Assembly: GCA_022763185.1 (NCBI GenBank)
Contig: JALEGL010000006.1
Location: 363,087-427,086 of the forward strand
From: a bacterium
GTDB taxonomy: Bacteria > Bdellovibrionota_G > JALEGL01
Length of the DNA: 64,000 nt
Reading direction: 5' to 3'
Part shown: piece by piece, positions 1 to 64,000 of the stretch
Layout: the number at the start of each line of letters is the position of its first letter
Position numbering within the stretch: the stretch's first letter is position 1
Position numbers and translations under genes: made by a program
Notes under the pieces: model-generated
The model's input: the letters and a program-made list of their open reading frames with translations, nothing else
What the model was told of the DNA's origin: nothing
Database searches by the model: none

Positions 1-1
1 A

Positions 2-499
2 TTTCAAGAAAACAGAGTTTTAGAAAAAGACGGTCAACAACCCGATAATGCACCCCGCAATGGCAGAGATCACTGGATATTTTCAACCGTAGGTATAGCT
101 GAATTTGGTCTTTTTACAGCTTTGAGTTTTGTAATCGATGGCTATGTGAACAACCCAGACATTGTCAAGGCATTTCAAAACTCATCTGGACAATGGGATC
201 TAAATAATGTTGCTCAAACTTTGGTTAAGAATGAAAAGTATACAATTGAAATACTTTTTGCCAGAATTAAACGGTCTCGAGATGTCTATATGGAGTATGC
301 CAATAAAGATATTCTTTATAGCTTTAGTACGATTTTGCAGTTGCATACGATGGGTTATTTTAAATATCATGCTTTGCAACGTCAAAACAATTTAAAATCT
401 GAAGAGTTGCCAGAGGATGTTTTAGATTGTTTAAGTCCAGATTCTACGTTTGATTCAGATTGCGTTCCGCTGAGCATGGGCCAGCAACGAAGAGAATAG
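2..499 (+). CDS. Hypothetical protein, 5' end outside window
   Basis: The reading frame is open from base 2 without a stop, and the only internal start near position 122 is a TTG with no ribosome-binding site. This is therefore the last 165 or so codons of a longer gene cut by the window edge. The visible part is soluble-looking and rich in polar residues, with one moderately hydrophobic stretch (FGLFTALSFVIDGY) near the left edge. The C-terminus is acidic and contains two cysteines. I recognise no family. A 193-bp gap separates it from the next gene, so co-transcription is uncertain. Confidence 0.6.
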   Translation, partial: FQENRVLEKDGQQPDNAPRNGRDHWIFSTVGIAEFGLFTALSFVIDGYVNNPDIVKAFQNSSGQWDLNNVAQTLVKNEKYTIEILFARIKRSRDVYMEYANKDILYSFSTILQLHTMGYFKYHALQRQNNLKSEELPEDVLDCLSPDSTFDSDCVPLSMGQQRRE

Positions 500-692
500 T
501 TTGTGTGGCTCACTGGCTTGTGTTTTTTTCGCTGTATGATTGCAGACTTATACTGACCTGATTTAGATGATACTGTTGGATAATCGGTCACTGGATTGCT
601 GTTTAGATGCCAAGAGTTGTCTTAATACTTCAAGCAACCATGGTATAAAAATTGAATACTCTTTAAAAATTGAAAAATTTAAGGAGGATAAA

Positions 693-1007
693 ATGAAAGT
701 AAATAACGTATCATTGTTGGCTTTGTTGGCCTTAACACAAATGTTTCAAGACCCTATAGTTCTGGGGCAAAATACAGAGTCCATTAAACCGGCTAAAGTG
801 TTAAAGCAGAAAAAAATGTTAATTAACCTGAACACAGCAAGTTTAAAAGATTTGGAGTATTTACCAGGTATTGGAAAAACTTTAGCGATACGTATTATTG
901 AACGTCGCAAAATAAAACCTTTTCAATCCATCAATGACCTTAAATATGTTGATGGCATTGGAGAGAAAAAATTCAGTAAAATTAAAACCATGATTGCTGT
1001 GAAATAA
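693..1007 (+). CDS. ComEA-like secreted helix-hairpin-helix protein
   Basis: This is a 104-residue protein with an N-terminal hydrophobic segment (about residues 6-24) that looks like a signal peptide or anchor. It is followed by a ComEA-type helix-hairpin-helix pair: LNTASLKDLEYLPGIGKTLA and the second hairpin YVDGIGEKKF. In ComEA this fold binds double-stranded DNA non-specifically during uptake, and short exported versions are common in Gram-negatives. The ATG at 693 was chosen because AAGGAGG lies 5 to 11 bases upstream; the frame extends to 567 but has no ribosome-binding site there. No other competence gene is adjacent, so a role in DNA uptake is inference. Confidence 0.8.
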   Translation: MKVNNVSLLALLALTQMFQDPIVLGQNTESIKPAKVLKQKKMLINLNTASLKDLEYLPGIGKTLAIRIIERRKIKPFQSINDLKYVDGIGEKKFSKIKTMIAVK

Positions 1008-1122
1008 GGCTAAAAGCTGAATGGTTTTTAAAGGTATTTGACAACTTGCTCAGTTTAAGAAGCTTGAGGAATTGCAGAGCTTGTTTGATATAACAATAGA
1101 CATGGAGTATAAGGTTTGAACC

Positions 1123-2745
1123 ATGCGCATAGGCATTGCCCAAATCAATACACGTGTAAATAACTTGGCTTTTAACAAAGACGCAATACTGTCTATGCTG
1201 GAGAAGGCGCACAGTCAAAATGTTGATTTATGTATTTTTCCTGAATTAAGTTTGACTGGCTATCCTCTGACAGATGCAAGGTTTTCCTCTGGCTTTTTAA
1301 GAGAGCTTGAATTGCATTTAGAAAGCTTGGCCAAAAACAGTGGAGACATGTGGTTTATTGTAGGGGCACCCCATAAAACTTCTTCTGCAATTTATAACGC
1401 TGCGTATGTTATGGGTGAAGGAAAAATTCAGCATATTGCGCATAAAAGCTTACTACCTAATTATGATGTGTTTGATGAACGGCGTTACTTTTCGCCAGAT
1501 CATACGCAACCTTTGGTATTCAACTACAAAGATCAAAAAATAGCCGTTTTGATTTGCGAAGATATCTGGGAAGATTTTGTGGAAGAAGAGCACTTTAAAT
1601 ATGAGAGTGACCCATTGGATCAATTGCAAGAAAACAAAGTTGATTTATTGGTGAATATATCGGCATCACCCTATTACGTGGGTAAAGAAAAACTTCGCCA
1701 GCAGGTCCTGCACAGAGCTGTAAAACAACTGAATTGCCCCATGGTTTATGTGAACTTGGTGGGAGGTAATGATGAAATACTTTTTGACGGGGAGAGTACA
1801 GTTATGTCTGCCCAGGGGGAGGTGTTACACCGTTCGTCAAAGTTTAGCGAAGATTTTTCAAGTTATGATCTAACACAAGAAAATGTAGCTTTAACGCAAA
1901 CGAGCTCTCAGCAAGCTGTGGCCTTGCTATGGCAGGCCTTATGTATGGGCTTAAAAGACTTTTTTGTTAAAACCCATCAATCCAAAGCCATTATTGGCTT
2001 ATCTGGTGGCATTGATTCTGCTTTGGTCTTGGCCATAGCCTGTGAAGCTTTGGGTAAAAATAATGTAATCCCAATCTACATGCCTTCTCAATACTCGGCT
2101 CAGATTTCACAAGAAGGGGCTGAAAGCTTATGTAAAAACCTTGAGCTAGAGTTAAAATGTATTGCTATTGATAGCTTGAGAAAAAGCTTTGATCAAAGTT
2201 TAGAGTCTGTTTTTTTAGATCAAGCAGCCAACGTGACCGAAGAAAATATTCAGGCAAGAATCAGAGGCACCTTGTTGATGGCGTACAGCAATAAGTTTGG
2301 GGGTATGGTTTTAAATACCAGCAATAAATCTGAACTGGCTGTGGGCTATTCTACCTTATACGGTGACTTGATTGGAGGCTTGTCTGTTATTGGAGATTTA
2401 TACAAACATCAGGTTTATGAATTGGCTCAGTGGTGCAATAAAGATCACGAAATTATTCCGCAAATTATTATCAAGAGAGCACCCTCAGCTGAGTTAAGGG
2501 AAGATCAAAAAGACTCTGATAGCTTGCCACATTATGATATTTTGGACAAGGTCCTGTATATGTATTTAGAGCAGTTGCAGTCTGTCAATGATATTGTGAA
2601 ACAAGGCTATGAAGAAGAAGTGGTTAAAAAAATAGTGGCTTTGGTTAAGAGAAGTGAGTTTAAACGTAGGCAAGCGCCACCCATTTTGAAAGTCTCACAA
2701 AAAGCATTTGGTATTGGGCGCAGGCACAATATAGCGATTGGATAA
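1123..2745 (+). CDS. nadE: Glutamine-dependent NAD+ synthetase
   Basis: A 540-residue two-domain enzyme that makes NAD+ from deamido-NAD+, ATP and glutamine-derived ammonia. The N-terminal nitrilase-fold glutaminase has the expected triad: Glu41 (FPELSLTGYP), Lys108 (AHKSLLP) and Cys145 (LICEDIWE). The C-terminal ATP-pyrophosphatase domain has the PP-loop SGGIDS at residues 294-299. Length is normal for the long bacterial form. The ATG at 1123 follows a weak purine-rich site. It heads a tight operon with nadK, recO and mazG; nadK starts 7 bp after its stop, so NAD+ and NADP+ synthesis are physically linked. Confidence 0.97.
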   Translation: MRIGIAQINTRVNNLAFNKDAILSMLEKAHSQNVDLCIFPELSLTGYPLTDARFSSGFLRELELHLESLAKNSGDMWFIVGAPHKTSSAIYNAAYVMGEGKIQHIAHKSLLPNYDVFDERRYFSPDHTQPLVFNYKDQKIAVLICEDIWEDFVEEEHFKYESDPLDQLQENKVDLLVNISASPYYVGKEKLRQQVLHRAVKQLNCPMVYVNLVGGNDEILFDGESTVMSAQGEVLHRSSKFSEDFSSYDLTQENVALTQTSSQQAVALLWQALCMGLKDFFVKTHQSKAIIGLSGGIDSALVLAIACEALGKNNVIPIYMPSQYSAQISQEGAESLCKNLELELKCIAIDSLRKSFDQSLESVFLDQAANVTEENIQARIRGTLLMAYSNKFGGMVLNTSNKSELAVGYSTLYGDLIGGLSVIGDLYKHQVYELAQWCNKDHEIIPQIIIKRAPSAELREDQKDSDSLPHYDILDKVLYMYLEQLQSVNDIVKQGYEEEVVKKIVALVKRSEFKRRQAPPILKVSQKAFGIGRRHNIAIG

Positions 2746-2752
2746 AGGGTAT

Positions 2753-3682
2753 ATGAATATTAAGCGAGCAGTTGTTGTTTATAAAAAAAGCAGTTATGAG
2801 TTGTATGCTTTAGAAAAAAAAGATCCACATTTTTTAAATTTGTTAAAGCAAAAACATCCTTCAGTGGCTCAGTTTATCCCAAGTCATGAGGCACATCACA
2901 AAAGCATAGACTATGCGCGTCAAGTACTAAGCCAACTCAATATTGAAACCAAGTTTATTCATAGAGCAAGAAAATTTAATGAAGATTGGGCAGATCTTAT
3001 TATAACCATTGGCGGGGATGGGACATTTTTAGATGCTGCTCGTCATACCCTTGAAAAGCCTATGCTGGGCATAAACTCTGATCCAAAAAGAAGTGTGGGA
3101 ATGTACTGTGCCATTAATGTAAAGCAGCTCAAAAAAACACTTAACGGAATTATGCAAAATAATATACCGCAATATCATATTTCTCGTCTTCAAATGTGTC
3201 TTAATGAAGATACGTTTATGCCCCCTGTTTTGAATGACTGTCTCATCACTAGCACAAACCCGGCTGAAACATCTCGCTTTGATTTAAAATTTGGTAAAAA
3301 TAAATACAGTTATAAATCTTCTGGTTTGTGGGTTTCAACAGCCGCTGGTTCAACAGGAGCTATGCGTAGTACAGGAGGGGAGGTTCTCCCGCTTGAAGAT
3401 GAGTCTTACATGTTTTATGTCCGAGAAAATTACCATGCACCGTTAGAAAAACGAAAACCTTCCAGGGCAGTATTGAATAAAAAAGACGTGTTGCATGTTG
3501 TTTCTAAGATGCGGCAAGGGATGATTTTTTTTGATGGAGCCCATAAAAAGATTTCATTTAAAAATGGAAATCAGCTAAGCATTCAATTGTACCCTAAAAA
3601 ACTTAAAGTTTTTGCTTATGACAGTCAAAGGCGACATCAGTTTGATAAAGACACCAGTTTAAAAAGACGAGCGAATGACTGA
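2753..3682 (+). CDS. nadK: NAD kinase
   Basis: A 309-residue kinase that phosphorylates NAD+ to NADP+. The diagnostic GGDGT motif is at residues 87-91 (IGGDGTFLDAAR), and the second conserved region reads STAAGSTGAMRSTGG, a variant of the usual STPTGSTA-type motif, somewhat like the eukaryotic branch. An in-frame TTG lies at 2738, inside nadE, but the ATG at 2753 preceded by AAAGGG is the better start. The gene sits directly after nadE, which supplies its substrate, and overlaps recO by 8 bp. Confidence 0.93.
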   Translation: MNIKRAVVVYKKSSYELYALEKKDPHFLNLLKQKHPSVAQFIPSHEAHHKSIDYARQVLSQLNIETKFIHRARKFNEDWADLIITIGGDGTFLDAARHTLEKPMLGINSDPKRSVGMYCAINVKQLKKTLNGIMQNNIPQYHISRLQMCLNEDTFMPPVLNDCLITSTNPAETSRFDLKFGKNKYSYKSSGLWVSTAAGSTGAMRSTGGEVLPLEDESYMFYVRENYHAPLEKRKPSRAVLNKKDVLHVVSKMRQGMIFFDGAHKKISFKNGNQLSIQLYPKKLKVFAYDSQRRHQFDKDTSLKRRAND

Positions 3683-4415
3683 AGAAAAAACGCAAGCCAT
3701 TGTTCTATCCAATAGTGTGTATGGTGAAAGTGATATGATTGTTTCACTTTTAACCAAAGACTTTGGCAAGATCTCTGCATTTGCTGTGGCAGCAAAAAAA
3801 AGCAAAAAGCGTTTTGCTGGAGGGATTGATCTTTTTTCTTTTTTGCAGATTCAAATTAAACCGCCTAAATCTAAAAGTAGTTTTTTGTGGCGACTGGAAA
3901 AAACCCAACTGATCAACGCATTTTACCCTTTACGATCCAACTTAAAAGCCTTGGCCAGTATGAGCTATTTATCAGAGTGTTTAAAAAAACTTTTGGCCGA
4001 TGAACAAAAGCAAGAATCCCTTTTTATGTGGTGGGAAGAAACTTTAAACAAAGTTGCTCAAGGGCATTGTCAGAGCAGTATTGATTATCTCAAAATGGAT
4101 TTTGAATTGTTATCTATGTTAGGTTATAAGCCGCATTTATACAACTGTGTCCATTGTGCAAAAGAACAACAGCAGCATGAACGGTTTTATTTTTCTTTCG
4201 AAAAAGGCGGAACGTTGTGCAAACAGTGTTATGTTGCAGGGCAGGGTATGTGGGTTAACCCTATGCTGGCAAAAATGATTCATCATGAGGGCCAATTGAA
4301 TTACAGTTCACAAGATGTTCGTTTTTTGGGGCAATTGGTGCACCGTTTTATGGTGCATACGCTTGGCCATGAACCCAAAAGTCAAAACTTTAGATGGGAT
4401 GCTATGCAATTATGA
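3675..4415 (+). CDS. recO: DNA repair protein RecO
   Basis: A 246-residue protein matching RecO, which with RecR loads RecA on SSB-coated single-stranded DNA. The N-terminal OB-fold begins TQAIVLSNSVYGESDMIVSL, typical of the family. A zinc-binding set is visible as Cys158-x2-Cys161 and Cys182-x2-Cys185. The ATG lies inside the end of nadK and the TGA overlaps the mazG ATG, so translation is probably coupled through the operon. Nothing looks unusual apart from the pairing with NAD genes. Confidence 0.92.
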   Translation: MTEEKTQAIVLSNSVYGESDMIVSLLTKDFGKISAFAVAAKKSKKRFAGGIDLFSFLQIQIKPPKSKSSFLWRLEKTQLINAFYPLRSNLKALASMSYLSECLKKLLADEQKQESLFMWWEETLNKVAQGHCQSSIDYLKMDFELLSMLGYKPHLYNCVHCAKEQQQHERFYFSFEKGGTLCKQCYVAGQGMWVNPMLAKMIHHEGQLNYSSQDVRFLGQLVHRFMVHTLGHEPKSQNFRWDAMQL

Positions 4416-5194
4416 GTGCAGAAGAGAGTAAAAATAAAAGTTGGTTGAAGAAACTTGAAACTATCATGCAAGAGCTCAGAGGTGATCAAGGTTGTCCTTG
4501 GGATAAAGAGCAAACACATGCAAGCTTAAAACAATATTGCCTAGAAGAAGCTTATGAAGTTGTTGAAGCCATTGATAGTGAAGATGACCTTGCCATTAAA
4601 GATGAATTGGGTGACTTGTTACTGCAAGTTTATTTTCATGCGCAACTGGCCAGTGAAAGAAAGAGCTTTGCTATAGAAGATGTTGCAAGGGGCATTTGTG
4701 AAAAAATGATTAGACGGCATCCGCATGTGTTTGGTGATACTGAAGGTATTGATACTGAACAAGATGTTGAGCAGCAATGGGAATTGATCAAAGACCAAGA
4801 AGGTTTAAAAAAGAATAAAAAATTATTGCATGTATGTCAAACTTTACCAGGATTAAGCAAGGCACAAAAAGTATCTAAAAAAGCGGCCAAGTTTGGTTTT
4901 GACTGGAAAAGTAAAGACGATGTTTATGCAAAAGTAAAAGAAGAGTTATTAGAGCTCACACAAGCGCAAACAGAAGCTGAAAAAAATGAAGAATTAGGCG
5001 ATATGTTGTTTGCTCTATGCAGTCTAGCTAGACACGAAGGTCTTGATGCCGAAGGAGCTCTGCAAGAAGCCATAAAGAAGTTTCAAAAACGTTTCTATGC
5101 TGTAGAAGACAAACTAAAAGCTGAGCAAAAAGATTTTACTTCAAGCAGCTTTGATGAATTGGATCAGCTTTGGCAGCAAGTAAAACAAGACTAG
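4412..5194 (+). CDS. mazG: Nucleoside triphosphate pyrophosphohydrolase MazG
   Basis: A 260-residue tandem-domain MazG that hydrolyses NTPs and dNTPs to NMPs and pyrophosphate, thought to clean non-canonical nucleotides and modulate alarmone levels. Both MazG domains show the metal-binding EExxE and ExxD pattern: residues about 40-75 (LEEAYEVVEAI, DELGDLL) and again in the C-terminal half (KEELLELTQ, EELGDML). The opening CPWDKEQTHASL is a family hallmark. The ATG at 4412 forms an ATGA overlap with recO; a longer in-frame start at 4394 would lie well inside recO. Confidence 0.95.
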   Translation: MSAEESKNKSWLKKLETIMQELRGDQGCPWDKEQTHASLKQYCLEEAYEVVEAIDSEDDLAIKDELGDLLLQVYFHAQLASERKSFAIEDVARGICEKMIRRHPHVFGDTEGIDTEQDVEQQWELIKDQEGLKKNKKLLHVCQTLPGLSKAQKVSKKAAKFGFDWKSKDDVYAKVKEELLELTQAQTEAEKNEELGDMLFALCSLARHEGLDAEGALQEAIKKFQKRFYAVEDKLKAEQKDFTSSSFDELDQLWQQVKQD

Positions 5195-5196
5195 CG

Positions 5197-5340
5197 TCAT
5201 TTTTTTAATTGCTTCTTGGTGTCTTGCATAATGATTTGCAAATCTTGCTCGTAATTACGCAGAGCTTGATGAAGATCTAATTCTAAATCATAAAAAATAG
5301 CATCGATGGTTTCACTAAGACTTGGTTTGTTGTTGTTCAT
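5197..5340 (-). CDS. Small hypothetical protein, 47 aa
   Basis: This 47-codon frame runs antisense to its neighbours in the otherwise empty 303-bp gap between mazG and thiN. It reads MNNNKPSLSETIDAIFYDL at the start and ends with a lysine-rich tail, with heptad-like hydrophobic spacing between, so it would form one amphipathic helix. The codon pattern looks protein-like, with no rare-codon run. No strong ribosome-binding site precedes the ATG, and the stop lies only 2 bp from the mazG stop. It could be a real small cytoplasmic protein or a chance frame. Confidence 0.4.
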   Translation of the reverse strand: MNNNKPSLSETIDAIFYDLELDLHQALRNYEQDLQIIMQDTKKQLKK

Positions 5341-5497
5341 GGTTATTTAAAGAGCAAAGCGTGTGCCATAAATAAAGCAAATAAAATCAGATACTTATCT
5401 TGTTCTGTGTTTGGTGATTTTATGCTCATTTATTTTATAATGGACTTTGTTGGGACATCTTTGTATCAAATGATAAACTCCTGTTTCAGAATTTTAT

Positions 5498-6127
5498 ATG
5501 CAACAATCTGTTTTAATAATAGCCAATCATGTTTTTGAAGATTTAGACTTTTTGCAAGCGCAAGTACATAAGTTTGATTTTATAATTTGTTGTGATGGGG
5601 CTGCCAATGAGATGAAAAAAATCAACTGTACACCTAAAGTTATCATTGGTGATTTAGATTCATTGACCTCAAAAACCAAAGATTTTTTTCAAGATACAAC
5701 TGAGATCATTCATAAACCGTCTCAATACCAATGTGATTTAGAAAAAGCTTTGGATTATTGCGTAGATCAGGGTGTTAAAAATGTGAATATACTGGGTTTA
5801 GAAGGTGGAAGAGCCGATTACGCCATAGCCAACTTTATTGTCTTGAAACATTACTGCGAACAATTAAATATTAAGGTTATAGGTAAAGATTATGTTGCTT
5901 ATCCCGTGATTGGGCACTGGCAAAAAAAATGTAAGGTGGGGCAGACATTAAGCTTTATTCCTTTTGGCCAGTGTGATGGCATAACCCTAAAGGGCCTAAA
6001 ATACGAACTTGAAAATGCTGTGATGAAACCAGGAGACATTGGTGTTAGTAATGAAGTGACTCATGAAGATGTAAGCATTAACATAAAGTCTGGTTATGCA
6101 TGCATTTTTAGTTTTAGTAAAAAATAA
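5498..6127 (+). CDS. thiN: Thiamine pyrophosphokinase
   Basis: A 209-residue enzyme that converts thiamine plus ATP to thiamine pyrophosphate. Family motifs are clear: CDGAANEM, the acidic VIIGDLDSL loop, YQCDLEKALDY, and GLEGGRADYAIAN. Length is typical of the bacterial and eukaryotic TPK fold. The ATG has only a weak ribosome-binding site. A strong hairpin terminator follows, then a TPP riboswitch and a transporter gene. No thiamine biosynthesis genes (thiC, thiE, thiG) appear in the window, so the locus looks built for salvage: import of thiamine, then pyrophosphorylation. Confidence 0.92.
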   Translation: MQQSVLIIANHVFEDLDFLQAQVHKFDFIICCDGAANEMKKINCTPKVIIGDLDSLTSKTKDFFQDTTEIIHKPSQYQCDLEKALDYCVDQGVKNVNILGLEGGRADYAIANFIVLKHYCEQLNIKVIGKDYVAYPVIGHWQKKCKVGQTLSFIPFGQCDGITLKGLKYELENAVMKPGDIGVSNEVTHEDVSINIKSGYACIFSFSKK

Positions 6128-6137
6128 TTGAGTGATG

Positions 6138-6174
6138 GTACCCAAAGGTAGCCGGTATCTTTGGGTACTTTTTA
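6138..6174 (+). terminator. Rho-independent terminator after thiN
   Basis: A perfect 10-bp stem, GTACCCAAAG pairing with CTTTGGGTAC, with an 11-nt loop and a following T-rich run. It isolates thiN from the riboswitch-controlled transporter downstream. Confidence 0.8.
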
Positions 6175-6225
6175 CTTTACAGAGCAAGTGAATTTAATTA
6201 AGGGTAGGGGACAGATACACATTAT

Positions 6226-6317
6226 TCCGCGGGAGACTCTGCTTTGAGTCTGAGAAATTGCAAATTGCATGCATTGACCGTTTAACTTGATCCGGGTGAT
6301 ACCGGCGTAAGGAGAGA
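6226..6317 (+). promoter_or_regulatory. TPP (THI-box) riboswitch
   Basis: The conserved thiamine pyrophosphate aptamer core is readable: CTGAGAAATTGC in the left arm, and on the right TTTAACTTGATCCGGGTGAT followed by ACCGGCGTAAGGAGA, close to the consensus of the THI box. The small hairpin GACTC/GAGTC precedes CTGAGA. The last strand contains AAGGAGAG, the only good ribosome-binding sequence near, so ligand-bound folding would hide it. The expected effect is to switch off translation of the ORF starting at 6319, and with it the transporter, when TPP is plentiful. Confidence 0.93.
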
Positions 6318-6318
6318 C

Positions 6319-6459
6319 ATGAATCAAACATTGTTGCTGAAAAATCATAACAGTCCTAGCGTTTTTAAACGGTATTGTTCAGCGAGCTGTATGTTAAATA
6401 TGTTCACACTTGCCGCAGATTTCAATACATTACAGGTTTTAATCCCGGACGTAACATGA
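6319..6459 (+). CDS. Riboswitch-proximal leader ORF, 46 aa
   Basis: A 46-codon frame begins with an ATG placed correctly after the AAGGAGAG that forms the 3' strand of the TPP aptamer. Its TGA overlaps the ATG of the transporter (ATGA at 6456-6459). The predicted peptide begins MNQTLLLKNHNSPSVFKRYC and has no recognised domain or clear membrane segment. The transporter itself has only a weak site (CGGAC) upstream, so ribosomes released by the riboswitch probably reach it by translating this ORF. Its value may be translation coupling rather than the peptide. Confidence 0.45.
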   Translation: MNQTLLLKNHNSPSVFKRYCSASCMLNMFTLAADFNTLQVLIPDVT

Positions 6460-7859
6460 GTATTGAGTTAAACGGTATTGATTACGGCATTATAAGCCTT
6501 TATTTTTTAGTACTCGTGGGCGTAGGGTTTTTTGCCCAAGCAAAGCACGATTCTAGTGAAAGCTTTTTATTGGGGGGACGCAAATTAACGCTTCCCTTGT
6601 TTGTAATGACCTTAACCTCATCTTGGTATGGGGGTATATTGGGTGTAGGTGAGTTTACTTATCTTTATGGCTTTTCCAACTGGGTGATTCAAGGATTACC
6701 GTATTATATATTTGCTATTGTCTTTGCTTTTTTACTGGCTAGAAAAATAAGAGGCAATCAACATATTAGTTTGCCGGATCAAGTAGAAGCCGTTTACGGA
6801 AAAAAAGCGGCTATGCTTGCCAGTGCCTGGGTCTTTTTTCTAAGTAGCCCTGCCCCTTATGTTTTAATGTTTTCAGTTTTATTGCAAACTTTAAGTGGCT
6901 GGTCGCCATGGTTTTGTATGCTGATTGGCCTAATTTTCTCAACGGTATACCTATTTAAAGGTGGGTTTTTGTCAGACTTGTACACAGATATCTTTGAGTT
7001 TGTTTTGATGTACTTAGGTTTTGCGGTCTTATTTTTTTTCAGTATCAAAAGTTTTGGAGGGTTAGATTTTTTAAAAAGCAACTTGCCGGATGTGCATCAA
7101 ACATGGCACGGCGGTAATTCTATGCAATTTATCATGGTCTGGTTTTTTATTGCCTTATGGACCTTGGTAGAGCCCTCGTTTTATCAACGTTGCGCGGCAG
7201 CCAAAAATACCAGTACCGCCTTTAAAGGTATTTTAAGCTCTATTGTGTTTTGGTTTATCTTTGACTGCATGAGTATTTCTACGGCACTGTATGCCAAAGC
7301 GGCTTACCCTGATTTAGAGAATGCCTTATGGACCTATCCAATTTTAGCAAAAAATATTTTACCTGCGGGTTTACTAGGCATTTTTTGGGTGGCGATGTTT
7401 GCGGTGGTGATGTCTACTTTAAATACCACGGGCTTTATTTCTGGCATGTCACTGGGTAAAGATATTTTGGGGAGATTAACATACTTTAAAAGGTATTCAG
7501 AAACGCAATTGACCAAACTCGGACTCATTGTTTCTTTACTTTTTGCAGCGAGCTTAGCACTCTACGTTCCTTCTGTGATTCAGCTTTGGTACAGCATTGC
7601 CAGTGTGATGGTTCCAGGCTTACTGATTCCTGTTATAGGCTGTTACTATCCTAAACTGCGTTACCCGCAACATAGTGCAGCTTACATTATGTTGGCAGCA
7701 CCCATGGTCTCTTTTGTTTGTTTAAGTATTGGCTGGTGGCATGAGTTTGGATCGTATGATCACTATCCATTTGGTTTAGAACCCATGTATCCAGGTTTAA
7801 TTCTCAGCTTAGGCTCTTTGTTGGTTCTTCGTTTATGCGGGATGAAAAAAACAAATTAA
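6456..7859 (+). CDS. Sodium:solute symporter, probable thiamine importer
   Basis: A 467-residue inner-membrane protein of the SSS/SSF family (LeuT fold) with about 13 predicted helices. Family signatures include ESFLLGGRKLTLPLFVMTL near residues 35-53 and the helix region ending FAVVMSTLNTTGFISG. The substrate is inferred from context: a TPP riboswitch lies directly upstream and thiamine pyrophosphokinase precedes that. TPP-regulated symporters of this superfamily (called ThiV) have been predicted as thiamine-related transporters. The ATG overlaps the leader ORF stop. The in-frame TTG at 6375 was rejected because it lacks a ribosome-binding site. The gene converges on fhs and shares a TTAA with it. 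Confidence 0.92.
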   Translation: MSIELNGIDYGIISLYFLVLVGVGFFAQAKHDSSESFLLGGRKLTLPLFVMTLTSSWYGGILGVGEFTYLYGFSNWVIQGLPYYIFAIVFAFLLARKIRGNQHISLPDQVEAVYGKKAAMLASAWVFFLSSPAPYVLMFSVLLQTLSGWSPWFCMLIGLIFSTVYLFKGGFLSDLYTDIFEFVLMYLGFAVLFFFSIKSFGGLDFLKSNLPDVHQTWHGGNSMQFIMVWFFIALWTLVEPSFYQRCAAAKNTSTAFKGILSSIVFWFIFDCMSISTALYAKAAYPDLENALWTYPILAKNILPAGLLGIFWVAMFAVVMSTLNTTGFISGMSLGKDILGRLTYFKRYSETQLTKLGLIVSLLFAASLALYVPSVIQLWYSIASVMVPGLLIPVIGCYYPKLRYPQHSAAYIMLAAPMVSFVCLSIGWWHEFGSYDHYPFGLEPMYPGLILSLGSLLVLRLCGMKKTN

Positions 7860-9538
7860 GACAAACCAAAAATCTGCCCATCCGCATCTATATCCATATG
7901 CTCAGCGGCGGGAGTGTCTGGTAAGCCCGGCATGCGCATCATTTTTCCTAATATAGGGATAATAAAGCCTGCGCCGGCAGCAAATTCAAATTCCCTAACA
8001 GTGATGCTAAAATCTTTGGGCAGGCCAATCAAACGCTCATCATCTGAAAGTGATTTTTGGGTTTTGGCCATACACACGGGCAGCGCATTCAAACCCAGTT
8101 TTTGGATTTTTTTCAAATCCAGTTGCGCTTGTTTTTCATAATAAACGGTTGAAGCACCGTATATTTTTTGTGCAATGATTTGAATTTTTTCTTCAATAGG
8201 CAGTTGCCAATTATACAAGGGTTTAAAGTTATTGTTGGATTGACACATATCAACCACGGCTTGTGCTAGGGCTTTTGTGCCTTCACCACCGTGTTCCCAA
8301 CCTTTGGATAAAACAGCCTTAATGTTTAACCGCTCACATTGTTCAATCACATACTGGATTTCTTCTGGGCTATCGCTAACAAAGTGATTGAGGGCAACCA
8401 CCGGTTGAAGGCCAAACTGCTGAATATTCTCAATATGTTTTTTAAGATTGCAAAAACCCTTTTGGACTAAACTTACATTGGGGGAATTAAGCTTTTCTTT
8501 TTTAGCGCCACCATGGTGTCTTAGGGCTCTGATGGTTGCTACAATCACAACGCCTTTGGGGGCAATGCCAGCATAAGGGCATTTAATATTGAGAAACTTT
8601 TCTGCACCCAGATCAGCTCCAAAGCCAGCTTCTGTGACCACATAGTCAGACAAGGACATGCCCATTTTGGTGGCCAAAATACTATTGGTGCCTTGGGCTA
8701 TGTTGGCAAAAGGGCCACCATGTAAAATAGCGGGATTGCCTTCTAAGCTCTGAACCAAGTTGGGTAAAATAGCATCTTTTAATAACAAAGCCATGGCGCC
8801 ATGGGCATTGAGATCTTTGGCAAAGACTGGCTTTCCATTCATTGTAAAACCAACAAAAATATTACCCAGCTTTTCTTTAAGGTCACTTCTATTTTTAGCC
8901 AGGCACAAAATAGCCATGATCTCAGATGCTGGAGTAATGTTAAACCCTTCTTGTCTTGGCATACCATTGCTGCTTCCACCAAGACCTATGGTTATTTCAC
9001 GTAAGGCCCGGTCATTCATATCCATCACCCGCTTCCAATAAATTTGTCTGGGGTCTAAATTTAAACTGCGTTTTTTACTTTGGAGGTTATTGTCAATGAG
9101 TGCTGAAAGCAGATTGTTGGCTTTTTCAATGGCAGCAAAATCGCCAGTAAAGTGTAAGTTAATATCTTCCATGGGCACAACCTGAGAATACCCTCCACCA
9201 GCTGCGCCACCCTTGATACCAAAAACTGGACCTAAAGAAGGTTCTCTTAAAACAACTGTAGATGAGCAACCAATTTTATTAAGCCCTTCATTTAAACCAA
9301 TGGATACCGTTGTTTTTCCTTCCCCGGCGGGAGTGGGGGTTATTGCGGTAACCAATATCAGGTTGGAGTGCTTGATCTTTTCTTCATCAATCAAATCCAA
9401 AGGTAATTTTGCTTTGTATTTGCCATAATGTTGCAAATGATCTGGGGCGATATTTAATTTTGCTGCAATTGTGTTGATAGGCTGCATCTGGCAGGCTTGA
9501 GCAATATGTAAGTCAGAAAGAGGCTTGGTTTGTTTCAT
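7856..9538 (-). CDS. fhs: Formate-tetrahydrofolate ligase
   Basis: A 560-residue enzyme that makes 10-formyl-tetrahydrofolate from formate, THF and ATP. The P-loop TPAGEGKTT lies at about residues 69-77, and the conserved VLREPSLGPVFGIKGGAAGGG follows. Length is typical. The gene is monocistronic by position, converging with the symporter and divergent from ileS. It is one of two one-carbon genes in the window; the other is the homocysteine methyltransferase/MTHFR fusion at 49635. The ATG at 9538 has only a weak GAGA upstream. Confidence 0.96.
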   Translation of the reverse strand: MKQTKPLSDLHIAQACQMQPINTIAAKLNIAPDHLQHYGKYKAKLPLDLIDEEKIKHSNLILVTAITPTPAGEGKTTVSIGLNEGLNKIGCSSTVVLREPSLGPVFGIKGGAAGGGYSQVVPMEDINLHFTGDFAAIEKANNLLSALIDNNLQSKKRSLNLDPRQIYWKRVMDMNDRALREITIGLGGSSNGMPRQEGFNITPASEIMAILCLAKNRSDLKEKLGNIFVGFTMNGKPVFAKDLNAHGAMALLLKDAILPNLVQSLEGNPAILHGGPFANIAQGTNSILATKMGMSLSDYVVTEAGFGADLGAEKFLNIKCPYAGIAPKGVVIVATIRALRHHGGAKKEKLNSPNVSLVQKGFCNLKKHIENIQQFGLQPVVALNHFVSDSPEEIQYVIEQCERLNIKAVLSKGWEHGGEGTKALAQAVVDMCQSNNNFKPLYNWQLPIEEKIQIIAQKIYGASTVYYEKQAQLDLKKIQKLGLNALPVCMAKTQKSLSDDERLIGLPKDFSITVREFEFAAGAGFIIPILGKMMRMPGLPDTPAAEHMDIDADGQIFGLS

Positions 9539-9704
9539 GATTTTATCTCAGTAATGTTAAATTTTATGATTCATATGCAACAGATTTATGTTGGATAACA
9601 CATAAATGGTTATGTGGACATAGCTTGAGTAAAATTTAGAGATGAAAATAGCTTGATCGGGGTTCAAGCTTGACCAAAACACTATTTTAAGCGATTTAGA
9701 GCAT

Positions 9705-12700
9705 GTGAAAGTACAAAAGCCACAATCAAAGATCAACTTTCCTGAGCTTGAAAAAACTGTTTTAAATTTTTGGAAAGAGAACCAAGTTTTTCAAAAAAGC
9801 ATAGAACAACGCCAAGATGCAGAACCTTGGTCATTTTATGATGGCCCGCCCTTTGCTACGGGTTTACCGCATTATGGCCATTTATTGGCCGGAATGATTA
9901 AAGATGTCATTCCCAGGTTTTGGGCCATGAAAGGCAAAAAAATTGAGCGACGTTTTGGTTGGGATTGCCATGGCTTGCCGGTTGAGTTTGAGGTTGAAAA
10001 GCAGCTAGGTCTAAAAGGCCGACAAGATATTGTAGAACATGGTGTGGCCGAGTTCAATGAAACCTGCCGAAGCATTGTCTTGCGTTACACTCAAGAGTGG
10101 CGTGAAACCGTAGAACGCATGGGGCGCTGGATTGACTTTGATAATGATTACAAGACCATGGACCCTGAGTTTATGGAGTCTGTTTGGGCGGTATTTAAAC
10201 AATTATGGGAAAAGGGTTTAATTTATGAAGATAAAAAAGTTTTGCCTTATTCTACGCCCATTGCTTCACCGCTATCTAACTTTGAAGCCAACTTAAATTA
10301 TCAGGATGTGCAAGATCCGTCAGTCTATGTGAAGTTTAAGTTGAAAGACCAAGATAATAGTTTCTTTTTGGTGTGGACCACCACGCCTTGGACTTTACCG
10401 GCCAACTTGGCCATTGCGGTCAATCCAGATATGGACTACGTCAAAGTTAAAGTTGAGAGTGAACAATGGTACATTCATGCCGATCTTTTTGAATCTGTGG
10501 TTAAGAAAAAAGCTGGTCAGAAAGATGCACAAATCGTTGAAACTTTAAAAGGCAAAGATTTACTGGGTCTAAAATATGAGCAATTGATTCCTGGTTTTGA
10601 GGATTTAAGCAACGAGCAAAGTTTTACGGTGTATCCAGCAGACTATGTGACCGCAGATTCTGGAACAGGTTTGGTTCATATTGCGCCAGCCTTTGGTGAA
10701 GAAGATTTCGCAGTTGGAAAAAATCATGGCTTAGAAGTTTTAGATCATTTGGATAATCAAGGTTATTTTATTGCCGACAATAATCTTGCTGCCGGTGAGT
10801 ACTTTAAAGATGCCAATAAAACAATTATAGCTCAGTTAAAAAATAAAGATCAGTTATTGCTGCAAGAAACCATACAGCACAGCTATCCCTTTTGTTACCG
10901 TTCAGATACACCCCTTATTTATAGAGCGATTTCTACCTGGTTTGTCAATGTCACCAGTATTAAAGACAAGTTGATTGCCAACAATCAACAGGTGCATTGG
11001 GTGCCAGAGCATGTCAAAGATGGTCGTTTTGGTAAATGGTTGGAAAACGTTAAAGACTGGGCGATCTCGCGCAATCGTTTTTGGGGCAATCCTATCCCTG
11101 TCTGGGTCAATGAAGAAACTGGTGAGAAACTGTGTGTGGGCAGTATTGCTGAGCTTGAGCAGTTAACAGGTAAAAAAGTTAATGATATTCATAAACATTT
11201 TATTGATGATTTAGAGATTGTTTCACCCAAAACAGGAGATATTTTAAAACGGGTTCCTCATGTTTTAGATTGCTGGTTTGAATCTGGATCTATGCCTTAT
11301 GCCCAGAATCATTACCCCTTTGAGATGAGTGATGAACAACTGAATAAAGTTTTTCCCGCAGACTTTATTGCTGAAGGCTTGGATCAAACGCGCGGTTGGT
11401 TCTATACCTTAATGGTTTTATCCACGGCTTTGTTTGATAAACCAGCTTACAAAAATGTTGTGGTCAACGGCATTGTTTTGGCAGAAGATGGCCGTAAAAT
11501 GTCTAAGCGTCTTAAGAATTATCCTGAGCCCAGCGTGGTCTTAGATGAGATTGGCGCCGATGCTTTGCGTTTATATTTGATGCAAAGTGGTGCCGTTGCT
11601 GCTGAAGACATGAAGTTTTCTAAAGAAGGTATGCAAGAAGTGGTGCGTAAGGTGTTGCTTCCAGTATGGAATGCCTACAGCTTTTTTGCCACCTATGCAG
11701 CAGTGGATGAGTGGGACCCCGAAACAGATTTTAGTCAAAACTTTGAGCATGAATTGGATCAGTGGATTTTATTGAAACTAAAAAACATGCAACATGAGAT
11801 CAATAACAATTTGTCTGAGTTTAAATTGCAAGGCGTGATGCCAGCCATTCACACCTTTTTAGACTGCTTAAACAATTGGTATATTCGTAGAAGCCGCAGA
11901 CGTTTTTGGAAAAGTGAAAATGATGGTGATAAACAACAAGCTTTTTCCTGCCTTTACACCGTCTTGGTTGAGTTGAGTAAATGTTTGGCGCCATCGGCAC
12001 CCTTTTTCTCAGATTATTTGTATCAAAACTTATCTTTAGGACATGCACTGGCAGCAAAAATATCAGTCCACTTGGAAGATTTTTCTGATGCTCTAGAACT
12101 GACGGAAGAAGAAAGAACAATAGAAAGAAAAATTGATTTGACCCGTGAGTTGAGTGCTTTAGGAAGGGAGCTGCGAGAAAAACTTAAAATAAAAGTAAGA
12201 CAGCCCTTGGCAACCTTGTATATTGGCTTTCTCAATGAAAGTGATGCAAGTTTAATTGAAGACATGCTGGACACAATTAAGGAAGAGCTCAATGTGAAAA
12301 ATATTCAGTTTGAAACCTTTTCTAATATGGTGTCCAAAGCCATTAAGCCTAATTTTAAGAAAGTAGGTAAAGCTTTGGGTGCAAAAATGAAAGCGTTTGC
12401 CCAAGCGTGTAAAAACTTATCCACTGAACAAATAGAAACAATTGCCGCGGGAGAAGCACTTGAAATTGATGGAGAACTGTACCCCAATGAATACTTTGTT
12501 TTAGAGCTTGCGCAAGAAAGTCACTTTAAACATGAATGCTCGGTTGCAGATCAGTTTGTGATAGCCTTTGATGAAAACCTAAGTGAAGATTTGATTCAGG
12601 AAGGCCAAGCCAGAGAGCTGATCAATAGAGTACAAAATTTTAGAAAAGAATCCGGTTTAAACGTAGAAGATAGAATCAATTTAGCTGTTCACGCAGAGGA

Positions 12701-12860
12701 TGAAAAAGTTGTACATGCATTTTCAACCTACATAAAAAAAATTGAACAAGAAACCTTATCTAATTTGCAACTCAAAAAAGAGGGGATAGAACAGTTATCG
12801 TATCATACTCAAGAGAACATTGATGATGTTGTTGTTCACATTGGATTGGAGAAAAGTTGA
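9705..12860 (+). CDS. ileS: Isoleucyl-tRNA synthetase, type 2 (eukaryote-like)
   Basis: A 1051-residue class I synthetase. The HIGH signature is HYGH (residues 56-59, within PPFATGLPHYGHLLAG) and the second signature is KMSKR at 598-602. Both are typical of the type-2, eukaryote-like IleS rather than the common bacterial form with HIGH and KMSKS. Type-2 enzymes are known for reduced sensitivity to mupirocin. The CP1 editing domain (VWTTTPWTLPANLAIAVNP) and a long C-terminal extension without an obvious zinc finger are present. The start is GTG at 9705; no T-box leader was seen upstream. The stop overlaps the next ATG. Confidence 0.96.
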   Translation: MKVQKPQSKINFPELEKTVLNFWKENQVFQKSIEQRQDAEPWSFYDGPPFATGLPHYGHLLAGMIKDVIPRFWAMKGKKIERRFGWDCHGLPVEFEVEKQLGLKGRQDIVEHGVAEFNETCRSIVLRYTQEWRETVERMGRWIDFDNDYKTMDPEFMESVWAVFKQLWEKGLIYEDKKVLPYSTPIASPLSNFEANLNYQDVQDPSVYVKFKLKDQDNSFFLVWTTTPWTLPANLAIAVNPDMDYVKVKVESEQWYIHADLFESVVKKKAGQKDAQIVETLKGKDLLGLKYEQLIPGFEDLSNEQSFTVYPADYVTADSGTGLVHIAPAFGEEDFAVGKNHGLEVLDHLDNQGYFIADNNLAAGEYFKDANKTIIAQLKNKDQLLLQETIQHSYPFCYRSDTPLIYRAISTWFVNVTSIKDKLIANNQQVHWVPEHVKDGRFGKWLENVKDWAISRNRFWGNPIPVWVNEETGEKLCVGSIAELEQLTGKKVNDIHKHFIDDLEIVSPKTGDILKRVPHVLDCWFESGSMPYAQNHYPFEMSDEQLNKVFPADFIAEGLDQTRGWFYTLMVLSTALFDKPAYKNVVVNGIVLAEDGRKMSKRLKNYPEPSVVLDEIGADALRLYLMQSGAVAAEDMKFSKEGMQEVVRKVLLPVWNAYSFFATYAAVDEWDPETDFSQNFEHELDQWILLKLKNMQHEINNNLSEFKLQGVMPAIHTFLDCLNNWYIRRSRRRFWKSENDGDKQQAFSCLYTVLVELSKCLAPSAPFFSDYLYQNLSLGHALAAKISVHLEDFSDALELTEEERTIERKIDLTRELSALGRELREKLKIKVRQPLATLYIGFLNESDASLIEDMLDTIKEELNVKNIQFETFSNMVSKAIKPNFKKVGKALGAKMKAFAQACKNLSTEQIETIAAGEALEIDGELYPNEYFVLELAQESHFKHECSVADQFVIAFDENLSEDLIQEGQARELINRVQNFRKESGLNVEDRINLAVHAEDEKVVHAFSTYIKKIEQETLSNLQLKKEGIEQLSYHTQENIDDVVVHIGLEKS

Positions 12861-13798
12861 TGAAAACAAAAATTTTAGTGACCGGTGCCTTAGGGCAAAT
12901 TGGAACCGAGTTGATTTACCGTTTACGTAATATTTATGGAGCAGATCAGGTTATTGCCACAGATATCCGGATGCCCGAATCCAAAGAGCTGCTAGACAGC
13001 GGTCCGTTTGAATTTTTAGATGTGCTCAATCCCAATCAAATTACGCGTGTGATGCAAATTCATGAGGTCGGCACCATTTACCATATGGCGGCATTGCTTT
13101 CTGCTATTGGAGAAACCAGACCCAATTTAGCCTGGGATTTAAACATGAATGGTTTGTACAACATGTTGGAAAGTGCACGTCAATACAAGTGTGCTTTATT
13201 TTTCCCCAGTTCTATTGGTGCTTTTGGTCCAGAAACGCCACTTGATCATACTCCACAAACAACTATCATGCGTCCAAAAACCATGTACGGTATTACCAAA
13301 GTCAGCGGTGAATTGCTCTGTGATTATTATTACAATAAATTTGATGTCGATACCCGTGGCGTGCGTTTTCCAGGTTTGATTTCTTATGAGACGCGTCCCG
13401 GTGGTGGAACCACAGATTATGCGGTTGAAATTTTTAGAAAAGCCAAAAAGTACGGCACCTACACCAGTTACTTAAAGCGCAATACTTCTTTAGATATGAT
13501 GTATATGCCAGATGCCATCGATGCCATGGTACAGTTGATGGAAGCAGATGCAAGTCGTTTAAAACACCGTAATGCATTTAACATTACGGCCATGCATTTT
13601 ACGCCAGATGAGTTGGCCAAAGAAATTCAGAAGTACATTCCGGACTTTGAAATCAAATACGACATAGATCCAATCAGACAAGCCATCGCCGACTCCTGGC
13701 CCAACAGTATGGATGATTCAGCCGCTAGAGAAGAGTGGGCCTGGAATCCAAAATACAATTTGGAAAAAATGACCCAAGAAATGCTTGAAAAAGTTTAG
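12860..13798 (+). CDS. NAD-dependent epimerase/dehydratase, L-threonine dehydrogenase-like
   Basis: A 312-residue extended short-chain dehydrogenase. The Rossmann motif GALGQIG is at residues 9-15 and the catalytic pattern MYGITKVSGE (YxxxK) is near residue 140, with an upstream PSSIGAFG Ser. The sequence resembles the SDR-type L-threonine 3-dehydrogenases, which oxidise threonine to 2-amino-3-oxobutyrate, including the conserved RFPGLIS and WPNSMDDSAAR segments. The glycine C-acetyltransferase partner (kbl) is not in this window. The ATG overlaps the ileS TGA, so the two are co-translated. Confidence 0.85.
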   Translation: MKTKILVTGALGQIGTELIYRLRNIYGADQVIATDIRMPESKELLDSGPFEFLDVLNPNQITRVMQIHEVGTIYHMAALLSAIGETRPNLAWDLNMNGLYNMLESARQYKCALFFPSSIGAFGPETPLDHTPQTTIMRPKTMYGITKVSGELLCDYYYNKFDVDTRGVRFPGLISYETRPGGGTTDYAVEIFRKAKKYGTYTSYLKRNTSLDMMYMPDAIDAMVQLMEADASRLKHRNAFNITAMHFTPDELAKEIQKYIPDFEIKYDIDPIRQAIADSWPNSMDDSAAREEWAWNPKYNLEKMTQEMLEKV

Positions 13799-13924
13799 TC
13801 AGCAAGGTTTCAACAGCTCGCTTGTGAGCGCTATAAATAGTTGGACAATTAAGGCGCTGTATTGTATCTGCTTCAAACTTTATAAATAAAAAATTCAGAT
13901 GTATTTTTGAAAGGGATAAAGAAA

Positions 13925-14737
13925 ATGAAAAAAATTTTATTAAGTTTAATTTTAGTTCTTGGTGCAGCTGCCTACGCTCAAGATGAGGAAGCCACTGAAG
14001 ATCTTTCAGAAAAAACGGCAACTCAAGCTGCAACGCAAACTGAAGTTGCTCCAGAAGTTAAAGCAGATGATATGGGTTGGAAAGCCAATGCAGGTTTAAG
14101 TGGTGTAGCTAACACGGGTAACGCTGTTAACCAAACGGTTAGCGGATCATTTTCTGTGGTAAACAGAGCAGGAATGAATAAGGTTGAGTTATCGGGTATT
14201 GGTGCCTATGGTCGTGCACAAGACGATGCAGGTGTGACCAGTACCAACACGGAAAACTGGAGAACACAACTAAGATATGATCGTTATTTGAATGACAGCA
14301 TGGCCGTATTTGGCTATGGGCATTTGGGTCAAGATAGACCTGCCGGATTTGAATGGCGTTTTGGTGGTGGTTCTGGTTTTGCTCATGAAGTCATTAAAAA
14401 AGAAAAAGACTTTTTACGTTATGAACTGGGTTATGACTATACCCGTGAAGATCGAACAACTGGCGTAGAAGCGGATATTCATTCTGCCCGTGTATTTGGG
14501 ATTTACAAACGTAAAATTTCTGATTGGGCAGACTTTTCTCAGACCGTTGAATTATTGTACAACTTGGAAAAAAGTGATGACTTTAGGTTTAATACTTTAA
14601 CGGGCCTCATTACGAAACTAACAGATAAAGTTGGTTTCCAAGTAGGTTACGCCATGAGATTTGACAATGATCCAGTGACTGGAGCCGAAAAATTAGACAC
14701 TCAAACGCAAGCAGGTTTGACGGTTAACTTTTTATAA
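13925..14737 (+). CDS. DUF481 family outer-membrane protein
   Basis: A 270-residue protein with a clear signal peptide (KKILLSLILVLGAAAYA) and then an acidic, Thr/Glu-rich linker up to about residue 50. The remainder alternates aromatic and polar residues as in a beta-barrel, resembling the salt-induced YdiY/DUF481 family (NAGLSGVANTGNAVNQTVSG, then AVFGYGHLGQDRPAGFEWRF). It ends in a hydrophobic Leu, with paired strands towards the C-terminus. The ATG at 13925 has GAAAGGGAT upstream; the frame opens earlier but without a site. A strong terminator follows. Confidence 0.85.
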   Translation: MKKILLSLILVLGAAAYAQDEEATEDLSEKTATQAATQTEVAPEVKADDMGWKANAGLSGVANTGNAVNQTVSGSFSVVNRAGMNKVELSGIGAYGRAQDDAGVTSTNTENWRTQLRYDRYLNDSMAVFGYGHLGQDRPAGFEWRFGGGSGFAHEVIKKEKDFLRYELGYDYTREDRTTGVEADIHSARVFGIYKRKISDWADFSQTVELLYNLEKSDDFRFNTLTGLITKLTDKVGFQVGYAMRFDNDPVTGAEKLDTQTQAGLTVNFL

Positions 14738-14765
14738 AAAATAATACATTGTTCTAATTATGTTT

Positions 14766-14799
14766 AAGGGCCTAGCGCTTTATTGCTAGGCCCTTTTTT
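14766..14799 (+). terminator. Rho-independent terminator after DUF481 gene
   Basis: A 9-bp GC-rich stem, GGGCCTAGC pairing with GCTAGGCCC, with an 8-nt loop and a TTTTTTATT tail. Confidence 0.93.
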
Positions 14800-14853
14800 A
14801 TTGAGTAAAAGATAAATTAGACCAAGAACTTATTTTTAAGTATGTTTATAGTC

Positions 14854-15222
14854 ATGACAATCAATGAATTAGCCAAAGCTGTCCATGATACAGCCAAAGA
14901 AAAAGGTTGGTATGACAAGGACAGGTCGTCTTTAGAAATGCATATGTTAATGGTAACGGAGTTGTCTGAAGCCACAGAGTGTGTGCGTCAGGACCTTCCA
15001 TCGGTTTATGCTCAAACAGAATCCGGGGTAAAGGTCACCGATATAGAGGCTATTGCTAAGCAGAGCTTAAAGCCTGAAGGCGAGGCTGTTGAATTGGTGG
15101 ATGCTTTGATTCGTATTGTCGATTATTTTGCGTATAAAGACTGGGATTTGGAACAAGTTTTACAGCTTAAAATGGATTACAACATTTTTAGAGCATATCG
15201 GCATGGAGGTAAAAAGTATTAG
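14854..15222 (+). CDS. MazG-like nucleotide pyrophosphohydrolase family protein
   Basis: A 122-residue all-helical protein of the MazG-like (phage/bacterial NTP-PPase-like) group. It begins MTINELAKAVHDTAKEKGWY. The metal-binding acidic pairs are recognisable: ELSEAT near residue 39 and EAVELVDALIRIVDYF near residue 83. The start at 14854 gives the family's usual N-terminus; an in-frame ATG at 14842 would add four residues, and neither has a strong ribosome-binding site. It is single-domain, unlike the tandem MazG at 4412, and probably acts on a different nucleotide. Confidence 0.75.
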   Translation: MTINELAKAVHDTAKEKGWYDKDRSSLEMHMLMVTELSEATECVRQDLPSVYAQTESGVKVTDIEAIAKQSLKPEGEAVELVDALIRIVDYFAYKDWDLEQVLQLKMDYNIFRAYRHGGKKY

Positions 15223-15332
15223 GCTGTTGGTTTAAATGGCAAAATCATTTTTTGTAGAGAGCTTAAAATTTTTTATTTCTGCAGTGAATATAGTAGACTC
15301 TGAGCGTACAAAACACATTGAAAGGTTTTAAA

Positions 15333-16664
15333 ATGTTTAAAAAATATATCTATGGTTTAATCGTTCTTTTGGCAGTCAATGCGCCTGCTCAATATTTAAC
15401 TCAGGGAAAAATGGAGTTTGGTGCATATGGTGGTTATGCGACGTTAGACTCTTTTAGTCAAACTGAGCCTAAAGATGCGGCTTTGTATGGTCTTCGTTTT
15501 GGAATTTTTGCTTCAGATAAAACCAGTTTTGAATTGGCTTACCAGATGTTACCCACAGAGGCATTAACCACATCCAATGCAAAATTAAATACACTCAATG
15601 TTAATTATATGTACCATTTTTTTAGAAATGTACGATTCACACCCACCCTTACTTTGGGTATGGGGTGGCTAAGAACCGATATTGATCCAATCATCAATCA
15701 AAGTAATGATTTGGCAATTAATACTGGTTTGGGTTTTAAAGTGTTCTTCAGTGAAAATTGGGCATTTAGAGCAGACGCGCGTTATGTTTATGCTGAAGTG
15801 TTAACGGAACATCAGCAGAACTATGAATTTACTGGAGGTATTTCTTACTTAACCGGTGGTCATAAAGACGCAGATAAAGATAAAGTCAGAGATAATGTTG
15901 ATCAATGTCTAAAAACACCCATGGGTGCTAAAGTTGATAACAAAGGCTGTGGAATAGATATGGATAAAGATGGCGTATTTGATGGTATTGATCAATGCAA
16001 TAAAACACCCCAAGGAGCTAAAGTCGATACCAAAGGTTGTGGCATTGATACGGATAAAGACGGTGTGTTTGATGGTATTGATCAGTGTGAAAATTCACCT
16101 GCAGGTAGTAAAGTGAATGAAAAAGGCTGTCTATTGGATGCAGATGAAGATGGGGTGGAAGACAAAGACGATGCTTGTCCGGATACGCCCAATGGTATTG
16201 CCGTTAATGAAAAAGGCTGTCCAAGAGATAGTGATAAAGATGGGGTTTCTGATGTAGAAGATTTATGTCCAAACACAGAACAAGGTCAATCCGTGGATAT
16301 CAAGGGTTGTCCCCAAGTGGTTAAATCAAGAGGTGTTTTAAAAGGAGTTAACTTTAAATCTGGAAGTTCAGAACTCACTTTAAACTCAATGGTTATTTTA
16401 GAAGATGTGGCAAAAGAACTTTTAGAATTTCCAAGGGTGCGTATTGAGATACAAGGTCATACCGATAGCGTTGGTGCCGCAGAATTTAATCAAAAAATTT
16501 CTTATGCACGAGCAAAGTCTGTGATGACTTATTTGGTTAGCAAAGGTGTACCGCAGGATAGAATGGTTGCCAAAGGCTATGGTGAAAGTCAGCCTATAGC
16601 AAGCAATAAAACAGCCGGTGGCAGAGCTCAAAACAGAAGAGTTGAATTGAAGTGGGTTGATTGA
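15333..16664 (+). CDS. OmpA family protein with thrombospondin type-3 repeats
   Basis: A 443-residue outer-membrane protein. A signal peptide (residues 1 to about 19) precedes an eight-strand OmpA-like barrel to about residue 175. Five calcium-binding thrombospondin type-3 repeats follow (DMDKDGVFDGIDQC, DTDKDGVFDGIDQC, DADEDGVEDKDDAC and two others), each with a paired cysteine. The C-terminal OmpA/MotB peptidoglycan-binding domain carries IEIQGHTDSVG and ends in RRVELKW. It probably tethers the outer membrane to the wall through a calcium-stiffened stalk. The ATG at 15333 follows AAAGG. The repeats make the DNA at 15880-16310 imperfectly tandem. Confidence 0.93.
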   Translation: MFKKYIYGLIVLLAVNAPAQYLTQGKMEFGAYGGYATLDSFSQTEPKDAALYGLRFGIFASDKTSFELAYQMLPTEALTTSNAKLNTLNVNYMYHFFRNVRFTPTLTLGMGWLRTDIDPIINQSNDLAINTGLGFKVFFSENWAFRADARYVYAEVLTEHQQNYEFTGGISYLTGGHKDADKDKVRDNVDQCLKTPMGAKVDNKGCGIDMDKDGVFDGIDQCNKTPQGAKVDTKGCGIDTDKDGVFDGIDQCENSPAGSKVNEKGCLLDADEDGVEDKDDACPDTPNGIAVNEKGCPRDSDKDGVSDVEDLCPNTEQGQSVDIKGCPQVVKSRGVLKGVNFKSGSSELTLNSMVILEDVAKELLEFPRVRIEIQGHTDSVGAAEFNQKISYARAKSVMTYLVSKGVPQDRMVAKGYGESQPIASNKTAGGRAQNRRVELKWVD

Positions 16665-16695
16665 TCCTATCTTTTGAGGATATAACATAGTTATT

Positions 16696-18066
16696 TTAGT
16701 CAATGACAATAAGTTCATTGATAAAACTTAAATAGCAAATCAAGGCGCGACTTTCTTTTTGTGAGATAGAGAGCGCCTTGGCTAGCTTTTCTTGATCATA
16801 AATTGTTTGCTCGGTAATTAGATGATGAAGGTTTAAAATCATTTGTGGCCAAAGATAAAGTTTTTGCTTGTGTATAGTGAAATGTTTTTCAGTTGAGAAA
16901 TGACTAAAATGTTTTAAGAAGATGTCATCGTAGCCATTGAGTAGAGCAAAAATATTATTTTTAATTTCTAAAGTTTCATTAAGCGCAATGATTTCTTTGG
17001 GTAACTTTTTAATAAAGTAGTAATTTAAGTTCAACATATTGGCCAAGTGGCGAAAGTTTTTTAATAAATACTGTTTCCATAAATTAAACATTAAATCAGC
17101 AGACAGAATGTTTTTTCTAATGAGATAATCTCTAAGATCTATAGGCTTTTTTAAATTCAAATTTTGCTTTAAGATACTTTGCTTTGATTTAGCAGAAATG
17201 GAGTTTGAGTTGAGAATAACCTTTAATAAACGTTGTTTGCTATTGGTTTCCACATGCAGCAATTGACCATCTTTAAAATAAAAAGATGCGATGCTTTGTT
17301 TTTCAAAATTTGAGATGTTGAGCATCCCGGAGTATTTCATGTCAATAGAGTTTAAGATTATTTTAGCCAAAGGATGTTGAAGTAAGTTACCTTTATTGGC
17401 AATAGGTTGATTTTTGTATAGCTTATGTTGACTGAGTGTTTCATCAACAAGCAATTGCAATTGTTTTTGAGTATTTTGATCAACCTCACAGTAGACATAG
17501 TAGTGCTTACTATAAATGTCTTTAACAAGTTTGGTAACCGAGACACTAAAACTACAGCTAAAATTTTGATCTTTAGTTCGGATAACAATATTGATGTTTG
17601 TTCTTACAGGAATTTTTTGTTTGTTTAAAAATGTTAAATTTAGATTGGTAATTTGTGCATGGTAAAGGTTAATAAAATCAAAAACATGGTTAAAAACTAT
17701 GATATGAGAGGATTCATGCTTAGAGATTTGTTGAGTATCAGGTGTAATATTTGTGTAGTTGGCAAAAATAGGAAAAGGGTTTTTGTGATCGTTAAGTTCA
17801 AGGCCCATTCCTCTGGGGTAGGTTTTATTGGTTTTTAAATTAACTTCCAGTTGTGGGCGAACCACTTTATATTGTACTTTGTGTTGGAAACCATTGTGAC
17901 TAAAAAAAACGGTAATAGAACTGTTATTTTTCAAGATAGTTTGAGCGTTTAAAAAAATACCTGTATGTGAAAAATTTTCAATAACAGCAGATCGTTTTTT
18001 CCCATAGGCATAAAAGTATGCTGGAATTGAACTTGTAAAACGTTTACTTTTTCTTAGAACAGTCAA
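16696..18066 (-). CDS. PilZ domain protein with unknown C-terminal region
   Basis: A 456-residue protein whose N-terminus (LRKSKRFTSSIPAYFY, then VIENFSHTGIFLNA) matches a PilZ c-di-GMP-binding domain with an RxxxR-like motif and a D/NxSxxG-like motif. The middle region (about 225-330, LNSIDMKYSGMLNISNF...FKDGQLLHVETN) resembles the DUF4388/PatA-type domain found with response regulators; this is a weaker call. The C-terminal 120 residues look like a winged-helix or helical region. The only plausible start is a TTG at 18066, 10 bp after the stop of the upstream lipoprotein gene, suggesting coupled translation. It converges on the OmpA gene. Confidence 0.7.
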   Translation of the reverse strand: MTVLRKSKRFTSSIPAYFYAYGKKRSAVIENFSHTGIFLNAQTILKNNSSITVFFSHNGFQHKVQYKVVRPQLEVNLKTNKTYPRGMGLELNDHKNPFPIFANYTNITPDTQQISKHESSHIIVFNHVFDFINLYHAQITNLNLTFLNKQKIPVRTNINIVIRTKDQNFSCSFSVSVTKLVKDIYSKHYYVYCEVDQNTQKQLQLLVDETLSQHKLYKNQPIANKGNLLQHPLAKIILNSIDMKYSGMLNISNFEKQSIASFYFKDGQLLHVETNSKQRLLKVILNSNSISAKSKQSILKQNLNLKKPIDLRDYLIRKNILSADLMFNLWKQYLLKNFRHLANMLNLNYYFIKKLPKEIIALNETLEIKNNIFALLNGYDDIFLKHFSHFSTEKHFTIHKQKLYLWPQMILNLHHLITEQTIYDQEKLAKALSISQKESRALICYLSFINELIVID

Positions 18067-18076
18067 AGTTATTATA

Positions 18077-19234
18077 TTAAGGTCTTAAAAAATAATTTTC
18101 TGGAGCATATGGCTCCGCACTACGGATAAACAATCTTTTTTTTGCATCTAAACTTAAGAGTACTTGAAACATATCACCTAAAAGAGCTCTTGAAGCATAA
18201 TAACTATGTCCCAAATAATCTAAGCTTTGCAACTGCTCGTGCAACAAGGATACGTTAATAACATCAGTATTTGCAAGGTTAAAACAGTGTCCCAGACGTT
18301 GATTTTCATTGTAAATTTTTGAAGCTGTAATCGCATAATCTTTGTGCGAACAATATACTGTCGTTCTATCAAAATATTGACGTATATTTTTAAAGTACAA
18401 AACAGCTTTTTGGGTAGCAATATCTGGAGCATGAAAAATACCTTCTGCAAAGATGGGTGCCTGTTTAATGATTTCAGGGTTTTTCTGAGAATAACTCACC
18501 AATCCAGGCAAGAATACTTGATGTCCCATCGAGTGAACTAAAATATGTGCTTTATGTTGGGATTGTACTAAAATATCTACCATGCGATGAATCAAGGCAT
18601 ATGATTTTAAACTGTTGTCTTTATTTTTGGCATAAGTTTTATGAATCATATAACTGCTACCTTCGGCGCCGGCCGGCCATGATACCAGGACAATTTCGCC
18701 TTTAAATTTTAGGTCATATTTAATTTGTGCTGCCCTTAACACAGCTTGTTCAAAGGGAACATTAAATCCATGTACGAAAACCAGAATATCATTTTGAAAA
18801 GTACTCAATTGTGAACTTAGCTCATGTTCTTGCATAGCATTGTGTTGCAAAAATTTATAATTCTGATGAGAGCTGGCTCTTGGGTCTTGAGAGTAACTGA
18901 TATCACCCACAAGATGGTTGGTGGGGACACTTACCTTACACGCACCAAAATGAATTGTTTTATCGACATTATTCTCAAAAGTGTTGGGGCCACAGTTATA
19001 ACTAAAATCACCTTGTTTTCTATTGGTCATGTAGTAGACAGAAATGGCTTGAGTTTCAGCATAATTATCTTCAAGCAGTTGGTTTAGTTCATTTTTTATG
19101 GCATCATTGCCGTAGTGGCGTTTAAAAATATTATGCTTTTGAGGCGCTTTACTTGCACATGCGGACAAACAAAGAGACAATGCTAAAATTGTTAATTTTA
19201 TCAAAAATTGCTTTTCTCTGATCATGGATGCCAT
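18077..19234 (-). CDS. Alpha/beta hydrolase lipoprotein, DUF900 family
   Basis: A 385-residue lipoprotein: a hydrophobic signal ending in the lipobox LSAC (Cys26). The DUF900 alpha/beta-hydrolase core includes the oxyanion-side VFVHGFNVPFEQA (about residues 152-164) and the nucleophile elbow ILVHSMGHQVF with Ser235. The elbow reads HSMGH, as in related DUF900 proteins, rather than canonical GxSxG. The substrate is unknown. The ATG at 19234 follows GAGGAATA. The PilZ gene follows immediately in the same direction, so the pair may form an operon. Confidence 0.82.
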   Translation of the reverse strand: MASMIREKQFLIKLTILALSLCLSACASKAPQKHNIFKRHYGNDAIKNELNQLLEDNYAETQAISVYYMTNRKQGDFSYNCGPNTFENNVDKTIHFGACKVSVPTNHLVGDISYSQDPRASSHQNYKFLQHNAMQEHELSSQLSTFQNDILVFVHGFNVPFEQAVLRAAQIKYDLKFKGEIVLVSWPAGAEGSSYMIHKTYAKNKDNSLKSYALIHRMVDILVQSQHKAHILVHSMGHQVFLPGLVSYSQKNPEIIKQAPIFAEGIFHAPDIATQKAVLYFKNIRQYFDRTTVYCSHKDYAITASKIYNENQRLGHCFNLANTDVINVSLLHEQLQSLDYLGHSYYASRALLGDMFQVLLSLDAKKRLFIRSAEPYAPENYFLRP

Positions 19235-19333
19235 TATTCCTCAGAGTAGGCAATTGATCAATATTTATTGTTTTATCCTGGTGACAAGTTTTAACAGTAA
19301 AGATTTTTATGCTTTAGATTGATTGGGCACGCT

Positions 19334-21016
19334 ATGTTTAAAAAAGAAAATAAATACAAATACTTACTTTTTTTAACGCCGTTATTGACTTATGTCTTTT
19401 TTTTAAATGCTCCAGCTTACTTTGATGACATTGTTCTTTTTCAAAACAACCATTGGCTGCTATCCGGACCAAAGCCATCTTGGTTTCATGTTTTATTTTT
19501 AGATGGTCAGCAAAGCTTTGCCGGCTACAGACCTATTTTAATGCAACTATCACAGTGGAATACTCAACTTTTTGGCGCTAACTTTTTTTCATGGCGTGTG
19601 ATTAATTTGTTGGTGCATATCAGCAACGGTATCTTGTTGTATTACTTTATCCGTTCTTTTAAAGTGAAGCCTAAATATGCTTTTTACATGGCCTTACTTT
19701 TTTTAATTCACCCTATACAGACTCTGGCAGTACAGTTTGTGTGGAAACGCAGTACAAGTTTTGCTGTTTTTTTTATGTTTTTAGGTTTGTGTCACTATGC
19801 TTATTGTCGTTGGTATAAGTATGTTTCTGTATTGCTGCAAGTGGTTTTATTTTCACTGGCGTTTTTCTGTAAAGAAATAGCCATTATCTACCCTGCATTA
19901 TTGTTTAGCTATGCGGTATTGAATCAAAAAAATCAGGAGCAGACGTTTGCACAAAAAAGGTTCCTGTTTTTAAGTCTTTTTATTTTTGCAGGAATATTGT
20001 TGTGGTTTAGATTGTTTTACATTCAAGAATTGTTGGCACCAAGTTTAGGGCAAATGACTCAAAATAGAGTGTTTGATAAAGATATTTATTTTTTAAGTTC
20101 AATGCGCTCTGTGTTGCATTATATCATGTGGTTTTTTAATCCTGAGCCTTTTTTAATGAATGATCCCTTACCTGTGACCAAGTTGATCAACGGCTATACT
20201 CCGCTGTATACTATACTAATTGGCGTCAGTTTTTTTGTGCTATTTAAGAAAAACGTTTTACCTATTGCCAAGTTTTTTATTATTGGTTTTTGGTTGTCCA
20301 TGCTGCCACATACTTCCTTTTATCCCTTGTACAATATAGAAGATCAAATCAGGATGTATTTTGCCGTTGCTTCCTTGGCTGTGTTAAGCGTGTTGCTTGT
20401 TGAAGGGGCATTGAAAAAATGGAAAAGTAAGCTATCCATTGAATACGTGTTTATCCCGATCACTGTTGTTTTTATCGCCTTAACTTGTTTACAAAATATA
20501 AAATACTACAGTCCACAGGTCATCTGGTCGGATGTTGCATCAGCCTATGATCATAGTGATTTTGCGCATAGTGAGTTGGGTGATATTTATTTTAATCAAA
20601 AACAGTATGCAAAATCTATTGAACATTATCAAAAATCTTTAGCCATAAGTGCTAAGCCATATTATCGAATTAAAATTGCACGATCAGTCTGGTTAAAAGA
20701 AAACAATAAAAAAGCAGTGTATGCTGTACTAAAGCCTTTAGATTATAAGCAACTGAATATTGAAGAGTTTAGTGATTTTTTAACTTTATTTATTATGATG
20801 AAGGACTTTGAAAAAGCGCAGTGGCTTTTGGGTCAGGTCATCAACCGCTTTCAGAATAATGAACGGTTGTTGTATACCGCAGGAAAACTCTACCATGCCC
20901 AAAAAGATTATAAAAAAGCCAGTGTTTTTTTTCAACAAGTGTTAAAAATTAACCCACAAAATGGCTTTGCCCAGCAGTACTTACAACAAATCAAGCGTCA
21001 GCAGGTCTCTGAGTAA
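19334..21016 (+). CDS. TMTC-like multi-pass membrane protein with TPR repeats
   Basis: A 560-residue protein with about 10 predicted transmembrane helices (residues 10-390) followed by a soluble C-terminus of TPR repeats (GDIYFNQKQYAKSIEHYQKS, later KLYHAQKDYKKASVFFQQVL). The arrangement resembles TMTC and GT-C glycosyltransferases: an acidic DD pair after the first helix (PAYFDDIVLF), then GYRPI, LIHPIQT and a KEIA loop. Members act on lipid-linked sugars outside the membrane, but the acceptor here is unknown. ATG at 19334 was preferred to the TTG at 19319. The gene converges on the antiporter operon, 12 bp away. Confidence 0.75.
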   Translation: MFKKENKYKYLLFLTPLLTYVFFLNAPAYFDDIVLFQNNHWLLSGPKPSWFHVLFLDGQQSFAGYRPILMQLSQWNTQLFGANFFSWRVINLLVHISNGILLYYFIRSFKVKPKYAFYMALLFLIHPIQTLAVQFVWKRSTSFAVFFMFLGLCHYAYCRWYKYVSVLLQVVLFSLAFFCKEIAIIYPALLFSYAVLNQKNQEQTFAQKRFLFLSLFIFAGILLWFRLFYIQELLAPSLGQMTQNRVFDKDIYFLSSMRSVLHYIMWFFNPEPFLMNDPLPVTKLINGYTPLYTILIGVSFFVLFKKNVLPIAKFFIIGFWLSMLPHTSFYPLYNIEDQIRMYFAVASLAVLSVLLVEGALKKWKSKLSIEYVFIPITVVFIALTCLQNIKYYSPQVIWSDVASAYDHSDFAHSELGDIYFNQKQYAKSIEHYQKSLAISAKPYYRIKIARSVWLKENNKKAVYAVLKPLDYKQLNIEEFSDFLTLFIMMKDFEKAQWLLGQVINRFQNNERLLYTAGKLYHAQKDYKKASVFFQQVLKINPQNGFAQQYLQQIKRQQVSE

Positions 21017-21028
21017 GAGATAACTTAT

Positions 21029-22609
21029 TTAAAGCCATAAAAATAAAACCATACAGACAATAAAAACAACCAATACATAGCTCATGCTATTTTCAATGGA
21101 TTCAAAGTAAAACAGTTTTACACGAGGCGCAGATATTTTGGGTGAGTAGAGAAAACGTCTCACTTTTGTTGGGTCTTTGCTGATTATGGGTAGTCTTAGT
21201 TTTGTAAAAATATCTGTAGGACTTTGTTGGCTATACTGTGTAAGCATCTTTTTAAAGATAAAAAATAGCGGTAAAGCACCAAAAAGAAGGGCAAAATGTT
21301 TGGCGGCATATTCAGAGAAAATGGTAAGATAATCTTGTGGGGCATTGATATGCGTATAAACAGTAAGCGACAAAAGTAATACCGCCAAGATATATTCCAA
21401 AGCTCTATGGAGAGACCCTTGCTTTAAAATTCTTTTAAAATTGAAAAAGCGCATCGGTTTTAAAACCAAACTATAAAGTAAAGTTATATAGATAAAGGCC
21501 AATGCATAATTGAGCCAGGTTAAGCTTTCTTGAGCATCTAAAGCTTTGTAAAACCATGTGATTGCAGTAGATCCGTAACCCAAATAAGGAATGCCGAGAG
21601 CAGAGACTGAAAACACAAGCCAAAAAACGCTGTTAAGAGGAGACAGCGTCTGTTGTTTGTTGTCTAGTTCAAATAAATCAGAAGATTTTTGGTCTTCAGA
21701 ATCCTGATTTTTTATAAGTGCTGAGTAACCCAAAAATGAAAAACAAGTGGTAATAATTAAAAAAAATGCTGATTGTGTAGAATAAGCAGTTCCAACACCG
21801 ACAGCGCTTACAACCAAACCCAGTAAAACAAGACTAAAATAAGAAACAATTGCTGGCAAAGTGTTTTGCATCAATAAATAAATTGCAGCATAAAGACTGG
21901 ATAAAATTCCCACATAAATAAGGTAAGGGTGACCAGAGAGAAGCTGGGTCATGGCAAAAATGCTTAGTAGCGGTAAGGTGATGTGAGATAGTAGCTTGCT
22001 GTTGATACAAGACTTTTCTTGAGTATGAATGAACCAATAGTGAAAGGGAAAAACAGCGGCATGGATTAAAAAACCCAGTAAGATAAGATAAGTGGGTAAA
22101 TCATATCCCCATTTAAAGTGTAACAAGGTATTGTCATGAACAATTAAACTGCCTGCAATTAAGCAAGAAGCGGCAAAAACTTGTAACAATAGGTAAGAAA
22201 ATGCAGCTTTTTGAGCAGTATAGGTATTGCGTGAAAAAATAAGCAAGGCAGAAAATACAGCAACCAGTTCAAAGTGTAAAATAAACTCAGTCCATGTTGA
22301 GGTGCTTAATAGTTCAAAAGCATAGTATGCAATAAAGTAAGCAGCCAATGCAGCAAGTTTATTGACCTGTTTAAAACTTATCAGGGCTGAAAAAGATAGA
22401 GCAATAAGTAGTGTCAGTTGGAAATAATGATGAGGAGCAACAGCTGTATAATTTAGCAAGATAAGGTTTTGTAAGCCGCTTGCATGTTCAGCTATAACCG
22501 TAGCTACAAGCAACAAACAATTGCCTAACCATAGCCATGAAAAATAAGGAGGTTTGACAAATAGACATACAACAAAAATAACAGGTAAATAGTGAATCAA
22601 GTTAATCAT
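21029..22609 (-). CDS. Third NuoL/M/N-like antiporter subunit, divergent
   Basis: A 526-residue membrane protein with about 14 helices, last in the antiporter operon. It keeps the general proton-pumping family layout but is much diverged: the region equivalent to the Lys-bearing helix reads LLGFLIHAAVFPFHYWFIHT, where a histidine replaces the usual lysine. A charged loop (NQDSEDQKSSDLFELDNKQQ) near residue 305 is not seen in the other two. The ATG at 22609 has GAAGG upstream and lies inside the stop region of the 45-aa gene. Calling it a pump subunit rather than an accessory one is inference. Confidence 0.7.
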   Translation of the reverse strand: MINLIHYLPVIFVVCLFVKPPYFSWLWLGNCLLLVATVIAEHASGLQNLILLNYTAVAPHHYFQLTLLIALSFSALISFKQVNKLAALAAYFIAYYAFELLSTSTWTEFILHFELVAVFSALLIFSRNTYTAQKAAFSYLLLQVFAASCLIAGSLIVHDNTLLHFKWGYDLPTYLILLGFLIHAAVFPFHYWFIHTQEKSCINSKLLSHITLPLLSIFAMTQLLSGHPYLIYVGILSSLYAAIYLLMQNTLPAIVSYFSLVLLGLVVSAVGVGTAYSTQSAFFLIITTCFSFLGYSALIKNQDSEDQKSSDLFELDNKQQTLSPLNSVFWLVFSVSALGIPYLGYGSTAITWFYKALDAQESLTWLNYALAFIYITLLYSLVLKPMRFFNFKRILKQGSLHRALEYILAVLLLSLTVYTHINAPQDYLTIFSEYAAKHFALLFGALPLFFIFKKMLTQYSQQSPTDIFTKLRLPIISKDPTKVRRFLYSPKISAPRVKLFYFESIENSMSYVLVVFIVCMVLFLWL

Positions 22610-22739
22610 GGTCTATACCTTCGGCATTATTAGAAGATTGTTTTTTACAGATTAAACAATTGCTCAGGATCATAATGGCAAGCATTACGCTAGAACCTAA
22701 AATAAACTGTTTAAGCAACGTTATGATGAATGGACTCAT
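22602..22739 (-). CDS. Small single-span membrane protein, 45 aa
   Basis: A 45-codon gene hidden between two antiporter genes. Its ATG forms an ATGA overlap with the stop of the upstream subunit (22736-22739), and its TAA lies inside the first codons of the next gene. It has a ribosome-binding site (AAAAGG) 9 to 10 bp upstream. The peptide has one hydrophobic helix (about residues 4-31, FIITLLKQFILGSSVMLAIM), two cysteines (NCLIC), then a polar acidic tail. The exact fit between its neighbours argues that it is real, perhaps a small structural subunit of the antiporter. Confidence 0.72.
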   Translation of the reverse strand: MSPFIITLLKQFILGSSVMLAIMILSNCLICKKQSSNNAEGIDHD

Positions 22740-24166
22740 GGCAATAAAACCTTTTCTAAGAGTTCTGGGTGGAAACCAAAAACAAGAGCAATCAATGTGG
22801 TTATAATAGGTGGAACCAGCATACCTAAAGCAAGTTTAACTTTTTGAGGTTTTTCTTGGTTTGCACTGGTTTCAAAAGATTTTAAGGTGATGGGTATTAA
22901 ATATAGAAGATTTAAAAAACCACTGATCAAAAACACGGCCAATAAATAAGGTTTATGTGCCTCTATGCTACCATGCAACAAGTTTTCTTTACTGATAAAG
23001 CCAATCATTCCCGGCAAACCAGCTAAACCTAAAGAACAGATAAAAAAGCAAATACTGACTACTGGATAGGCATAACCATAACCTTTGAGTTCCTCAATAT
23101 AGTTTTTCCCTTCTTGACTTTGAAAGATACCAGCAACCCAGAACAAGGTGATTTTTTGTAAAGCATGCGCAAAAAAGTGATAAAAAGCACCCATGATGGC
23201 TAAAGGAGACCCAATCAATGTACCCAAAGTAATGTATGAGATTTGCCCAATTGTAGAATAAGCCAAGCGTTTTTTAATATGTTGGTGGGTCATGGCAATC
23301 AGAGATGCCAAAACAATTGTGACTGCTGTCAGCATGATTAAAATATAATAGTAAGGCAGTTGAGCAATGATATCCGGTGATAATAAATTAATGTTGAGTC
23401 GAAAAATACCTAAAGCTCCGGCTTTTACAACGGCCACGGCATGTAAAAGTGCAGATACAGGCGTGGGTGCTATCATGGCCGAAGGTAACCAACCATGAAA
23501 GGGCATCAAGGCTGTTTTAACTGAGAAACCTAAGAAAAGTAAAAGGTAACCAGCAATAAAAACTTTATTGTAAACCAATGAAGCATCAATTGTTGGGTCT
23601 TGTGTAAAGCTTAAGTCAATAGATTGCGAGAGAAAAAGCATTCCTAACAAAGCGGCTTGCCCTCCCATTAAAGTATAGCTTAGGTATTTCCGTCCAGCTT
23701 TAAAGGCATCTTCTGAGCGTTTATGAATAACCAGTGGGTAAGTGACCAAACTGAGTAATTCAAAAAAGATAAAAAAGCTGAATAGGTTTTTTGAAAAACA
23801 CATACCAAAGAGGCTCATTAAAGAAAGCGCAAAACAAATATAAAAAGTTTTTAATGGGGCATCGATGTATTTTTTAAAATAAGGTTTGGCATACAGCAAA
23901 GTCAGTGTCCACAAAAGGCTGGCCAGTAAAGCAAAACTAAGCCCTAGACGATCCATAAAGAAACCAAGTGAGAAGTTTTTAGAGAAGTTGAGTAAATTTA
24001 TTTCACTGTATTGAAAAAAGTGAAAGTTATAAAAAAGGTAGGCTAAAATACAAGTGATGATGCTGGCAAAGGCAGTATGCAACAAGTTCAACTGTTTGCG
24101 TTCAAGAATTGTACTGGTGGCAATGAGTGAAACAAACAACATTAAAATAATCAATAGATATATCAT
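22736..24166 (-). CDS. Second MrpD/NuoM-like antiporter subunit
   Basis: A 476-residue, about 14-helix member of the proton-conducting antiporter family. It retains the key charged residues: Glu in the helix FFIFFELLSLVTYPLV and Lys in SVKTALMPFHGWLPSAMIAP, followed by TPVSALLHAVAVVKAG. These match the ion path of MrpD and NuoM. It overlaps the preceding mrpD-like gene by ATGA and the following 45-aa gene by ATGA. It may supply the channel that the missing NuoL-like half of MrpA would normally provide; that is inference. Confidence 0.88.
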   Translation of the reverse strand: MIYLLIILMLFVSLIATSTILERKQLNLLHTAFASIITCILAYLFYNFHFFQYSEINLLNFSKNFSLGFFMDRLGLSFALLASLLWTLTLLYAKPYFKKYIDAPLKTFYICFALSLMSLFGMCFSKNLFSFFIFFELLSLVTYPLVIHKRSEDAFKAGRKYLSYTLMGGQAALLGMLFLSQSIDLSFTQDPTIDASLVYNKVFIAGYLLLFLGFSVKTALMPFHGWLPSAMIAPTPVSALLHAVAVVKAGALGIFRLNINLLSPDIIAQLPYYYILIMLTAVTIVLASLIAMTHQHIKKRLAYSTIGQISYITLGTLIGSPLAIMGAFYHFFAHALQKITLFWVAGIFQSQEGKNYIEELKGYGYAYPVVSICFFICSLGLAGLPGMIGFISKENLLHGSIEAHKPYLLAVFLISGFLNLLYLIPITLKSFETSANQEKPQKVKLALGMLVPPIITTLIALVFGFHPELLEKVLLP

Positions 24167-25659
24167 GGTCTATGCTCCACATTATGCTCTGTTGAATTTA
24201 GCGTAACAGAAGAAGGGTTATGTTTTTTTATATAATGCATCCATTGTTTTTTCAAAGATGGGGTATAAGCGCTAATTCCTAATAAAATAAAAAACAAACA
24301 TGAAAAAATAAGTTTTTTAGATAGGTTTAAACTTTTATGGACGGTTTCTTCTTCAGCTTCTTCTCTGGGTTCAAAGCAAACTTGAATGAATTTAAAAATA
24401 TAGTTGGCTGTTGCTAAGCTGGCAAAAACCAAGAGTACCAATAAGATATAATTGTGTTGGTCTAAGGCAGTTAAAACCAAATAAAACTTTGAAAAGAAGC
24501 CAGGGAATGGTGGTAAGCCAACCATAGAAGCCCCACTGATAATGGCTAGGCCTGCTAACCATTTAGATTGTTTAGATAGAGCCTTAAAGTCAGATAAGTT
24601 TTGATCTCTTGAATGGCTGATGGTTTGTTCACTGATAAGAAAAAATGCTGTTTTCATCAAAGCGTGAATAACAATATGAAAAAAAGCCGCAAAAAGCGCA
24701 AGGTCAGACTGTAAAGAAAAACCTAGAAAGATTAAGCCAATTTGTGAAATACTGGAGTAGGCAAACATTTGCCGGGCATCTGATGTTTTGTAAGCGTGGT
24801 AAGCACCATAGAACACACCAAGTAAAGCCAATGTTTGAACAACCGGCCAAAACGTGTGCGGAATCAGGTTTTGTGGAAAAACAATGAAAAATAATTTAAA
24901 AAAAACCACAATATTCATTTTAGTCATCAAAGATGAAATAAAAGCCACCATATAGCTTGGAGCAAATGTGTAGACAGAAGGCATCCAGGTATGCATTGGG
25001 AAAAGAGCGGATTTAATGGCTAAACCAACAAAGAAACATAGGATAGAAATATGGATAATGCTTAAGTTGATGACTTCTGTTCTCAAGAAGTGAGCAGTGG
25101 CATCAATATTAAGGTAACCCGTTTGTGAGTAAAGTAAGCCTAAACCTAGAAGGTAGAAGGTAGCTGCACAGACACCTAAAATCAAGTATTTGTATACAGC
25201 CAAGGTGGCTTTGTCCCCTCCAATGGCCATAAGTGCGTAAGCACTCAATGCTGAAACTTCTATAAATACATAAATGTTGAATAAATCATTGCTAAACAGT
25301 AAACCTAAAAAGGCCGTGCATAAAATAGAAAACAAACTAAAGCTTAACTCTGACCAGCGACGGTACGCAAAAAGCGCAACTATAAAAGCAATGAAATTGA
25401 TGAGTATGGCCAAGACGGCAAAAATTGGATTAACCTTAAAACTTATGCCCAGATGGGTTATCCATCCTGCAAAATGATTGCTAACAAAACCATAGGATAA
25501 ACAGCTTTGCAACAGTTTAAAAGATAGAACGATATTGATTAAATAAGCCCAAGACAAAATACGAAAGACATTAGATTTTTTTAATGCGCCCAAAACAGCA
25601 GAGCCAAGAGCAACAATAAAAGGGATAGATAAAATAACAATAGGCAGTTGTGATTCCAT
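24163..25659 (-). CDS. mrpD: Na+/H+ antiporter subunit MrpD (MbhH-like)
   Basis: A 498-residue membrane antiporter subunit with about 14 helices. Signature elements are NIYVFIEVSALSAYALMAIGG (Glu), LAIKSALFPMHTWMPSVYTFAPS (Lys) and MKTAFFLISEQTI. The ATG at 25659 has AAAAGGA 11 bp upstream and lies 4 bp after the mrpC stop; an in-frame longer start at 25722 would lie inside mrpC. Position after MrpC corresponds to MbhH in the archaeal Mbh order and MrpD in bacterial Mrp operons. Confidence 0.9.
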   Translation of the reverse strand: MESQLPIVILSIPFIVALGSAVLGALKKSNVFRILSWAYLINIVLSFKLLQSCLSYGFVSNHFAGWITHLGISFKVNPIFAVLAILINFIAFIVALFAYRRWSELSFSLFSILCTAFLGLLFSNDLFNIYVFIEVSALSAYALMAIGGDKATLAVYKYLILGVCAATFYLLGLGLLYSQTGYLNIDATAHFLRTEVINLSIIHISILCFFVGLAIKSALFPMHTWMPSVYTFAPSYMVAFISSLMTKMNIVVFFKLFFIVFPQNLIPHTFWPVVQTLALLGVFYGAYHAYKTSDARQMFAYSSISQIGLIFLGFSLQSDLALFAAFFHIVIHALMKTAFFLISEQTISHSRDQNLSDFKALSKQSKWLAGLAIISGASMVGLPPFPGFFSKFYLVLTALDQHNYILLVLLVFASLATANYIFKFIQVCFEPREEAEEETVHKSLNLSKKLIFSCLFFILLGISAYTPSLKKQWMHYIKKHNPSSVTLNSTEHNVEHRP

Positions 25660-25663
25660 AACG

Positions 25664-26011
25664 TTATGATTCCTTTTGTACTTTTTTAATGAGCGCTTGC
25701 TCATCCAAGGTGCCATAAGCACGGTGAATTCTAATCAATAAACTTAAGGCTAAGCCTGTGGTTGCAACCCCAACAACAATAGCTGTTAGCATGAGGGCAT
25801 GGGGGAGAGGGTTGATAATATGACTGATATCATGAGCATGCTGAGCTATAGGAGCTAAACCATGCTTCTTGTAAGCCATAGCTATAAAAAACAAAATAAT
25901 GGATACTTGCATGATATTAAGCGCCATCAGTTTTTTCATCAGGTTTTTGCAAAACAGAACTCCACTTAACCCTAAACATAAAATTAAAAAAATCAGTAAG
26001 TATTGAGTCAT
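25664..26011 (-). CDS. mrpC: Antiporter subunit MrpC (NuoK-like)
   Basis: A 115-residue, three-helix NuoK-type subunit. The conserved region NLMKKLMALNIMQVSIILFFIAMAY and the later DPLP-like segment INPLPHALMLTAIVVGVATTGLAL are family hallmarks. It overlaps mrpB by ATGA. Confidence 0.92.
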   Translation of the reverse strand: MTQYLLIFLILCLGLSGVLFCKNLMKKLMALNIMQVSIILFFIAMAYKKHGLAPIAQHAHDISHIINPLPHALMLTAIVVGVATTGLALSLLIRIHRAYGTLDEQALIKKVQKES

Positions 26012-26430
26012 GATTCTGAATCCATCGCGGCACGGGTTAATAATTCAAAAATTAAGCACAGAGCACTGGGTACGGTGATAGTAACCCCCAACTCAATAAG
26101 TAGACTACCTAGAGCACGGTGTTTACCACTACCAAAAGGAATACTGTAATCCAGAAAAGACGTTGGCATACTCAAGGCACCAACGAAAAAATAAGTCAAA
26201 GTTCCAAGAGCTGCACCAAATAAGAGCAAACGTAAAGGAATAGCAAAGTTTTGTTGAGGTTTTAAGCACATTCTATTGAGCATATAAGCGGCAGCTAAAA
26301 TAGCACCAGCTTGAAAACCTCCACCAGGGCCATAGTGGCCATGAAAAAAGACATAGAACGCAAAGACAATCATGGGTGGTGTGACTATTTTTGCACCAAG
26401 ATTAAGTATGTTGCTATCAAATGATTTCAT
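26008..26430 (-). CDS. mrpB: Antiporter subunit MrpB (MnhB domain)
   Basis: A 140-residue, four-helix protein with the MnhB signature PPMIVFAFYVFFHGHYGPGGGFQAG near residues 18-42. In many bacteria this domain is preceded by the MrpA C-terminal part; here the two are separate genes. ATGA overlaps join it to both neighbours. Confidence 0.93.
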   Translation of the reverse strand: MKSFDSNILNLGAKIVTPPMIVFAFYVFFHGHYGPGGGFQAGAILAAAYMLNRMCLKPQQNFAIPLRLLLFGAALGTLTYFFVGALSMPTSFLDYSIPFGSGKHRALGSLLIELGVTITVPSALCLIFELLTRAAMDSES

Positions 26431-26738
26431 TGTTGACGATCCCTTCTAAAACCCAATACCAGCAAGCAAGCCAGTGCTGAGGTGAAGATAACTGCAGTTT
26501 CAAACAAGGTGTCTAAGGATCTATAGTCTGCAAGTACGTCGGTAACCAGATTGGGACCTCCAGTTTGTTCATAACCATGTTCGATATAATGGGGGGAAAC
26601 GTGGCGCGAAGCAGGAGATTGTGCGTCACCAAAATCTGGCAATTGACTTGCTGCATAAGCCAGGACCAAAAAAAAACTTGTGAGCAAGACAAACTTACCT
26701 ATTCTGCTGACGTAGTTTAAAAATAGGCCTGGCTTCAC
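26427..26738 (-). CDS. MrpA C-terminal fragment as a stand-alone subunit (MbhE-like)
   Basis: A 103-residue protein with an N-terminal helix (residues 13-30), a periplasmic segment (YIEHGYEQTGGPNLVTDVLADYRSLDTLFE) and a second helix. The TGGPNLVTDVLADYRSLDT element is the conserved end of MrpA (MBH subunit E). In bacterial Mrp it is fused to a large NuoL-like domain; here it is a separate gene, as in archaeal membrane-bound hydrogenase operons. Confidence 0.88.
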   Translation of the reverse strand: MKPGLFLNYVSRIGKFVLLTSFFLVLAYAASQLPDFGDAQSPASRHVSPHYIEHGYEQTGGPNLVTDVLADYRSLDTLFETAVIFTSALACLLVLGFRRDRQQ

Positions 26739-26989
26739 GATTCTACCTCATTGTGTTTGGATGTTTTAAATATCCCAGTAACAAAATAGATTGTGGTGAT
26801 GGCAGCTCCAATACAAGCTTCTGTAAAGGCTACGTCTAAAGCGCCCATTAGAGTAAAAATAAGCGCGGAGAAGAAACTAAAAGCACCAAAAATAATCACT
26901 GCATTAAGTAGACTGGAGCCATACAATGCAAAAGCTCCACACAAGAACAGAAAAATCAAAAGCAGATCTAGGATAATATCAATATTCAT
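26735..26989 (-). CDS. DUF4040 antiporter subunit (MbhD-like)
   Basis: An 84-residue three-helix protein matching the DUF4040 portion of MrpA: GSSLLNAVIIFGAFSFFSALIFTLMGALDVAFTEACIGAAITT. The DVAFTEA motif carries the conserved acidic residues. It is free-standing here instead of being fused between the NuoL-like and MbhE-like parts of MrpA. Confidence 0.9.
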   Translation of the reverse strand: MNIDIILDLLLIFLFLCGAFALYGSSLLNAVIIFGAFSFFSALIFTLMGALDVAFTEACIGAAITTIYFVTGIFKTSKHNEVES

Positions 26990-27300
26990 TTAAGTTTCTC
27001 TTCATCGGTTAATTTCCAGGGTTTTAAGCCAAACTTTAAAGCTGCTCTGGAAAGTGCATGCGTTAGCAAAGGGTTGGCAAAAAATATAAAAACAAGAATG
27101 AATAAGATCTTTAAAGTATCAAGGCTAAAAGCATGTTGCAATGCAATGCCAATAAGCATTAGAGCTATGCCTAAAGTATCTGATTTTCCTACGGCATGTA
27201 ATCGTGAATAAAAATCGGGAAAGCGTAAAACGCCAATGATGCCTAAAAAAGTGAAAAAGAAGCCAATCAAAAAAAGTACTTTCCCAAGTAGAGCAATCAT
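26986..27300 (-). CDS. mrpG: Antiporter subunit MrpG
   Basis: A 104-residue three-helix subunit with the PhaG/MnhG signature GVLRFPDFYSRLHAVGKSDTLGIAL at about residues 23-47. ATGA overlaps join it to mrpF and to the DUF4040 gene. Confidence 0.93.
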   Translation of the reverse strand: MIALLGKVLFLIGFFFTFLGIIGVLRFPDFYSRLHAVGKSDTLGIALMLIGIALQHAFSLDTLKILFILVFIFFANPLLTHALSRAALKFGLKPWKLTDEEKLK

Positions 27301-27593
27301 TTTATGTTTTCCTTTATCTGTGTATCCTGCTCAAGGTCTTGTTTGTCTTGCATGAATTTAGCCAGAACCAAGGGGCCTATAAAGCCTAAAATAGCGTAGC
27401 TTAAGGCAATATCAATATAGTAGGTGAGTTGATTGGTGACAATGCCTATCAGTAAAAGAATAACCAGCGTTTTGCTTGCAATTAAGCCAATGCCTGTCAA
27501 TCGATCAAACAAGGTTGGTCCAGTAAAAACTCTATAGAGTGAAAGGGCCATAACGGCGCATAAAATATAAAGCATGATTTGAAAGAAACTCAT
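27297..27593 (-). CDS. mrpF: Antiporter subunit MrpF
   Basis: A 98-residue three-helix subunit. The conserved RVFTGPTLFDRLTGI loop after helix 1 and DIALSYAILGFIGPLVLAKF in helix 3 identify MrpF/MnhF. It overlaps mrpE and mrpG by ATGA. Confidence 0.93.
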   Translation of the reverse strand: MSFFQIMLYILCAVMALSLYRVFTGPTLFDRLTGIGLIASKTLVILLLIGIVTNQLTYYIDIALSYAILGFIGPLVLAKFMQDKQDLEQDTQIKENIK

Positions 27594-28099
27594 GCCACTT
27601 CCTTTTTGTTATGAAGATCCGAGTGTTCAAAAAGTCTATGCACTCTTTCTTGCATTTCTCCTTGTAAACCATCGGGTAAAAGGCTTTTGACCGCATCATG
27701 GGTTAATGCATGAATCACAAATGTATCACCTTCAATATCCAGGGTAACGGTTCCTGGGGTCAGTGTAATTGAGTTGGCCAGTGTCAATTGGGCAAAAACA
27801 TGTGGCAACTTTTGATCAAATTTAATGATTGATGGATTGATGGGCATGATGGGTTTTAAAATGACTGGTATCATCTTAAGATTAGAGTCAATCACTTGCC
27901 ATATGAGCCATAAACAATAGCGAAGGAATGCAAGACTTTTTAGCAATGAAAATGGAGGCCTTTGCGATTTTGGAAAGATGTAGTTTAGCGTAATAAAACT
28001 AACAATTGCACAAAGAATAAACCCCTCAGAAACGTGCAATAGATCAAATTTTTGTGAAAGCGTTAGCCAAAAACCAAACAATGTTAAAAAAGTAAACAC
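27590..28099 (-). CDS. mrpE: Antiporter subunit MrpE
   Basis: A 169-residue subunit with two N-terminal helices and a cytoplasmic domain; VFAQLTLANSITLTPGTVTLDIEGD is the MrpE/MnhE signature. It heads the operon. The start is a GTG at 28099; a nearby ATG is out of frame. The 255-bp gap upstream holds the operon's promoter region on the minus strand and the promoter of the DUF2853 gene on the plus strand. Confidence 0.9.
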   Translation of the reverse strand: MFTFLTLFGFWLTLSQKFDLLHVSEGFILCAIVSFITLNYIFPKSQRPPFSLLKSLAFLRYCLWLIWQVIDSNLKMIPVILKPIMPINPSIIKFDQKLPHVFAQLTLANSITLTPGTVTLDIEGDTFVIHALTHDAVKSLLPDGLQGEMQERVHRLFEHSDLHNKKEVA

Positions 28100-28301
28100 G
28101 CTTGCTTCATAATGGAAGTCAAAAAAAAGATAAAGTCTAAAACAATAATTTGAAAAGTTTTTTCAATAGAAAAATCAATGGTTTTATTATAGTTTTTAAT
28201 AGGTTAATCGTTAAATAAAATCTTCATGATAAGAACTGAAGCAAAGTTAAAAAGTGAAAGTAAGGATTTGACAGAATAACAATGAGCCAATATATCTAGT
28301 T

Positions 28302-28330
28302 TTGACTGCACAGCATAAGCTGTCTATATT
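28302..28330 (+). promoter_or_regulatory. Sigma-70-type promoter for DUF2853 gene
   Basis: TTGACT and TATATT boxes are separated by 17 bp, ending 24 bp before the ATG at 28355, with an AAGGAG site between. Confidence 0.7.
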
Positions 28331-28354
28331 TAAACGTATCAAGGAGAAAGAATA

Positions 28355-28699
28355 ATGAGCGAAAAAAGAGATGAACTGATTCAAAAGTTTGCGGTTGATT
28401 TAAAAGAAAAATGTGGTGTAACCCCTGATATGGATTTGCTAGAAAAAGTAACTGTAGCATGTGGGCCAACAATTTTTAATGCAGATGCAGCAACGGTATC
28501 TTCTTCAGACTCATCAGAACTTGAAACGGTGAAAAAAAACTTTCTTATCAACAAATTGGGTTTAACTGATGGTCCAGAGCTGGATCAAGCCATTGAAACT
28601 GTCATGAATACTTACGGACAATCTAACAGAAATAAATATCGTCCAGTGGTTTATTACATGTTAACCAAACACTTCAACAAAGAGTCAATTTACGCATAA
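28355..28699 (+). CDS. DUF2853 family protein
   Basis: A 114-residue soluble protein matching DUF2853 over its whole length: KCGVTPDMDLLEKVTVACGP, then ADAATVSSSDSSELETVKKNF, and YGQSNRNKYRPVVYYMLTKH. The function of the family is unknown; members are small and conserved. It has its own strong promoter, a good ribosome-binding site and a strong terminator, so it is an independent and probably well-expressed gene. Confidence 0.92.
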   Translation: MSEKRDELIQKFAVDLKEKCGVTPDMDLLEKVTVACGPTIFNADAATVSSSDSSELETVKKNFLINKLGLTDGPELDQAIETVMNTYGQSNRNKYRPVVYYMLTKHFNKESIYA

Positions 28700-28720
28700 A
28701 TTGCGGATGAACGATTGATT

Positions 28721-28749
28721 AAAAAAGGGGGCGTAGGCCCCCTTTTTTT
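28721..28749 (+). terminator. Rho-independent terminator after DUF2853 gene
   Basis: A six-base stem, GGGGGC pairing with GCCCCC around a GTAG loop, flanked by A-rich and T-rich runs. Confidence 0.93.
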
Positions 28750-28779
28750 ATGGCAATATTCTTTAGCATAGGAGTAAGA

Positions 28780-29094
28780 ATGTTAAATAATCATCAATGC
28801 ACGCCTGCAGCACAAAAGTTAAATAAGCAAGCCATTCATCAATACTTTAAAGAGCTTGATTCATGGGAGATTTCTGGAGATCAATCTTGTATTGAGAAAG
28901 AGTTTAGTTTTGCAAACTTTCAGCAAGCTCTGAATTTTGTCAATCAGGTGGGAGCCATTGCCCAAGAGCAAAATCACCATCCAGACATTTATCTTTCTTG
29001 GGGCAGGGTTTTATTGATGTTATCCACCCATGATCGAGGGGGATTAAGTATCAACGACTTTATTGTGGCCTCAAAGATAGATCGACTGATTTGA
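28780..29094 (+). CDS. phhB: 4a-hydroxytetrahydrobiopterin dehydratase (pterin-4a-carbinolamine dehydratase)
   Basis: A 104-residue enzyme that dehydrates 4a-hydroxy-tetrahydropterin to regenerate the cofactor of aromatic amino acid hydroxylases. The active-site pattern is present: NFQQALNFVNQVGAIAQEQNHHPDIYLSW, with the His-His-Pro and the later LSTHDRGGLS. The ATG at 28780 has GGAGTAAGA directly upstream; the frame extends to 28750 but overlaps the terminator. No phenylalanine hydroxylase gene is adjacent. It converges on nfuA, 6 bp away. Confidence 0.93.
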   Translation: MLNNHQCTPAAQKLNKQAIHQYFKELDSWEISGDQSCIEKEFSFANFQQALNFVNQVGAIAQEQNHHPDIYLSWGRVLLMLSTHDRGGLSINDFIVASKIDRLI

Positions 29095-29100
29095 GGCGGC

Positions 29101-29697
29101 TCATTTAAAATAAGGGTTTTCACCAGAAGCGTGATCAGTGATATCCACCACCTCGATAATCTCTGGTGCAAGTTCTCTAATCCGTTTTTCAATACCGTGT
29201 TTGAGCGTTGCTGTAGAGCTTGAGCAGCCTTGACAGCCACCACTAAGCTTAACATAGGCTTTAAGGTCTTTAATTTCAACCAACTCCACTTTTCCACCAT
29301 GAGATGCCAAGGCCGGGTTGATCTCATGTTCAAAAACCTGTTGAATTTTAGCTTCACTGCTTTGATCAGGGTCAATATGGGGTCTGTTGGGGTTATCGAC
29401 CTTAAAACCTGATCCAGAAACACTTTCTACCCAATCAACTGTGGCGCCATCCATTTTTTCAGTCAGTTTTTTTTCAAGGACAACATTAAATTTTTCTAAT
29501 TCAAGTGTAACATCGTGGTCTGTAAGCTTGGATTTTTCATCTAAAAAAAATTGATAATTGTAACCTGAAGCGTTGGCACTGGGAATGGTTACCCTCAATA
29601 AAGTATTTTCTGGCTCAGCTCTTTTTTCAATGAAGGCCAAAATCTTCTCTGTTGCTTTATCTGTGAAATCTATTTTTAAAGTATTCTTCATGGTCAT
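29101..29697 (-). CDS. nfuA: NfuA-type Fe-S scaffold/carrier protein
   Basis: A 198-residue protein of two parts. The N-terminal ~100 residues resemble an A-type (IscA-like) carrier domain but lack its three cysteines, as in E. coli NfuA. The C-terminal Nfu domain (INPALASHGGKVELVEIKDLKAYVKLSGGCQGCSSS) has the CxxC that holds a bridging [4Fe-4S] cluster. It delivers clusters to apo-enzymes. ATG at 29697 was chosen over ATG at 29691 and a TTG at 29718; AAAAAGAGA lies upstream. It sits after sdhCAB on the same strand, and SdhB needs Fe-S clusters. Confidence 0.9.
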   Translation of the reverse strand: MTMKNTLKIDFTDKATEKILAFIEKRAEPENTLLRVTIPSANASGYNYQFFLDEKSKLTDHDVTLELEKFNVVLEKKLTEKMDGATVDWVESVSGSGFKVDNPNRPHIDPDQSSEAKIQQVFEHEINPALASHGGKVELVEIKDLKAYVKLSGGCQGCSSSTATLKHGIEKRIRELAPEIIEVVDITDHASGENPYFK

Positions 29698-29766
29698 GGT
29701 CTCTTTTTTCTTAATCAACCCAATTTAGGCACCAGATTGTTTTTGTCTATACGCTAACTCTAAATG

Positions 29767-29786
29767 GGGGACACGTGTGTGTCCCC
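29767..29786 (-). terminator. Hairpin after sdhB, possible terminator
   Basis: An 8-bp perfect stem, GGGGACAC with GTGTCCCC around a 4-nt loop, lies just past the sdhB stop. There is no T-run on either side, so it may instead stabilise the sdh mRNA 3' end or be Rho-dependent. Confidence 0.4.
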
Positions 29787-29794
29787 AGACAAAC

Positions 29795-30541
29795 TTAGTC
29801 TTGGCTGAAAAACGACTTAGTAAACCAACGGTTGTTTTTAATGATATTGCGCATTTCAATTTCTTTAGGGCAAACAGCTTCGCATTCTTGCGTGTTGGTG
29901 CAGGCGCCAAAACCTTCTTTATCCATTTGCTGAGTCATTTTTAATGTTCTTGATTCCGCTTCTACTTTTCCTTGCGGTAAGCTATTAAGGTGATTGATTT
30001 TTGCAGATACAAACAGTTGTGCACTGGCATTTTTGCAAGCTGCAACGCAAGCTCCACAGCCAATGCATGCTGCGGTATTAAAAGCATCATCGGCAATATC
30101 TTTTTTAATAGGAATTGCATTGCCATCGGGAGCGTTGCCCGTAGATGTACTTACATAACCGCCAGCTTGAATAATCCTATCAAAGGCGCTTCTATCAACC
30201 ATCAAATCCTTAATCACTGGAAAGGCTCTTGCTCTCCAAGGTTCAATAATAATTGTGTCTCCATCAGAAAAAGTACGCATATGCAATTGACAGGTGGTGG
30301 TAGCTTTTTTGGGGCCATGTGCTACGCCATTGATCACTAAAGAGCAAGATCCACAAATTCCCTCTCTGCAGTCATGATCAAAAACAATAGGTTCTTCCCC
30401 TTTTGCTTCAAGACTTTCATTGACAATATCCAACATTTCTAAAAAAGAGCTGTCTTCACTTACATCGTTAGCTTCAATGTCCTGAAAATAACCCTTAGCT
30501 GCAGCATTTTTCTGACGCCATACCTTAAGCAATAGTTTCAT
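29795..30541 (-). CDS. sdhB: Succinate dehydrogenase/fumarate reductase iron-sulfur subunit
   Basis: A 248-residue subunit that relays electrons from the flavoprotein to quinone. The [2Fe-2S] ligands are at CREGICGSC (Cys58, 63, 66) and Cys84; the C-terminal clusters use [17 protein letters not shown] and later [15 protein letters not shown]. The [10 protein letters not shown] segment resembles the Bacteroidetes/Chlamydiae-like branch that pairs with a five-helix single membrane anchor. The ATG overlaps the sdhA TAA (TAATG). Confidence 0.96.
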
Positions 30542-32457
30542 TATTTGTAGCTCCTTTGTGTTGGTTGAACATCTTCAAATGTTAGTGTTTCTTTGTGCAA
30601 TTGAGGAGTTTCTCCAACACCATTAAACTCCCATGCAGAAGAATAGGAGTAGTTTTCATCATCACGCTTGGCTTCACCATCTTCTGTTTGGCTTTCTTCT
30701 CTGAAGTGAGCGCCACAAGATTCTTTACGATCTAAAGCATCATGAACCATAAGTTCAGCAAATTCTAAAAAGTCGGCCACGCGACCAGCTTTTTCTAAGT
30801 TTTGATTGAGCTCTTCACCGGTGCCTGTAACAGAAGCATTTTTCCAGAAGCGATCTCTAACATCTTCTATTTTTCCTAGAGCACCTCTTAGTCCTTCTTC
30901 ATTTCTACTCATACCACAATAATCCCACATGACACGTCCTAATTCTCTGTGAAAACTGTCAACCGATACGGATCCTTTGATATTAAGCAGAGAATTGATT
31001 TTGTCCAGTTGAGTCTGTTCAACGGCTTTTGCTTCAGGTGAGTCATCATTTAGACGCTGTTTGGGATCAACATCAGCAAGGTAATTACCTATGGTGTAAG
31101 GCAAAACAAAATAACCATCAGACAAGCCTTGCATCAGTGCGCTTGCTCCAAGTCTGTTGGCACCATGGTCAGAGAAGTTTGCTTCACCAATCACGAATAA
31201 GCCGGGAATATTGCTCATGAGGTTGTAATCGACCCATAAGCCACCCATGGTATAGTGAGGGGCTGGGAAGATACGCATAGGCGTTTCATAAGGATTTTCA
31301 CCAGTGATATTTTCATACATATCAAATAGGTTTCCATATCTGGCAGAGATGGTTTCTTTGCCCAAGCGTGCAATTGCATCAGCAAAATCAAGATATACAC
31401 CTAATCCTGTTTTACCTACGCCATAGCCGGCATCACATCGTTCTTTGGCAGCGCGTGAAGCCACATCTCTAGGAACAAGGTTCCCAAAAGCTGGATAACG
31501 ACGTTCCAGGTAATAATCTCGCTCATTTTCCGGAATATCTTTAGCTTTACGAGTATCCCCTTTCTTCTTAGGTACCCATATTCTTCCATCGTTACGTAAT
31601 GACTCACTCATTAGAGTAAGTTTTGATTGATGCTCACCTGCGACTGGAATGCAAGTTGGATGAATTTGTGTAAAGCTTGGGTTAGCAAAAAAAGCACCTT
31701 TTTTATGAGCACGCCAAGTTGCTGTAACGTTGCAGCCCATGGCATTGGTACTTAGATAATATACGTTGCTGTATCCGCCAGTAGCCAAGACCACTGCGTC
31801 TGCTGTATGAGACGTTATTTTGCCTGTGACCAAGTTTCTAACCACTATTCCTTTGGCTTTGCCATCGTGAACAATAACATCCAGCATTTCAGTTCGAGGA
31901 AACATCTGAACCTTACCGTTGTCTATTTCTTTTGCCAAAGCTTGATAAGCTCCCAATAATAGTTGCTGGCCTGTTTGGCCTCGAGCATAAAAAGTTCGAG
32001 AGACCTGTGCGCCACCGAAAGATCGATTATCCAAGAGTCCACTGTAGTCCCTGGCAAAAGGAACCCCTTGAGCAACACATTGGTCAATAATTTTTACACT
32101 GTTTTCAGCAAGTCTGTATACATTTGACTCTCTGGATCGATAATCTCCACCTTTGACCGTGTCGTAAAACAACCTATAAACACTATCACCATCATTTTGA
32201 TAGTTTTTTGCACCATTGATGCCACCTTGAGCAGCAATAGAGTGAGCTCTTCTCGGAGAGTCTTGAAAGCAAAAAGTTTTAACATTGTAGCCCAGTTCAG
32301 CCATACTGGCAGATGCGGAAGCTCCAGCCAGACCAGTCCCTACAACAATAACCTCATATTTACGCTTATTGGCTGGGTTAACCAGCTTCATATTAAATTT
32401 ATGTTTTTCCCAACGTTTTTCAACCGGACCTGTTGGACAGTTTGATTTTAATGACAT
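30541..32457 (-). CDS. sdhA: Succinate dehydrogenase/fumarate reductase flavoprotein subunit
   Basis: A 638-residue catalytic subunit. The dinucleotide-binding motif [12 protein letters not shown] is near residues 37-48, and the flavin-attachment region reads [15 protein letters not shown], with the His expected to carry covalent FAD. Active-site elements THPT-like ([14 protein letters not shown]) and the terminal-third [18 protein letters not shown] are present. The ATG at 32457 follows GGAG. The gene order C-A-B is that of the Bacteroidetes/Chlamydiae-type complexes. Confidence 0.97.
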
Positions 32458-32484
32458 CGTATACTCCTTACTCCTGTTAAAACT

Positions 32485-33186
32485 TTAAGAAATGACTCCA
32501 CTCAAGACAGCAATAGGGATAGAGGCAAAGCCAAGTGATATTAGTAGTGCTATAAATACTCCCAAGCTATTGACAAGCTTAAGATAGAAAGGGTGGCTTA
32601 AACCAAGTGTTCTAGCTGTGCTTTGAACACCATGATAAAGGTGTAAACCTAAAAAAATCTGAGCAGCTAAATAAATAGCAACTATAAGCGGAACTTGAAA
32701 ACTATTGATCATGCTGCTGTATAAATCATGGTGATTGAGCAAACTGCTATGGACTTGTCCAAATGTGAAATGCGCCAAGTGATAAATAACGTAGAGCAAC
32801 AAAAAAAGACCGCCATAAATCATGGTTCTCGAAGCGAAACTTGCTTTGGTAGGAGTATTTTTTTGATAGCCAACGGGTCTGGCTGCACGGTTGTGTCTGG
32901 TCAGAGAAATGGTGCACACCACATGCAGAACAATCATTTTAAGCATGATAATTCTTACAGCCCATAATAAAACAATGTTACCTTTAAGCATGGCCGCGTA
33001 CTGATTGATAAGTGTATCTTCAGGCGTGGCTCCTCGACCGGCGTATATTTGTAAATTGCCTAGCATATGCCCTAGAAGCCAACCAACCATGGCTAGCCCG
33101 GTAATGGCCACAATCCACTTTTTACCAATAGAAGAATTATAAAACTTTAAAAATCGACAATACAATAATCCTAGATTTTTCATCAT
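32485..33186 (-). CDS. sdhC: Succinate dehydrogenase cytochrome b subunit
   Basis: A 233-residue membrane anchor with five predicted helices, the fused single-subunit type that binds two haems b. Conserved histidines lie in LLGHMLGNLQIYAG, LHVVCTISLTRHNRAA, IYHLAHFTFGQVH and GLHLYHGVQS. SDH of this class can work as succinate:menaquinone reductase. It heads the sdhCAB operon; the start follows AAGGGTGC. A 180-bp gap upstream separates it from the divergent lipoprotein gene. Confidence 0.93.
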   Translation of the reverse strand: MMKNLGLLYCRFLKFYNSSIGKKWIVAITGLAMVGWLLGHMLGNLQIYAGRGATPEDTLINQYAAMLKGNIVLLWAVRIIMLKMIVLHVVCTISLTRHNRAARPVGYQKNTPTKASFASRTMIYGGLFLLLYVIYHLAHFTFGQVHSSLLNHHDLYSSMINSFQVPLIVAIYLAAQIFLGLHLYHGVQSTARTLGLSHPFYLKLVNSLGVFIALLISLGFASIPIAVLSGVIS

Positions 33187-33368
33187 GCACCCTTAATACC
33201 TAAGTTGCTAAAAAAGAAAAGTGAATCTTGGTAATGATGATAATTTCTAAGCTTTATACCAAACTTTTTTTTTATTGAGCAATGCTGCAAAACAGCAAAT
33301 AATGCCTTGCATTATTAAAGCTGCTTTGCTATGGATCTTGAGTATTTTAAGTTTGACGAGGTGATACA

Positions 33369-35204
33369 GTGAAAATTAATAGCTCAAAATCTTTTAGAAA
33401 ACAGTTAATAATCAATAATTTAAAGAGTTTTTTTGCGATGGTGTTGTGTGTGTTAATAGCGCAATGTACAAACACCAAGCTTGCTCCCACAGAAGACGGT
33501 GGTGGGAGTATTGTTATCCCAAAAATCAATAAAGTTGTAGCCAAGTCAAAAGAATCGATGACTTTAGTCAATGCAAAAGCCACAGGTTACAGAAGTATTG
33601 AGATTGAGTTAAGCCATGAAATAGATCAAGACGCAGCAGCCAATTTTGATGTGTATAAAATAGAGGCGGCAAAAAAGGGAAACCCTGGTGCAAAAAATAT
33701 CAAGGTGATTGCTGTAAACGTTTTAGAGCCTAAAAAACTTGAATTGACCTTGAGCAAACGTCTTTTGTCCATGAAATATACATTAATCATCAATGGCTTA
33801 GAAACATCTTCAGCAAAACTAACATCAGCCAGCCATGAAATTATTCCAGAAGGTTCGCGTATGATTTTTGTCAGTGAAGCCAGCTCCGATGGAAATTTGA
33901 AAAACCTCATGTCGCCCCCGTCTGCATCGGAAGGCTACCAAGTCCCTAATGAGCTTTGTCAAGCTGAAGCCAGTCAACATGGGTTGCTGGGGCAATACCG
34001 AGCTTTGTTTTTGCATCCAATGCTGTTAGAAGAGCAAAAAGATGATTATGCATTTCTTGATACCATGACAGATTATGTTCGTGCTGATGGAGTTGGGCAA
34101 GTTAAGTTAAGTAGAACAGATGGCATGTTGCACCCGTCTTTTTCTTTGCCTATTGATGTTATGGCCAATGGTCAGTCGGTTCCATATAGTTTTAATGGTG
34201 ATGGAATGGCCATGCAAGAGAGTTTTATGGCCTTTACTGGGTTTAATTTGGCTTATTCTGATATTGAAGATGAGGTTTGCGGTGAGGATGAAAACTGGAA
34301 TACAGCGAATGATTATAATGTAACAGGTTCACTGTTCCGAAATAAAATCCCATTGTTTGCTTTTGGTGCATCAGAAACATGCAATTGTGCAAAAAAGGCA
34401 AGAATTATTTGTCTTCAATCTGCTTCTGCTATTGAAAATAGTGAATCAGCGGCATGGAGTCCTAAAGAAGATGGCCAAAACTATACCGGGGATAATTATA
34501 TGTTCGTCAGTTCAGTTAATGTGAGCGCTAATTTAGGCGAAGCGCTAGCCGCACTAGGTGGCGATGCCAGCCTTTCTGGTTTGAAAGCCGCAGATGCTGT
34601 TTGTTCTAATTTGGTTAAAGAAGCTGCCAATGATACAGACAATCGGTTGCCTGAAGCCGCTAGGGCTAGTTTTAAGAAAAATTATAAGCACTATATTGCG
34701 GTTTTATCCGGCCAAGAAGATGGAAAGGATAAAAATGCAAAAGATAGATTTACTCCAGCAGCTTATAAGGCGGGCTCGTATCACCTTCCCAATGGTGTAA
34801 AGTTAGTTGATGAATTAAAAAGTTTTTTTGACCCAAAAACAGTACTTCAAGCTCCAGTAACCATGACTGAGCAGGGGAGTTATCTTGCCTTAAAAAATGA
34901 GCGTTACTCTGAAGATGACTATCAAAACGATGATCAGATGAAAGAAATGATTATCCATGATGTCCTTTCAAATCTAGTTTTTACCGGGAGTAATGGTTCG
35001 GGTGAACTTGAAAAAGATGCGACTTGCAACTCATGGACATCAGCTCAAGAAGACAATATCATGACCATGGGCATTGCATTAGACAGCTACTTAAGGCTCT
35101 CTCTAGAAGGAGTTAAAAACAGTTTTCTTTCCAGTGTAACAGGTCTTATGAGCTGCTCAATGGAATTAAAACTTTATTGTGCTTACAATAAACCTAAAGC
35201 TTAA
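33369..35204 (+). CDS. Large lipoprotein with Ig-like and endostatin/DUF1554-like domains
   Basis: A 611-residue predicted lipoprotein. A long n-region and hydrophobic segment end in LIAQC (Cys33), a non-standard lipobox because of Gln at -1. Residues about 55-150 look like a bacterial Ig-like domain (TGYRSIEIELSHEIDQDAAANFDVY). Two copies of a Cys-containing module follow, about 160-345 and 375-608, each opening with IFVSEASSDGNL or MFVSSVNVSANL and closing with a CNCAKKA..IICLQ or CSMELKLYCAY cysteine pair. They resemble DUF1554/endostatin-like lectin-fold domains known from leptospiral lipoproteins. Start is GTG at 33369. Function is unknown; a surface adhesin is one possibility. Confidence 0.7.
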   Translation: MKINSSKSFRKQLIINNLKSFFAMVLCVLIAQCTNTKLAPTEDGGGSIVIPKINKVVAKSKESMTLVNAKATGYRSIEIELSHEIDQDAAANFDVYKIEAAKKGNPGAKNIKVIAVNVLEPKKLELTLSKRLLSMKYTLIINGLETSSAKLTSASHEIIPEGSRMIFVSEASSDGNLKNLMSPPSASEGYQVPNELCQAEASQHGLLGQYRALFLHPMLLEEQKDDYAFLDTMTDYVRADGVGQVKLSRTDGMLHPSFSLPIDVMANGQSVPYSFNGDGMAMQESFMAFTGFNLAYSDIEDEVCGEDENWNTANDYNVTGSLFRNKIPLFAFGASETCNCAKKARIICLQSASAIENSESAAWSPKEDGQNYTGDNYMFVSSVNVSANLGEALAALGGDASLSGLKAADAVCSNLVKEAANDTDNRLPEAARASFKKNYKHYIAVLSGQEDGKDKNAKDRFTPAAYKAGSYHLPNGVKLVDELKSFFDPKTVLQAPVTMTEQGSYLALKNERYSEDDYQNDDQMKEMIIHDVLSNLVFTGSNGSGELEKDATCNSWTSAQEDNIMTMGIALDSYLRLSLEGVKNSFLSSVTGLMSCSMELKLYCAYNKPKA

Positions 35205-35262
35205 TCCTGCTTTGATTAAAAGTGATGCAGCACGAATACCCAAGGTTTAGCCTTATGTTTTA

Positions 35263-35877
35263 TTAAGCTTTTAATAATGAAGTATCGTGTTTTTCTGTTT
35301 GCCCTTCAGATAAGGAAGTTTTTGAATGAGGGCTTACGCTATGACAACGTCGGCACCTTGCTTCATAACTGTCTTGGCCACCTAGCATGACTCTTTGTTT
35401 GTGTTTGCTTAAGCGTTGATTGCGGTTGGCAGGGTTGCCGCAGCGCATGCAGATGGCCAGGTTTTTGGTGATATACTCCGCAATGGCTAAAAGTTGAGGA
35501 ATGGGTTCAAAAGGTTTGCCCTGGTAATCCTGATCCAATCCAGAGACAATCACGCGTTTACCTTCATCTGCTAAAGCTTGACAGGTTTCTACCAAAGATA
35601 AGCCAAAAAACTGTGCTTCATCAATGCCTACAACCTCATAGCTGCGAGATTTTTCAATAATGTCTTGGGTGTTGCGTGCCACTTCCGCTTCAATTTTTTG
35701 TTGGCTGTGACTTACGACCAAACTTTCAGCATAGCGATTATCAATTTCAGGTTTGAATAAAATGACCCTTTGCCTAGCAATATTGGCCCTGCGTATGCGC
35801 CGGATCAACTCCTCAGTTTTTCCAGAAAACATGCTGCCACAAATGACTTCTATCCACCCTGTCTGATAATTAAGCAT
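35263..35877 (-). CDS. tdk: Thymidine kinase
   Basis: A 204-residue type II thymidine kinase for the salvage of thymidine to dTMP. The P-loop GSMFSGKTE is at residues 14-22, the catalytic DEAQFF follows in the middle, and the structural zinc is held by CMRCG and CRRCH. The lasso region preceding the end (NQRLSKHKQRVMLGGQDSYEARC) is typical. It converges on the large lipoprotein gene. Confidence 0.96.
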   Translation of the reverse strand: MLNYQTGWIEVICGSMFSGKTEELIRRIRRANIARQRVILFKPEIDNRYAESLVVSHSQQKIEAEVARNTQDIIEKSRSYEVVGIDEAQFFGLSLVETCQALADEGKRVIVSGLDQDYQGKPFEPIPQLLAIAEYITKNLAICMRCGNPANRNQRLSKHKQRVMLGGQDSYEARCRRCHSVSPHSKTSLSEGQTEKHDTSLLKA

Positions 35878-35998
35878 AAAAATGCTTATAAGATATTAAA
35901 GGTTTCTTCACAAGCCTTTCTTAAAGCATTAAAAAAAAATTATATGCTGCGACGTAAAGACGGTTGACAATTATTGTGTATCGTGTCATCAGCAAGCT

Positions 35999-36688
35999 AT
36001 GTTGAAAAAGGTGTGCATGTGTGGACTTTTGATGGTGCTGTTGACTGCGTGTAATAATGAGAAAACCCCAAAAGAGCGGGTAAAGAAAGTGACGGTTCCA
36101 GTCATAAAATATGTTGTTGTTAAAGATAAGCCTTGTTGGGGAGATGACTGTCTAGAAGATGATGGGAAAGATAACGATGCAATGCCAATGCACAAAAAAC
36201 ATGCTGATAATGGTGAAGCGCCTGAAACCGTTTGTCCAAAATTGGAATACGCCAAAAACTTTGAGGAATTTGGTCAAGATAAAGATCAATTAAACTGCAA
36301 CCTTTTATTTGATGATGTTGGCTTATGTGCTGACCTATACTGGCAATCAAGCCAAAAGGACGTTGTTGGTGAAAATCAAATATTATGTTTGTACTTTTGG
36401 AACCTTGATAGTCCCGGTCAAAAGCCAGATTATGTGCATTTAGATTATGATTTAACCGTGAATTTTTCTATGGATGGAGATGCGCAAGCCATGGGGCATA
36501 ATGACTTTGCAGCAAAGATAGAAACTCTACAAAGCAATATTTATTCTTTGTACTCCATTAACTTTGCCATGAAAGGCGTGTGGAAAACCAAATTTACTTT
36601 GAATTACGAAGGAGATGTCGTATCAGAATTTACAACATCGTTAAATGTTGACGATAAAGATATTGACTATCATTGGGAGGGGTTATGA
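35999..36688 (+). CDS. Hypothetical lipoprotein, 229 aa
   Basis: A short signal peptide ends in the lipobox LTAC (Cys18). The mature protein has a Lys-rich segment, an acidic Asp-rich segment (WGDDCLEDDGKDNDA) and several more cysteines, then a beta-rich C-terminal half (PDYVHLDYDLTVNFSMDGD, KFTLNYEGDVVSEFTTSLN). I recognise no family. It overlaps the next secreted-protein gene by ATGA, so the two products are made together and may interact in the envelope. Confidence 0.75.
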   Translation: MLKKVCMCGLLMVLLTACNNEKTPKERVKKVTVPVIKYVVVKDKPCWGDDCLEDDGKDNDAMPMHKKHADNGEAPETVCPKLEYAKNFEEFGQDKDQLNCNLLFDDVGLCADLYWQSSQKDVVGENQILCLYFWNLDSPGQKPDYVHLDYDLTVNFSMDGDAQAMGHNDFAAKIETLQSNIYSLYSINFAMKGVWKTKFTLNYEGDVVSEFTTSLNVDDKDIDYHWEGL

Positions 36689-37125
36689 AAAAGTTTTTTT
36701 TAGTATTGAATTTACTGGTTTTGGGGCATGTGAGCGCTCAAACTTATGTTTCTATCAAAGTGAATCGACCCCACAATAATCCTAAAATGAATGTTAGCAT
36801 TTCTTTGTATGAAGATGCGGATAGAAAAACGCCAATTGCAAAGGAAGAGGCGCCAAAAGAAATATTTGCTAAATTTCATCATAACTCTCCTATGTGCGCT
36901 GATCCAAACTATTGGGTTAATCAGAAACAAAATTATACTGCACTGAGTTTGAAACCAGGTTCGGTTTATGCGGAGTATACCGCGGTTCCATTACGTTATG
37001 AGTTATTTGGGCAGTTTACGGTGTGGCTTAAAATAGATGGTGATGAATATGAGATTAAAAGCCCAGAAGCTTGGACAATCCCAAACATTAAGCCTGTTTA
37101 TTTAAGTAAAAAAATAAACCTATAA
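36685..37125 (+). CDS. Hypothetical secreted protein, 146 aa
   Basis: The 146-residue product has a signal peptide (KKFFLVLNLLVLGHVSAQ) and a mature beta-rich domain (YVSIKVNRPHNNPKMNVSISLY, later FGQFTVWLKIDGDEYEI). No family recognised. The ATG at 36685 has an excellent GGGAGGGG site and overlaps the upstream lipoprotein stop. The pair forms a two-gene operon of envelope proteins. Confidence 0.75.
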   Translation: MKKFFLVLNLLVLGHVSAQTYVSIKVNRPHNNPKMNVSISLYEDADRKTPIAKEEAPKEIFAKFHHNSPMCADPNYWVNQKQNYTALSLKPGSVYAEYTAVPLRYELFGQFTVWLKIDGDEYEIKSPEAWTIPNIKPVYLSKKINL

Positions 37126-37163
37126 GTGCAATCGATAAAAAATTAAAAAACATAAAAAACCTT

Positions 37164-37193
37164 TTGACACCTTATACTTTGTAATGCTAGGTA
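37164..37193 (+). promoter_or_regulatory. Predicted promoter of padR gene (possibly leaderless)
   Basis: A perfect TTGACA box is followed after 18 bp by TAGGTA with a TG extension. Transcription would begin at about 37200, on or next to the ATG at 37201, which has no ribosome-binding site. The arrangement predicts a leaderless mRNA. Confidence 0.45.
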
Positions 37194-37200
37194 TCTTTTT

Positions 37201-37542
37201 ATGCCAAGCGGTTTAGACAATTGGAAAACACAAGTTAGAAAAGGTTACTTGGAAATGTGCATCTTGTTGGTGATACAAACTCATAAGAGCCTGTATGGTT
37301 TTGACTTAATAGAAAAGCTGCATAACTTGGATTTAAATGTCAAAGAAGGAACCTTGTACCCATTGCTCAATAGAATGAGCAGTGAAGGAATACTTAAAAC
37401 CCATTGGCAAACAGAAGGTAATAAGGGTCACCCAAGAAAGTTTTATGCCTTGACAGCTGAAGGTGAAGCATTTTTGCAGTTGATGCAAGAAGAGTTTAGC
37501 CGTATGTCCAAGGTGTTCAAACAGTTAACAAAAAAAAGGTAA
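37201..37542 (+). CDS. PadR-family transcriptional regulator
   Basis: A 113-residue winged-helix regulator. The PadR signature is clear: VRKGYLEMCILLVIQTHKSLYGFDLI then GTLYPLLNRMSSEGIL and GHPRKFYALTAEGEAFL. It precedes, 7 bp away, a HAAS-domain membrane protein, a pairing seen in many bacteria where PadR controls the membrane protein. It may be translated from a leaderless mRNA. The ligand is unknown. Confidence 0.92.
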   Translation: MPSGLDNWKTQVRKGYLEMCILLVIQTHKSLYGFDLIEKLHNLDLNVKEGTLYPLLNRMSSEGILKTHWQTEGNKGHPRKFYALTAEGEAFLQLMQEEFSRMSKVFKQLTKKR

Positions 37543-37549
37543 GGTGAAT

Positions 37550-38488
37550 ATGTCCATCAATCCAAAATTAGAAGTGTACTTAACCCAGCTGGATAAAGCG
37601 TTAGGGCCAATCTCTGTCAGTGAAAAAGCTGAGATTGTTTCTGAAATAAAAAGTCATGTTTTAGATGCACAAGAAAACAATCCAGAAAAAAGCATGTCCT
37701 CTATTTTAAAGTCTTTTGGTGAACCAGAAGCGGTGGCCACGCGCTACTTAACAGAGAGAGGTTTAAAGCCGGCTACACCCGCTAAACGACAGGTTGTAAA
37801 ATGGCTAACGCTTGGTTTTTTGGGGACGGTTGCTATGGTGTTGTTGTTTGCACTGGTTCTTATTTGGAAGTTTACACCCTTGATAAAAGTGCATGATGTT
37901 GATGGTAGAGAAAAAGTAGAGCTTTTGGGAGGGATGCTTAAAGTTGACGTTGATGAAGATACATTCTCTTTTGATGGTGATGATGTTGACTTTAAGTTTA
38001 ACTTTAGTTCAGATGATGATGATCATCATTGGCTAAAAGATGCTCGACAAGTTGATATACAGCAATTTAAGCTTTTACATATTTTATTCAACAACGGCAT
38101 GATGGAGTTGAGCAATCATGATGAAGCCGAGCTTGCATGGAAATGTAAATTAAGAGGAGAGCCGGTAAATAATACTGTTAAGGAGGAAGGCGAGGTTTTG
38201 TTGATAGACCTAACAAGCTCTGAAAAAGCCAAATGCAGTATTCGTATGCCGCAAGACCTAAAATTAAAAGTTGAAGGTAAAAATGGCAAGGTTGAATTGA
38301 TTGAGCCCAAGCAGGATGCAGATATAGCCTTACTTAACGGTAAGTGTGAGATTGACCCTGAATATGGAGTTAAGTATCGCTATGATTTACAAGTCAATCA
38401 AGGAAAAATGGATGACTTTGTGTCTTCATCCAGCAAAGAAGCTGTGCAAATAAAAGTTAGGGTAAAAAACGGCGTTATCAGTAAATAG
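37550..38488 (+). CDS. HAAS (DUF1700)-domain membrane protein with DUF4097-like tail
   Basis: A 312-residue protein. Residues 1-75 form the helical HAAS/DUF1700 domain (LEVYLTQLDKALGPISVSEKAEIVSEI, FGEPEAVATRYL) usually found with PadR regulators. One transmembrane helix lies at about residues 84-106 (LTLGFLGTVAMVLLFALVLIW). The C-terminal domain is beta-rich with an Asp/His-rich stretch (SSDDDDHHWL) and LKLKVEGKNGKVELIE, like the DUF4097 beta-helix. ATG at 37550 follows AAGGTGA; a GTG lies at 37544. The neighbours suggest membrane-stress or envelope sensing, but this is inference. Confidence 0.8.
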   Translation: MSINPKLEVYLTQLDKALGPISVSEKAEIVSEIKSHVLDAQENNPEKSMSSILKSFGEPEAVATRYLTERGLKPATPAKRQVVKWLTLGFLGTVAMVLLFALVLIWKFTPLIKVHDVDGREKVELLGGMLKVDVDEDTFSFDGDDVDFKFNFSSDDDDHHWLKDARQVDIQQFKLLHILFNNGMMELSNHDEAELAWKCKLRGEPVNNTVKEEGEVLLIDLTSSEKAKCSIRMPQDLKLKVEGKNGKVELIEPKQDADIALLNGKCEIDPEYGVKYRYDLQVNQGKMDDFVSSSSKEAVQIKVRVKNGVISK

Positions 38489-38583
38489 TGGGTAAAAAAT
38501 AGACAGCTTTATATAAAAATAAACAGTATTTTTTTAAGTTACTAATTTTATTGGTTTAATAAAATTATTATTTTTAATAAAAG

Positions 38584-38612
38584 TTACGATAAATGTAAAA
38601 ATTATGTATAAT
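38584..38612 (+). promoter_or_regulatory. Promoter of the HD-GYP regulator gene
   Basis: TTACGA is spaced 17 bp from a perfect TATAAT. The mRNA would start near 38619, giving a 34-nt leader before the ATG at 38653. The -35 box lies in a 14-bp motif shared with the region upstream of the sigma-54 activator gene. Confidence 0.6.
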
Positions 38613-38652
38613 GGGTATAGAATGTGCAACAGACCTATGGAGATCGACAAGC

Positions 38653-39687
38653 ATGAAAGACGCCCATTTAACCGCATCAAAATTTACCGATAATATCATT
38701 GTTTATGTAGATGATGAGCAAGACAATTTAACCAGCTTTGAAATGCATCTAGAAATGGATTTTGTCATTAAAACTTTTGCAGATCCAATCGAGGCTTTAC
38801 ACTATGTTCAAAATGAACCTAGAGTAGCTATTTTAATTGTTGACCAGGTCATGCCTAGACTGAGTGGTTTAGAGTTGGCAAGGCAGGCCAAAGAAAACAA
38901 TCCTTTGATGATTTGTATGATGATAACCGGTAATGCAACCAAGCAGTTAGCCATTGAAGCAGTCAAAGACAATACTTTTTGGGATTTTGTCGAAAAGCCT
39001 GTTGACTTTGGTTCCTTTGAAATGAGTCAAAAATTGGTTAGAGGTTTAGAGAAATATGTACTGGAAAAAACCAAGTTAGATTACAGAGAAGGTACTTTTG
39101 AACTTTTAGCCATGCTCATTGATGATAAAGATGGTCATACCCATAGACATTCCAAACGTGTCTGTGAATGGGCAATGAAAATTGGTAAAAAAATGGATTT
39201 AAGTAAAACAGAGTTGATGCGTTTGCAAGAAGGCGCCATGGTCCATGATATTGGTAAGATCAGTATTCCCGATGATATTTTAAAGAAACCTGGTCGGATC
39301 AGTGCTTTAGAGAGAAAAATCATTCAGACACATCCTGGCCGAGGTGGAGATATTTTAGAAAGCATACCGCAGTTAAGAGATTTAGCTCCCATGGCCAGAG
39401 ACCACCATGAACGTCCAGATGGAAAAGGTTATCCTCGTGGCCTAGTTGAAGATGAAATTGATTTATTAACTTCTATTGTTGCTTTGGCAGATTTTTTTGA
39501 AGCACTCAGTGCCAAGCGTCCTTATAAAGAGCCCTGGGCCATTAAAGATATTGTTACTGAAATTGCAAAAAACAAAGGCACACAATTCAAAGGGAGTGTT
39601 GTTGATGCTCTGTTTGATGTGCTTAAAGAAGAAAAACTCATTGGTGAAAAAGCCTTGGAAGAGGTTATCCAAAGTATCGCAGCTTGA
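38653..39687 (+). CDS. HD-GYP response regulator, c-di-GMP phosphodiesterase
   Basis: A 344-residue two-domain regulator. The receiver domain (13-125) has the acidic pocket VDDEQ, phosphoacceptor Asp64 (VDQVMPRLSG) and Lys115 (EKP). The HD-GYP domain has His198-Asp199 (MVHDIGK), the HHERPDGKGYP block with GYP at 259-261, and further metal ligands, so it should hydrolyse c-di-GMP. Start at 38653 was chosen because GGAGATCG precedes it; an ATG at 38611 falls in the promoter. The partner kinase is not adjacent. With the PilZ protein at 16696 it indicates active c-di-GMP signalling. Confidence 0.93.
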   Translation: MKDAHLTASKFTDNIIVYVDDEQDNLTSFEMHLEMDFVIKTFADPIEALHYVQNEPRVAILIVDQVMPRLSGLELARQAKENNPLMICMMITGNATKQLAIEAVKDNTFWDFVEKPVDFGSFEMSQKLVRGLEKYVLEKTKLDYREGTFELLAMLIDDKDGHTHRHSKRVCEWAMKIGKKMDLSKTELMRLQEGAMVHDIGKISIPDDILKKPGRISALERKIIQTHPGRGGDILESIPQLRDLAPMARDHHERPDGKGYPRGLVEDEIDLLTSIVALADFFEALSAKRPYKEPWAIKDIVTEIAKNKGTQFKGSVVDALFDVLKEEKLIGEKALEEVIQSIAA

Positions 39688-39780
39688 ACATGTTCCAAAA
39701 ACATGCCCAGCTATTTAGAGTGCAACGCCAAGGTTGGTGTTGATAAGCTTGGTCCGTAAATAAAATAGCATACTTTTTTT

Positions 39781-39808
39781 TTGAATATTCTGACTTTTAG
39801 GGCATAAT
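39781..39808 (+). promoter_or_regulatory. Promoter of the DUF309 gene (possibly leaderless)
   Basis: TTGAAT and CATAAT boxes with a 16-bp spacer end 8 bp before the GTG at 39817, leaving no room for a ribosome-binding site. It is the second gene here that may start on a leaderless mRNA. Confidence 0.45.
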
Positions 39809-39816
39809 AGATCTAC

Positions 39817-40194
39817 GTGGCTTACCAAGATCGCTATCTATTGTTTATAGAATATTTTAATCAATCTAAGTTTATGTCAGCTCAGACAACTTTGGATGAA
39901 TTATGGTTAAAAGATCAATCAAAAGATAAAGACTTTTATGGCGGTTTAATTCAAATAGCCGTTTCTTTGTACCATCTTACCCAAGACAATCCCAGGGGTG
40001 CAGCAAAAATATATTCTAGAGCAAGAGATATGATTTTAAAGTATGGGGATGAGCACAATGACATTGCATTAAAAAAACTTAGAGATGCCTTGGATGCGCT
40101 CTATCAGCGCTCAGACTTAACGGAAATGGAACCTGGAGATCTGGTTAAACTGGTCCCAAAAATTCAAACTTTGCAAAACATCAACAATGCATAA
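39817..40194 (+). CDS. DUF309 family protein
   Basis: A 125-residue helical protein of DUF309. The characteristic region reads EYFNQSKFMSAQTTLDELWL then FYGGLIQIAVSLYHLTQDNPRGA. In the family the helix carries an H/E-rich pattern; the first position here is Asn and Thr-rich. Function unknown. Start is GTG at 39817, without ribosome-binding site. It overlaps the transglycosylase gene by 8 bp, so the two are co-translated. Confidence 0.85.
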   Translation: MAYQDRYLLFIEYFNQSKFMSAQTTLDELWLKDQSKDKDFYGGLIQIAVSLYHLTQDNPRGAAKIYSRARDMILKYGDEHNDIALKKLRDALDALYQRSDLTEMEPGDLVKLVPKIQTLQNINNA

Positions 40195-41137
40195 ATCTGT
40201 TTTGTTGACAGTCTGTGCAGTTTTTTTGCCTTTGCTCTGTTCTGCCAAGGCCAAGTATCATACAGTAGATAAAGCTCTCTGGCAGAAGGCGGTTGAAACA
40301 GTTCAGTCTGAGTTAAAGAAAAAACAAAAAAAACGTCCATACAAAGGGAAAATAAAAGATGCCCAAATTGATGCCTTAAGTGCAGACAAGATCTTTTTTC
40401 AAAAAGTAGCTTTAAAATTTAAACTTATGAATCATATCATGGGGGCCCCTAGAGGTGATATTTTAGATTCATATATCAATAAACAGTCACAAAAAAGGAT
40501 TAAAAGTTTTTTACAGCAACACCAGAGAGCTTTTGAAGATAGTGAAAAAAAATATCAGGTCAATGCAACCGGTATAGCAGGTGTGCTCTATATTGAAACC
40601 GCCTACAATGCATCGTATATTCAGTATTATCCTGTATTAGAAAGTTTATTAACTTTGGCAGCTTTAGTGGATGATAGCTATAGAAATAATATTATTGATC
40701 AAACGATGCAATTATCAAAAGCTTACTCACCCAGTAAGAAGTGGCAAGAAAGAAGTGCTTGGGAGAACAGGGCTAAAAAAATTGGTCAACAATGGTTGCA
40801 AGAGTTGGCCGCTTTATTGTTTTTGGCAAATAAATTGTCTTGGGATCAGGCTTTTGTTAACGGCTTAGAAGGCTCGTGGGCAGGAGCCATTGGTTATAGT
40901 CAGTTTATGCCTGCAACAGCCATGCAGCATGTAAAATCAAAAGACTTTGATTTTTGGAACTGGGCAGATTCAATTGAATTTACAGCAAAAAAACTGTCTA
41001 AACATCAGTGGCATAAAGACCCCCGCAAAGCTTTATTGAAGTACAATCAAGTGTCTTGGTACGCAGAGGTGATCTTAGCCATTCATGAAAAGCTCAATCC
41101 ATGGTGGGAAAAGCTATCCGCTAAACCTACAGTTTAA
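40187..41137 (+). CDS. MltB-type lytic murein transglycosylase
   Basis: A 316-residue periplasmic enzyme that cleaves the MurNAc-GlcNAc bond with formation of anhydro-MurNAc. A signal peptide (residues 1-21) precedes a Lys-rich stretch. The catalytic Glu is in VLYIETAYN and the conserved motif GAIGYSQFMPATA follows, as in the MltB/SLT-B group; the end resembles the KYNQVSWYAEVILAI helix of that family. No lipobox is present, so it is soluble or wall-bound. Confidence 0.88.
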   Translation: MHKSVLLTVCAVFLPLLCSAKAKYHTVDKALWQKAVETVQSELKKKQKKRPYKGKIKDAQIDALSADKIFFQKVALKFKLMNHIMGAPRGDILDSYINKQSQKRIKSFLQQHQRAFEDSEKKYQVNATGIAGVLYIETAYNASYIQYYPVLESLLTLAALVDDSYRNNIIDQTMQLSKAYSPSKKWQERSAWENRAKKIGQQWLQELAALLFLANKLSWDQAFVNGLEGSWAGAIGYSQFMPATAMQHVKSKDFDFWNWADSIEFTAKKLSKHQWHKDPRKALLKYNQVSWYAEVILAIHEKLNPWWEKLSAKPTV

Positions 41138-41778
41138 ACTAGGTCTTTAGGTTTATTTTTTTTAAAGAATCTAAAAAGCAAGGCAATTAAAACAACGAGG
41201 GCAATGACCGCCAAGGCAATGCCAGTCAGAGAGCTTTGATACTGTTGTATAAACAGTTTAACTTGACTCAATTCACCATCAAATTTCTTTAAAAGCAGTA
41301 TAGAGCACAACATAAAAAGACTGACACTGATCATGGATGCAATTAAATCATATACAATAAACTTGTTTCTTGGCATTCTTAAAATGCCAGAGCTTAAAAA
41401 AATAGCAGACCTTACGCCCAATAATAGTCTACCAAGGATAATGACTTTGTAGCCATAACGATGAATGTAATGACTGATTTTATGCATGGTATTTTCATTG
41501 AAGTTTTGTTTAAAGAAGGGGTGTTGAAAAATCTTAAATCCTAAGTATTTTCCAATGCTGTATAAACAAAAGTCTGCAGTAGAAATAGCAAAAATAGCCA
41601 TGATAAGCCATACAGGGCTAACAATGCGCTCTTGATAGTAAAGAACAGATAAAAATAAAAGAGCAATTTCTTCCGGGATGGGGATACCAATTCCGCTAAC
41701 CATCAAGCTTGTGTATATAGCGAGTAGCCACACATAAGTGTTGGCATTTGCCATAAAATCTAAAGACGCTTCAAACAT
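41134..41778 (-). CDS. DedA family (SNARE-associated) membrane protein
   Basis: A 214-residue, four- to six-helix membrane protein. The DedA signature elements are GIGIPIPEEIALLF near residue 30, the ADFCLYSIGKYLGF segment and LGRLLLGVRSAIFLSSGILRM. Members of the family flip undecaprenyl phosphate or phospholipids and support envelope stability. The C-terminus has a basic tail. Its stop shares a TTAA with the transglycosylase stop on the opposite strand. Confidence 0.93.
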   Translation of the reverse strand: MFEASLDFMANANTYVWLLAIYTSLMVSGIGIPIPEEIALLFLSVLYYQERIVSPVWLIMAIFAISTADFCLYSIGKYLGFKIFQHPFFKQNFNENTMHKISHYIHRYGYKVIILGRLLLGVRSAIFLSSGILRMPRNKFIVYDLIASMISVSLFMLCSILLLKKFDGELSQVKLFIQQYQSSLTGIALAVIALVVLIALLFRFFKKNKPKDLV

Positions 41779-41952
41779 AATTTTAAAGCACTCTAATGCT
41801 TTTTTTTAACAATAAGCAATGTTTTTATGAATTTTAATTGAAGCCCTAAAGCCAAGGGATGATGTGCTGTAAAGCCTAAGGCGTATCGGATAAAGACAAT
41901 ATGGTTTTGATATTAAAAAAGGGAATCTTTTTTTAAAATGTAAACTTTTTTA

Positions 41953-41981
41953 TTGATATGTAATAAAAGTTACGGTACGAT
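41953..41981 (+). promoter_or_regulatory. Predicted promoter of the sigma-54 activator gene
   Basis: TTGATA and TACGAT boxes lie 17 bp apart, giving a start near 41988 and a 38-nt leader to the ATG at 42026. A 14-bp motif TAATAAAAGTTACG between them is shared with the HD-GYP promoter. Confidence 0.4.
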
Positions 41982-42025
41982 AAAATTGTATGAATTCAAA
42001 TACTTCTATAGAAAAGGTTCCCCAC

Positions 42026-43666
42026 ATGTCTGAAAACTCTAAACATAAAGAAGCAGGTCAAGCAAGTAGCTCTGAAAATATAAGCTTAAACTGGAAAAGG
42101 GTTGAGAACTTGCGTGTGACACGTAAACTGGTCAATGCTTTAAAAAACTTAGAAATTAAATCGTTGTATTTGGTGCCTGCCAATCGCAGAAAAGATGCAA
42201 GAAAAAAGTATCTGGGTTACGGCACAAAAAAGATGATGTTTGAAGCTGAAATTAACTTTGTTTTGGATGAAAAATCAAAGTTGATTGAAAAAATAAAATC
42301 AAACCCTACAGCCTGGAACGACTATAAAAATGATTGTATTGAAACTTTGTCAGAAGCCTTAATTGCAGAAGATACCGTGGTTAAAGAAGATTCTCTTGGC
42401 TTTATTCAAATGGCATGTGGGGTAAGAATTAAAGATGAAGTCGTAGGGGTATTAAGGTGTGATGGCATAGTCTCGGGAAAACCCAATGATTTAACCAATG
42501 CCAAAATTTTTGAACAGTTATCCAGCCTAAAAATAGACCAAAAAGAGTTTAAAGCCTTGGTCAAAACTTTGCCATTTTTTACCAGTGAAAAAGTTGCGGT
42601 GGTGAGTAATGTATTGACCATGCTCAGTGAAGAAATTGGTTCATTCTTAGAAGAGTCCGTGAAAGAAAATGAATCAACGGCTGACTCTGGGCAACATAAT
42701 CATAGTGGTTTGATTACACGTAATCCTATGATTTTAGAGATTATTCGGCAAATAAAATTGATTGGTTCTTCGGATAGTTCAGTTATTATTTATGGAGAGT
42801 CAGGAACGGGTAAGGAGCTTATTGCCAATTTAATTCACAAAAATTCAACACGTCAAAATAAGCCTTTTGTTACCATTAATTGTGCAGCATTAACTGAAAC
42901 GATTTTAGAAGCTGAGTTGTTTGGTTATAAAAAAGGAGCCTTTACGGGGGCTGGGGCGGACAAAAAAGGTTTATTTGAGGTTGCAGATAAAGGCACCATC
43001 TTTCTCGATGAAGTAGGTGAGATGAGTTTATCCTTGCAAGTAAAAATATTGCGCTTAATTCAAGAAGGAACCTTCATGCGTGTGGGTGATACACAGATGC
43101 GTAAAGTAGATGTTAAGGTTGTATCAGCTACGCACCGAGACTTGCGACAAATGATAGAGTTGGGAAAGTTTAGAGAAGATTTGTACTACCGTTTGGCTGT
43201 TGTAGAGTTATCTTTACCGCCTTTGAGAGATAGACAAAAAGATATTCCAATTTTGGTCAACCACTTTTTACAGGAGTTTCAGAAAAAAACCCAAAAAAGT
43301 GAAATCACCTTATCCAGTGAAACCTTAAAAGTCCTAGAAGAATATTATTGGCCTGGAAACGTCAGAGAAATGAGAAACGAAATTGAGCGTTTGGTTGCTT
43401 TAAATCCAAGCAACAGCATGATTAAAACCAAAGACCTGTCAAAAAAGTTTTTCTATGAAAGTCACCCAGAAAGCATGTTGGTTAGCAATGAAAATGAAGA
43501 AGGCTTTATAAAAAAATTGGTGGATGACTTTGAGCGCAACTTGTTGTTAAAGTACTTGCGCAAGCATAAATGGAATAAAACGCAAGTAGCCAAACTTTGT
43601 GGGATCACCAGACAAGGCTTAAATAAAAAAATATCCAAGTATAATTTAGATAGACGTAAATTTTGA
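42026..43666 (+). CDS. Sigma-54-dependent transcriptional activator
   Basis: A 546-residue enhancer-binding protein. The N-terminal ~200 residues form a sensory region (GFIQMACGVRIKDEVVGVLRCDGIV) that may be a GAF- or PocR-like domain. The AAA+ domain has Walker A GESGTGKELI, the GAFTGA loop that contacts sigma-54, Walker B GTIFLDEVGEM and the arginine finger region FREDLYYRL. A Fis-type helix-turn-helix (WNKTQVAKLCGITRQGLNKKI) ends the protein. Start at 42026 has AAAAGG upstream; an ATG at 41990 in frame lacks one. The stop overlaps the next gene's start. Confidence 0.93.
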   Translation: MSENSKHKEAGQASSSENISLNWKRVENLRVTRKLVNALKNLEIKSLYLVPANRRKDARKKYLGYGTKKMMFEAEINFVLDEKSKLIEKIKSNPTAWNDYKNDCIETLSEALIAEDTVVKEDSLGFIQMACGVRIKDEVVGVLRCDGIVSGKPNDLTNAKIFEQLSSLKIDQKEFKALVKTLPFFTSEKVAVVSNVLTMLSEEIGSFLEESVKENESTADSGQHNHSGLITRNPMILEIIRQIKLIGSSDSSVIIYGESGTGKELIANLIHKNSTRQNKPFVTINCAALTETILEAELFGYKKGAFTGAGADKKGLFEVADKGTIFLDEVGEMSLSLQVKILRLIQEGTFMRVGDTQMRKVDVKVVSATHRDLRQMIELGKFREDLYYRLAVVELSLPPLRDRQKDIPILVNHFLQEFQKKTQKSEITLSSETLKVLEEYYWPGNVREMRNEIERLVALNPSNSMIKTKDLSKKFFYESHPESMLVSNENEEGFIKKLVDDFERNLLLKYLRKHKWNKTQVAKLCGITRQGLNKKISKYNLDRRKF

Positions 43667-44445
43667 TGATTGAATTGCAACAACACAATGGAGAAACATT
43701 ATCTTTGGCCAAGGTGCCACAGAAAATTGTTTCATTGGTCCCTAGCGTAACAGAAACCATGATTGAATGGGGACAAACACCCATTGCAAGAACACAGTTT
43801 TGTATTTACCCCAAAGCCGCAGTAAAAATGATTCCGCATATCAAAGGTACAAAAAATCCTAACCTCAATGCAATCAAAGACTTAAATCCAGACTTGATTA
43901 TTGCCAATAAAGAAGAAAACAGACCTGAAGATATTGATTGCTTGCAAAAAGATTTTCCTGTTTGGATTAGCTATCCTGAAGATATAACGTCTACAATTAA
44001 TTATATGAATGATTTGGCTAAGCTATGTCCAAATCATGAAAAAATTGAGGCTGATATTAAGAGCGTGAAACAGTATTTTTCAAAATTAAATAAAGACCCT
44101 AACAATCACAGGATTGCTTGTTTTATATGGAAAAAGCCATGGATGGTTGCTGCAGACCAAACTTATATATCAAGCTTAATTGAAAGTTATAGTAAAAATG
44201 CTTTTTCAGATTTACAGCGCTATCCAATGATTGATCTTCTTGATCTAAAAAAAAATGAAGTTACAAATGTTTTTTTGCTAACAGAGCCGTTTTGTTTTAA
44301 CGATACACACAAGCAAGAGTTTGAAGATTTTTTTAATGAAAATAATCTTAAGATGTCAGTGTCAGTTTTAAATGGAGAAAATTTTACTTGGCCAGGGCCA
44401 AGATCAGTGCAAGCAATAGAAGAAATGAAAAGGGTTTTAAATTAA
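43666..44445 (+). CDS. Solitary helical-backbone metal receptor (BtuF-like fold) without signal peptide
   Basis: A 259-residue protein resembling periplasmic cobalamin/iron-siderophore binding proteins: IVSLVPSVTETMIEWG, then LNAIKDLNPDLIIANKEENRPEDID and IACFIWKKPWMVAADQTYISSLI. Unlike BtuF or FepB it starts directly at the fold, with no signal peptide or lipobox, so it should be cytoplasmic. No ABC permease or ATPase lies nearby. The ATG overlaps the sigma-54 activator stop (TGATG), so the two are co-translated; it may present a ligand to the activator. A TTG at 43663 was rejected. Confidence 0.8.
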   Translation: MIELQQHNGETLSLAKVPQKIVSLVPSVTETMIEWGQTPIARTQFCIYPKAAVKMIPHIKGTKNPNLNAIKDLNPDLIIANKEENRPEDIDCLQKDFPVWISYPEDITSTINYMNDLAKLCPNHEKIEADIKSVKQYFSKLNKDPNNHRIACFIWKKPWMVAADQTYISSLIESYSKNAFSDLQRYPMIDLLDLKKNEVTNVFLLTEPFCFNDTHKQEFEDFFNENNLKMSVSVLNGENFTWPGPRSVQAIEEMKRVLN

Positions 44446-44463
44446 TATAGGGTTAAAAGAGTA

Positions 44464-46530
44464 ATGCAGCCAGTTAAATTTGGAAAATACATGTTGGTCG
44501 ACATGATTGCATCAGGCGGGATGGCAGAGATCTATAAAGGCTTTGCTAAAAGTGCTGATAAAAAAATGTATTCCATTGCAATTAAGCGGATTTTACCTCA
44601 ATTTGCCAAAGATGAAGAGTTTGTTGCCTTGTTACTAGATGAAGCAAAAGTGATGGTCTATATGAATCATCCTAATATTGTTTCTATTATAGAATTTGGT
44701 AAAGTGGATGAAAGCTACTACATTGCTATGGAGTATGTAGAGGGTCCAACGCTACAAAAACTATTTAAAAAAGTACGGGCAAAAAATGAGCTGCTGCCAG
44801 TCCCTATTGCGTTGTTTATTATCAGAGAAATAGCGCAAGGCTTAGGCTATGCTCACAGAAAACTAGATAGTGATGGCAATGCCATGAATATTGTGCATAG
44901 AGATATCAGCCCGGCCAATATTTTAATTTCTTTTGCTGGAGATGTTAAAATTACAGACTTTGGTATATCCAAGGCAGCCAATCAAAATCATCATACACAA
45001 GTGGGGATTATCCGCGGTAAAACCGGTTATATGTCACCGGAACAGACCCGTGCTGGAATGGAGATTGATGGTCGCAGTGATTTGTTTTCTTTGGGCGTTA
45101 TCATGTATGAGCTGCTTACGGGCAAACGTTTGTTTAAAGCAGATTCGGTTCCAAAAGCATTAAAAATGGTAAGAGAAGGTGAGATTCCTCCAATTAGTCA
45201 ATTAAGACCCGGTCTCCCAGCCAGTTTAGAAAATATTGTTTACAGAGCATTGCAACGTAATCCCAGTGAACGGTTCCAAAGTGGTGAAGATTTTTGCGAT
45301 GCTTTGAATGAGTTTTTAACCAAATACTCGGCAGCAAAAAACTTTACACGCGTCACACACAATGATTTGCAAAAATATGTTCATAATTACTTTGCGCATT
45401 CTATTGAAGAGACAAGAGCCTTTATGCAGCAATATGAAAATATTGAAGAAACCATTTCTAGGCAAATGACTGCCTCAAAAAATATTGATAGAACATTAAC
45501 TGAACCCAAAGTTTTGGTTGCAAATCCAAACTTTGACGGTGAAACACTCTCGTCAGGCGGTATGAATATAAGTCAGTTGGAAGACAGTATTGCCACTGGC
45601 GGTTCAGTGAGTCATATGGACTCATCTGGGACTTATACCAAAGCCAAAGAAGCAAAATATTCTTCAGGGTATTTGTGGGTAAAAAAACTTATGCTACCAG
45701 TTATGATTTTTGTTTTTACAGGAATCATTGTGGCTGGTTTTATGATGAAAAAAAATAAAAAGAAAAACATTTCAAGTGTGGAAATGCCAGTGTACTCAAA
45801 TCCTGCAGGAGCTGAGATATATATAGATAATATACGTTGGCCAGATAAAACACCAACCAAGATAACGCTGTTAGAAAAAAAAGAAGTCACCATTTTGTTT
45901 AAAAAACAAGGTTATAAAAACTTAATCAGAGTTTTAAACCCTACGGAAGACTCGCAATCACTTAATGTTACTTTAGAAGAAGGAAGCTCAGCGGGTACAA
46001 GGGGAACCGTTATTGTCTCAACCGATCCAAAAGGGGCAACAGTTTACCTGGATGGAGAAAAAATTGATGGCACAACACCTTTAGAAGTAAAAGTGGCCAT
46101 TGGTAAAGACAGTAAAATAACCATAGAAAAAAATGGTTACAAAACCGCACAAACCTATGTCAATATGGCTGAACTTGAAGTGATTGAAAAATCAATTGTT
46201 CTTTCCAGAGATGATACTAGACGTTACAGAGTAACACCACCCAAGGTTAAACCTTTGCCCAAGCTTGGTGGAAAGGCATCAAAGAAACAACCGGTTGCTA
46301 GGATTAATCTTAGTGTGGCAACCTCGCCTTGGGCAGAAGTGTTTTTAGACGGAAAGAAAGTGGGGGTATCTCCTTTTGTAGGTTTAAAAGTTAAGCCAGG
46401 TCGTCATAAGATTCGTTTTGAAAATAAACAGTTTAATTTAAAACCCATGACCGTGACGGTGACGTTTCCAAAAGGTACAGATATAAAGTGTATCTATGAT
46501 CTTAATAAACGTAGCGGCAACTGTGAGTGA
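44464..46530 (+). CDS. Serine/threonine protein kinase with PEGA repeats
   Basis: A 688-residue kinase. The catalytic domain (about residues 8-275) has the glycine loop IASGGMAEIYKG, Lys in IAIKRIL, HRD (VHRDISPANIL) and DFG (ITDFGISKA) with SPEQ in the activation segment. A cytoplasmic linker precedes one transmembrane helix near 400-420 (LPVMIFVFTGIIVAGF). The exported part has three PEGA domains (SNPAGAEIYIDNIRW, STDPKGATVYLDGEKIDGTTP, ATSPWAEVFLDGKKVGVSP), beta modules common on bacterial surface proteins. The kinase style is that of myxobacteria and relatives. Start follows AAAAGAG. The activator and receptor genes lie upstream on the same strand. Confidence 0.93.
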   Translation: MQPVKFGKYMLVDMIASGGMAEIYKGFAKSADKKMYSIAIKRILPQFAKDEEFVALLLDEAKVMVYMNHPNIVSIIEFGKVDESYYIAMEYVEGPTLQKLFKKVRAKNELLPVPIALFIIREIAQGLGYAHRKLDSDGNAMNIVHRDISPANILISFAGDVKITDFGISKAANQNHHTQVGIIRGKTGYMSPEQTRAGMEIDGRSDLFSLGVIMYELLTGKRLFKADSVPKALKMVREGEIPPISQLRPGLPASLENIVYRALQRNPSERFQSGEDFCDALNEFLTKYSAAKNFTRVTHNDLQKYVHNYFAHSIEETRAFMQQYENIEETISRQMTASKNIDRTLTEPKVLVANPNFDGETLSSGGMNISQLEDSIATGGSVSHMDSSGTYTKAKEAKYSSGYLWVKKLMLPVMIFVFTGIIVAGFMMKKNKKKNISSVEMPVYSNPAGAEIYIDNIRWPDKTPTKITLLEKKEVTILFKKQGYKNLIRVLNPTEDSQSLNVTLEEGSSAGTRGTVIVSTDPKGATVYLDGEKIDGTTPLEVKVAIGKDSKITIEKNGYKTAQTYVNMAELEVIEKSIVLSRDDTRRYRVTPPKVKPLPKLGGKASKKQPVARINLSVATSPWAEVFLDGKKVGVSPFVGLKVKPGRHKIRFENKQFNLKPMTVTVTFPKGTDIKCIYDLNKRSGNCE

Positions 46531-46583
46531 TTTTTTAGCATAAAAATATATTGATGTTTCAATACATCATAAAAAAGTTTTTT

Positions 46584-46612
46584 TTGTAGATTGTATGTGC
46601 TTTATGTACAAT
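46584..46612 (+). promoter_or_regulatory. Promoter of the prepilin-like gene, with inverted repeat
   Basis: TTGTAG and TACAAT are 17 bp apart. A 7-bp inverted repeat, GATTGTA and TACAATC, spans from the end of the -35 box to the -10 box and could be an operator. The ATG is 15 bp downstream. Confidence 0.5.
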
Positions 46613-46626
46613 CTTTAGAAGTTGTT

Positions 46627-47430
46627 ATGAGAAATTTAAAAAAAGAAAAATTAAATGGATTTACATTGCTTGAGTTGATGGTAGCCATAGCTATAGGGAG
46701 TATACTGCTGGCCATAGCAATACCCGCATATTTAAACTACATTAAAAAATCAAAGTTATCTGAAGGTTATTTGATGTTACAAAAAATAGTTCATGGTGTC
46801 TATGCTACATATCATAAACCCCTATTGGTAAAAATTGATGGTGATACATACTTTGGTGAAAATCGTTTTCCCTTGGGACATACGCCGTTGAATAATGTTG
46901 GATATATTCAAAATGGAACTCGTTATAGCAGTTATGCTCCAAAACCGGATAAAGATAATGAAATAAGAATTAAAATAGAAGATCCTGTGTGTTATGCTCA
47001 AGACAGTGTAGCTAAACGATGTGGAGCAATACAATCTTTTACTCCAAGTATATTTGATAACCTTGGTTTTGACTTACAAGTGGTTGGAGGAAATTATAAG
47101 TTTTTAACTGACTCCTACTTTATTCCAGTCATAAAAACCCATCAAGACTTGGTAAATATCTTAACAGCCGAGGGCCATCCTGCCGTTTATAGAAAAAATA
47201 ACAGCTATGGTGTAGGAATTCATCACACAGCCATTGTCTCAGTGGTGGCTGATTTGGATGGTGATTTAGACATGACCATAGGCACGGACAGGGTTTGTGC
47301 CAATAATGCGGCACGGTTTTCTTTACATTCACCTCGAGCAACCTATATTTCAAGAATATTGTACATTGATCAAAATACCGGTGAGTTAGAAAGCAGCGCT
47401 GGCCTTCTACAAGAAAACTTAGGTGAGTAA
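46627..47430 (+). CDS. Type IV prepilin-like protein
   Basis: A 267-residue protein with a class III signal: basic leader MRNLKKEKLNG, then cleavage before Phe of FTLLELMVAIAIGSILLAIA with Glu5, the pattern cut and N-methylated by PilD-type peptidase. A coiled stem (YLNYIKKSKLSEGYLMLQKI) follows. The globular part has four cysteines and an Asp-rich loop (ADLDGDLDMTIG) that could bind calcium. It is longer than major pilins, so it may be a minor pilin or pseudopilin. No other pilus genes are adjacent. ATG at 46627 was chosen over a TTG at 46591. Confidence 0.85.
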   Translation: MRNLKKEKLNGFTLLELMVAIAIGSILLAIAIPAYLNYIKKSKLSEGYLMLQKIVHGVYATYHKPLLVKIDGDTYFGENRFPLGHTPLNNVGYIQNGTRYSSYAPKPDKDNEIRIKIEDPVCYAQDSVAKRCGAIQSFTPSIFDNLGFDLQVVGGNYKFLTDSYFIPVIKTHQDLVNILTAEGHPAVYRKNNSYGVGIHHTAIVSVVADLDGDLDMTIGTDRVCANNAARFSLHSPRATYISRILYIDQNTGELESSAGLLQENLGE

Positions 47431-47520
47431 AAGCCTGTAACAACTGTTATCTAGTTAAAATGTTTCTAAACATATAAAGTCACTTTTAAATAAAATGTAA
47501 AAATATAGAGTTAAGATAAA

Positions 47521-48882
47521 TTAACCCCAAATTTTTTGCCACCAGCTTTTCTTTTTCTCTGACTTCTTTTCTTTAGGCTTTAAGTCTACTTTTTTACGAA
47601 TATCATTGATATCCCAGCGGGTCAGATTGGCTAGGTTTTGTGCCCAATTTTCTTTTCTTAATTCAAGTTGATCAAAATAAGCTTTGGCTGCATTACACTC
47701 ACTCACTTTACCTTTCCAAGGATGATGAATGATGTAGCGTGATTGAAAGTTTTGCTGATCTTGTGTTTCTTTAAAAACAATATCTTGAGGAAAAGTTTTA
47801 TTATTGTAACGGGCGTGTAAACGAGTAACTTTTACTGGCTGAGCTTGTTGGGGCATCCTTCTAGGCATGATGGTTCCTGGATTGGGTTGAATAGGGTAGT
47901 TTTTTTTATCATCCAACCAAAATACACCCAGAGACTTAAGTTCTTCATTGCTTAAAGGATCGGCTGCACATGGATCACACCAGCCCATATCCCAAAAATA
48001 TTCTGTAAAAATGCTTTGGCCGCCTTCTTTTTTAACTTGGGCAGAAAAGGTGTCTTTATAAAATTGAGCAAAGTCATTTTGCACATATTCTGGCAATTCA
48101 ATATTACTGGGGAACTTAACGGTTCTATAATTGCTGGACTCAACACGGCCGTCTTTAGTCAAAATATAAATAATAATATCTTGATCACCTTTGGCATTGA
48201 TGGTGCCCAAGCGTATAGGCAACATAAACTTGTTACTTTCAAAAGCAACTTGTAGTGGGTTAAGGTAACTCAAGCCTGTTTTGTTTTGTTCTTTGATATT
48301 GACTTTGGCCACAAAAAACTTCATCCCAGATTTTATATAAGGTTTTAAGGCTTTTTGTGCTTGATCGGGAATTTTATAACCATTTTGGGTAAGCCAGGTT
48401 TCTAGACCTTTGGATTCTTTTGCAGATAAAATAACAATATCATATTCACCAACAGTATATTCTGCTTCCACTGTTACACCCAAACTTTTGGCAGAAGCTT
48501 TTCCTTTAGCCCTACCAAGCTGAGCAGTAGGCGCACTGCTCATTTCCATGGTTCGTCTGTATACTTGCTGACAGGGATTGCGATCAAAATATTCTACCAG
48601 ACGCGGGGCTGTATAACTATCCAAGTGTTCAATGGTAGCCTTATCACCGATATGAATTTGATCTTTTTTAAGAACAGAAGGAACAGGAATAACAACAGCA
48701 AAATCTTTAAGGTCACCTTGATAATCATTCATCATACTGATGACTGTTTTGTTGTCGTGTCTAACCATAACAACTTTTGAGGCTTGGTTAAATAATTTTG
48801 CATCTGCTTTGGCAACATAAAAGCCACAAAAAGCATAAAGATTGCTGCTGACAAACAATAAAACAAGTAAAATATTTTTCAT
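47521..48882 (-). CDS. DUF2330 domain secreted protein
   Basis: A 453-residue exported protein: signal peptide MKNILLVLLFVSSNLYA then FCGFYVAKADAKLFNQASKV, the start of DUF2330, extending through VVIPVPSVLKKDQIHIGDKATIEHLDSYTAPRLVEYFD. The family is of unknown function and occurs in delta-proteobacteria-like organisms and others. A Cys-rich loop (WCDPCAADPLS) and a very basic C-terminus (KEKKSEKKKSWWQKIWG) complete it. ATG at 48882 follows GAGGATC; the upstream TTG at 48897 is not needed. Confidence 0.88.
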   Translation of the reverse strand: MKNILLVLLFVSSNLYAFCGFYVAKADAKLFNQASKVVMVRHDNKTVISMMNDYQGDLKDFAVVIPVPSVLKKDQIHIGDKATIEHLDSYTAPRLVEYFDRNPCQQVYRRTMEMSSAPTAQLGRAKGKASAKSLGVTVEAEYTVGEYDIVILSAKESKGLETWLTQNGYKIPDQAQKALKPYIKSGMKFFVAKVNIKEQNKTGLSYLNPLQVAFESNKFMLPIRLGTINAKGDQDIIIYILTKDGRVESSNYRTVKFPSNIELPEYVQNDFAQFYKDTFSAQVKKEGGQSIFTEYFWDMGWCDPCAADPLSNEELKSLGVFWLDDKKNYPIQPNPGTIMPRRMPQQAQPVKVTRLHARYNNKTFPQDIVFKETQDQQNFQSRYIIHHPWKGKVSECNAAKAYFDQLELRKENWAQNLANLTRWDINDIRKKVDLKPKEKKSEKKKSWWQKIWG

Positions 48883-48973
48883 AGAAAAGATCCTCAAGGT
48901 AAGTTTAAAGAAATTTTAATATACCGCGTCTGAGCATTTATGCCAAAAAATGCTATTTTTGAACCATAAAAAA

Positions 48974-49591
48974 TTAACGATTAGAAATAAGATCTTGGTG
49001 AATCAAGTCATCTTTATTCAAAAAAATTAAGGGCTTGTGAATATAACGCGCACCTGGAATGTAAGGGAAAAGTATGCCCACACAGTCTTGGTTAAGGGTT
49101 ACATTGATACTGCGGACTGTATTGTCTTGCCAGTTTCTTTGTGGAGGAGAAATGCTTATAGGACTTTGAGTACAAGCAACAGGTCTATAAAAAAAGGCAT
49201 CGAAGGCTTGGGCATTGTTAGATATGGGTGAGATTGACCCTAAAAAACGCTGACGTTGATAGGGTTTTGTCGGTTCATCAATCACCAATGAAAAGTAACT
49301 TTTTTTGTGCAAATCATCCGTGGCAAAGCGAATGTAGTTGTGTTTTAAAATGGTGTTTTCTTGGCCTACCGCCAGCCATACACTGCTCTCAAGTTCTTTG
49401 TAAACTCCCAGCAGTCTGTTTTGATTTTGTGCAATGGCTTTTTGTTGCTGGATATAGCTTTGGTTGTAACTCGGATTTTGGTAACTGGCTTGGGGTTGAC
49501 TGGCAAAATTGTCATTGTCTGTGCAAGATAATAAGAGTAAAAGGGTGAAGCTAAAGCATAAAAAAGTAAATTTTCTAATAACGCATAGCAT
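48974..49591 (-). CDS. Hypothetical lipoprotein, 205 aa
   Basis: A signal peptide ends in the lipobox LLSC (Cys23), followed by an Asn/Gln/Tyr-rich stretch (SYQNPSYNQSYIQQQ) and a beta-rich domain (ESSVWLAVGQENTILKHNYIRFA) with two cysteines. No family recognised. It lies 91 bp upstream of the DUF2330 gene on the same strand, so the pair may be related, but a gap and a weak link make this uncertain. It is divergent from the methyltransferase gene, 43 bp away. Confidence 0.75.
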   Translation of the reverse strand: MLCVIRKFTFLCFSFTLLLLLSCTDNDNFASQPQASYQNPSYNQSYIQQQKAIAQNQNRLLGVYKELESSVWLAVGQENTILKHNYIRFATDDLHKKSYFSLVIDEPTKPYQRQRFLGSISPISNNAQAFDAFFYRPVACTQSPISISPPQRNWQDNTVRSINVTLNQDCVGILFPYIPGARYIHKPLIFLNKDDLIHQDLISNR

Positions 49592-49634
49592 TCTTCTTGA
49601 GTTACCACTAAGTTGATGTATTGTAAAGATTCAG

Positions 49635-51467
49635 ATGAACAAACAAAAAGGCAGCTTTTTAGACTATATTCATAATGGTAACATTCTTATTGCTGATGGC
49701 GGTATGGGAACCTTACTATCGCAATCTGTTAATCCCAATACCTGTGTTGAAGCATTAAACTTAACGGCCCCAGAAAAAGTTGAACAAGCCCATGCATCGT
49801 ATATTGAGGCGGGCAGTCAACTGATTGAAACCAACAGCTTTGGCATCAATTATCATAAACTTAAGCCTTATAAACTTGAAGATAAAGTGGAAGAGCTGTG
49901 TACAGCTGCAGTTACGCAAGCAAAAAAAGCCAGAGCCAACAAACCAGTTTGGATTGCTGGTTCAGTTGGCCCTTTAACTCAACGCCGAAGAGAGTTAGAC
50001 CTCTACACAGAAGATGATATTCAGGGAATGTACCTTGAGGCCATGCAAGCTCTGGCCAATGCTGGAGTTGACTTAATTGTTTTAGAAACCTTTACCCGTA
50101 TCTCTGATTTGGATGTAGCCTTAAGTCAGGCCAAAAAAATAGGACTCCCCATTTTAGCTCAAATGGCTTTTGGAGATCATGGTGTAACGGATGAAGGTGT
50201 TTCAGTAGAGAAATTTAAGCAGGTGACTCAAAACCTTGCTGCCGATGCCATTGGGAGCAATTGTAAAATTGGCCCACACTTGGTGTCCAGTGTCGTTCAT
50301 ATGCAATCACAAGGCTCACAAAAACCTATTTCAGTTTTTCCAAATGCCGGCTATGCACAGCAAGTGGATGGTCGATACGTTTATGGAGCTTCTCCAAAGT
50401 ACTTTGCACAAAAATTAGCCGAGTGTGTGAGTGAAGGCGCCCAAATTTTAGGAGGCTGTTGTGGTACGAGTCCAGAACACATTCAAGCACTTCATGCTTT
50501 GCTTGAAAGCCAAAATATTAAGCAAGTAGAGCTTAGAAAGCCAGCGCAAATTGAAGTAGAAAGTTCTCCCCATCAAGGTGATCACCATGATAACGCGGTT
50601 TTAGCTAAAATAAAAAGCCCACAGATCTTTACTACAGTTGAAGTGGAGCCTCCCAAAGATCTTAACCTATCTCGAAGTTTAGAAAATATTCAAATGCTTT
50701 GCCAAGCCGGCTGTGATGCTTTGAATATCCCAGATAACCCTTTGTCCATTGTGCGGCCAGACCATGTTATTTTTGCAGATATTGTTAAACAACATGCTGA
50801 TATTCCGGTTATTTTACATTTAACCTGTAGAGATAAAAACTTAATTGCTTTAAGGTCCAATATTTTAGGAGCCATGATGGCCAAAGTGGATTCTATTTTA
50901 GCTGTGACTGGTGACCCCGCGTCTTTAGGCGGGCACCCAGGAGCAACATCGGTGTATGATGTGCAATCGGTGGGTTTAATTGAACTGATTGATAGCATGA
51001 ACGAGCAGATGCAACAATCGCATCCTTTAAGCATTGGTGTGGCGTTTAACCCCAATATTAAAGGCGAATTGGGTGTTAAAACAGCCATGGATAAACTGGC
51101 AAAAAAAATTAAGGCCGGAGCCCACTTTATAGAGACGCAACCCATTTTTGATTTGGAAAAATTAGAGTTTATGACGCAACAAAAACAAGCCATGCAACTG
51201 CCCGTCTGTTTAGGCATTATGCCCTTGTTGGGGCAAAAAAATGCAGAGTTCTTGCACAATGAAGTCCCGGGCATGAAAATTCCTAAAGAAATTAGACAAA
51301 GGCTGACAGGACTAAAACGCCAGGCTGCTCAGCAAGAAGGCCTCAACATTGCCAAAGAAATCATTGACCAGGCAAAAGCCAAAGGTTTTAATAATTTTTA
51401 CATCATTCCCCCCATGAAAAAATACCACCTGGCCGCAGAACTGGTGGAGCATATCCATAAAAAATAG
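49635..51467 (+). CDS. yitJ: Bifunctional homocysteine S-methyltransferase/methylenetetrahydrofolate reductase
   Basis: A 610-residue fusion. The N-terminal half is a zinc homocysteine methyltransferase (GGMGTLLSQSV at the start, GSNCKIGP and the zinc ligands GGCCGTSPEHI near residues 274-284). The C-terminal half, from about residue 330, is a methylenetetrahydrofolate reductase TIM barrel (FTTVEVEPPKDLNLSRS, LHLTCRDKN, VTGDPASLGGHPGA, FIETQPIFDLEKL). It can make 5-methyl-THF and pass the methyl to homocysteine, giving methionine. This matches YitJ-type proteins. Together with fhs it covers part of the folate one-carbon route. The ATG lies 43 bp from the divergent lipoprotein gene. Confidence 0.93.
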   Translation: MNKQKGSFLDYIHNGNILIADGGMGTLLSQSVNPNTCVEALNLTAPEKVEQAHASYIEAGSQLIETNSFGINYHKLKPYKLEDKVEELCTAAVTQAKKARANKPVWIAGSVGPLTQRRRELDLYTEDDIQGMYLEAMQALANAGVDLIVLETFTRISDLDVALSQAKKIGLPILAQMAFGDHGVTDEGVSVEKFKQVTQNLAADAIGSNCKIGPHLVSSVVHMQSQGSQKPISVFPNAGYAQQVDGRYVYGASPKYFAQKLAECVSEGAQILGGCCGTSPEHIQALHALLESQNIKQVELRKPAQIEVESSPHQGDHHDNAVLAKIKSPQIFTTVEVEPPKDLNLSRSLENIQMLCQAGCDALNIPDNPLSIVRPDHVIFADIVKQHADIPVILHLTCRDKNLIALRSNILGAMMAKVDSILAVTGDPASLGGHPGATSVYDVQSVGLIELIDSMNEQMQQSHPLSIGVAFNPNIKGELGVKTAMDKLAKKIKAGAHFIETQPIFDLEKLEFMTQQKQAMQLPVCLGIMPLLGQKNAEFLHNEVPGMKIPKEIRQRLTGLKRQAAQQEGLNIAKEIIDQAKAKGFNNFYIIPPMKKYHLAAELVEHIHKK

Positions 51468-51643
51468 TCCTTGTAAAAAATGCTTAGAACTTTTTTAACT
51501 TGCATTTAAAAACACTGCATCAAAACTCTTGTATTTGTTATTGAACAAAGGAAAGAATAAAAATATACATTTTGCGAAAGCATTGAGTTTCTTTTTTGAG
51601 ACTGCCTAATGGTTTTTAACAATGATGCAATTTATGATGTTTT

Positions 51644-51666
51644 GCAGCTTCAGTTTATGAAGCTGC
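51644..51666 (-). terminator. Hairpin spanning the fadJ stop codon
   Basis: A perfect 9-bp stem, GCAGCTTCA with TGAAGCTGC and a 5-nt loop that contains the stop. There is no long T-run on the minus side. It lies between convergent genes and may act from both directions. Confidence 0.35.
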
Positions 51667-53763
51667 TTTGATCAAATCTTTTAAACAAGCATTGGGTTCA
51701 AATTGAGGGCCGTGTTTTAAAGAAAGTATCTTGAGTTCTTTATGCAAGGTTTCTAGACCAATGCTTTTAGCGTAGGCGCATAAACCACCTCTAAATGGCG
51801 GGAAGCCTGTGCCCAAAATCATAGCAATATCAATATCTCTGGCGCTTTCAACAATCTCTGCTTCAAGGCAACGGGCGGCTTCATTGAGCATGACAAACAT
51901 TAAGCGCTGTTGAATCACTTGGCTGGATATCTTAGACAGGTTCTGTGTAAAAGGAATGGCTTTGTTGATTTGTTTTTTATTCTTATGCCAATAAAAACCT
52001 TGGCCAGATTTTTTACCCAATAAGTTTTGATCAATCATTTTTTCAATCTCTTTGGCAGCAGGTGGAAAATAATCAAACTGGCTTTTTAGAAAGGTTCCCA
52101 CTTTATAGCCCACATCAATGCCCACTTCATCAAGCAATTCAAAGGGTCCCATGGGCATACCAAATTTTTTAATGGCTTTATCAACTACCGCAATGTTAAT
52201 CCCTTCATGCGCCATTTGTAAGGCTTCATTGAGGTATATCCCTAAAATACGATTTACCAGAAAGCCAGGACTGTCTTGAACAACCACGGGTGTTTTACCC
52301 AAAGCTAAAGCAAGCTTGTAGGTGCTGGCCAAGGTTTTTTGGGTGGTTTTACTGGCCGGAATAATTTCAACCAGAGGCATTTTATGAACCGGATTAAAAA
52401 AGTGCATGCCAATAAAGTTGCTGGGTTTTTTTACACTTTTACTCATTTCATTGATGGATAAGGCGGATGTGTTGCTGGCAATAATAGCATCACTGTTGCT
52501 AACAGTCATCACCTCTTTAAAGACGGACTTTTTAACATCCATGTTTTCAACCACAGCCTCTAAAATAAAATCCGCTTTTTCTAGGCCGGCATACTCAAGA
52601 CTGGGAGAAATATTCAGTAACTTTTGAATTTTTTCCTGAGGACTTATTTTTTTACGTTTAAGCAACTGTGAGAAAAGTTTGTTGGCAATATTCATGGCTT
52701 TATGCAGCGCATGCGATTGAATATCTTTTAAACGTACAGAGTAGTTTTTATGCGCAAACAACTGAGCCAATCCACCGCCCATAACACCTGCACCCAGAAC
52801 AGCAACCTCCTGTATTTCAGTCGCTTTACTGTTAAAGTCTGTTTTCTTCTTGGCCTCAATATCCAAAAACAGTTGAACCAAATATTTACAAACATCGGAG
52901 CTTAATAGTTTTGCCAAACCTTGTGCTTCAATGTCATAGGCAATGCTGGATTTTTTCTGATAGGTTTTTTCTATAACGTCCAGAGCTTCCAAAGGCGCAG
53001 GGTAGAATCCTTGTGTGTTTTTTAAGATGGTTTTTTTGGCTTTGGGATAAATGACTTTTTGTCTAAACACAGCGTTGTTTTGCAAAGTTTGCATAAGCCT
53101 TTCAGACAGGGAGGCTTTTTTCTTTTTAGGAAGAATGCCGTCTCCCTCTAAAATTAAGCGTTGCGCATAATCCAATAACTGTGCTTGGGGCAGAACAGCA
53201 TTGACCAACTGCAAACGCAGCGCTTTTTTGGCGTTAATACGTTTGCCAGTTAAGATCATATCCAAGGCAGACGTTAAACCAATGAGTTGAGGTAAACGCT
53301 GGGTTCCTCCCCAGCCAGGCAAGATGCCAATTTGCACTTCAGGAAGAGCCATTTGAGTTTTACTGGTGTCACTGGCAATTCTGTAATCACAGGCCAAAGC
53401 CAGCTCAAGACCCCCGCCCAAACAGATACCATCAATAACAGCAACAGAAGGAACCTTAAGGTCTTCAATTCTTTTCATCAGCACTTGGCCTTGACGTGAC
53501 TTTTCAAAGGCAATTTGTGTATCGCTAATGGTCAAGATTTGAGTAAGGTCAGCACCGGCAATAAATTGTCCTGTTTTTTGGCTATAGATAACAAGACCTT
53601 TTAAGGTTTTATGTTGCTCTACTTGATCTAGAATAGCGTTAAACTGTTTTACAAAATCATCGGTGATAATGTTTACACTTTTGTTTTGAGTATCTAAACC
53701 AATCAAAGCAACATTGGCTTTAGTAATACTGAGATTGATATCTTTGTTTTTATTTTGTACCAT
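51655..53763 (-). CDS. fadJ: Fatty-acid oxidation complex alpha subunit (enoyl-CoA hydratase/3-hydroxyacyl-CoA dehydrogenase)
   Basis: A 702-residue bifunctional enzyme of beta-oxidation. The N-terminal crotonase domain has AGADLTQI and the oxyanion GGGLELALACDYRIAS with the catalytic Glu region LPEVQIGILPGWGGTQRL. The dehydrogenase half has a Rossmann motif GAGVMGGGLAQLFA (near residue 330), SNTSALSI and GMHFFNPVHKMPLVEII. It is close in size to E. coli FadJ/FadB. The ATG at 53763 follows GAGG and lies 26 bp after the thiolase gene stop; the two form an operon. Confidence 0.94.
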   Translation of the reverse strand: MVQNKNKDINLSITKANVALIGLDTQNKSVNIITDDFVKQFNAILDQVEQHKTLKGLVIYSQKTGQFIAGADLTQILTISDTQIAFEKSRQGQVLMKRIEDLKVPSVAVIDGICLGGGLELALACDYRIASDTSKTQMALPEVQIGILPGWGGTQRLPQLIGLTSALDMILTGKRINAKKALRLQLVNAVLPQAQLLDYAQRLILEGDGILPKKKKASLSERLMQTLQNNAVFRQKVIYPKAKKTILKNTQGFYPAPLEALDVIEKTYQKKSSIAYDIEAQGLAKLLSSDVCKYLVQLFLDIEAKKKTDFNSKATEIQEVAVLGAGVMGGGLAQLFAHKNYSVRLKDIQSHALHKAMNIANKLFSQLLKRKKISPQEKIQKLLNISPSLEYAGLEKADFILEAVVENMDVKKSVFKEVMTVSNSDAIIASNTSALSINEMSKSVKKPSNFIGMHFFNPVHKMPLVEIIPASKTTQKTLASTYKLALALGKTPVVVQDSPGFLVNRILGIYLNEALQMAHEGINIAVVDKAIKKFGMPMGPFELLDEVGIDVGYKVGTFLKSQFDYFPPAAKEIEKMIDQNLLGKKSGQGFYWHKNKKQINKAIPFTQNLSKISSQVIQQRLMFVMLNEAARCLEAEIVESARDIDIAMILGTGFPPFRGGLCAYAKSIGLETLHKELKILSLKHGPQFEPNACLKDLIKAAS

Positions 53764-53789
53764 CGCTTTGCCTCATTAAAAATTACGGT

Positions 53790-55100
53790 TCATGCTTTTT
53801 CTATTATCATGGCGCCACCTTGACCACCACCAATGCATAAGCTGGCCAAGCCATACTTGGCTTTTTGTTGCTGTAATGTTTTGGCCAAAGTTAAAACAAT
53901 TCTTGTCCCAGAAGTTCCCACGGGATGACCCATGGCAATGGCGCCACCGTGAACATTCACACGGTCTCTTTTAAAACCATCTAAAACATCTTTATTGGCA
54001 ATGTGTTCAGCCAGGCTTGGCTTTTCAAAAACTTTAAGTACAGATAAAACCTGAGCAGCAAAGGCTTCGTTGATTTCAATGTAATCCATTTGACTGAGTT
54101 TCATCTCTGCTTGTTGCAAAACCTTGCTGCTAGCAGCAACAGGGCCAAGCCCCATACGCTTGGGATCAACGCCAGCAAAAGCATAGTCTTTTATCCATGC
54201 AATGGGTTTAAGTTTATGTTGCTTAACAGCATCTTCACTGGCAAGAATAACTGCAGCTGCGCCATCGGTGATGGGGCAGCTGTTGCCCACCGTAACGCTG
54301 CCATGTTGACGATCAAAATAGGGTTTTAGTTTTTCTAAAGCTTCTAGCGTTTGTTCTGCTCTTGGGCCAATGTCCTGACTGAGCAAGTCTTTTTGACCCT
54401 CTAACCATATGGGCATGATTTCATGCTTGTAAAAACCATTTTTGATGGCGGCCGTTGTTTTTTGATGGCTTTTTAAAGCAAACTGATCTTGTTCTTGCCT
54501 ACTGATATTAAACTCATTGGCCAGAATTTCTGCGGTTTGTCCCATGCTAAGGCCACAAAATGGATCTTTAAGACCTTCCAATAAACCAATAATAGGCTTA
54601 AGCATGCTGGGCCTAAAGCCAGCAAAGGTTTTTAATTTTTGTAAAGCTGTTTTGGAGCGTGCAAGCTGGCCAAGCCAGTCCGCCATACTGGGTGGAAAAA
54701 TCAGTGGAATTTGTGACATGGACTCTGTGCCACCGGCAAGAACAAGCTCAGCGTTGCCAGCCTGAATTTGATCAATCCCAGAGGCCAAAGACTGCATGCC
54801 TGATGCGCAGTTTCTTGCCACGGTGTAAGCTGAAATGCGTTCATCAAACCCCGCCATCAAAGCAATAACCCGTGAGATGTTGGCAGCATTCATGGGTTGG
54901 GCAACACAGCCAAAAATAACTTCATCAATGCTTTCATGGGCAATGTTCGTTCTGTACAACAACTCTTTACTGACCAGAGCCCCCAAGTGTTGGGGAGAGG
55001 TTTTTGCCAGAGCAGTGCCCGCTTTGGCAAACGGGGTTCTAAGACCATCAATCAGAGCAATTTTTTTTGTTTTCATCAGTAGGTATTGTAATTCACTCAT
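53790..55100 (-). CDS. fadI: Acetyl-CoA acyltransferase (3-ketoacyl-CoA thiolase)
   Basis: A 436-residue thiolase that cleaves 3-ketoacyl-CoA to acetyl-CoA. The nucleophilic Cys is in ARNCASGMQS, and the C-terminal bases in the NEAFAAQ and GGAIAMGHPVGTSGTR motifs and the CIGGGQGGAMIIE end are intact. The long insert (residues 150-190) is like FadI rather than the shorter FadA. Start ATG 55100 is given; ATG 55076 (MKTKKIALIDGL) is an alternative with equally weak ribosome-binding sites. With fadJ it makes a beta-oxidation pair. Confidence 0.92.
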   Translation of the reverse strand: MSELQYLLMKTKKIALIDGLRTPFAKAGTALAKTSPQHLGALVSKELLYRTNIAHESIDEVIFGCVAQPMNAANISRVIALMAGFDERISAYTVARNCASGMQSLASGIDQIQAGNAELVLAGGTESMSQIPLIFPPSMADWLGQLARSKTALQKLKTFAGFRPSMLKPIIGLLEGLKDPFCGLSMGQTAEILANEFNISRQEQDQFALKSHQKTTAAIKNGFYKHEIMPIWLEGQKDLLSQDIGPRAEQTLEALEKLKPYFDRQHGSVTVGNSCPITDGAAAVILASEDAVKQHKLKPIAWIKDYAFAGVDPKRMGLGPVAASSKVLQQAEMKLSQMDYIEINEAFAAQVLSVLKVFEKPSLAEHIANKDVLDGFKRDRVNVHGGAIAMGHPVGTSGTRIVLTLAKTLQQQKAKYGLASLCIGGGQGGAMIIEKA

Positions 55101-55212
55101 AGGCAAAAACCAAAAATTATGGTTTTATTTTAAACATTTATATGGCTCAGGTATTGGCCTAACTTTAGTTCTTTAAATATGCATGAGCCAATGTTACAAT
55201 AATTGGTACAAT

Positions 55213-56076
55213 ATGTTTTTATATTTAAAAAATACTATTTTAGTTATTGTAGTTGTAAGCCTTGTGGGTATTGAAAATGCTTGGGCTTGGGGGCCAGCAA
55301 CGCATTTGCATTATGGCTATGAGATTTTAAGCCAGTTGCACCTCTTGCCAACAGCTATGGCAGACTTGCTCAATCGTTTTCCTAAAGTTTATTTATACGG
55401 AACCATCAGTGCCGATATCGTGTTGGCCAAAAAGTTTGGTAAAGATTTTCATCATTGCCACCATTGGCACAATGGCTTTTCTTTGTTGGATTATGCAGAG
55501 TCAGAGAGAGAGCAAGCCTTTGTATGGGGTTACCTTTCACATTTGGCCGCAGACTGTATCAGTCACAATTGTTTTGTCCCCAGTCACATGGTTTTATCTT
55601 ACGATAAAAAATTTCTTAATCACATGTATTGGGAGCTGCGTTTTGACAAAGTACTGACTGATGAAAAAATCTTAAATTTGTTTCACGAGTTAAGCAAAGA
55701 TAATTTTACAGATTGTGATGCTTTATTTGAAAGAAACATCCAAATGCGTTTGATGGATTTTTCCTTTAATAAAAAAGTATTTCAAAAAATATTGATATTA
55801 CAAGGGGTAAGCCAATGGCAAAACATGTTGCATAAAATGCAAAACAATGACCGTTGGCAATTGTCAATCGAGACGGTGGAACACTATCGCCAGCGTTCAT
55901 TGAATGCGGTTGTAGATTTGCTGACCCATAGAGACGATGCTGCCATACTCCAACATGACCCACAAGGTGTCAAAAGGCAGAAGTTGGCAGGAAAATACCG
56001 TAGACAAATGCGTTTTTCTTTAAACTTGAAGCATGAAGACGTTCAAGAGAAAGTCCAGGAGTTGGCTAAACTTTAG
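55213..56076 (+). CDS. Zinc-dependent phospholipase C-like secreted protein
   Basis: A 287-residue protein with a signal peptide (MFLYLKNTILVIVVVSLVG... to AWA). The mature end WGPATHLHYGYEIL has Trp and His in the positions of the zinc PLC family (S1-P1 nuclease/PLC fold); more zinc ligands are likely in HHCHHWHNGF, YLSHLAADCISHNCF and the HMVLS segment. The C-terminal third is helical. Family members hydrolyse phospholipids, but many bacterial homologues are uncharacterised. An ATG at 55183 is in frame; 55213 gives the better signal peptide. Confidence 0.8.
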   Translation: MFLYLKNTILVIVVVSLVGIENAWAWGPATHLHYGYEILSQLHLLPTAMADLLNRFPKVYLYGTISADIVLAKKFGKDFHHCHHWHNGFSLLDYAESEREQAFVWGYLSHLAADCISHNCFVPSHMVLSYDKKFLNHMYWELRFDKVLTDEKILNLFHELSKDNFTDCDALFERNIQMRLMDFSFNKKVFQKILILQGVSQWQNMLHKMQNNDRWQLSIETVEHYRQRSLNAVVDLLTHRDDAAILQHDPQGVKRQKLAGKYRRQMRFSLNLKHEDVQEKVQELAKL

Positions 56077-56101
56077 TTTGGTTTCTAAGGCAGCTTTACA
56101 C

Positions 56102-56485
56102 ATGAGTAGCATAAATTTTACACCCCCAGTTCAGCCGCAAGATCATACGGACGATATTTTCCGGCAGTCCCTGCTCATGGCAGACAGCCTAAGAACCAGG
56201 GTAAAAAGCAAACGTTATTTTACCCGTTTGGTTGAGTCCAATGTGGATAAAGCAACCAAGCAATCGGCTTTGCTGGCTTTGATCATGGTCAGTTATTGGG
56301 ATAAAGATTTTATCCAATGTGAGCAATACTGCAAACAGTTGATCAAACTGGATACTTACACCTCATACAGTCTATTTGCCCTAAACTTAATGTATGAAAT
56401 GAACAAAGTCTTGGGCAAGCAACATACACTCAACGCCATCGCAAGTTTAGTGGATAAAATTAACAAAAAATTAAATATAAATTAG
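56102..56485 (+). CDS. Hypothetical protein, 127 aa
   Basis: A 127-residue helical protein beginning MSSINFTPPVQPQDHTDDIF and ending with two amphipathic helices (FIQCEQYCKQLIKLDTYTSY, TLNAIASLVDKINKKLN). No family recognised; the helix pairs could be TPR-like. The frame extends upstream to 56033, inside the phospholipase-like gene, but the ATG at 56102 has AAGG 10 bp upstream. It lies 25 bp downstream and is probably co-transcribed. Confidence 0.6.
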   Translation: MSSINFTPPVQPQDHTDDIFRQSLLMADSLRTRVKSKRYFTRLVESNVDKATKQSALLALIMVSYWDKDFIQCEQYCKQLIKLDTYTSYSLFALNLMYEMNKVLGKQHTLNAIASLVDKINKKLNIN

Positions 56486-56528
56486 ATCAAATACAAAACA
56501 GTAAAAAAACTTTTGTGCTGTTGTGGAT

Positions 56529-58019
56529 TTATTCGGTTAAGGTTACCGTTAAGGGGTCAAGTTTCTTGTTGTCTTTGAGTAGCTCAAAATGCAAATGCGG
56601 TCCTGTTGAGCGTCCGGTGCTGCCAACTTCAGCCACAACATCACCTTTGCTTACGCTATCGCCTTTTTTAACCTTGATTTTGGATAAATGCGCGTAGCGT
56701 GATTCGTAGCCCTTATCATGCTTAATAATCAAGACATTACCATAACGGCCTTTTTTACCGGCATACTTGACCGTTCCGCTCAGAGCAGCCTTCACGGGGT
56801 CACCCACTTTGCCTCTAAAATCCAAACCGCCATGAAAAGCCAACTTATGGGTAAAAGGATCAAGCCTTGCTCCGTAAGAAGAGGTTAGTCGTTTAAGCTC
56901 AGGTAAGTGTAAGAGGTTTTTCTTGTAGCGTTTGGTGTCGGCTTGAAAAGTCTCGTAACTTGGAATTTCGTCTTTGATATCCATGCTTTCTTCCACCCCC
57001 CCTTGAAAGTTCTCAGGGTTTTCTTGGTCCTGACTAAGGTCAAGTGGAGAGCGTTCATTATCACGCTGTGCAGAATTGTTGCTTTCTGGTGTTGAAGGCT
57101 GATCCATACTCATATCTTCATCCTCCAGAGAATGGGAGGCCATTTCTTGAACATTGGCATCGTCGTGGGCCGCATGTTCATGGCTTGTCTGTTTTTCCTG
57201 CGGATTTTGAGTTTCCATTTGCGTCAGGCCTATGCTGCTATCGGCAATTTGACCATTAAGATCTTCTTGTTTATCTTCCGTAACCGTAGATTCAGTGTTG
57301 GGCTCATTTGAGCTCTCCTCGGCCATATCTTGGACATGATCATGAATACTGGGGACATCCAGCATAGAATTTTCTTTTGCAGTTGCTTTTTTTGCTCTGG
57401 CTTTTGTGGTTTTTTGACTAACCTGGCTTTTGATACTTTGGTCTTCAACTTGTAAGGGCTTTTCTTTGAATAAAGAAAAAACAAACAGGCTTAAAGTTAA
57501 AACACACAAGATAATGGCAAAACTGAGCAAGTGATTGCTATTGAAACGCAGTTTAGAACTTTTTTGGCTTTTAAGCTCCAGTTTAAAGTCCTGATTTTTT
57601 TGCAACAGTTGAGGTAAAATTTTAAAGGGTTTAACCTTGGTTTTTTCTGAAATAATTTCAGGGATTTGCGCTGTTTTAGGGTCGGTTAGGGGCTTTTTAG
57701 GGTCCACATTGACCTTAATTTTTACTTTTTTGGTTTTGGGCGGCTCCAGGCTGTCGTTCACGGCCGGTTTGAGGCTATCCAAGTTCAGCAACTGGGTTTT
57801 TTCCTGGGTATTGTTTTGTTCTTCTTGGGCAGCCAGTCCCAAAGCGCTGTTTTCAGAGGTTTTTTGTAATTTGAGGATGGTTTTACATTTTGGGCAAGGC
57901 AACTTAATCCCATAACTCATGGTAAAAACGTTTTGACATTTTTGATAGCTCAACTCACCAGGCTTGCTGATGGGCGCTTCAAAGCTGTGCTGACATGTGT
58001 TGCATTGTATGTTTAACAT
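56529..58019 (-). CDS. Zinc-ribbon/transmembrane/LytM (M23) fusion protein
   Basis: A 496-residue protein of unusual layout. The N-terminus has a MJ0042-like zinc ribbon: Cys6-x2-Cys9 and Cys42-x2-Cys45. A basic Lys/Pro linker leads to one transmembrane helix at about residues 164-184. Next is a long, low-complexity acidic linker (190-370, rich in Glu, Asp, Ser, Gln, Asn). The M23/LytM domain (395-490) has HGGLD (His396, Asp400), His444 and HLH (475-477), so it is complete for zinc peptidase activity. It should be a bitopic inner-membrane protein cutting or sensing peptidoglycan. The zinc ribbon in the cytoplasm is not a usual LytM partner. Confidence 0.85.
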   Translation of the reverse strand: MLNIQCNTCQHSFEAPISKPGELSYQKCQNVFTMSYGIKLPCPKCKTILKLQKTSENSALGLAAQEEQNNTQEKTQLLNLDSLKPAVNDSLEPPKTKKVKIKVNVDPKKPLTDPKTAQIPEIISEKTKVKPFKILPQLLQKNQDFKLELKSQKSSKLRFNSNHLLSFAIILCVLTLSLFVFSLFKEKPLQVEDQSIKSQVSQKTTKARAKKATAKENSMLDVPSIHDHVQDMAEESSNEPNTESTVTEDKQEDLNGQIADSSIGLTQMETQNPQEKQTSHEHAAHDDANVQEMASHSLEDEDMSMDQPSTPESNNSAQRDNERSPLDLSQDQENPENFQGGVEESMDIKDEIPSYETFQADTKRYKKNLLHLPELKRLTSSYGARLDPFTHKLAFHGGLDFRGKVGDPVKAALSGTVKYAGKKGRYGNVLIIKHDKGYESRYAHLSKIKVKKGDSVSKGDVVAEVGSTGRSTGPHLHFELLKDNKKLDPLTVTLTE

Positions 58020-58144
58020 TGTTTCCTCTTACCCTTATAATTAAGCAATTTAGATGCCAAGAATAAAATGTCAAGTTGTTGATATTATTAAAGATAATCG
58101 TGCAAAAACTCACCATATTGCGACATGTTTTTCTTAAAAAAGTT

Positions 58145-58174
58145 CTGAAATATCCAAGATCTTTATGCTACAAT
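58145..58174 (+). promoter_or_regulatory. Promoter upstream of the DUF465 gene
   Basis: An extended -10 (TATGCTACAAT) is strong, while the -35 box (CTGAAA, 18 bp upstream) is weak. The -10 lies in the palindrome CTACAATTGTAG, so it may be regulated. A GGAGG ribosome-binding site sits between this and the ATG at 58234. Confidence 0.45.
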
Positions 58175-58233
58175 TGTAGATCTAGACAAGGAAAATGAAG
58201 TAAAAAAAACTTAACCCAGGAGGTTGTACACTA

Positions 58234-58461
58234 ATGTCATTAAAAAAAACATCTGACTTAAAAGGACACCAAGACTTAATTCAATCTGATTTTGAGCTGA
58301 GAAAACTGGCTAAGGATCACCAAAAATTTGAAAAACGTTTAGAAGATCTAAACAAACAAAAATTTTTAAACGATCACGATGAACGAGAAATGAAAAAAAT
58401 TCAAAAAATGAAGCTGGTTTTAAAAGATCAAATGATGAAACGTTTATCCGTGATCAACTAA
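58234..58461 (+). CDS. DUF465 (YdcH family) protein
   Basis: A 75-residue, charged, all-helical protein. DLKGHQDLIQSDFELRKLAKDHQKFEKRLEDL matches DUF465, a family of small proteins of unknown function with a coiled-coil hairpin. The ribosome-binding site CCAGGAGG and a strong terminator after it mark a stand-alone, probably well-expressed gene. Confidence 0.88.
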   Translation: MSLKKTSDLKGHQDLIQSDFELRKLAKDHQKFEKRLEDLNKQKFLNDHDEREMKKIQKMKLVLKDQMMKRLSVIN

Positions 58462-58477
58462 GCTGTTTTACAGTCCT

Positions 58478-58506
58478 TAAAAAGGGCCCCTAGGGGCCCT
58501 TTTTTA
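58478..58506 (+). terminator. Rho-independent terminator after the DUF465 gene
   Basis: A perfect 10-bp palindromic stem, AAGGGCCCCT with AGGGGCCCTT, flanked by A and T runs. It could work in both directions. Confidence 0.9.
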
Positions 58507-58569
58507 ATGTAAAAAATGTTTGAGTGTTGAACAAGCTTGCATTTTTACATATTCTTTATAAAAGAAAGG

Positions 58570-59490
58570 ATGTTTAAAAATACTGTATACTGGGTAAGCC
58601 TAATGTTTGTGTGTGTACTCTTTTATTCATGCAACAAACAAAAAAAAATTTACAAGCAGTTGTACAAAGACAGTCAAAGCATCACACAAAAAATCATCAG
58701 CTTTGGTCCGAGACCCGTGAACAGCCCTGCACATCAACAGGTTCAAAACTACATAGAAAGCTATTTAAAGTCTCAGCAAATTCAATTGGAAAAGCTTCAA
58801 TTCACTGCCAATACGCCCATTGGTCCAGTCCCCATGACCAATCTACGCTACGCAATTGCATCTCCAAAGGCAAAGTATCCCAGCATACTTTTATCAGCCC
58901 ATTATGATAGCAAAATTTTACCCGGGAAAAAGTTTCTGGGTGTCAATGATGCGGCAACATCGGTAGCGTTGATTCTTGCACTGACCCCCATCATTCAAAA
59001 ATTAAAGTTGCCATACGTGGTGGAAGTGGTTTTCTTTGATGGTGAGGAGCCTATTAAACAGTGGGTAGGCAAAGATAATCTTTATGGCAGCAGACACTTT
59101 GCCACGCATCACCTTCCTTCCGCCAACATCGCTTATGCTATTTTATTGGATATGATCAGCGATAAAGATTTGAATTTAGTACGGGCCCATGCATCGGATA
59201 AGTCTTTATCCAAATTGTATGAAAAAGTATTAACAGATATGAAATGGTCGCATGTTCTGGACAAACGTTTGTCGTTTATTCAGGATGACCATTTATCCCT
59301 GATTAGAGCCGGCATCCCCACCTTACTGATCATGGATTTTACCTACGGTGGTCCCAGAGGTCCCGGTATTTTTTGGCACACGGAGCAAGACAACATGAGC
59401 AATGTTAGCTTTGAAAACACGGCCAAAGTGGGTCAGTTGGTGCTAAGAATTTTAGATCACTTTAAACAAACCATGGTTCAAGTTCCGTAG
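58570..59490 (+). CDS. Glutaminyl-peptide cyclotransferase-like M28 lipoprotein
   Basis: A 306-residue protein. The signal ends at Cys21 (LFYSC), probably a lipobox. The M28-fold zinc site is complete: His111-Tyr-Asp (AHYDSK), Asp127 (GVNDAATS), Glu159/160 (FFDGEEP) and a later DDHLSL and FWHTEQDNMSNVS. This pattern is that of animal-type glutaminyl cyclases, which convert N-terminal Gln to pyroglutamate, rather than of M28 aminopeptidases, which bind two zinc ions. A bacterial form of this type has been reported. ATG at 58570 follows AAAGGA. Confidence 0.82.
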   Translation: MFKNTVYWVSLMFVCVLFYSCNKQKKIYKQLYKDSQSITQKIISFGPRPVNSPAHQQVQNYIESYLKSQQIQLEKLQFTANTPIGPVPMTNLRYAIASPKAKYPSILLSAHYDSKILPGKKFLGVNDAATSVALILALTPIIQKLKLPYVVEVVFFDGEEPIKQWVGKDNLYGSRHFATHHLPSANIAYAILLDMISDKDLNLVRAHASDKSLSKLYEKVLTDMKWSHVLDKRLSFIQDDHLSLIRAGIPTLLIMDFTYGGPRGPGIFWHTEQDNMSNVSFENTAKVGQLVLRILDHFKQTMVQVP

Positions 59491-59520
59491 CCATAGCGCC
59501 AAAGCTCCATGACTTCAATG

Positions 59521-60081
59521 CTATAAAAATGCTTGAAGTTGTTGGTGGAGATCAGACAAATTGTCATGATTTAGCAAGGTATGATCGGCCAGAGCAAGGG
59601 TGGCTTGGAGTTGCTGAGCCTGCAGGTTTTTTGAAGACTCCAGTTTTTCATTGTGGATAAATTGTTCAAGGCTGTCGGCATTTTCTGCCCGGCCTCTATG
59701 CTTAGCCCGCTCAAATCTAAGCTCAACTGGAGCATCAATGCATAGTAAAATAAAATTAGGGTAATGGGCTCTAAACAGTTTGACTTCACTGGGATGCCTA
59801 AAGGAGTCCACCACAATTTTTTTGCTGGGCCTGTGCTTAATTTTTTCCAGGGTTTTTTTTGCCAAAACATCCACGCCGTGCTCTTGGCGCAGTTGCGTGC
59901 CTATATCAATAAAGCTCAGGCGCGTCTCTGCAATGCCTTTTTCTGCCATGCTCTGGCGCAAGACATCGGATAAAGAGTAAAAATCATAACCCTGCTCGGT
60001 TAAAAAAAGGGCAGCGGCACCTTTGCCAGAGGCATTGGTACCGGTTAAGCCTATAATAGATTGAGGAGATGAGCTTAGCAA
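59521..60081 (-). CDS. P-loop nucleotide kinase, UPF0200/dephospho-CoA-kinase-like
   Basis: A 186-residue P-loop protein with Walker A GLTGTNASGKGAAA at residues 11-24, then a nucleoside-kinase-like LSDVLRQSMAEKG and VVDSFRHPSEVKLFR. The layout resembles archaeal UPF0200 and dephospho-CoA kinase-type enzymes, or NMP kinases of dCMP-kinase type. I could not decide which from sequence alone. It is 9 bp downstream of the H1-like gene and probably co-transcribed. Confidence 0.7.
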   Translation of the reverse strand: MLSSSPQSIIGLTGTNASGKGAAALFLTEQGYDFYSLSDVLRQSMAEKGIAETRLSFIDIGTQLRQEHGVDVLAKKTLEKIKHRPSKKIVVDSFRHPSEVKLFRAHYPNFILLCIDAPVELRFERAKHRGRAENADSLEQFIHNEKLESSKNLQAQQLQATLALADHTLLNHDNLSDLHQQLQAFL

Positions 60082-60090
60082 AACAAGACT

Positions 60091-61080
60091 TTAGTCGTCA
60101 TCTTCTTCATCAAAGATATCATCTTCATCAAGACGCATTTCACCCTCTTCAGAAAAGCTAAACAAGTCTTTTTCTGCATCTGCTGGCGAGCGGGTAAAAG
60201 AGTCTTCACCAAAGGTTTCATCAAACTCAGAAAGCTCATCAACGACGCTGTCTTTTTCATCGTAATCAAATTCTTCATCGTCATCAAAGCTAACCGGATC
60301 ACGTAGCGGTGACTCAGTATCAATCAACGTTGCATCTGGATCCACAAACGTTTCCTCAGTGCTCTGAACATGGGTTTCTTCAAGCACCTCATTGGGCTCC
60401 ATTTCAGGAGTTTGTGGCGTTTCTACCACCGGCGTAATAATGGCGTCTTCTTTAACCTTGACGTGTTTTTTGGCGCTGGGCTTCTTGGCCTTTTTAGGCG
60501 CAGCCTTCTTTACAGACTTCTTCTTGGTGGCCTTTTTAGCGGTTTTTTTCTTGCTGGTTTTTTTGGCAGCCTTCTTTTTCGTGGCTTTCTTGGCAGTTTT
60601 CTTTTTGCTTGTTTTTTTAGCAGCCTTTTTCTTACTGGCTTTTTTTATGGTCTTTTTCTTCTTGGCCGCTTTTTTAGTACTTTTCTTTTTAGCCTTTTTG
60701 GCTGTTTTTTTCTTGCTTGCCTTCTTTTTTGTGCTTTTCTTAGCAGTTTTCTTTTTGCTTGTTTTTTTAGCAGCCTTCTTCTTGGTGGCCTTTTTAGCAG
60801 TTTTTTTCTTCTTGGCCGCTTTTTTAGTGCTTTTCTTTTTAGCCTTTTTAGCGGTTTTTTTCTTAGTTGACTTCTTTTTCGTGGCTTTTTTGGCCGTTTT
60901 CTTTTTGCTTGCCTTCTTCTTGGCCGCTTTTTTAGCCGTTTTCTTTTTGCTTGACTTCTTCTTGGCCGCTTTTTTAGCCGTTTTCTTTTTGGCTACTTTT
61001 TTAGCAGATTTCTTCTTCGTGGTCTTTTTTACGGTTTTCTTCTTTGCAGGCTTTTTGCTTGCTTTTTTCTTCTTTGCCAT
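60091..61080 (-). CDS. Lysine-rich histone H1-like protein with acidic C-terminus
   Basis: A 329-residue protein. Residues about 2-210 are an almost unbroken series of KKAxKK/KKxxKKT repeats (AKKKKASKKPAKKKTVKKTT...), as in bacterial H1-like nucleoid proteins such as those of Chlamydia, Bordetella and myxobacteria. From about residue 215 the composition flips to Glu, Asp and hydrophobic (EFDYDEKDSVVDELSEFDETF) and ends EDDD. It should bind DNA through the basic part, with the acidic tail modulating it. ATG at 61080 follows AAAGGA; an earlier in-frame start (61134) adds only a non-repeat segment. The DNA repeats cause many false reverse ORFs. Confidence 0.85.
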   Translation of the reverse strand: MAKKKKASKKPAKKKTVKKTTKKKSAKKVAKKKTAKKAAKKKSSKKKTAKKAAKKKASKKKTAKKATKKKSTKKKTAKKAKKKSTKKAAKKKKTAKKATKKKAAKKTSKKKTAKKSTKKKASKKKTAKKAKKKSTKKAAKKKKTIKKASKKKAAKKTSKKKTAKKATKKKAAKKTSKKKTAKKATKKKSVKKAAPKKAKKPSAKKHVKVKEDAIITPVVETPQTPEMEPNEVLEETHVQSTEETFVDPDATLIDTESPLRDPVSFDDDEEFDYDEKDSVVDELSEFDETFGEDSFTRSPADAEKDLFSFSEEGEMRLDEDDIFDEEDDD

Positions 61081-61217
61081 GGTGTGGGTTCCTTTTAAAA
61101 ATGTAAAATTAACAACATCAATGCACGCATGCATCCAACATGGCCTAGCGTATCACTTCATGGACATTCACTCAGACCCGCAAACGGCATTTATTTTCCT
61201 ATACCGTTTCATGCAAT

Positions 61218-61246
61218 AGAATAAATAAAGCAAAAACACTTTGCAA
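61218..61246 (-). promoter_or_regulatory. Promoter of the H1-like gene (minus strand)
   Basis: Read on the minus strand, TTGCAA and TATTCT are 17 bp apart. The predicted leader is about 130 nt before the ATG at 61080. Confidence 0.5.
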
Positions 61247-61269
61247 GTTTAAATGCTTATCACTGGCAA

Positions 61270-61298
61270 TTGATTTCTTTTGATTCTAAGGGTATAGT
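61270..61298 (+). promoter_or_regulatory. Promoter of ssrA
   Basis: TTGATT and TATAGT are separated by 17 bp. Transcription would start near 61305, leaving about 38 nt to be trimmed from the tmRNA 5' end. Confidence 0.7.
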
Positions 61299-61342
61299 CA
61301 AATCCTTGCGCTGCAGAGTTCAGTGCTTACATTCAACCCAAT

Positions 61343-61692
61343 GGGGGCGACTGGTTTCGACGGGAGATTGGAACGTTTGGTTGCACGTCGAGGAGGTGCT
61401 TGGCCTCGTAAAAAAAGCACAAACTAGTAATTGATGACAATCAATTCGCAATGGCAGCTTAATTAAGCTACCCGTTCAATTCCCCGATTCCTATTAAGGG
61501 ATGCGAACGCCAAATCAGTAGGATAGTGGAGCAGGGCGTCTGGCCTCTGTTGCATGAAACTTTAGTCAGAATCGCCAATCAAAACCCTGTTTATGGGGGC
61601 TTGAAAGGTTAACTATAAAGCATAAACTAAACGTGTAGTGGCCACTCTGGAAGAACTTTCGGACGGGGGTTCGAATCCCCCCGCCTCCACCA
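61343..61692 (+). ncRNA. ssrA: Transfer-messenger RNA (tmRNA)
   Basis: One-piece tmRNA of about 350 nt. The 5' end GGGGGCGACTGGTTTCGACG and the 3' end with T-arm GGGGGTTCGAATCCCCC and CGCCTCCACCA pair to form the acceptor stem. Trans-translation rescues ribosomes stuck on broken mRNA. The tag-coding frame is at 61430-61462: aligned to E. coli, the resume codon after TAGTA is ATT and the tag would read IDDNQFAMAA, ending in TAA. The CCA is encoded. The H1-like gene lies divergent upstream. Its 3' end is repeated downstream (see repeats). Confidence 0.95.
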
Positions 61693-61727
61693 AAACAATT
61701 GTACCCCGCAGGGGTGAAATTGTTTTG
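61691..61727 (+). terminator. Hairpin directly after ssrA
   Basis: CAAAACAATT pairs with AATTGTTTTG and the inner CCCC/GGGG extends it. It starts at the tmRNA CCA end, as do the hairpins in the repeat copies. There is no clear U-tract, so it could act with processing. Confidence 0.5.
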
Positions 61728-61840
61728 TTGAGATTGCTGAGATTTGAACATGATCCCCGGGTTAGGAGGAACAAAAAGCACTGCTTTTTGTGACGGAATA
61801 CTGGGAGATTCGCCGAAGAGGCGAATCGAGACAGTGCGAA

Positions 61841-61891
61841 AATCCCCCCGCCTCCACCACCAAAACAAAAACCCTGGTTTTGGTGGTCTTT
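61841..61891 (+). repeat. Degenerate copy B of the ssrA 3' end plus hairpin
   Basis: AATCCCCCCGCCTCCACCA (19 bp) is identical to the last 19 bases of ssrA and lies 167 bp downstream of them. It is followed by the hairpin CCACCAAAAC/GTTTTGGTGG and TCTTT, which looks like a terminator. No complete tRNA-like fold precedes it. It is probably an attachment-site scar or a tandem duplication. Confidence 0.85.
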
Positions 61892-61982
61892 AAAAGCTAA
61901 TCCTAAAACCTCAACCCTTTTGCGGGCGCCTTCGAACCCCCTACGGGGTTCGTTCGTATATTTAGGGTCGCTGCGCTCCCAT

Positions 61983-62027
61983 GGCCCCCGCCTCCACCAG
62001 CAAAACAAAAATGGGAAGTTTTGCTGG
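61983..62027 (+). repeat. Degenerate copy C of the ssrA 3' end plus hairpin
   Basis: CCCCCGCCTCCACCA (15 bp) matches the tmRNA end, 140 bp after copy B. It has its own hairpin CCAGCAAAAC/GTTTTGCTGG and the same TCTTT follow-on as copy B. Confidence 0.85.
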
Positions 62028-62160
62028 TCTTTAACGGTTAATCCCTAAACCTTACCCTAGCTAGCGGGATTCGAACCCAGGGCTCGCTGCGCTCGCCCGG
62101 TTCGTCTTTTGTTTGAGTTCGCTTCGCGAACATGGCCCCGCCCTGCGGTGGTTCATTTTT
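62028..62160. repeat. Palindrome-rich tail with weak fourth copy
   Basis: GGCCCCGCC near 62134-62142 resembles the end of copy C but lacks the CCTCCACCA. Upstream a T-arm-like GGGATTCGAACCC appears in inverse orientation and a GTTCGC/GCGAAC hairpin lies at 62117-62131. The related palindromes at 61771-61791, 61807-61827 and 61933-61952 show the array is full of hairpins. The rest of the gap to the next gene (62161-62359) shows nothing I can assign. Confidence 0.45.
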
Positions 62161-62359
62161 ATCTGGCTGTAGGGAATTAAAGTTGTCTTGTTTTGATGTA
62201 TCAGAATAAAAAAGGTTCCTGTTTATTTTTTTTGTGGGTTGGGTATTATTGAAGAAGTAGGAGTAAATATACTTATATTTATCACTACATATAAAAGTTA
62301 AAAATATCATCAGATTAACTTTGGGTAAGTAAAAGTATGAATGTTAAGCAAAAATATAG

Positions 62360-62372
62360 TTCAGTCGACTGT
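62360..62372. repeat. Left 13-bp inverted repeat flanking the accessory gene
   Basis: TTCAGTCGACTGT, whose core CAGTCGACTG is palindromic. Its exact reverse complement occurs at 63753-63765, so the pair encloses one gene. Confidence 0.7.
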
Positions 62373-62437
62373 CCCCGGAACTAAAGTATTAGTTTGAAAC
62401 TTTTTACGAAATCAATTGACTATATCTGGAGAAGTAA

Positions 62438-63739
62438 ATGGAGCAAAGTAAATTGAGTCTTCCAACAAAGATTGAAAATAATTTTTTGCAAAGCATCACC
62501 ACTGCTTTAAAACTTCAAAGAGAAGTACTCGCTTCTGAAATAGAAATAGAAGAGGCTTGGCGTCAGTTGCCTAGATATCTTTCCAAAGTTCCAGATAACT
62601 ATAAAAATGCGATGTTAGCAAAAATGTGTGTGGCTATAAAAACTGGATTATTTGACAGTGCGCTTAATTATATCTGGAACCTAGGCATAACAGCGTTAAG
62701 GTCTAAAGTTGATACATTTGGCTTTACAGCTGTCTCAGGTCTTTTAGAGAAAGATATCGATGAGAAGAAATTGCTTGAATGGAAAGATCACGACTTACTA
62801 GACCTTTGTTTGAAAATAAATTTAATTAACGAAGATGCCTTTTTCTTTCTAAATAATTGTAGAGAGCTTAGGAATCAGTATTCGATAGCTCATCCAAATG
62901 AAGTGCTAATAGATGATGCGGAACTTATAGCTTTTCTAAATAGAGTTATTAAATATGCGATAGGTGGTGAAACCAACCCAAAAGGAATTGATCTCAGGGA
63001 GTTATTAGAACTAATACGAGCTAATCAGTTTTCTTCAGATCAATTGTCACAGTGGACAGAGCGTTTCGAAGGCACTCACGAAGCTCAAAGACAAGCTATT
63101 TTTCAGACTCTTCATGCGATTTATTGTGATCCTAAGGAAAATGAGGTTTCCCGAGGTAACGTTCAAGATTTATCTCTAAAATGTTCTGGAAATATTAGTT
63201 CCAATGTTCTCTCTGGTTTAGCTGATCGGCATGGTGAGTATCTTGCCAAGGGTGACGAAAAACGTATCCGTGCCTCTAGAAAGTTTTTTGAAGAGTTAGG
63301 ACTTACATCAGCATTAAGTAATGCCGAACAGTCTACTATATTCTCTAAAGCTGTTGATGACTTGAATTCTATACACAATGGATATGATAACTTTCACAAC
63401 GAACCCCCTTTCGCAGATAGACTTTCAGAGCTTAAGAAACAGTTAGAAGTTCCAGATCATTTAAAAGATAAATATGTTACGACAGTAATATCTTGTTTCA
63501 TAGGTAATGGATATGGAGTATCTAGAAAGGCCGAACCTATATATGAGTCAATGATTTCAAATTTTACTTGGGCAGAAATTAAAATAATGCTTCAGATAGC
63601 AGAAAAGTCAGACAATATTGTTGGTTTTCGCGTTAAGGAAAAAGAAATGTGCAAATCTCGTTTTAAGCAAGCTTGTGTTAAAATAGACTCTAAAAGAGTC
63701 ACTAATGAAGTAAAAATATTATATGATAAGTGGATATAA
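62438..63739 (+). CDS. Accessory protein of unknown function, HEPN-like motif
   Basis: A 433-residue protein, probably soluble, with no family recognised. In the N-terminal half the helix ELRNQYSIAHPNE (Arg145-x6-His152) matches the R-x4-6-H pattern of HEPN RNases, in the usual setting of a helix after a Cys-Arg-Glu-Leu run and followed by a helix with acidic residues. The C-terminal 250 residues are helical (SGLADRHGEYLAKGD, DNIVGFRVKEKEMC) with no Walker or nuclease motif seen. The ATG at 62438 has GGAGAAG upstream. It is the only gene right of ssrA and is flanked by inverted repeats, so it looks acquired. A toxin or phage-defence effector is plausible but unproven. Confidence 0.65.
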   Translation: MEQSKLSLPTKIENNFLQSITTALKLQREVLASEIEIEEAWRQLPRYLSKVPDNYKNAMLAKMCVAIKTGLFDSALNYIWNLGITALRSKVDTFGFTAVSGLLEKDIDEKKLLEWKDHDLLDLCLKINLINEDAFFFLNNCRELRNQYSIAHPNEVLIDDAELIAFLNRVIKYAIGGETNPKGIDLRELLELIRANQFSSDQLSQWTERFEGTHEAQRQAIFQTLHAIYCDPKENEVSRGNVQDLSLKCSGNISSNVLSGLADRHGEYLAKGDEKRIRASRKFFEELGLTSALSNAEQSTIFSKAVDDLNSIHNGYDNFHNEPPFADRLSELKKQLEVPDHLKDKYVTTVISCFIGNGYGVSRKAEPIYESMISNFTWAEIKIMLQIAEKSDNIVGFRVKEKEMCKSRFKQACVKIDSKRVTNEVKILYDKWI

Positions 63740-63752
63740 CCTAAGTTTCTAT

Positions 63753-63765
63753 ACAGTCGACTGAA
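63753..63765. repeat. Right 13-bp inverted repeat flanking the accessory gene
   Basis: ACAGTCGACTGAA is the reverse complement of the left copy and begins 14 bp after the stop of the 433-aa gene. Confidence 0.7.
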
Positions 63766-63805
63766 TTGGAAATCCATTGTTTACATTTACATATTAGTTT
63801 TAAAT

Positions 63806-63986
63806 GTTTAGGTGCCAGGTGTATTTTTGTAATGCGTTGTGACTGGAATAGGTATTATCTGGATTGATAATCGGTCAGGTATATTTAGATGCGTATGGAT
63901 GTGGTGGAATTAAATTAATTCCTGTTTATGTGCCAGACGTATTTTTGTAACACGATGCATTTCAAAAATACGCCTGGCACCTAAAC
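63806..63986. repeat. Palindromic element with terminal inverted repeats
   Basis: A 181-bp element. It begins GTTTAGGTGCCAGGTG and its far end is the inverse, CGCCTGGCACCTAAAC. The inverted arms match over about 24 bp with one change and more loosely beyond. The right arm is itself a hairpin: GTGCCAGACGTATTTTTG (63930-63947) against CAAAAATACGCCTGGCAC (63963-63980), with a 15-nt loop. It has no ORF. It looks like a small non-coding mobile element (MITE or REP-like) whose transposase would act in trans. Confidence 0.6.
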
Positions 63987-64000
63987 TCACTTGCATCCAG

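Follow-up and report, generated by a model that had tools for sequence, protein, structure and literature searches.

Stacked copies of the ssrA 3' end in a Bdellovibrionota_G genome: candidate tRNA-directed repeat units with an rtT-like layout

Introduction

Why would the last bases of a tmRNA gene be repeated several times in the DNA that directly follows it? This question is raised by a locus in the window analyzed here, a stretch of 64,000 nucleotides (contig JALEGL010000006.1, positions 363,087 to 427,086 of the forward strand) from a member of the Bdellovibrionota_G. Its genome (G000) comprises 2.25 Mb in 15 contigs, and the contig of the window stops ~6 kb right of ssrA. Based on the sequence alone, an original prediction read the array as a heavily used integration site, possibly a stack of emptied islands, and also noted a resemblance to the repeats that follow tyrT in E. 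coli. In Dehalococcoides, stacked ssrA end copies that bound islands have been documented, and sixteen ssrA islands have an integration module including a serine recombinase (PMC3146451). Partial tRNA genes have been described as fragments at the ends of integrating elements (PMC9897764). Our search for literature on rtT or tRNA-linked repeats of such a kind found nothing directly relevant. The rtT repeat (RtT, RF00391) was described at tRNA-Tyr. Long known and unexplained, it has hitherto been an isolated curiosity of E. coli, situated behind one tRNA gene.

Results

The array behind ssrA

The source of the original 3' end is the tmRNA gene itself (ssrA, 61343-61692, plus strand as are all elements of the array; tag DDNQFAMAA), identified by ARAGORN and Rfam. 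Its last 19 nt, AATCCCCCCGCCTCCACCA, occur exactly a second time at 61841-61859 (19/19 identical), and its last 15 nt, CCCCCGCCTCCACCA, recur exactly at 61985-61999 (15/15 identical). These are the copies that had been predicted, and the weaker fourth end noted with them is a decayed copy, CCCCGCC..., read from the sequence at 62136-62150. In a genome-wide search, the 15-mer with at most one mismatch was found at only three sites in the whole 2.25-Mb genome, all of them here. The hairpins made of CCA and CAAAAC are present as well. Hairpin I of unit 1 (61692-61726) directly follows ssrA, its stem beginning within the tmRNA CCA/CAAAACAA; those of unit 2 (61857-61886, CCACCAAAAC..GTTTTGGTGG) and unit 3 (61998-62026, CAGCAAAAC..GTTTTGCTG) follow the two exact copies. 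The conserved centre of hairpin I, ATCCCGnnAGGGGT, lies at the equal position 3' of Ser, Cys, Leu, Arg and Gly tRNAs.

Unit 1 (61693-61840) belongs to a different family from units 2 and 3, which carry inverted T-arm pieces. Its type A core (61749-61840), consisting of GGTTAGGAGGAACAAAAAGCACTGCTTTTTGTGACGGAAT, a hairpin and CGAGACAGTG, matches our model R1. The type B core of unit 2 (61919-61984) is a weak match to model R2 (E 0.014) with an imperfect inverted T-arm at 61922-61941. The core of unit 3 (62061-62135; R2, E 4e-11) is composed, in order, of the inverted T-arm GGGATTCGAACCC (62066-62078), GGTTCGTCT, the hairpin TTCGCTTCGCGAA and CATGG, and positions 62066-62078 are a perfect 13-nt reverse complement of 61667-61679. 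The fold of 61690-62170 is more stable than 100/100 dinucleotide shuffles (z -5.1). A leader like TTTAAnnGCTAATCCCTAAGCCTTAAACC was seen at 61889-61920 and 62030-62055 of the window and at loci L009, L042, L056, L068 and L126 (tRNA-Ala of G002), that is, behind tRNA genes of G000 and G002; behind Asn and Ile it is partly inverted.

Units behind other tRNA genes

A BLAST search of 61660-62180 against its own genome returned nine further sites, each immediately following a tRNA gene; the specificities are Ser(tga), Ser(gct), Ser(gga), Cys, Leu(gag), Leu(taa) and Arg(tcg). Intact units close with the 3' end of their own tRNA (Ser, ...AATCCCTCATCCTCCGCCA; Cys, ...CGAATCCGATCGTC-CCTCCA; Leu, ...ATTCCGGGCTCCGGTACCA). 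Only part of the end is copied behind Arg(tcg) and Leu(gag), and at Ser(gct) the unit is cut off ahead of its copy. Additionally, own-end copies occur at Gly(gcc) and Met and, following a type B unit, at Glu; the units of Val, Asp and Leu(caa) are decayed or partial. The inserts measure only ~80-260 nt in nearly all cases and 125-150 nt at the ssrA array. The observation is confirmed as real and not peculiar to ssrA. In the Glu and Ser(gga) arrays the intact copy is the distal one, so the rule that the nearest copy is the youngest fails in some arrays.

Type A is present in seven full copies and one truncated copy, all 3' of a tRNA or tmRNA gene (seven tRNA genes and ssrA) and mostly with the end of their own tRNA. 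It was sought in the other four genomes sampled from the phylum (G001-G004) and found in none. Searches of genome and viral collections with its core pattern were also negative, which leaves this genome as the only known source of type A. Six pairs in its stems are changed on both sides, and 90.7% of cells are paired, versus at most 51% in slid controls; this covariation, which comes from seven related sequences only, is suggestive. Examined for an inverted tRNA piece, type A matched its own tRNA no better than other tRNAs (not significant).

Type B lies at nine places in this genome and behind 10/18 tRNA genes in G003, the metagenome-assembled 'Deltaproteobacteria bacterium HKST-UBA01', which belongs to another family of the same order. 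Its inverted T-loop is GGATTCGAAC in most units, GGAATCGAAC behind Phe, GGACTCGAAC behind Leu and Asp, and GGATTTGAAC behind Glu. With the units of G003 and G000 pooled, it agrees with the local tRNA at 158/160 positions, a value reached in 0/100,000 permutations. The type B pattern was found in 11 stretches of the genome collection, six of them from G003; the other five had no matching tRNA-end array and were taken as chance. Most units of G004 also contain inverted pieces (8-19 nt); several such pieces prolong the post-tRNA hairpin into the acceptor strand. Given that the inverted piece is found in type B and in most G004 units and not in type A, what the families have in common is the direct own-end copy, with an inverted piece in some of them only. 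The body families differ in sequence: type A is confined to this genome, type B is shared with the sister family, and others occur elsewhere in the phylum.

Many G004 units (L079, L095, L157, L162) have a TATAAT-like box after the inverted acceptor piece, which could be a promoter for an RNA that ends in the tRNA end copy. Behind tRNA genes of G000 (L003, L005, L050) and G003 (L132, L252), and so in two families of the order, we noticed a second family of palindromic repeats, GGGGAAAAACGCTTTTCCCC ... hairpin ... CACCCCCTTGCGCG. Another palindromic repeat, based on GTTTAGGTGCCAGGTGTATTTTTGTAATGC, occupies 63806-63986 of the window; a similar one, GAGGTGCCAGGCATATTTTGTAACC, lies behind tRNA-Ser(tga) (L002, near 1895).

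Own-end copies in the phylum

We sampled the DNA 3' of nearly all tRNA genes in five genomes of the phylum (G000-G004). For each tRNA, the final 26 nt were compared with the 400 nt that follow the gene, other tRNA genes being masked, and the match was scored. At a score of at least 22, an own-end copy is present in these 400 nt at 31/149 tRNA and tmRNA genes (8/35, 6/34, 1/16, 4/18 and 12/46 in the individual genomes), compared with 15/745 (2%) mismatched tRNA/downstream pairs within the phylum. At a score of 26 the counts are 25/149 and 2/745, respectively. Among 78 tRNA and tmRNA genes from other phyla, used as controls, no own-end copy was found (0/78). The possibility that the copies arise by chance or as an assembly artefact of short repeats has a negligible probability and is refuted by these statistics: the 19-mers are exact, the controls are empty and the result is replicated in five independent assemblies. 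Which tRNA genes are occupied varies among the genomes, and units must therefore have been gained or lost repeatedly; the relatives compared are of order and phylum level only. The ssrA gene of G002, which is too distant to provide an exact empty site, has no end copies.

Comparison with E. coli rtT

At tyrT/tyrV of E. coli K-12, the rtT units are spaced 178 bp apart and each ends in ATCCTTCCCCCACCACCA. They are tandem units behind a tRNA gene, as here, and each closes with the exact last 18-19 nt of its own tRNA. Moreover, an inner inverted GGGGAAGGAT, the reverse complement of ATCCTTCCCC, occurs once per rtT unit, comparable to type B; rtT likewise has a palindromic T-loop, TTCGACC-AA-GGTTCGA, of the kind TTCGACCAAGGTTCGA, and a leader that is repeated after each copy. 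Read from the sequence, the layout of rtT is the layout of type B. The predicted likeness to the tyrT repeats thus holds for layout and, presumably, behaviour, but does not extend to sequence. The RtT covariance model, which detected E. coli rtT as a control, gave no acceptable match in the five genomes (none in G000 at E<=1; the best, E 0.58, in G001), and the Rfam scan of the window contained no RtT match. A further difference is that many tRNA specificities and ssrA are involved here, with several body families in one phylum.

Complete E. coli genomes have from 0 to at least 5 annotated rtT units. One strain has a unit between both tRNA-Tyr genes, and strains without any unit retain these genes. 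RtT is annotated as a small RNA processed from the tyrT transcript. In some strains (L263, L264, L267, L268) a seven-gene cluster encoding desaturases, a KAS III-like protein and an F390 synthetase-related protein replaces rtT in the tyrT-narI interval. We considered this cluster as evidence of integration and rejected it, since no tRNA end copy lies at the narI side.

Cargo and recombinases

A complete-looking Hachiman pair (HamA, 283 aa, and HamB, 697 aa; minus strand; L185 2133-5080, C6:427132-430079) lies close outside the right edge of the window, at 2-5 kb from the array and near the contig end. Behind tRNA-Ser(gga), an apparent arsenic operon (arsR-like, DUF6428, arsC-like, SBF-family permease) and a phage lysozyme fragment precede the distal end copy, which is intact, 14 nt long, 3.3 kb away and has a type B unit ahead of it. 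At tRNA-Met there are two type B units with genes between them. Arrays and cargo thus go together. The idea of a heavily used integration site gains some support from the Hachiman genes and from the arsenic operon bounded by an intact tRNA-Ser(gga) end. However, no integrase adjoins ssrA or any other arrayed tRNA gene, and none was found right of ssrA up to the contig end (~6 kb). The clear Y-recombinases of the genome are two XerC/D-like enzymes, so labelled from the size and number of the proteins, and two partial ones beside tRNA-Pro. The genome yielded no serine recombinase or resolvase-type enzyme, and a further ssrA end copy, sought across the assembly, was not found either.

Discussion

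Our preferred reading, which we consider about evenly poised, is that the array consists of three stacked rtT-like units belonging to a repeat system that is directed at tRNA genes and can spread from one to another. Each unit is a non-coding, structured segment of ~140-170 nt directly behind a tRNA or tmRNA gene and closes with the T-loop-to-CCA segment of that gene in a second copy, which leaves the gene intact. Units may move between tRNA genes within the genome, and the local tRNA end would be duplicated when a unit inserts. Arrays might then grow, shrink and decay as their repeated ends recombine, and could permit the build-up of cargo, defence or arsenic genes for example. If the units behave like E. 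coli rtT, the tRNA promoter may also drive their transcription by read-through, and they may be released when the tRNA is processed. The bodies are common to different tRNA genes and each has the local end; at the level of sequence, this indicates that a unit has spread among tRNA genes, rather than that independent islands left their remains.

Emptied islands are the main rival, a minor though serious chance in our estimate. The integrases of past islands would have recombined within the T-loop, so that each island had a tRNA end copy at its distal border; after deletion of the islands, the attL/attR arms, here types A and B, would remain stacked. The T-loop and 3' end of tRNA genes are indeed a classical integration site, and our copies begin in the T-loop. 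Inserts that terminate in a directly repeated 3' end of their gene are present (61841, 61985 and, 3.3 kb away, at tRNA-Ser(gga), with the arsenic operon and lysozyme fragment in between), and Hachiman lies right of ssrA. At the Dehalococcoides locus, too, the ssrA 3' end is directly repeated several times downstream of the gene, each repeat starting in the T-loop, with cargo nearby. However, those repeats bound gene-bearing islands (PMC3146451), whereas here they enclose structured inserts of 125-150 nt without a recombinase, and the bodies are common to several tRNA genes. Partial tRNA genes are similar as gene fragments next to mobile DNA, but were reported from the ends of elements rather than in arrays with conserved bodies and inverted pieces (PMC9897764). 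One conserved body is not expected among unrelated emptied islands, and bodies shared by tRNAs of different specificity disagree with an attP, which has one fixed tRNA end. The small size of nearly all inserts and the missing integrases and serine recombinases also count against a stack of emptied islands, and stem covariation is unexpected for att arms. Phage and plasmid collections contained nothing similar; two viral-contig matches were unrelated sequence and are attributed to chance. Integration scars and unit spread can nevertheless both act at the same sites.

Alternatively, the units could be a selected cis-acting RNA domain, whose inverted piece and second tRNA end would switch the pairing of the tRNA 3' strand and thereby time processing or termination of the tRNA transcript, arrays arising by ordinary tandem duplication. 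The own-end and inverted pieces track the local tRNA, the stems covary, strong hairpins stand right after the tRNA (in G004 paired into the acceptor strand), and the annotation of RtT as a processed small RNA would agree with such a role. We nonetheless think this explanation unlikely, given that occupied tRNA genes vary among the genomes of the phylum and most tRNA genes have no units, that ssrA of G002 and the tRNA-Tyr genes of some E. coli strains do without them, and that type A has no significant inverted piece. Moreover, conserved bodies at unrelated tRNA genes require spread beyond local duplication.

If units do spread among tRNA genes, no known transposase readily accounts for the retargeting of both the direct copy and the inverted piece of type B. 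Copying of the local end by a long target-site duplication, by unusual site-specific recombination or by hairpin-templated copying is possible. Readings as integron attC-like sites or as products of tRNA-primed reverse transcription were discarded, as the positions of the inverted pieces do not fit. More speculatively, and with some doubt, the units might represent an undescribed class of non-autonomous elements aimed at tRNA genes generally, which rebuild the local end, directly and in some families also inverted, by an insertion or copying chemistry unlike that of known transposons; E. coli rtT would then be a stranded member.

The rtT layout recurs behind about one fifth of tRNA genes in a distant phylum, with bodies unrelated in sequence, which points to a more general phenomenon. 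Food for further study is how a repeat gains the end copy of whichever tRNA precedes it, and the many arrayed tRNA genes are natural replicates for this question. For annotators, we advise caution: not every tRNA end copy is the scar of an island.

Two neighbours of the array merit mention. Nearer to it than Hachiman is a 433-aa ORF (62438-63739) with no Pfam or PADLOC match; it is flanked by perfect 13-bp inverted repeats, TTCAGTCGACTGT and ACAGTCGACTGAA (62360-62372 and 63753-63765), and ORF and repeats are possibly a small mobile unit. Before ssrA and divergent from it, 60091-61134 encodes a protein without a Pfam match that is rich in lysine and alanine, has an acidic tail and resembles the histone H1 type.
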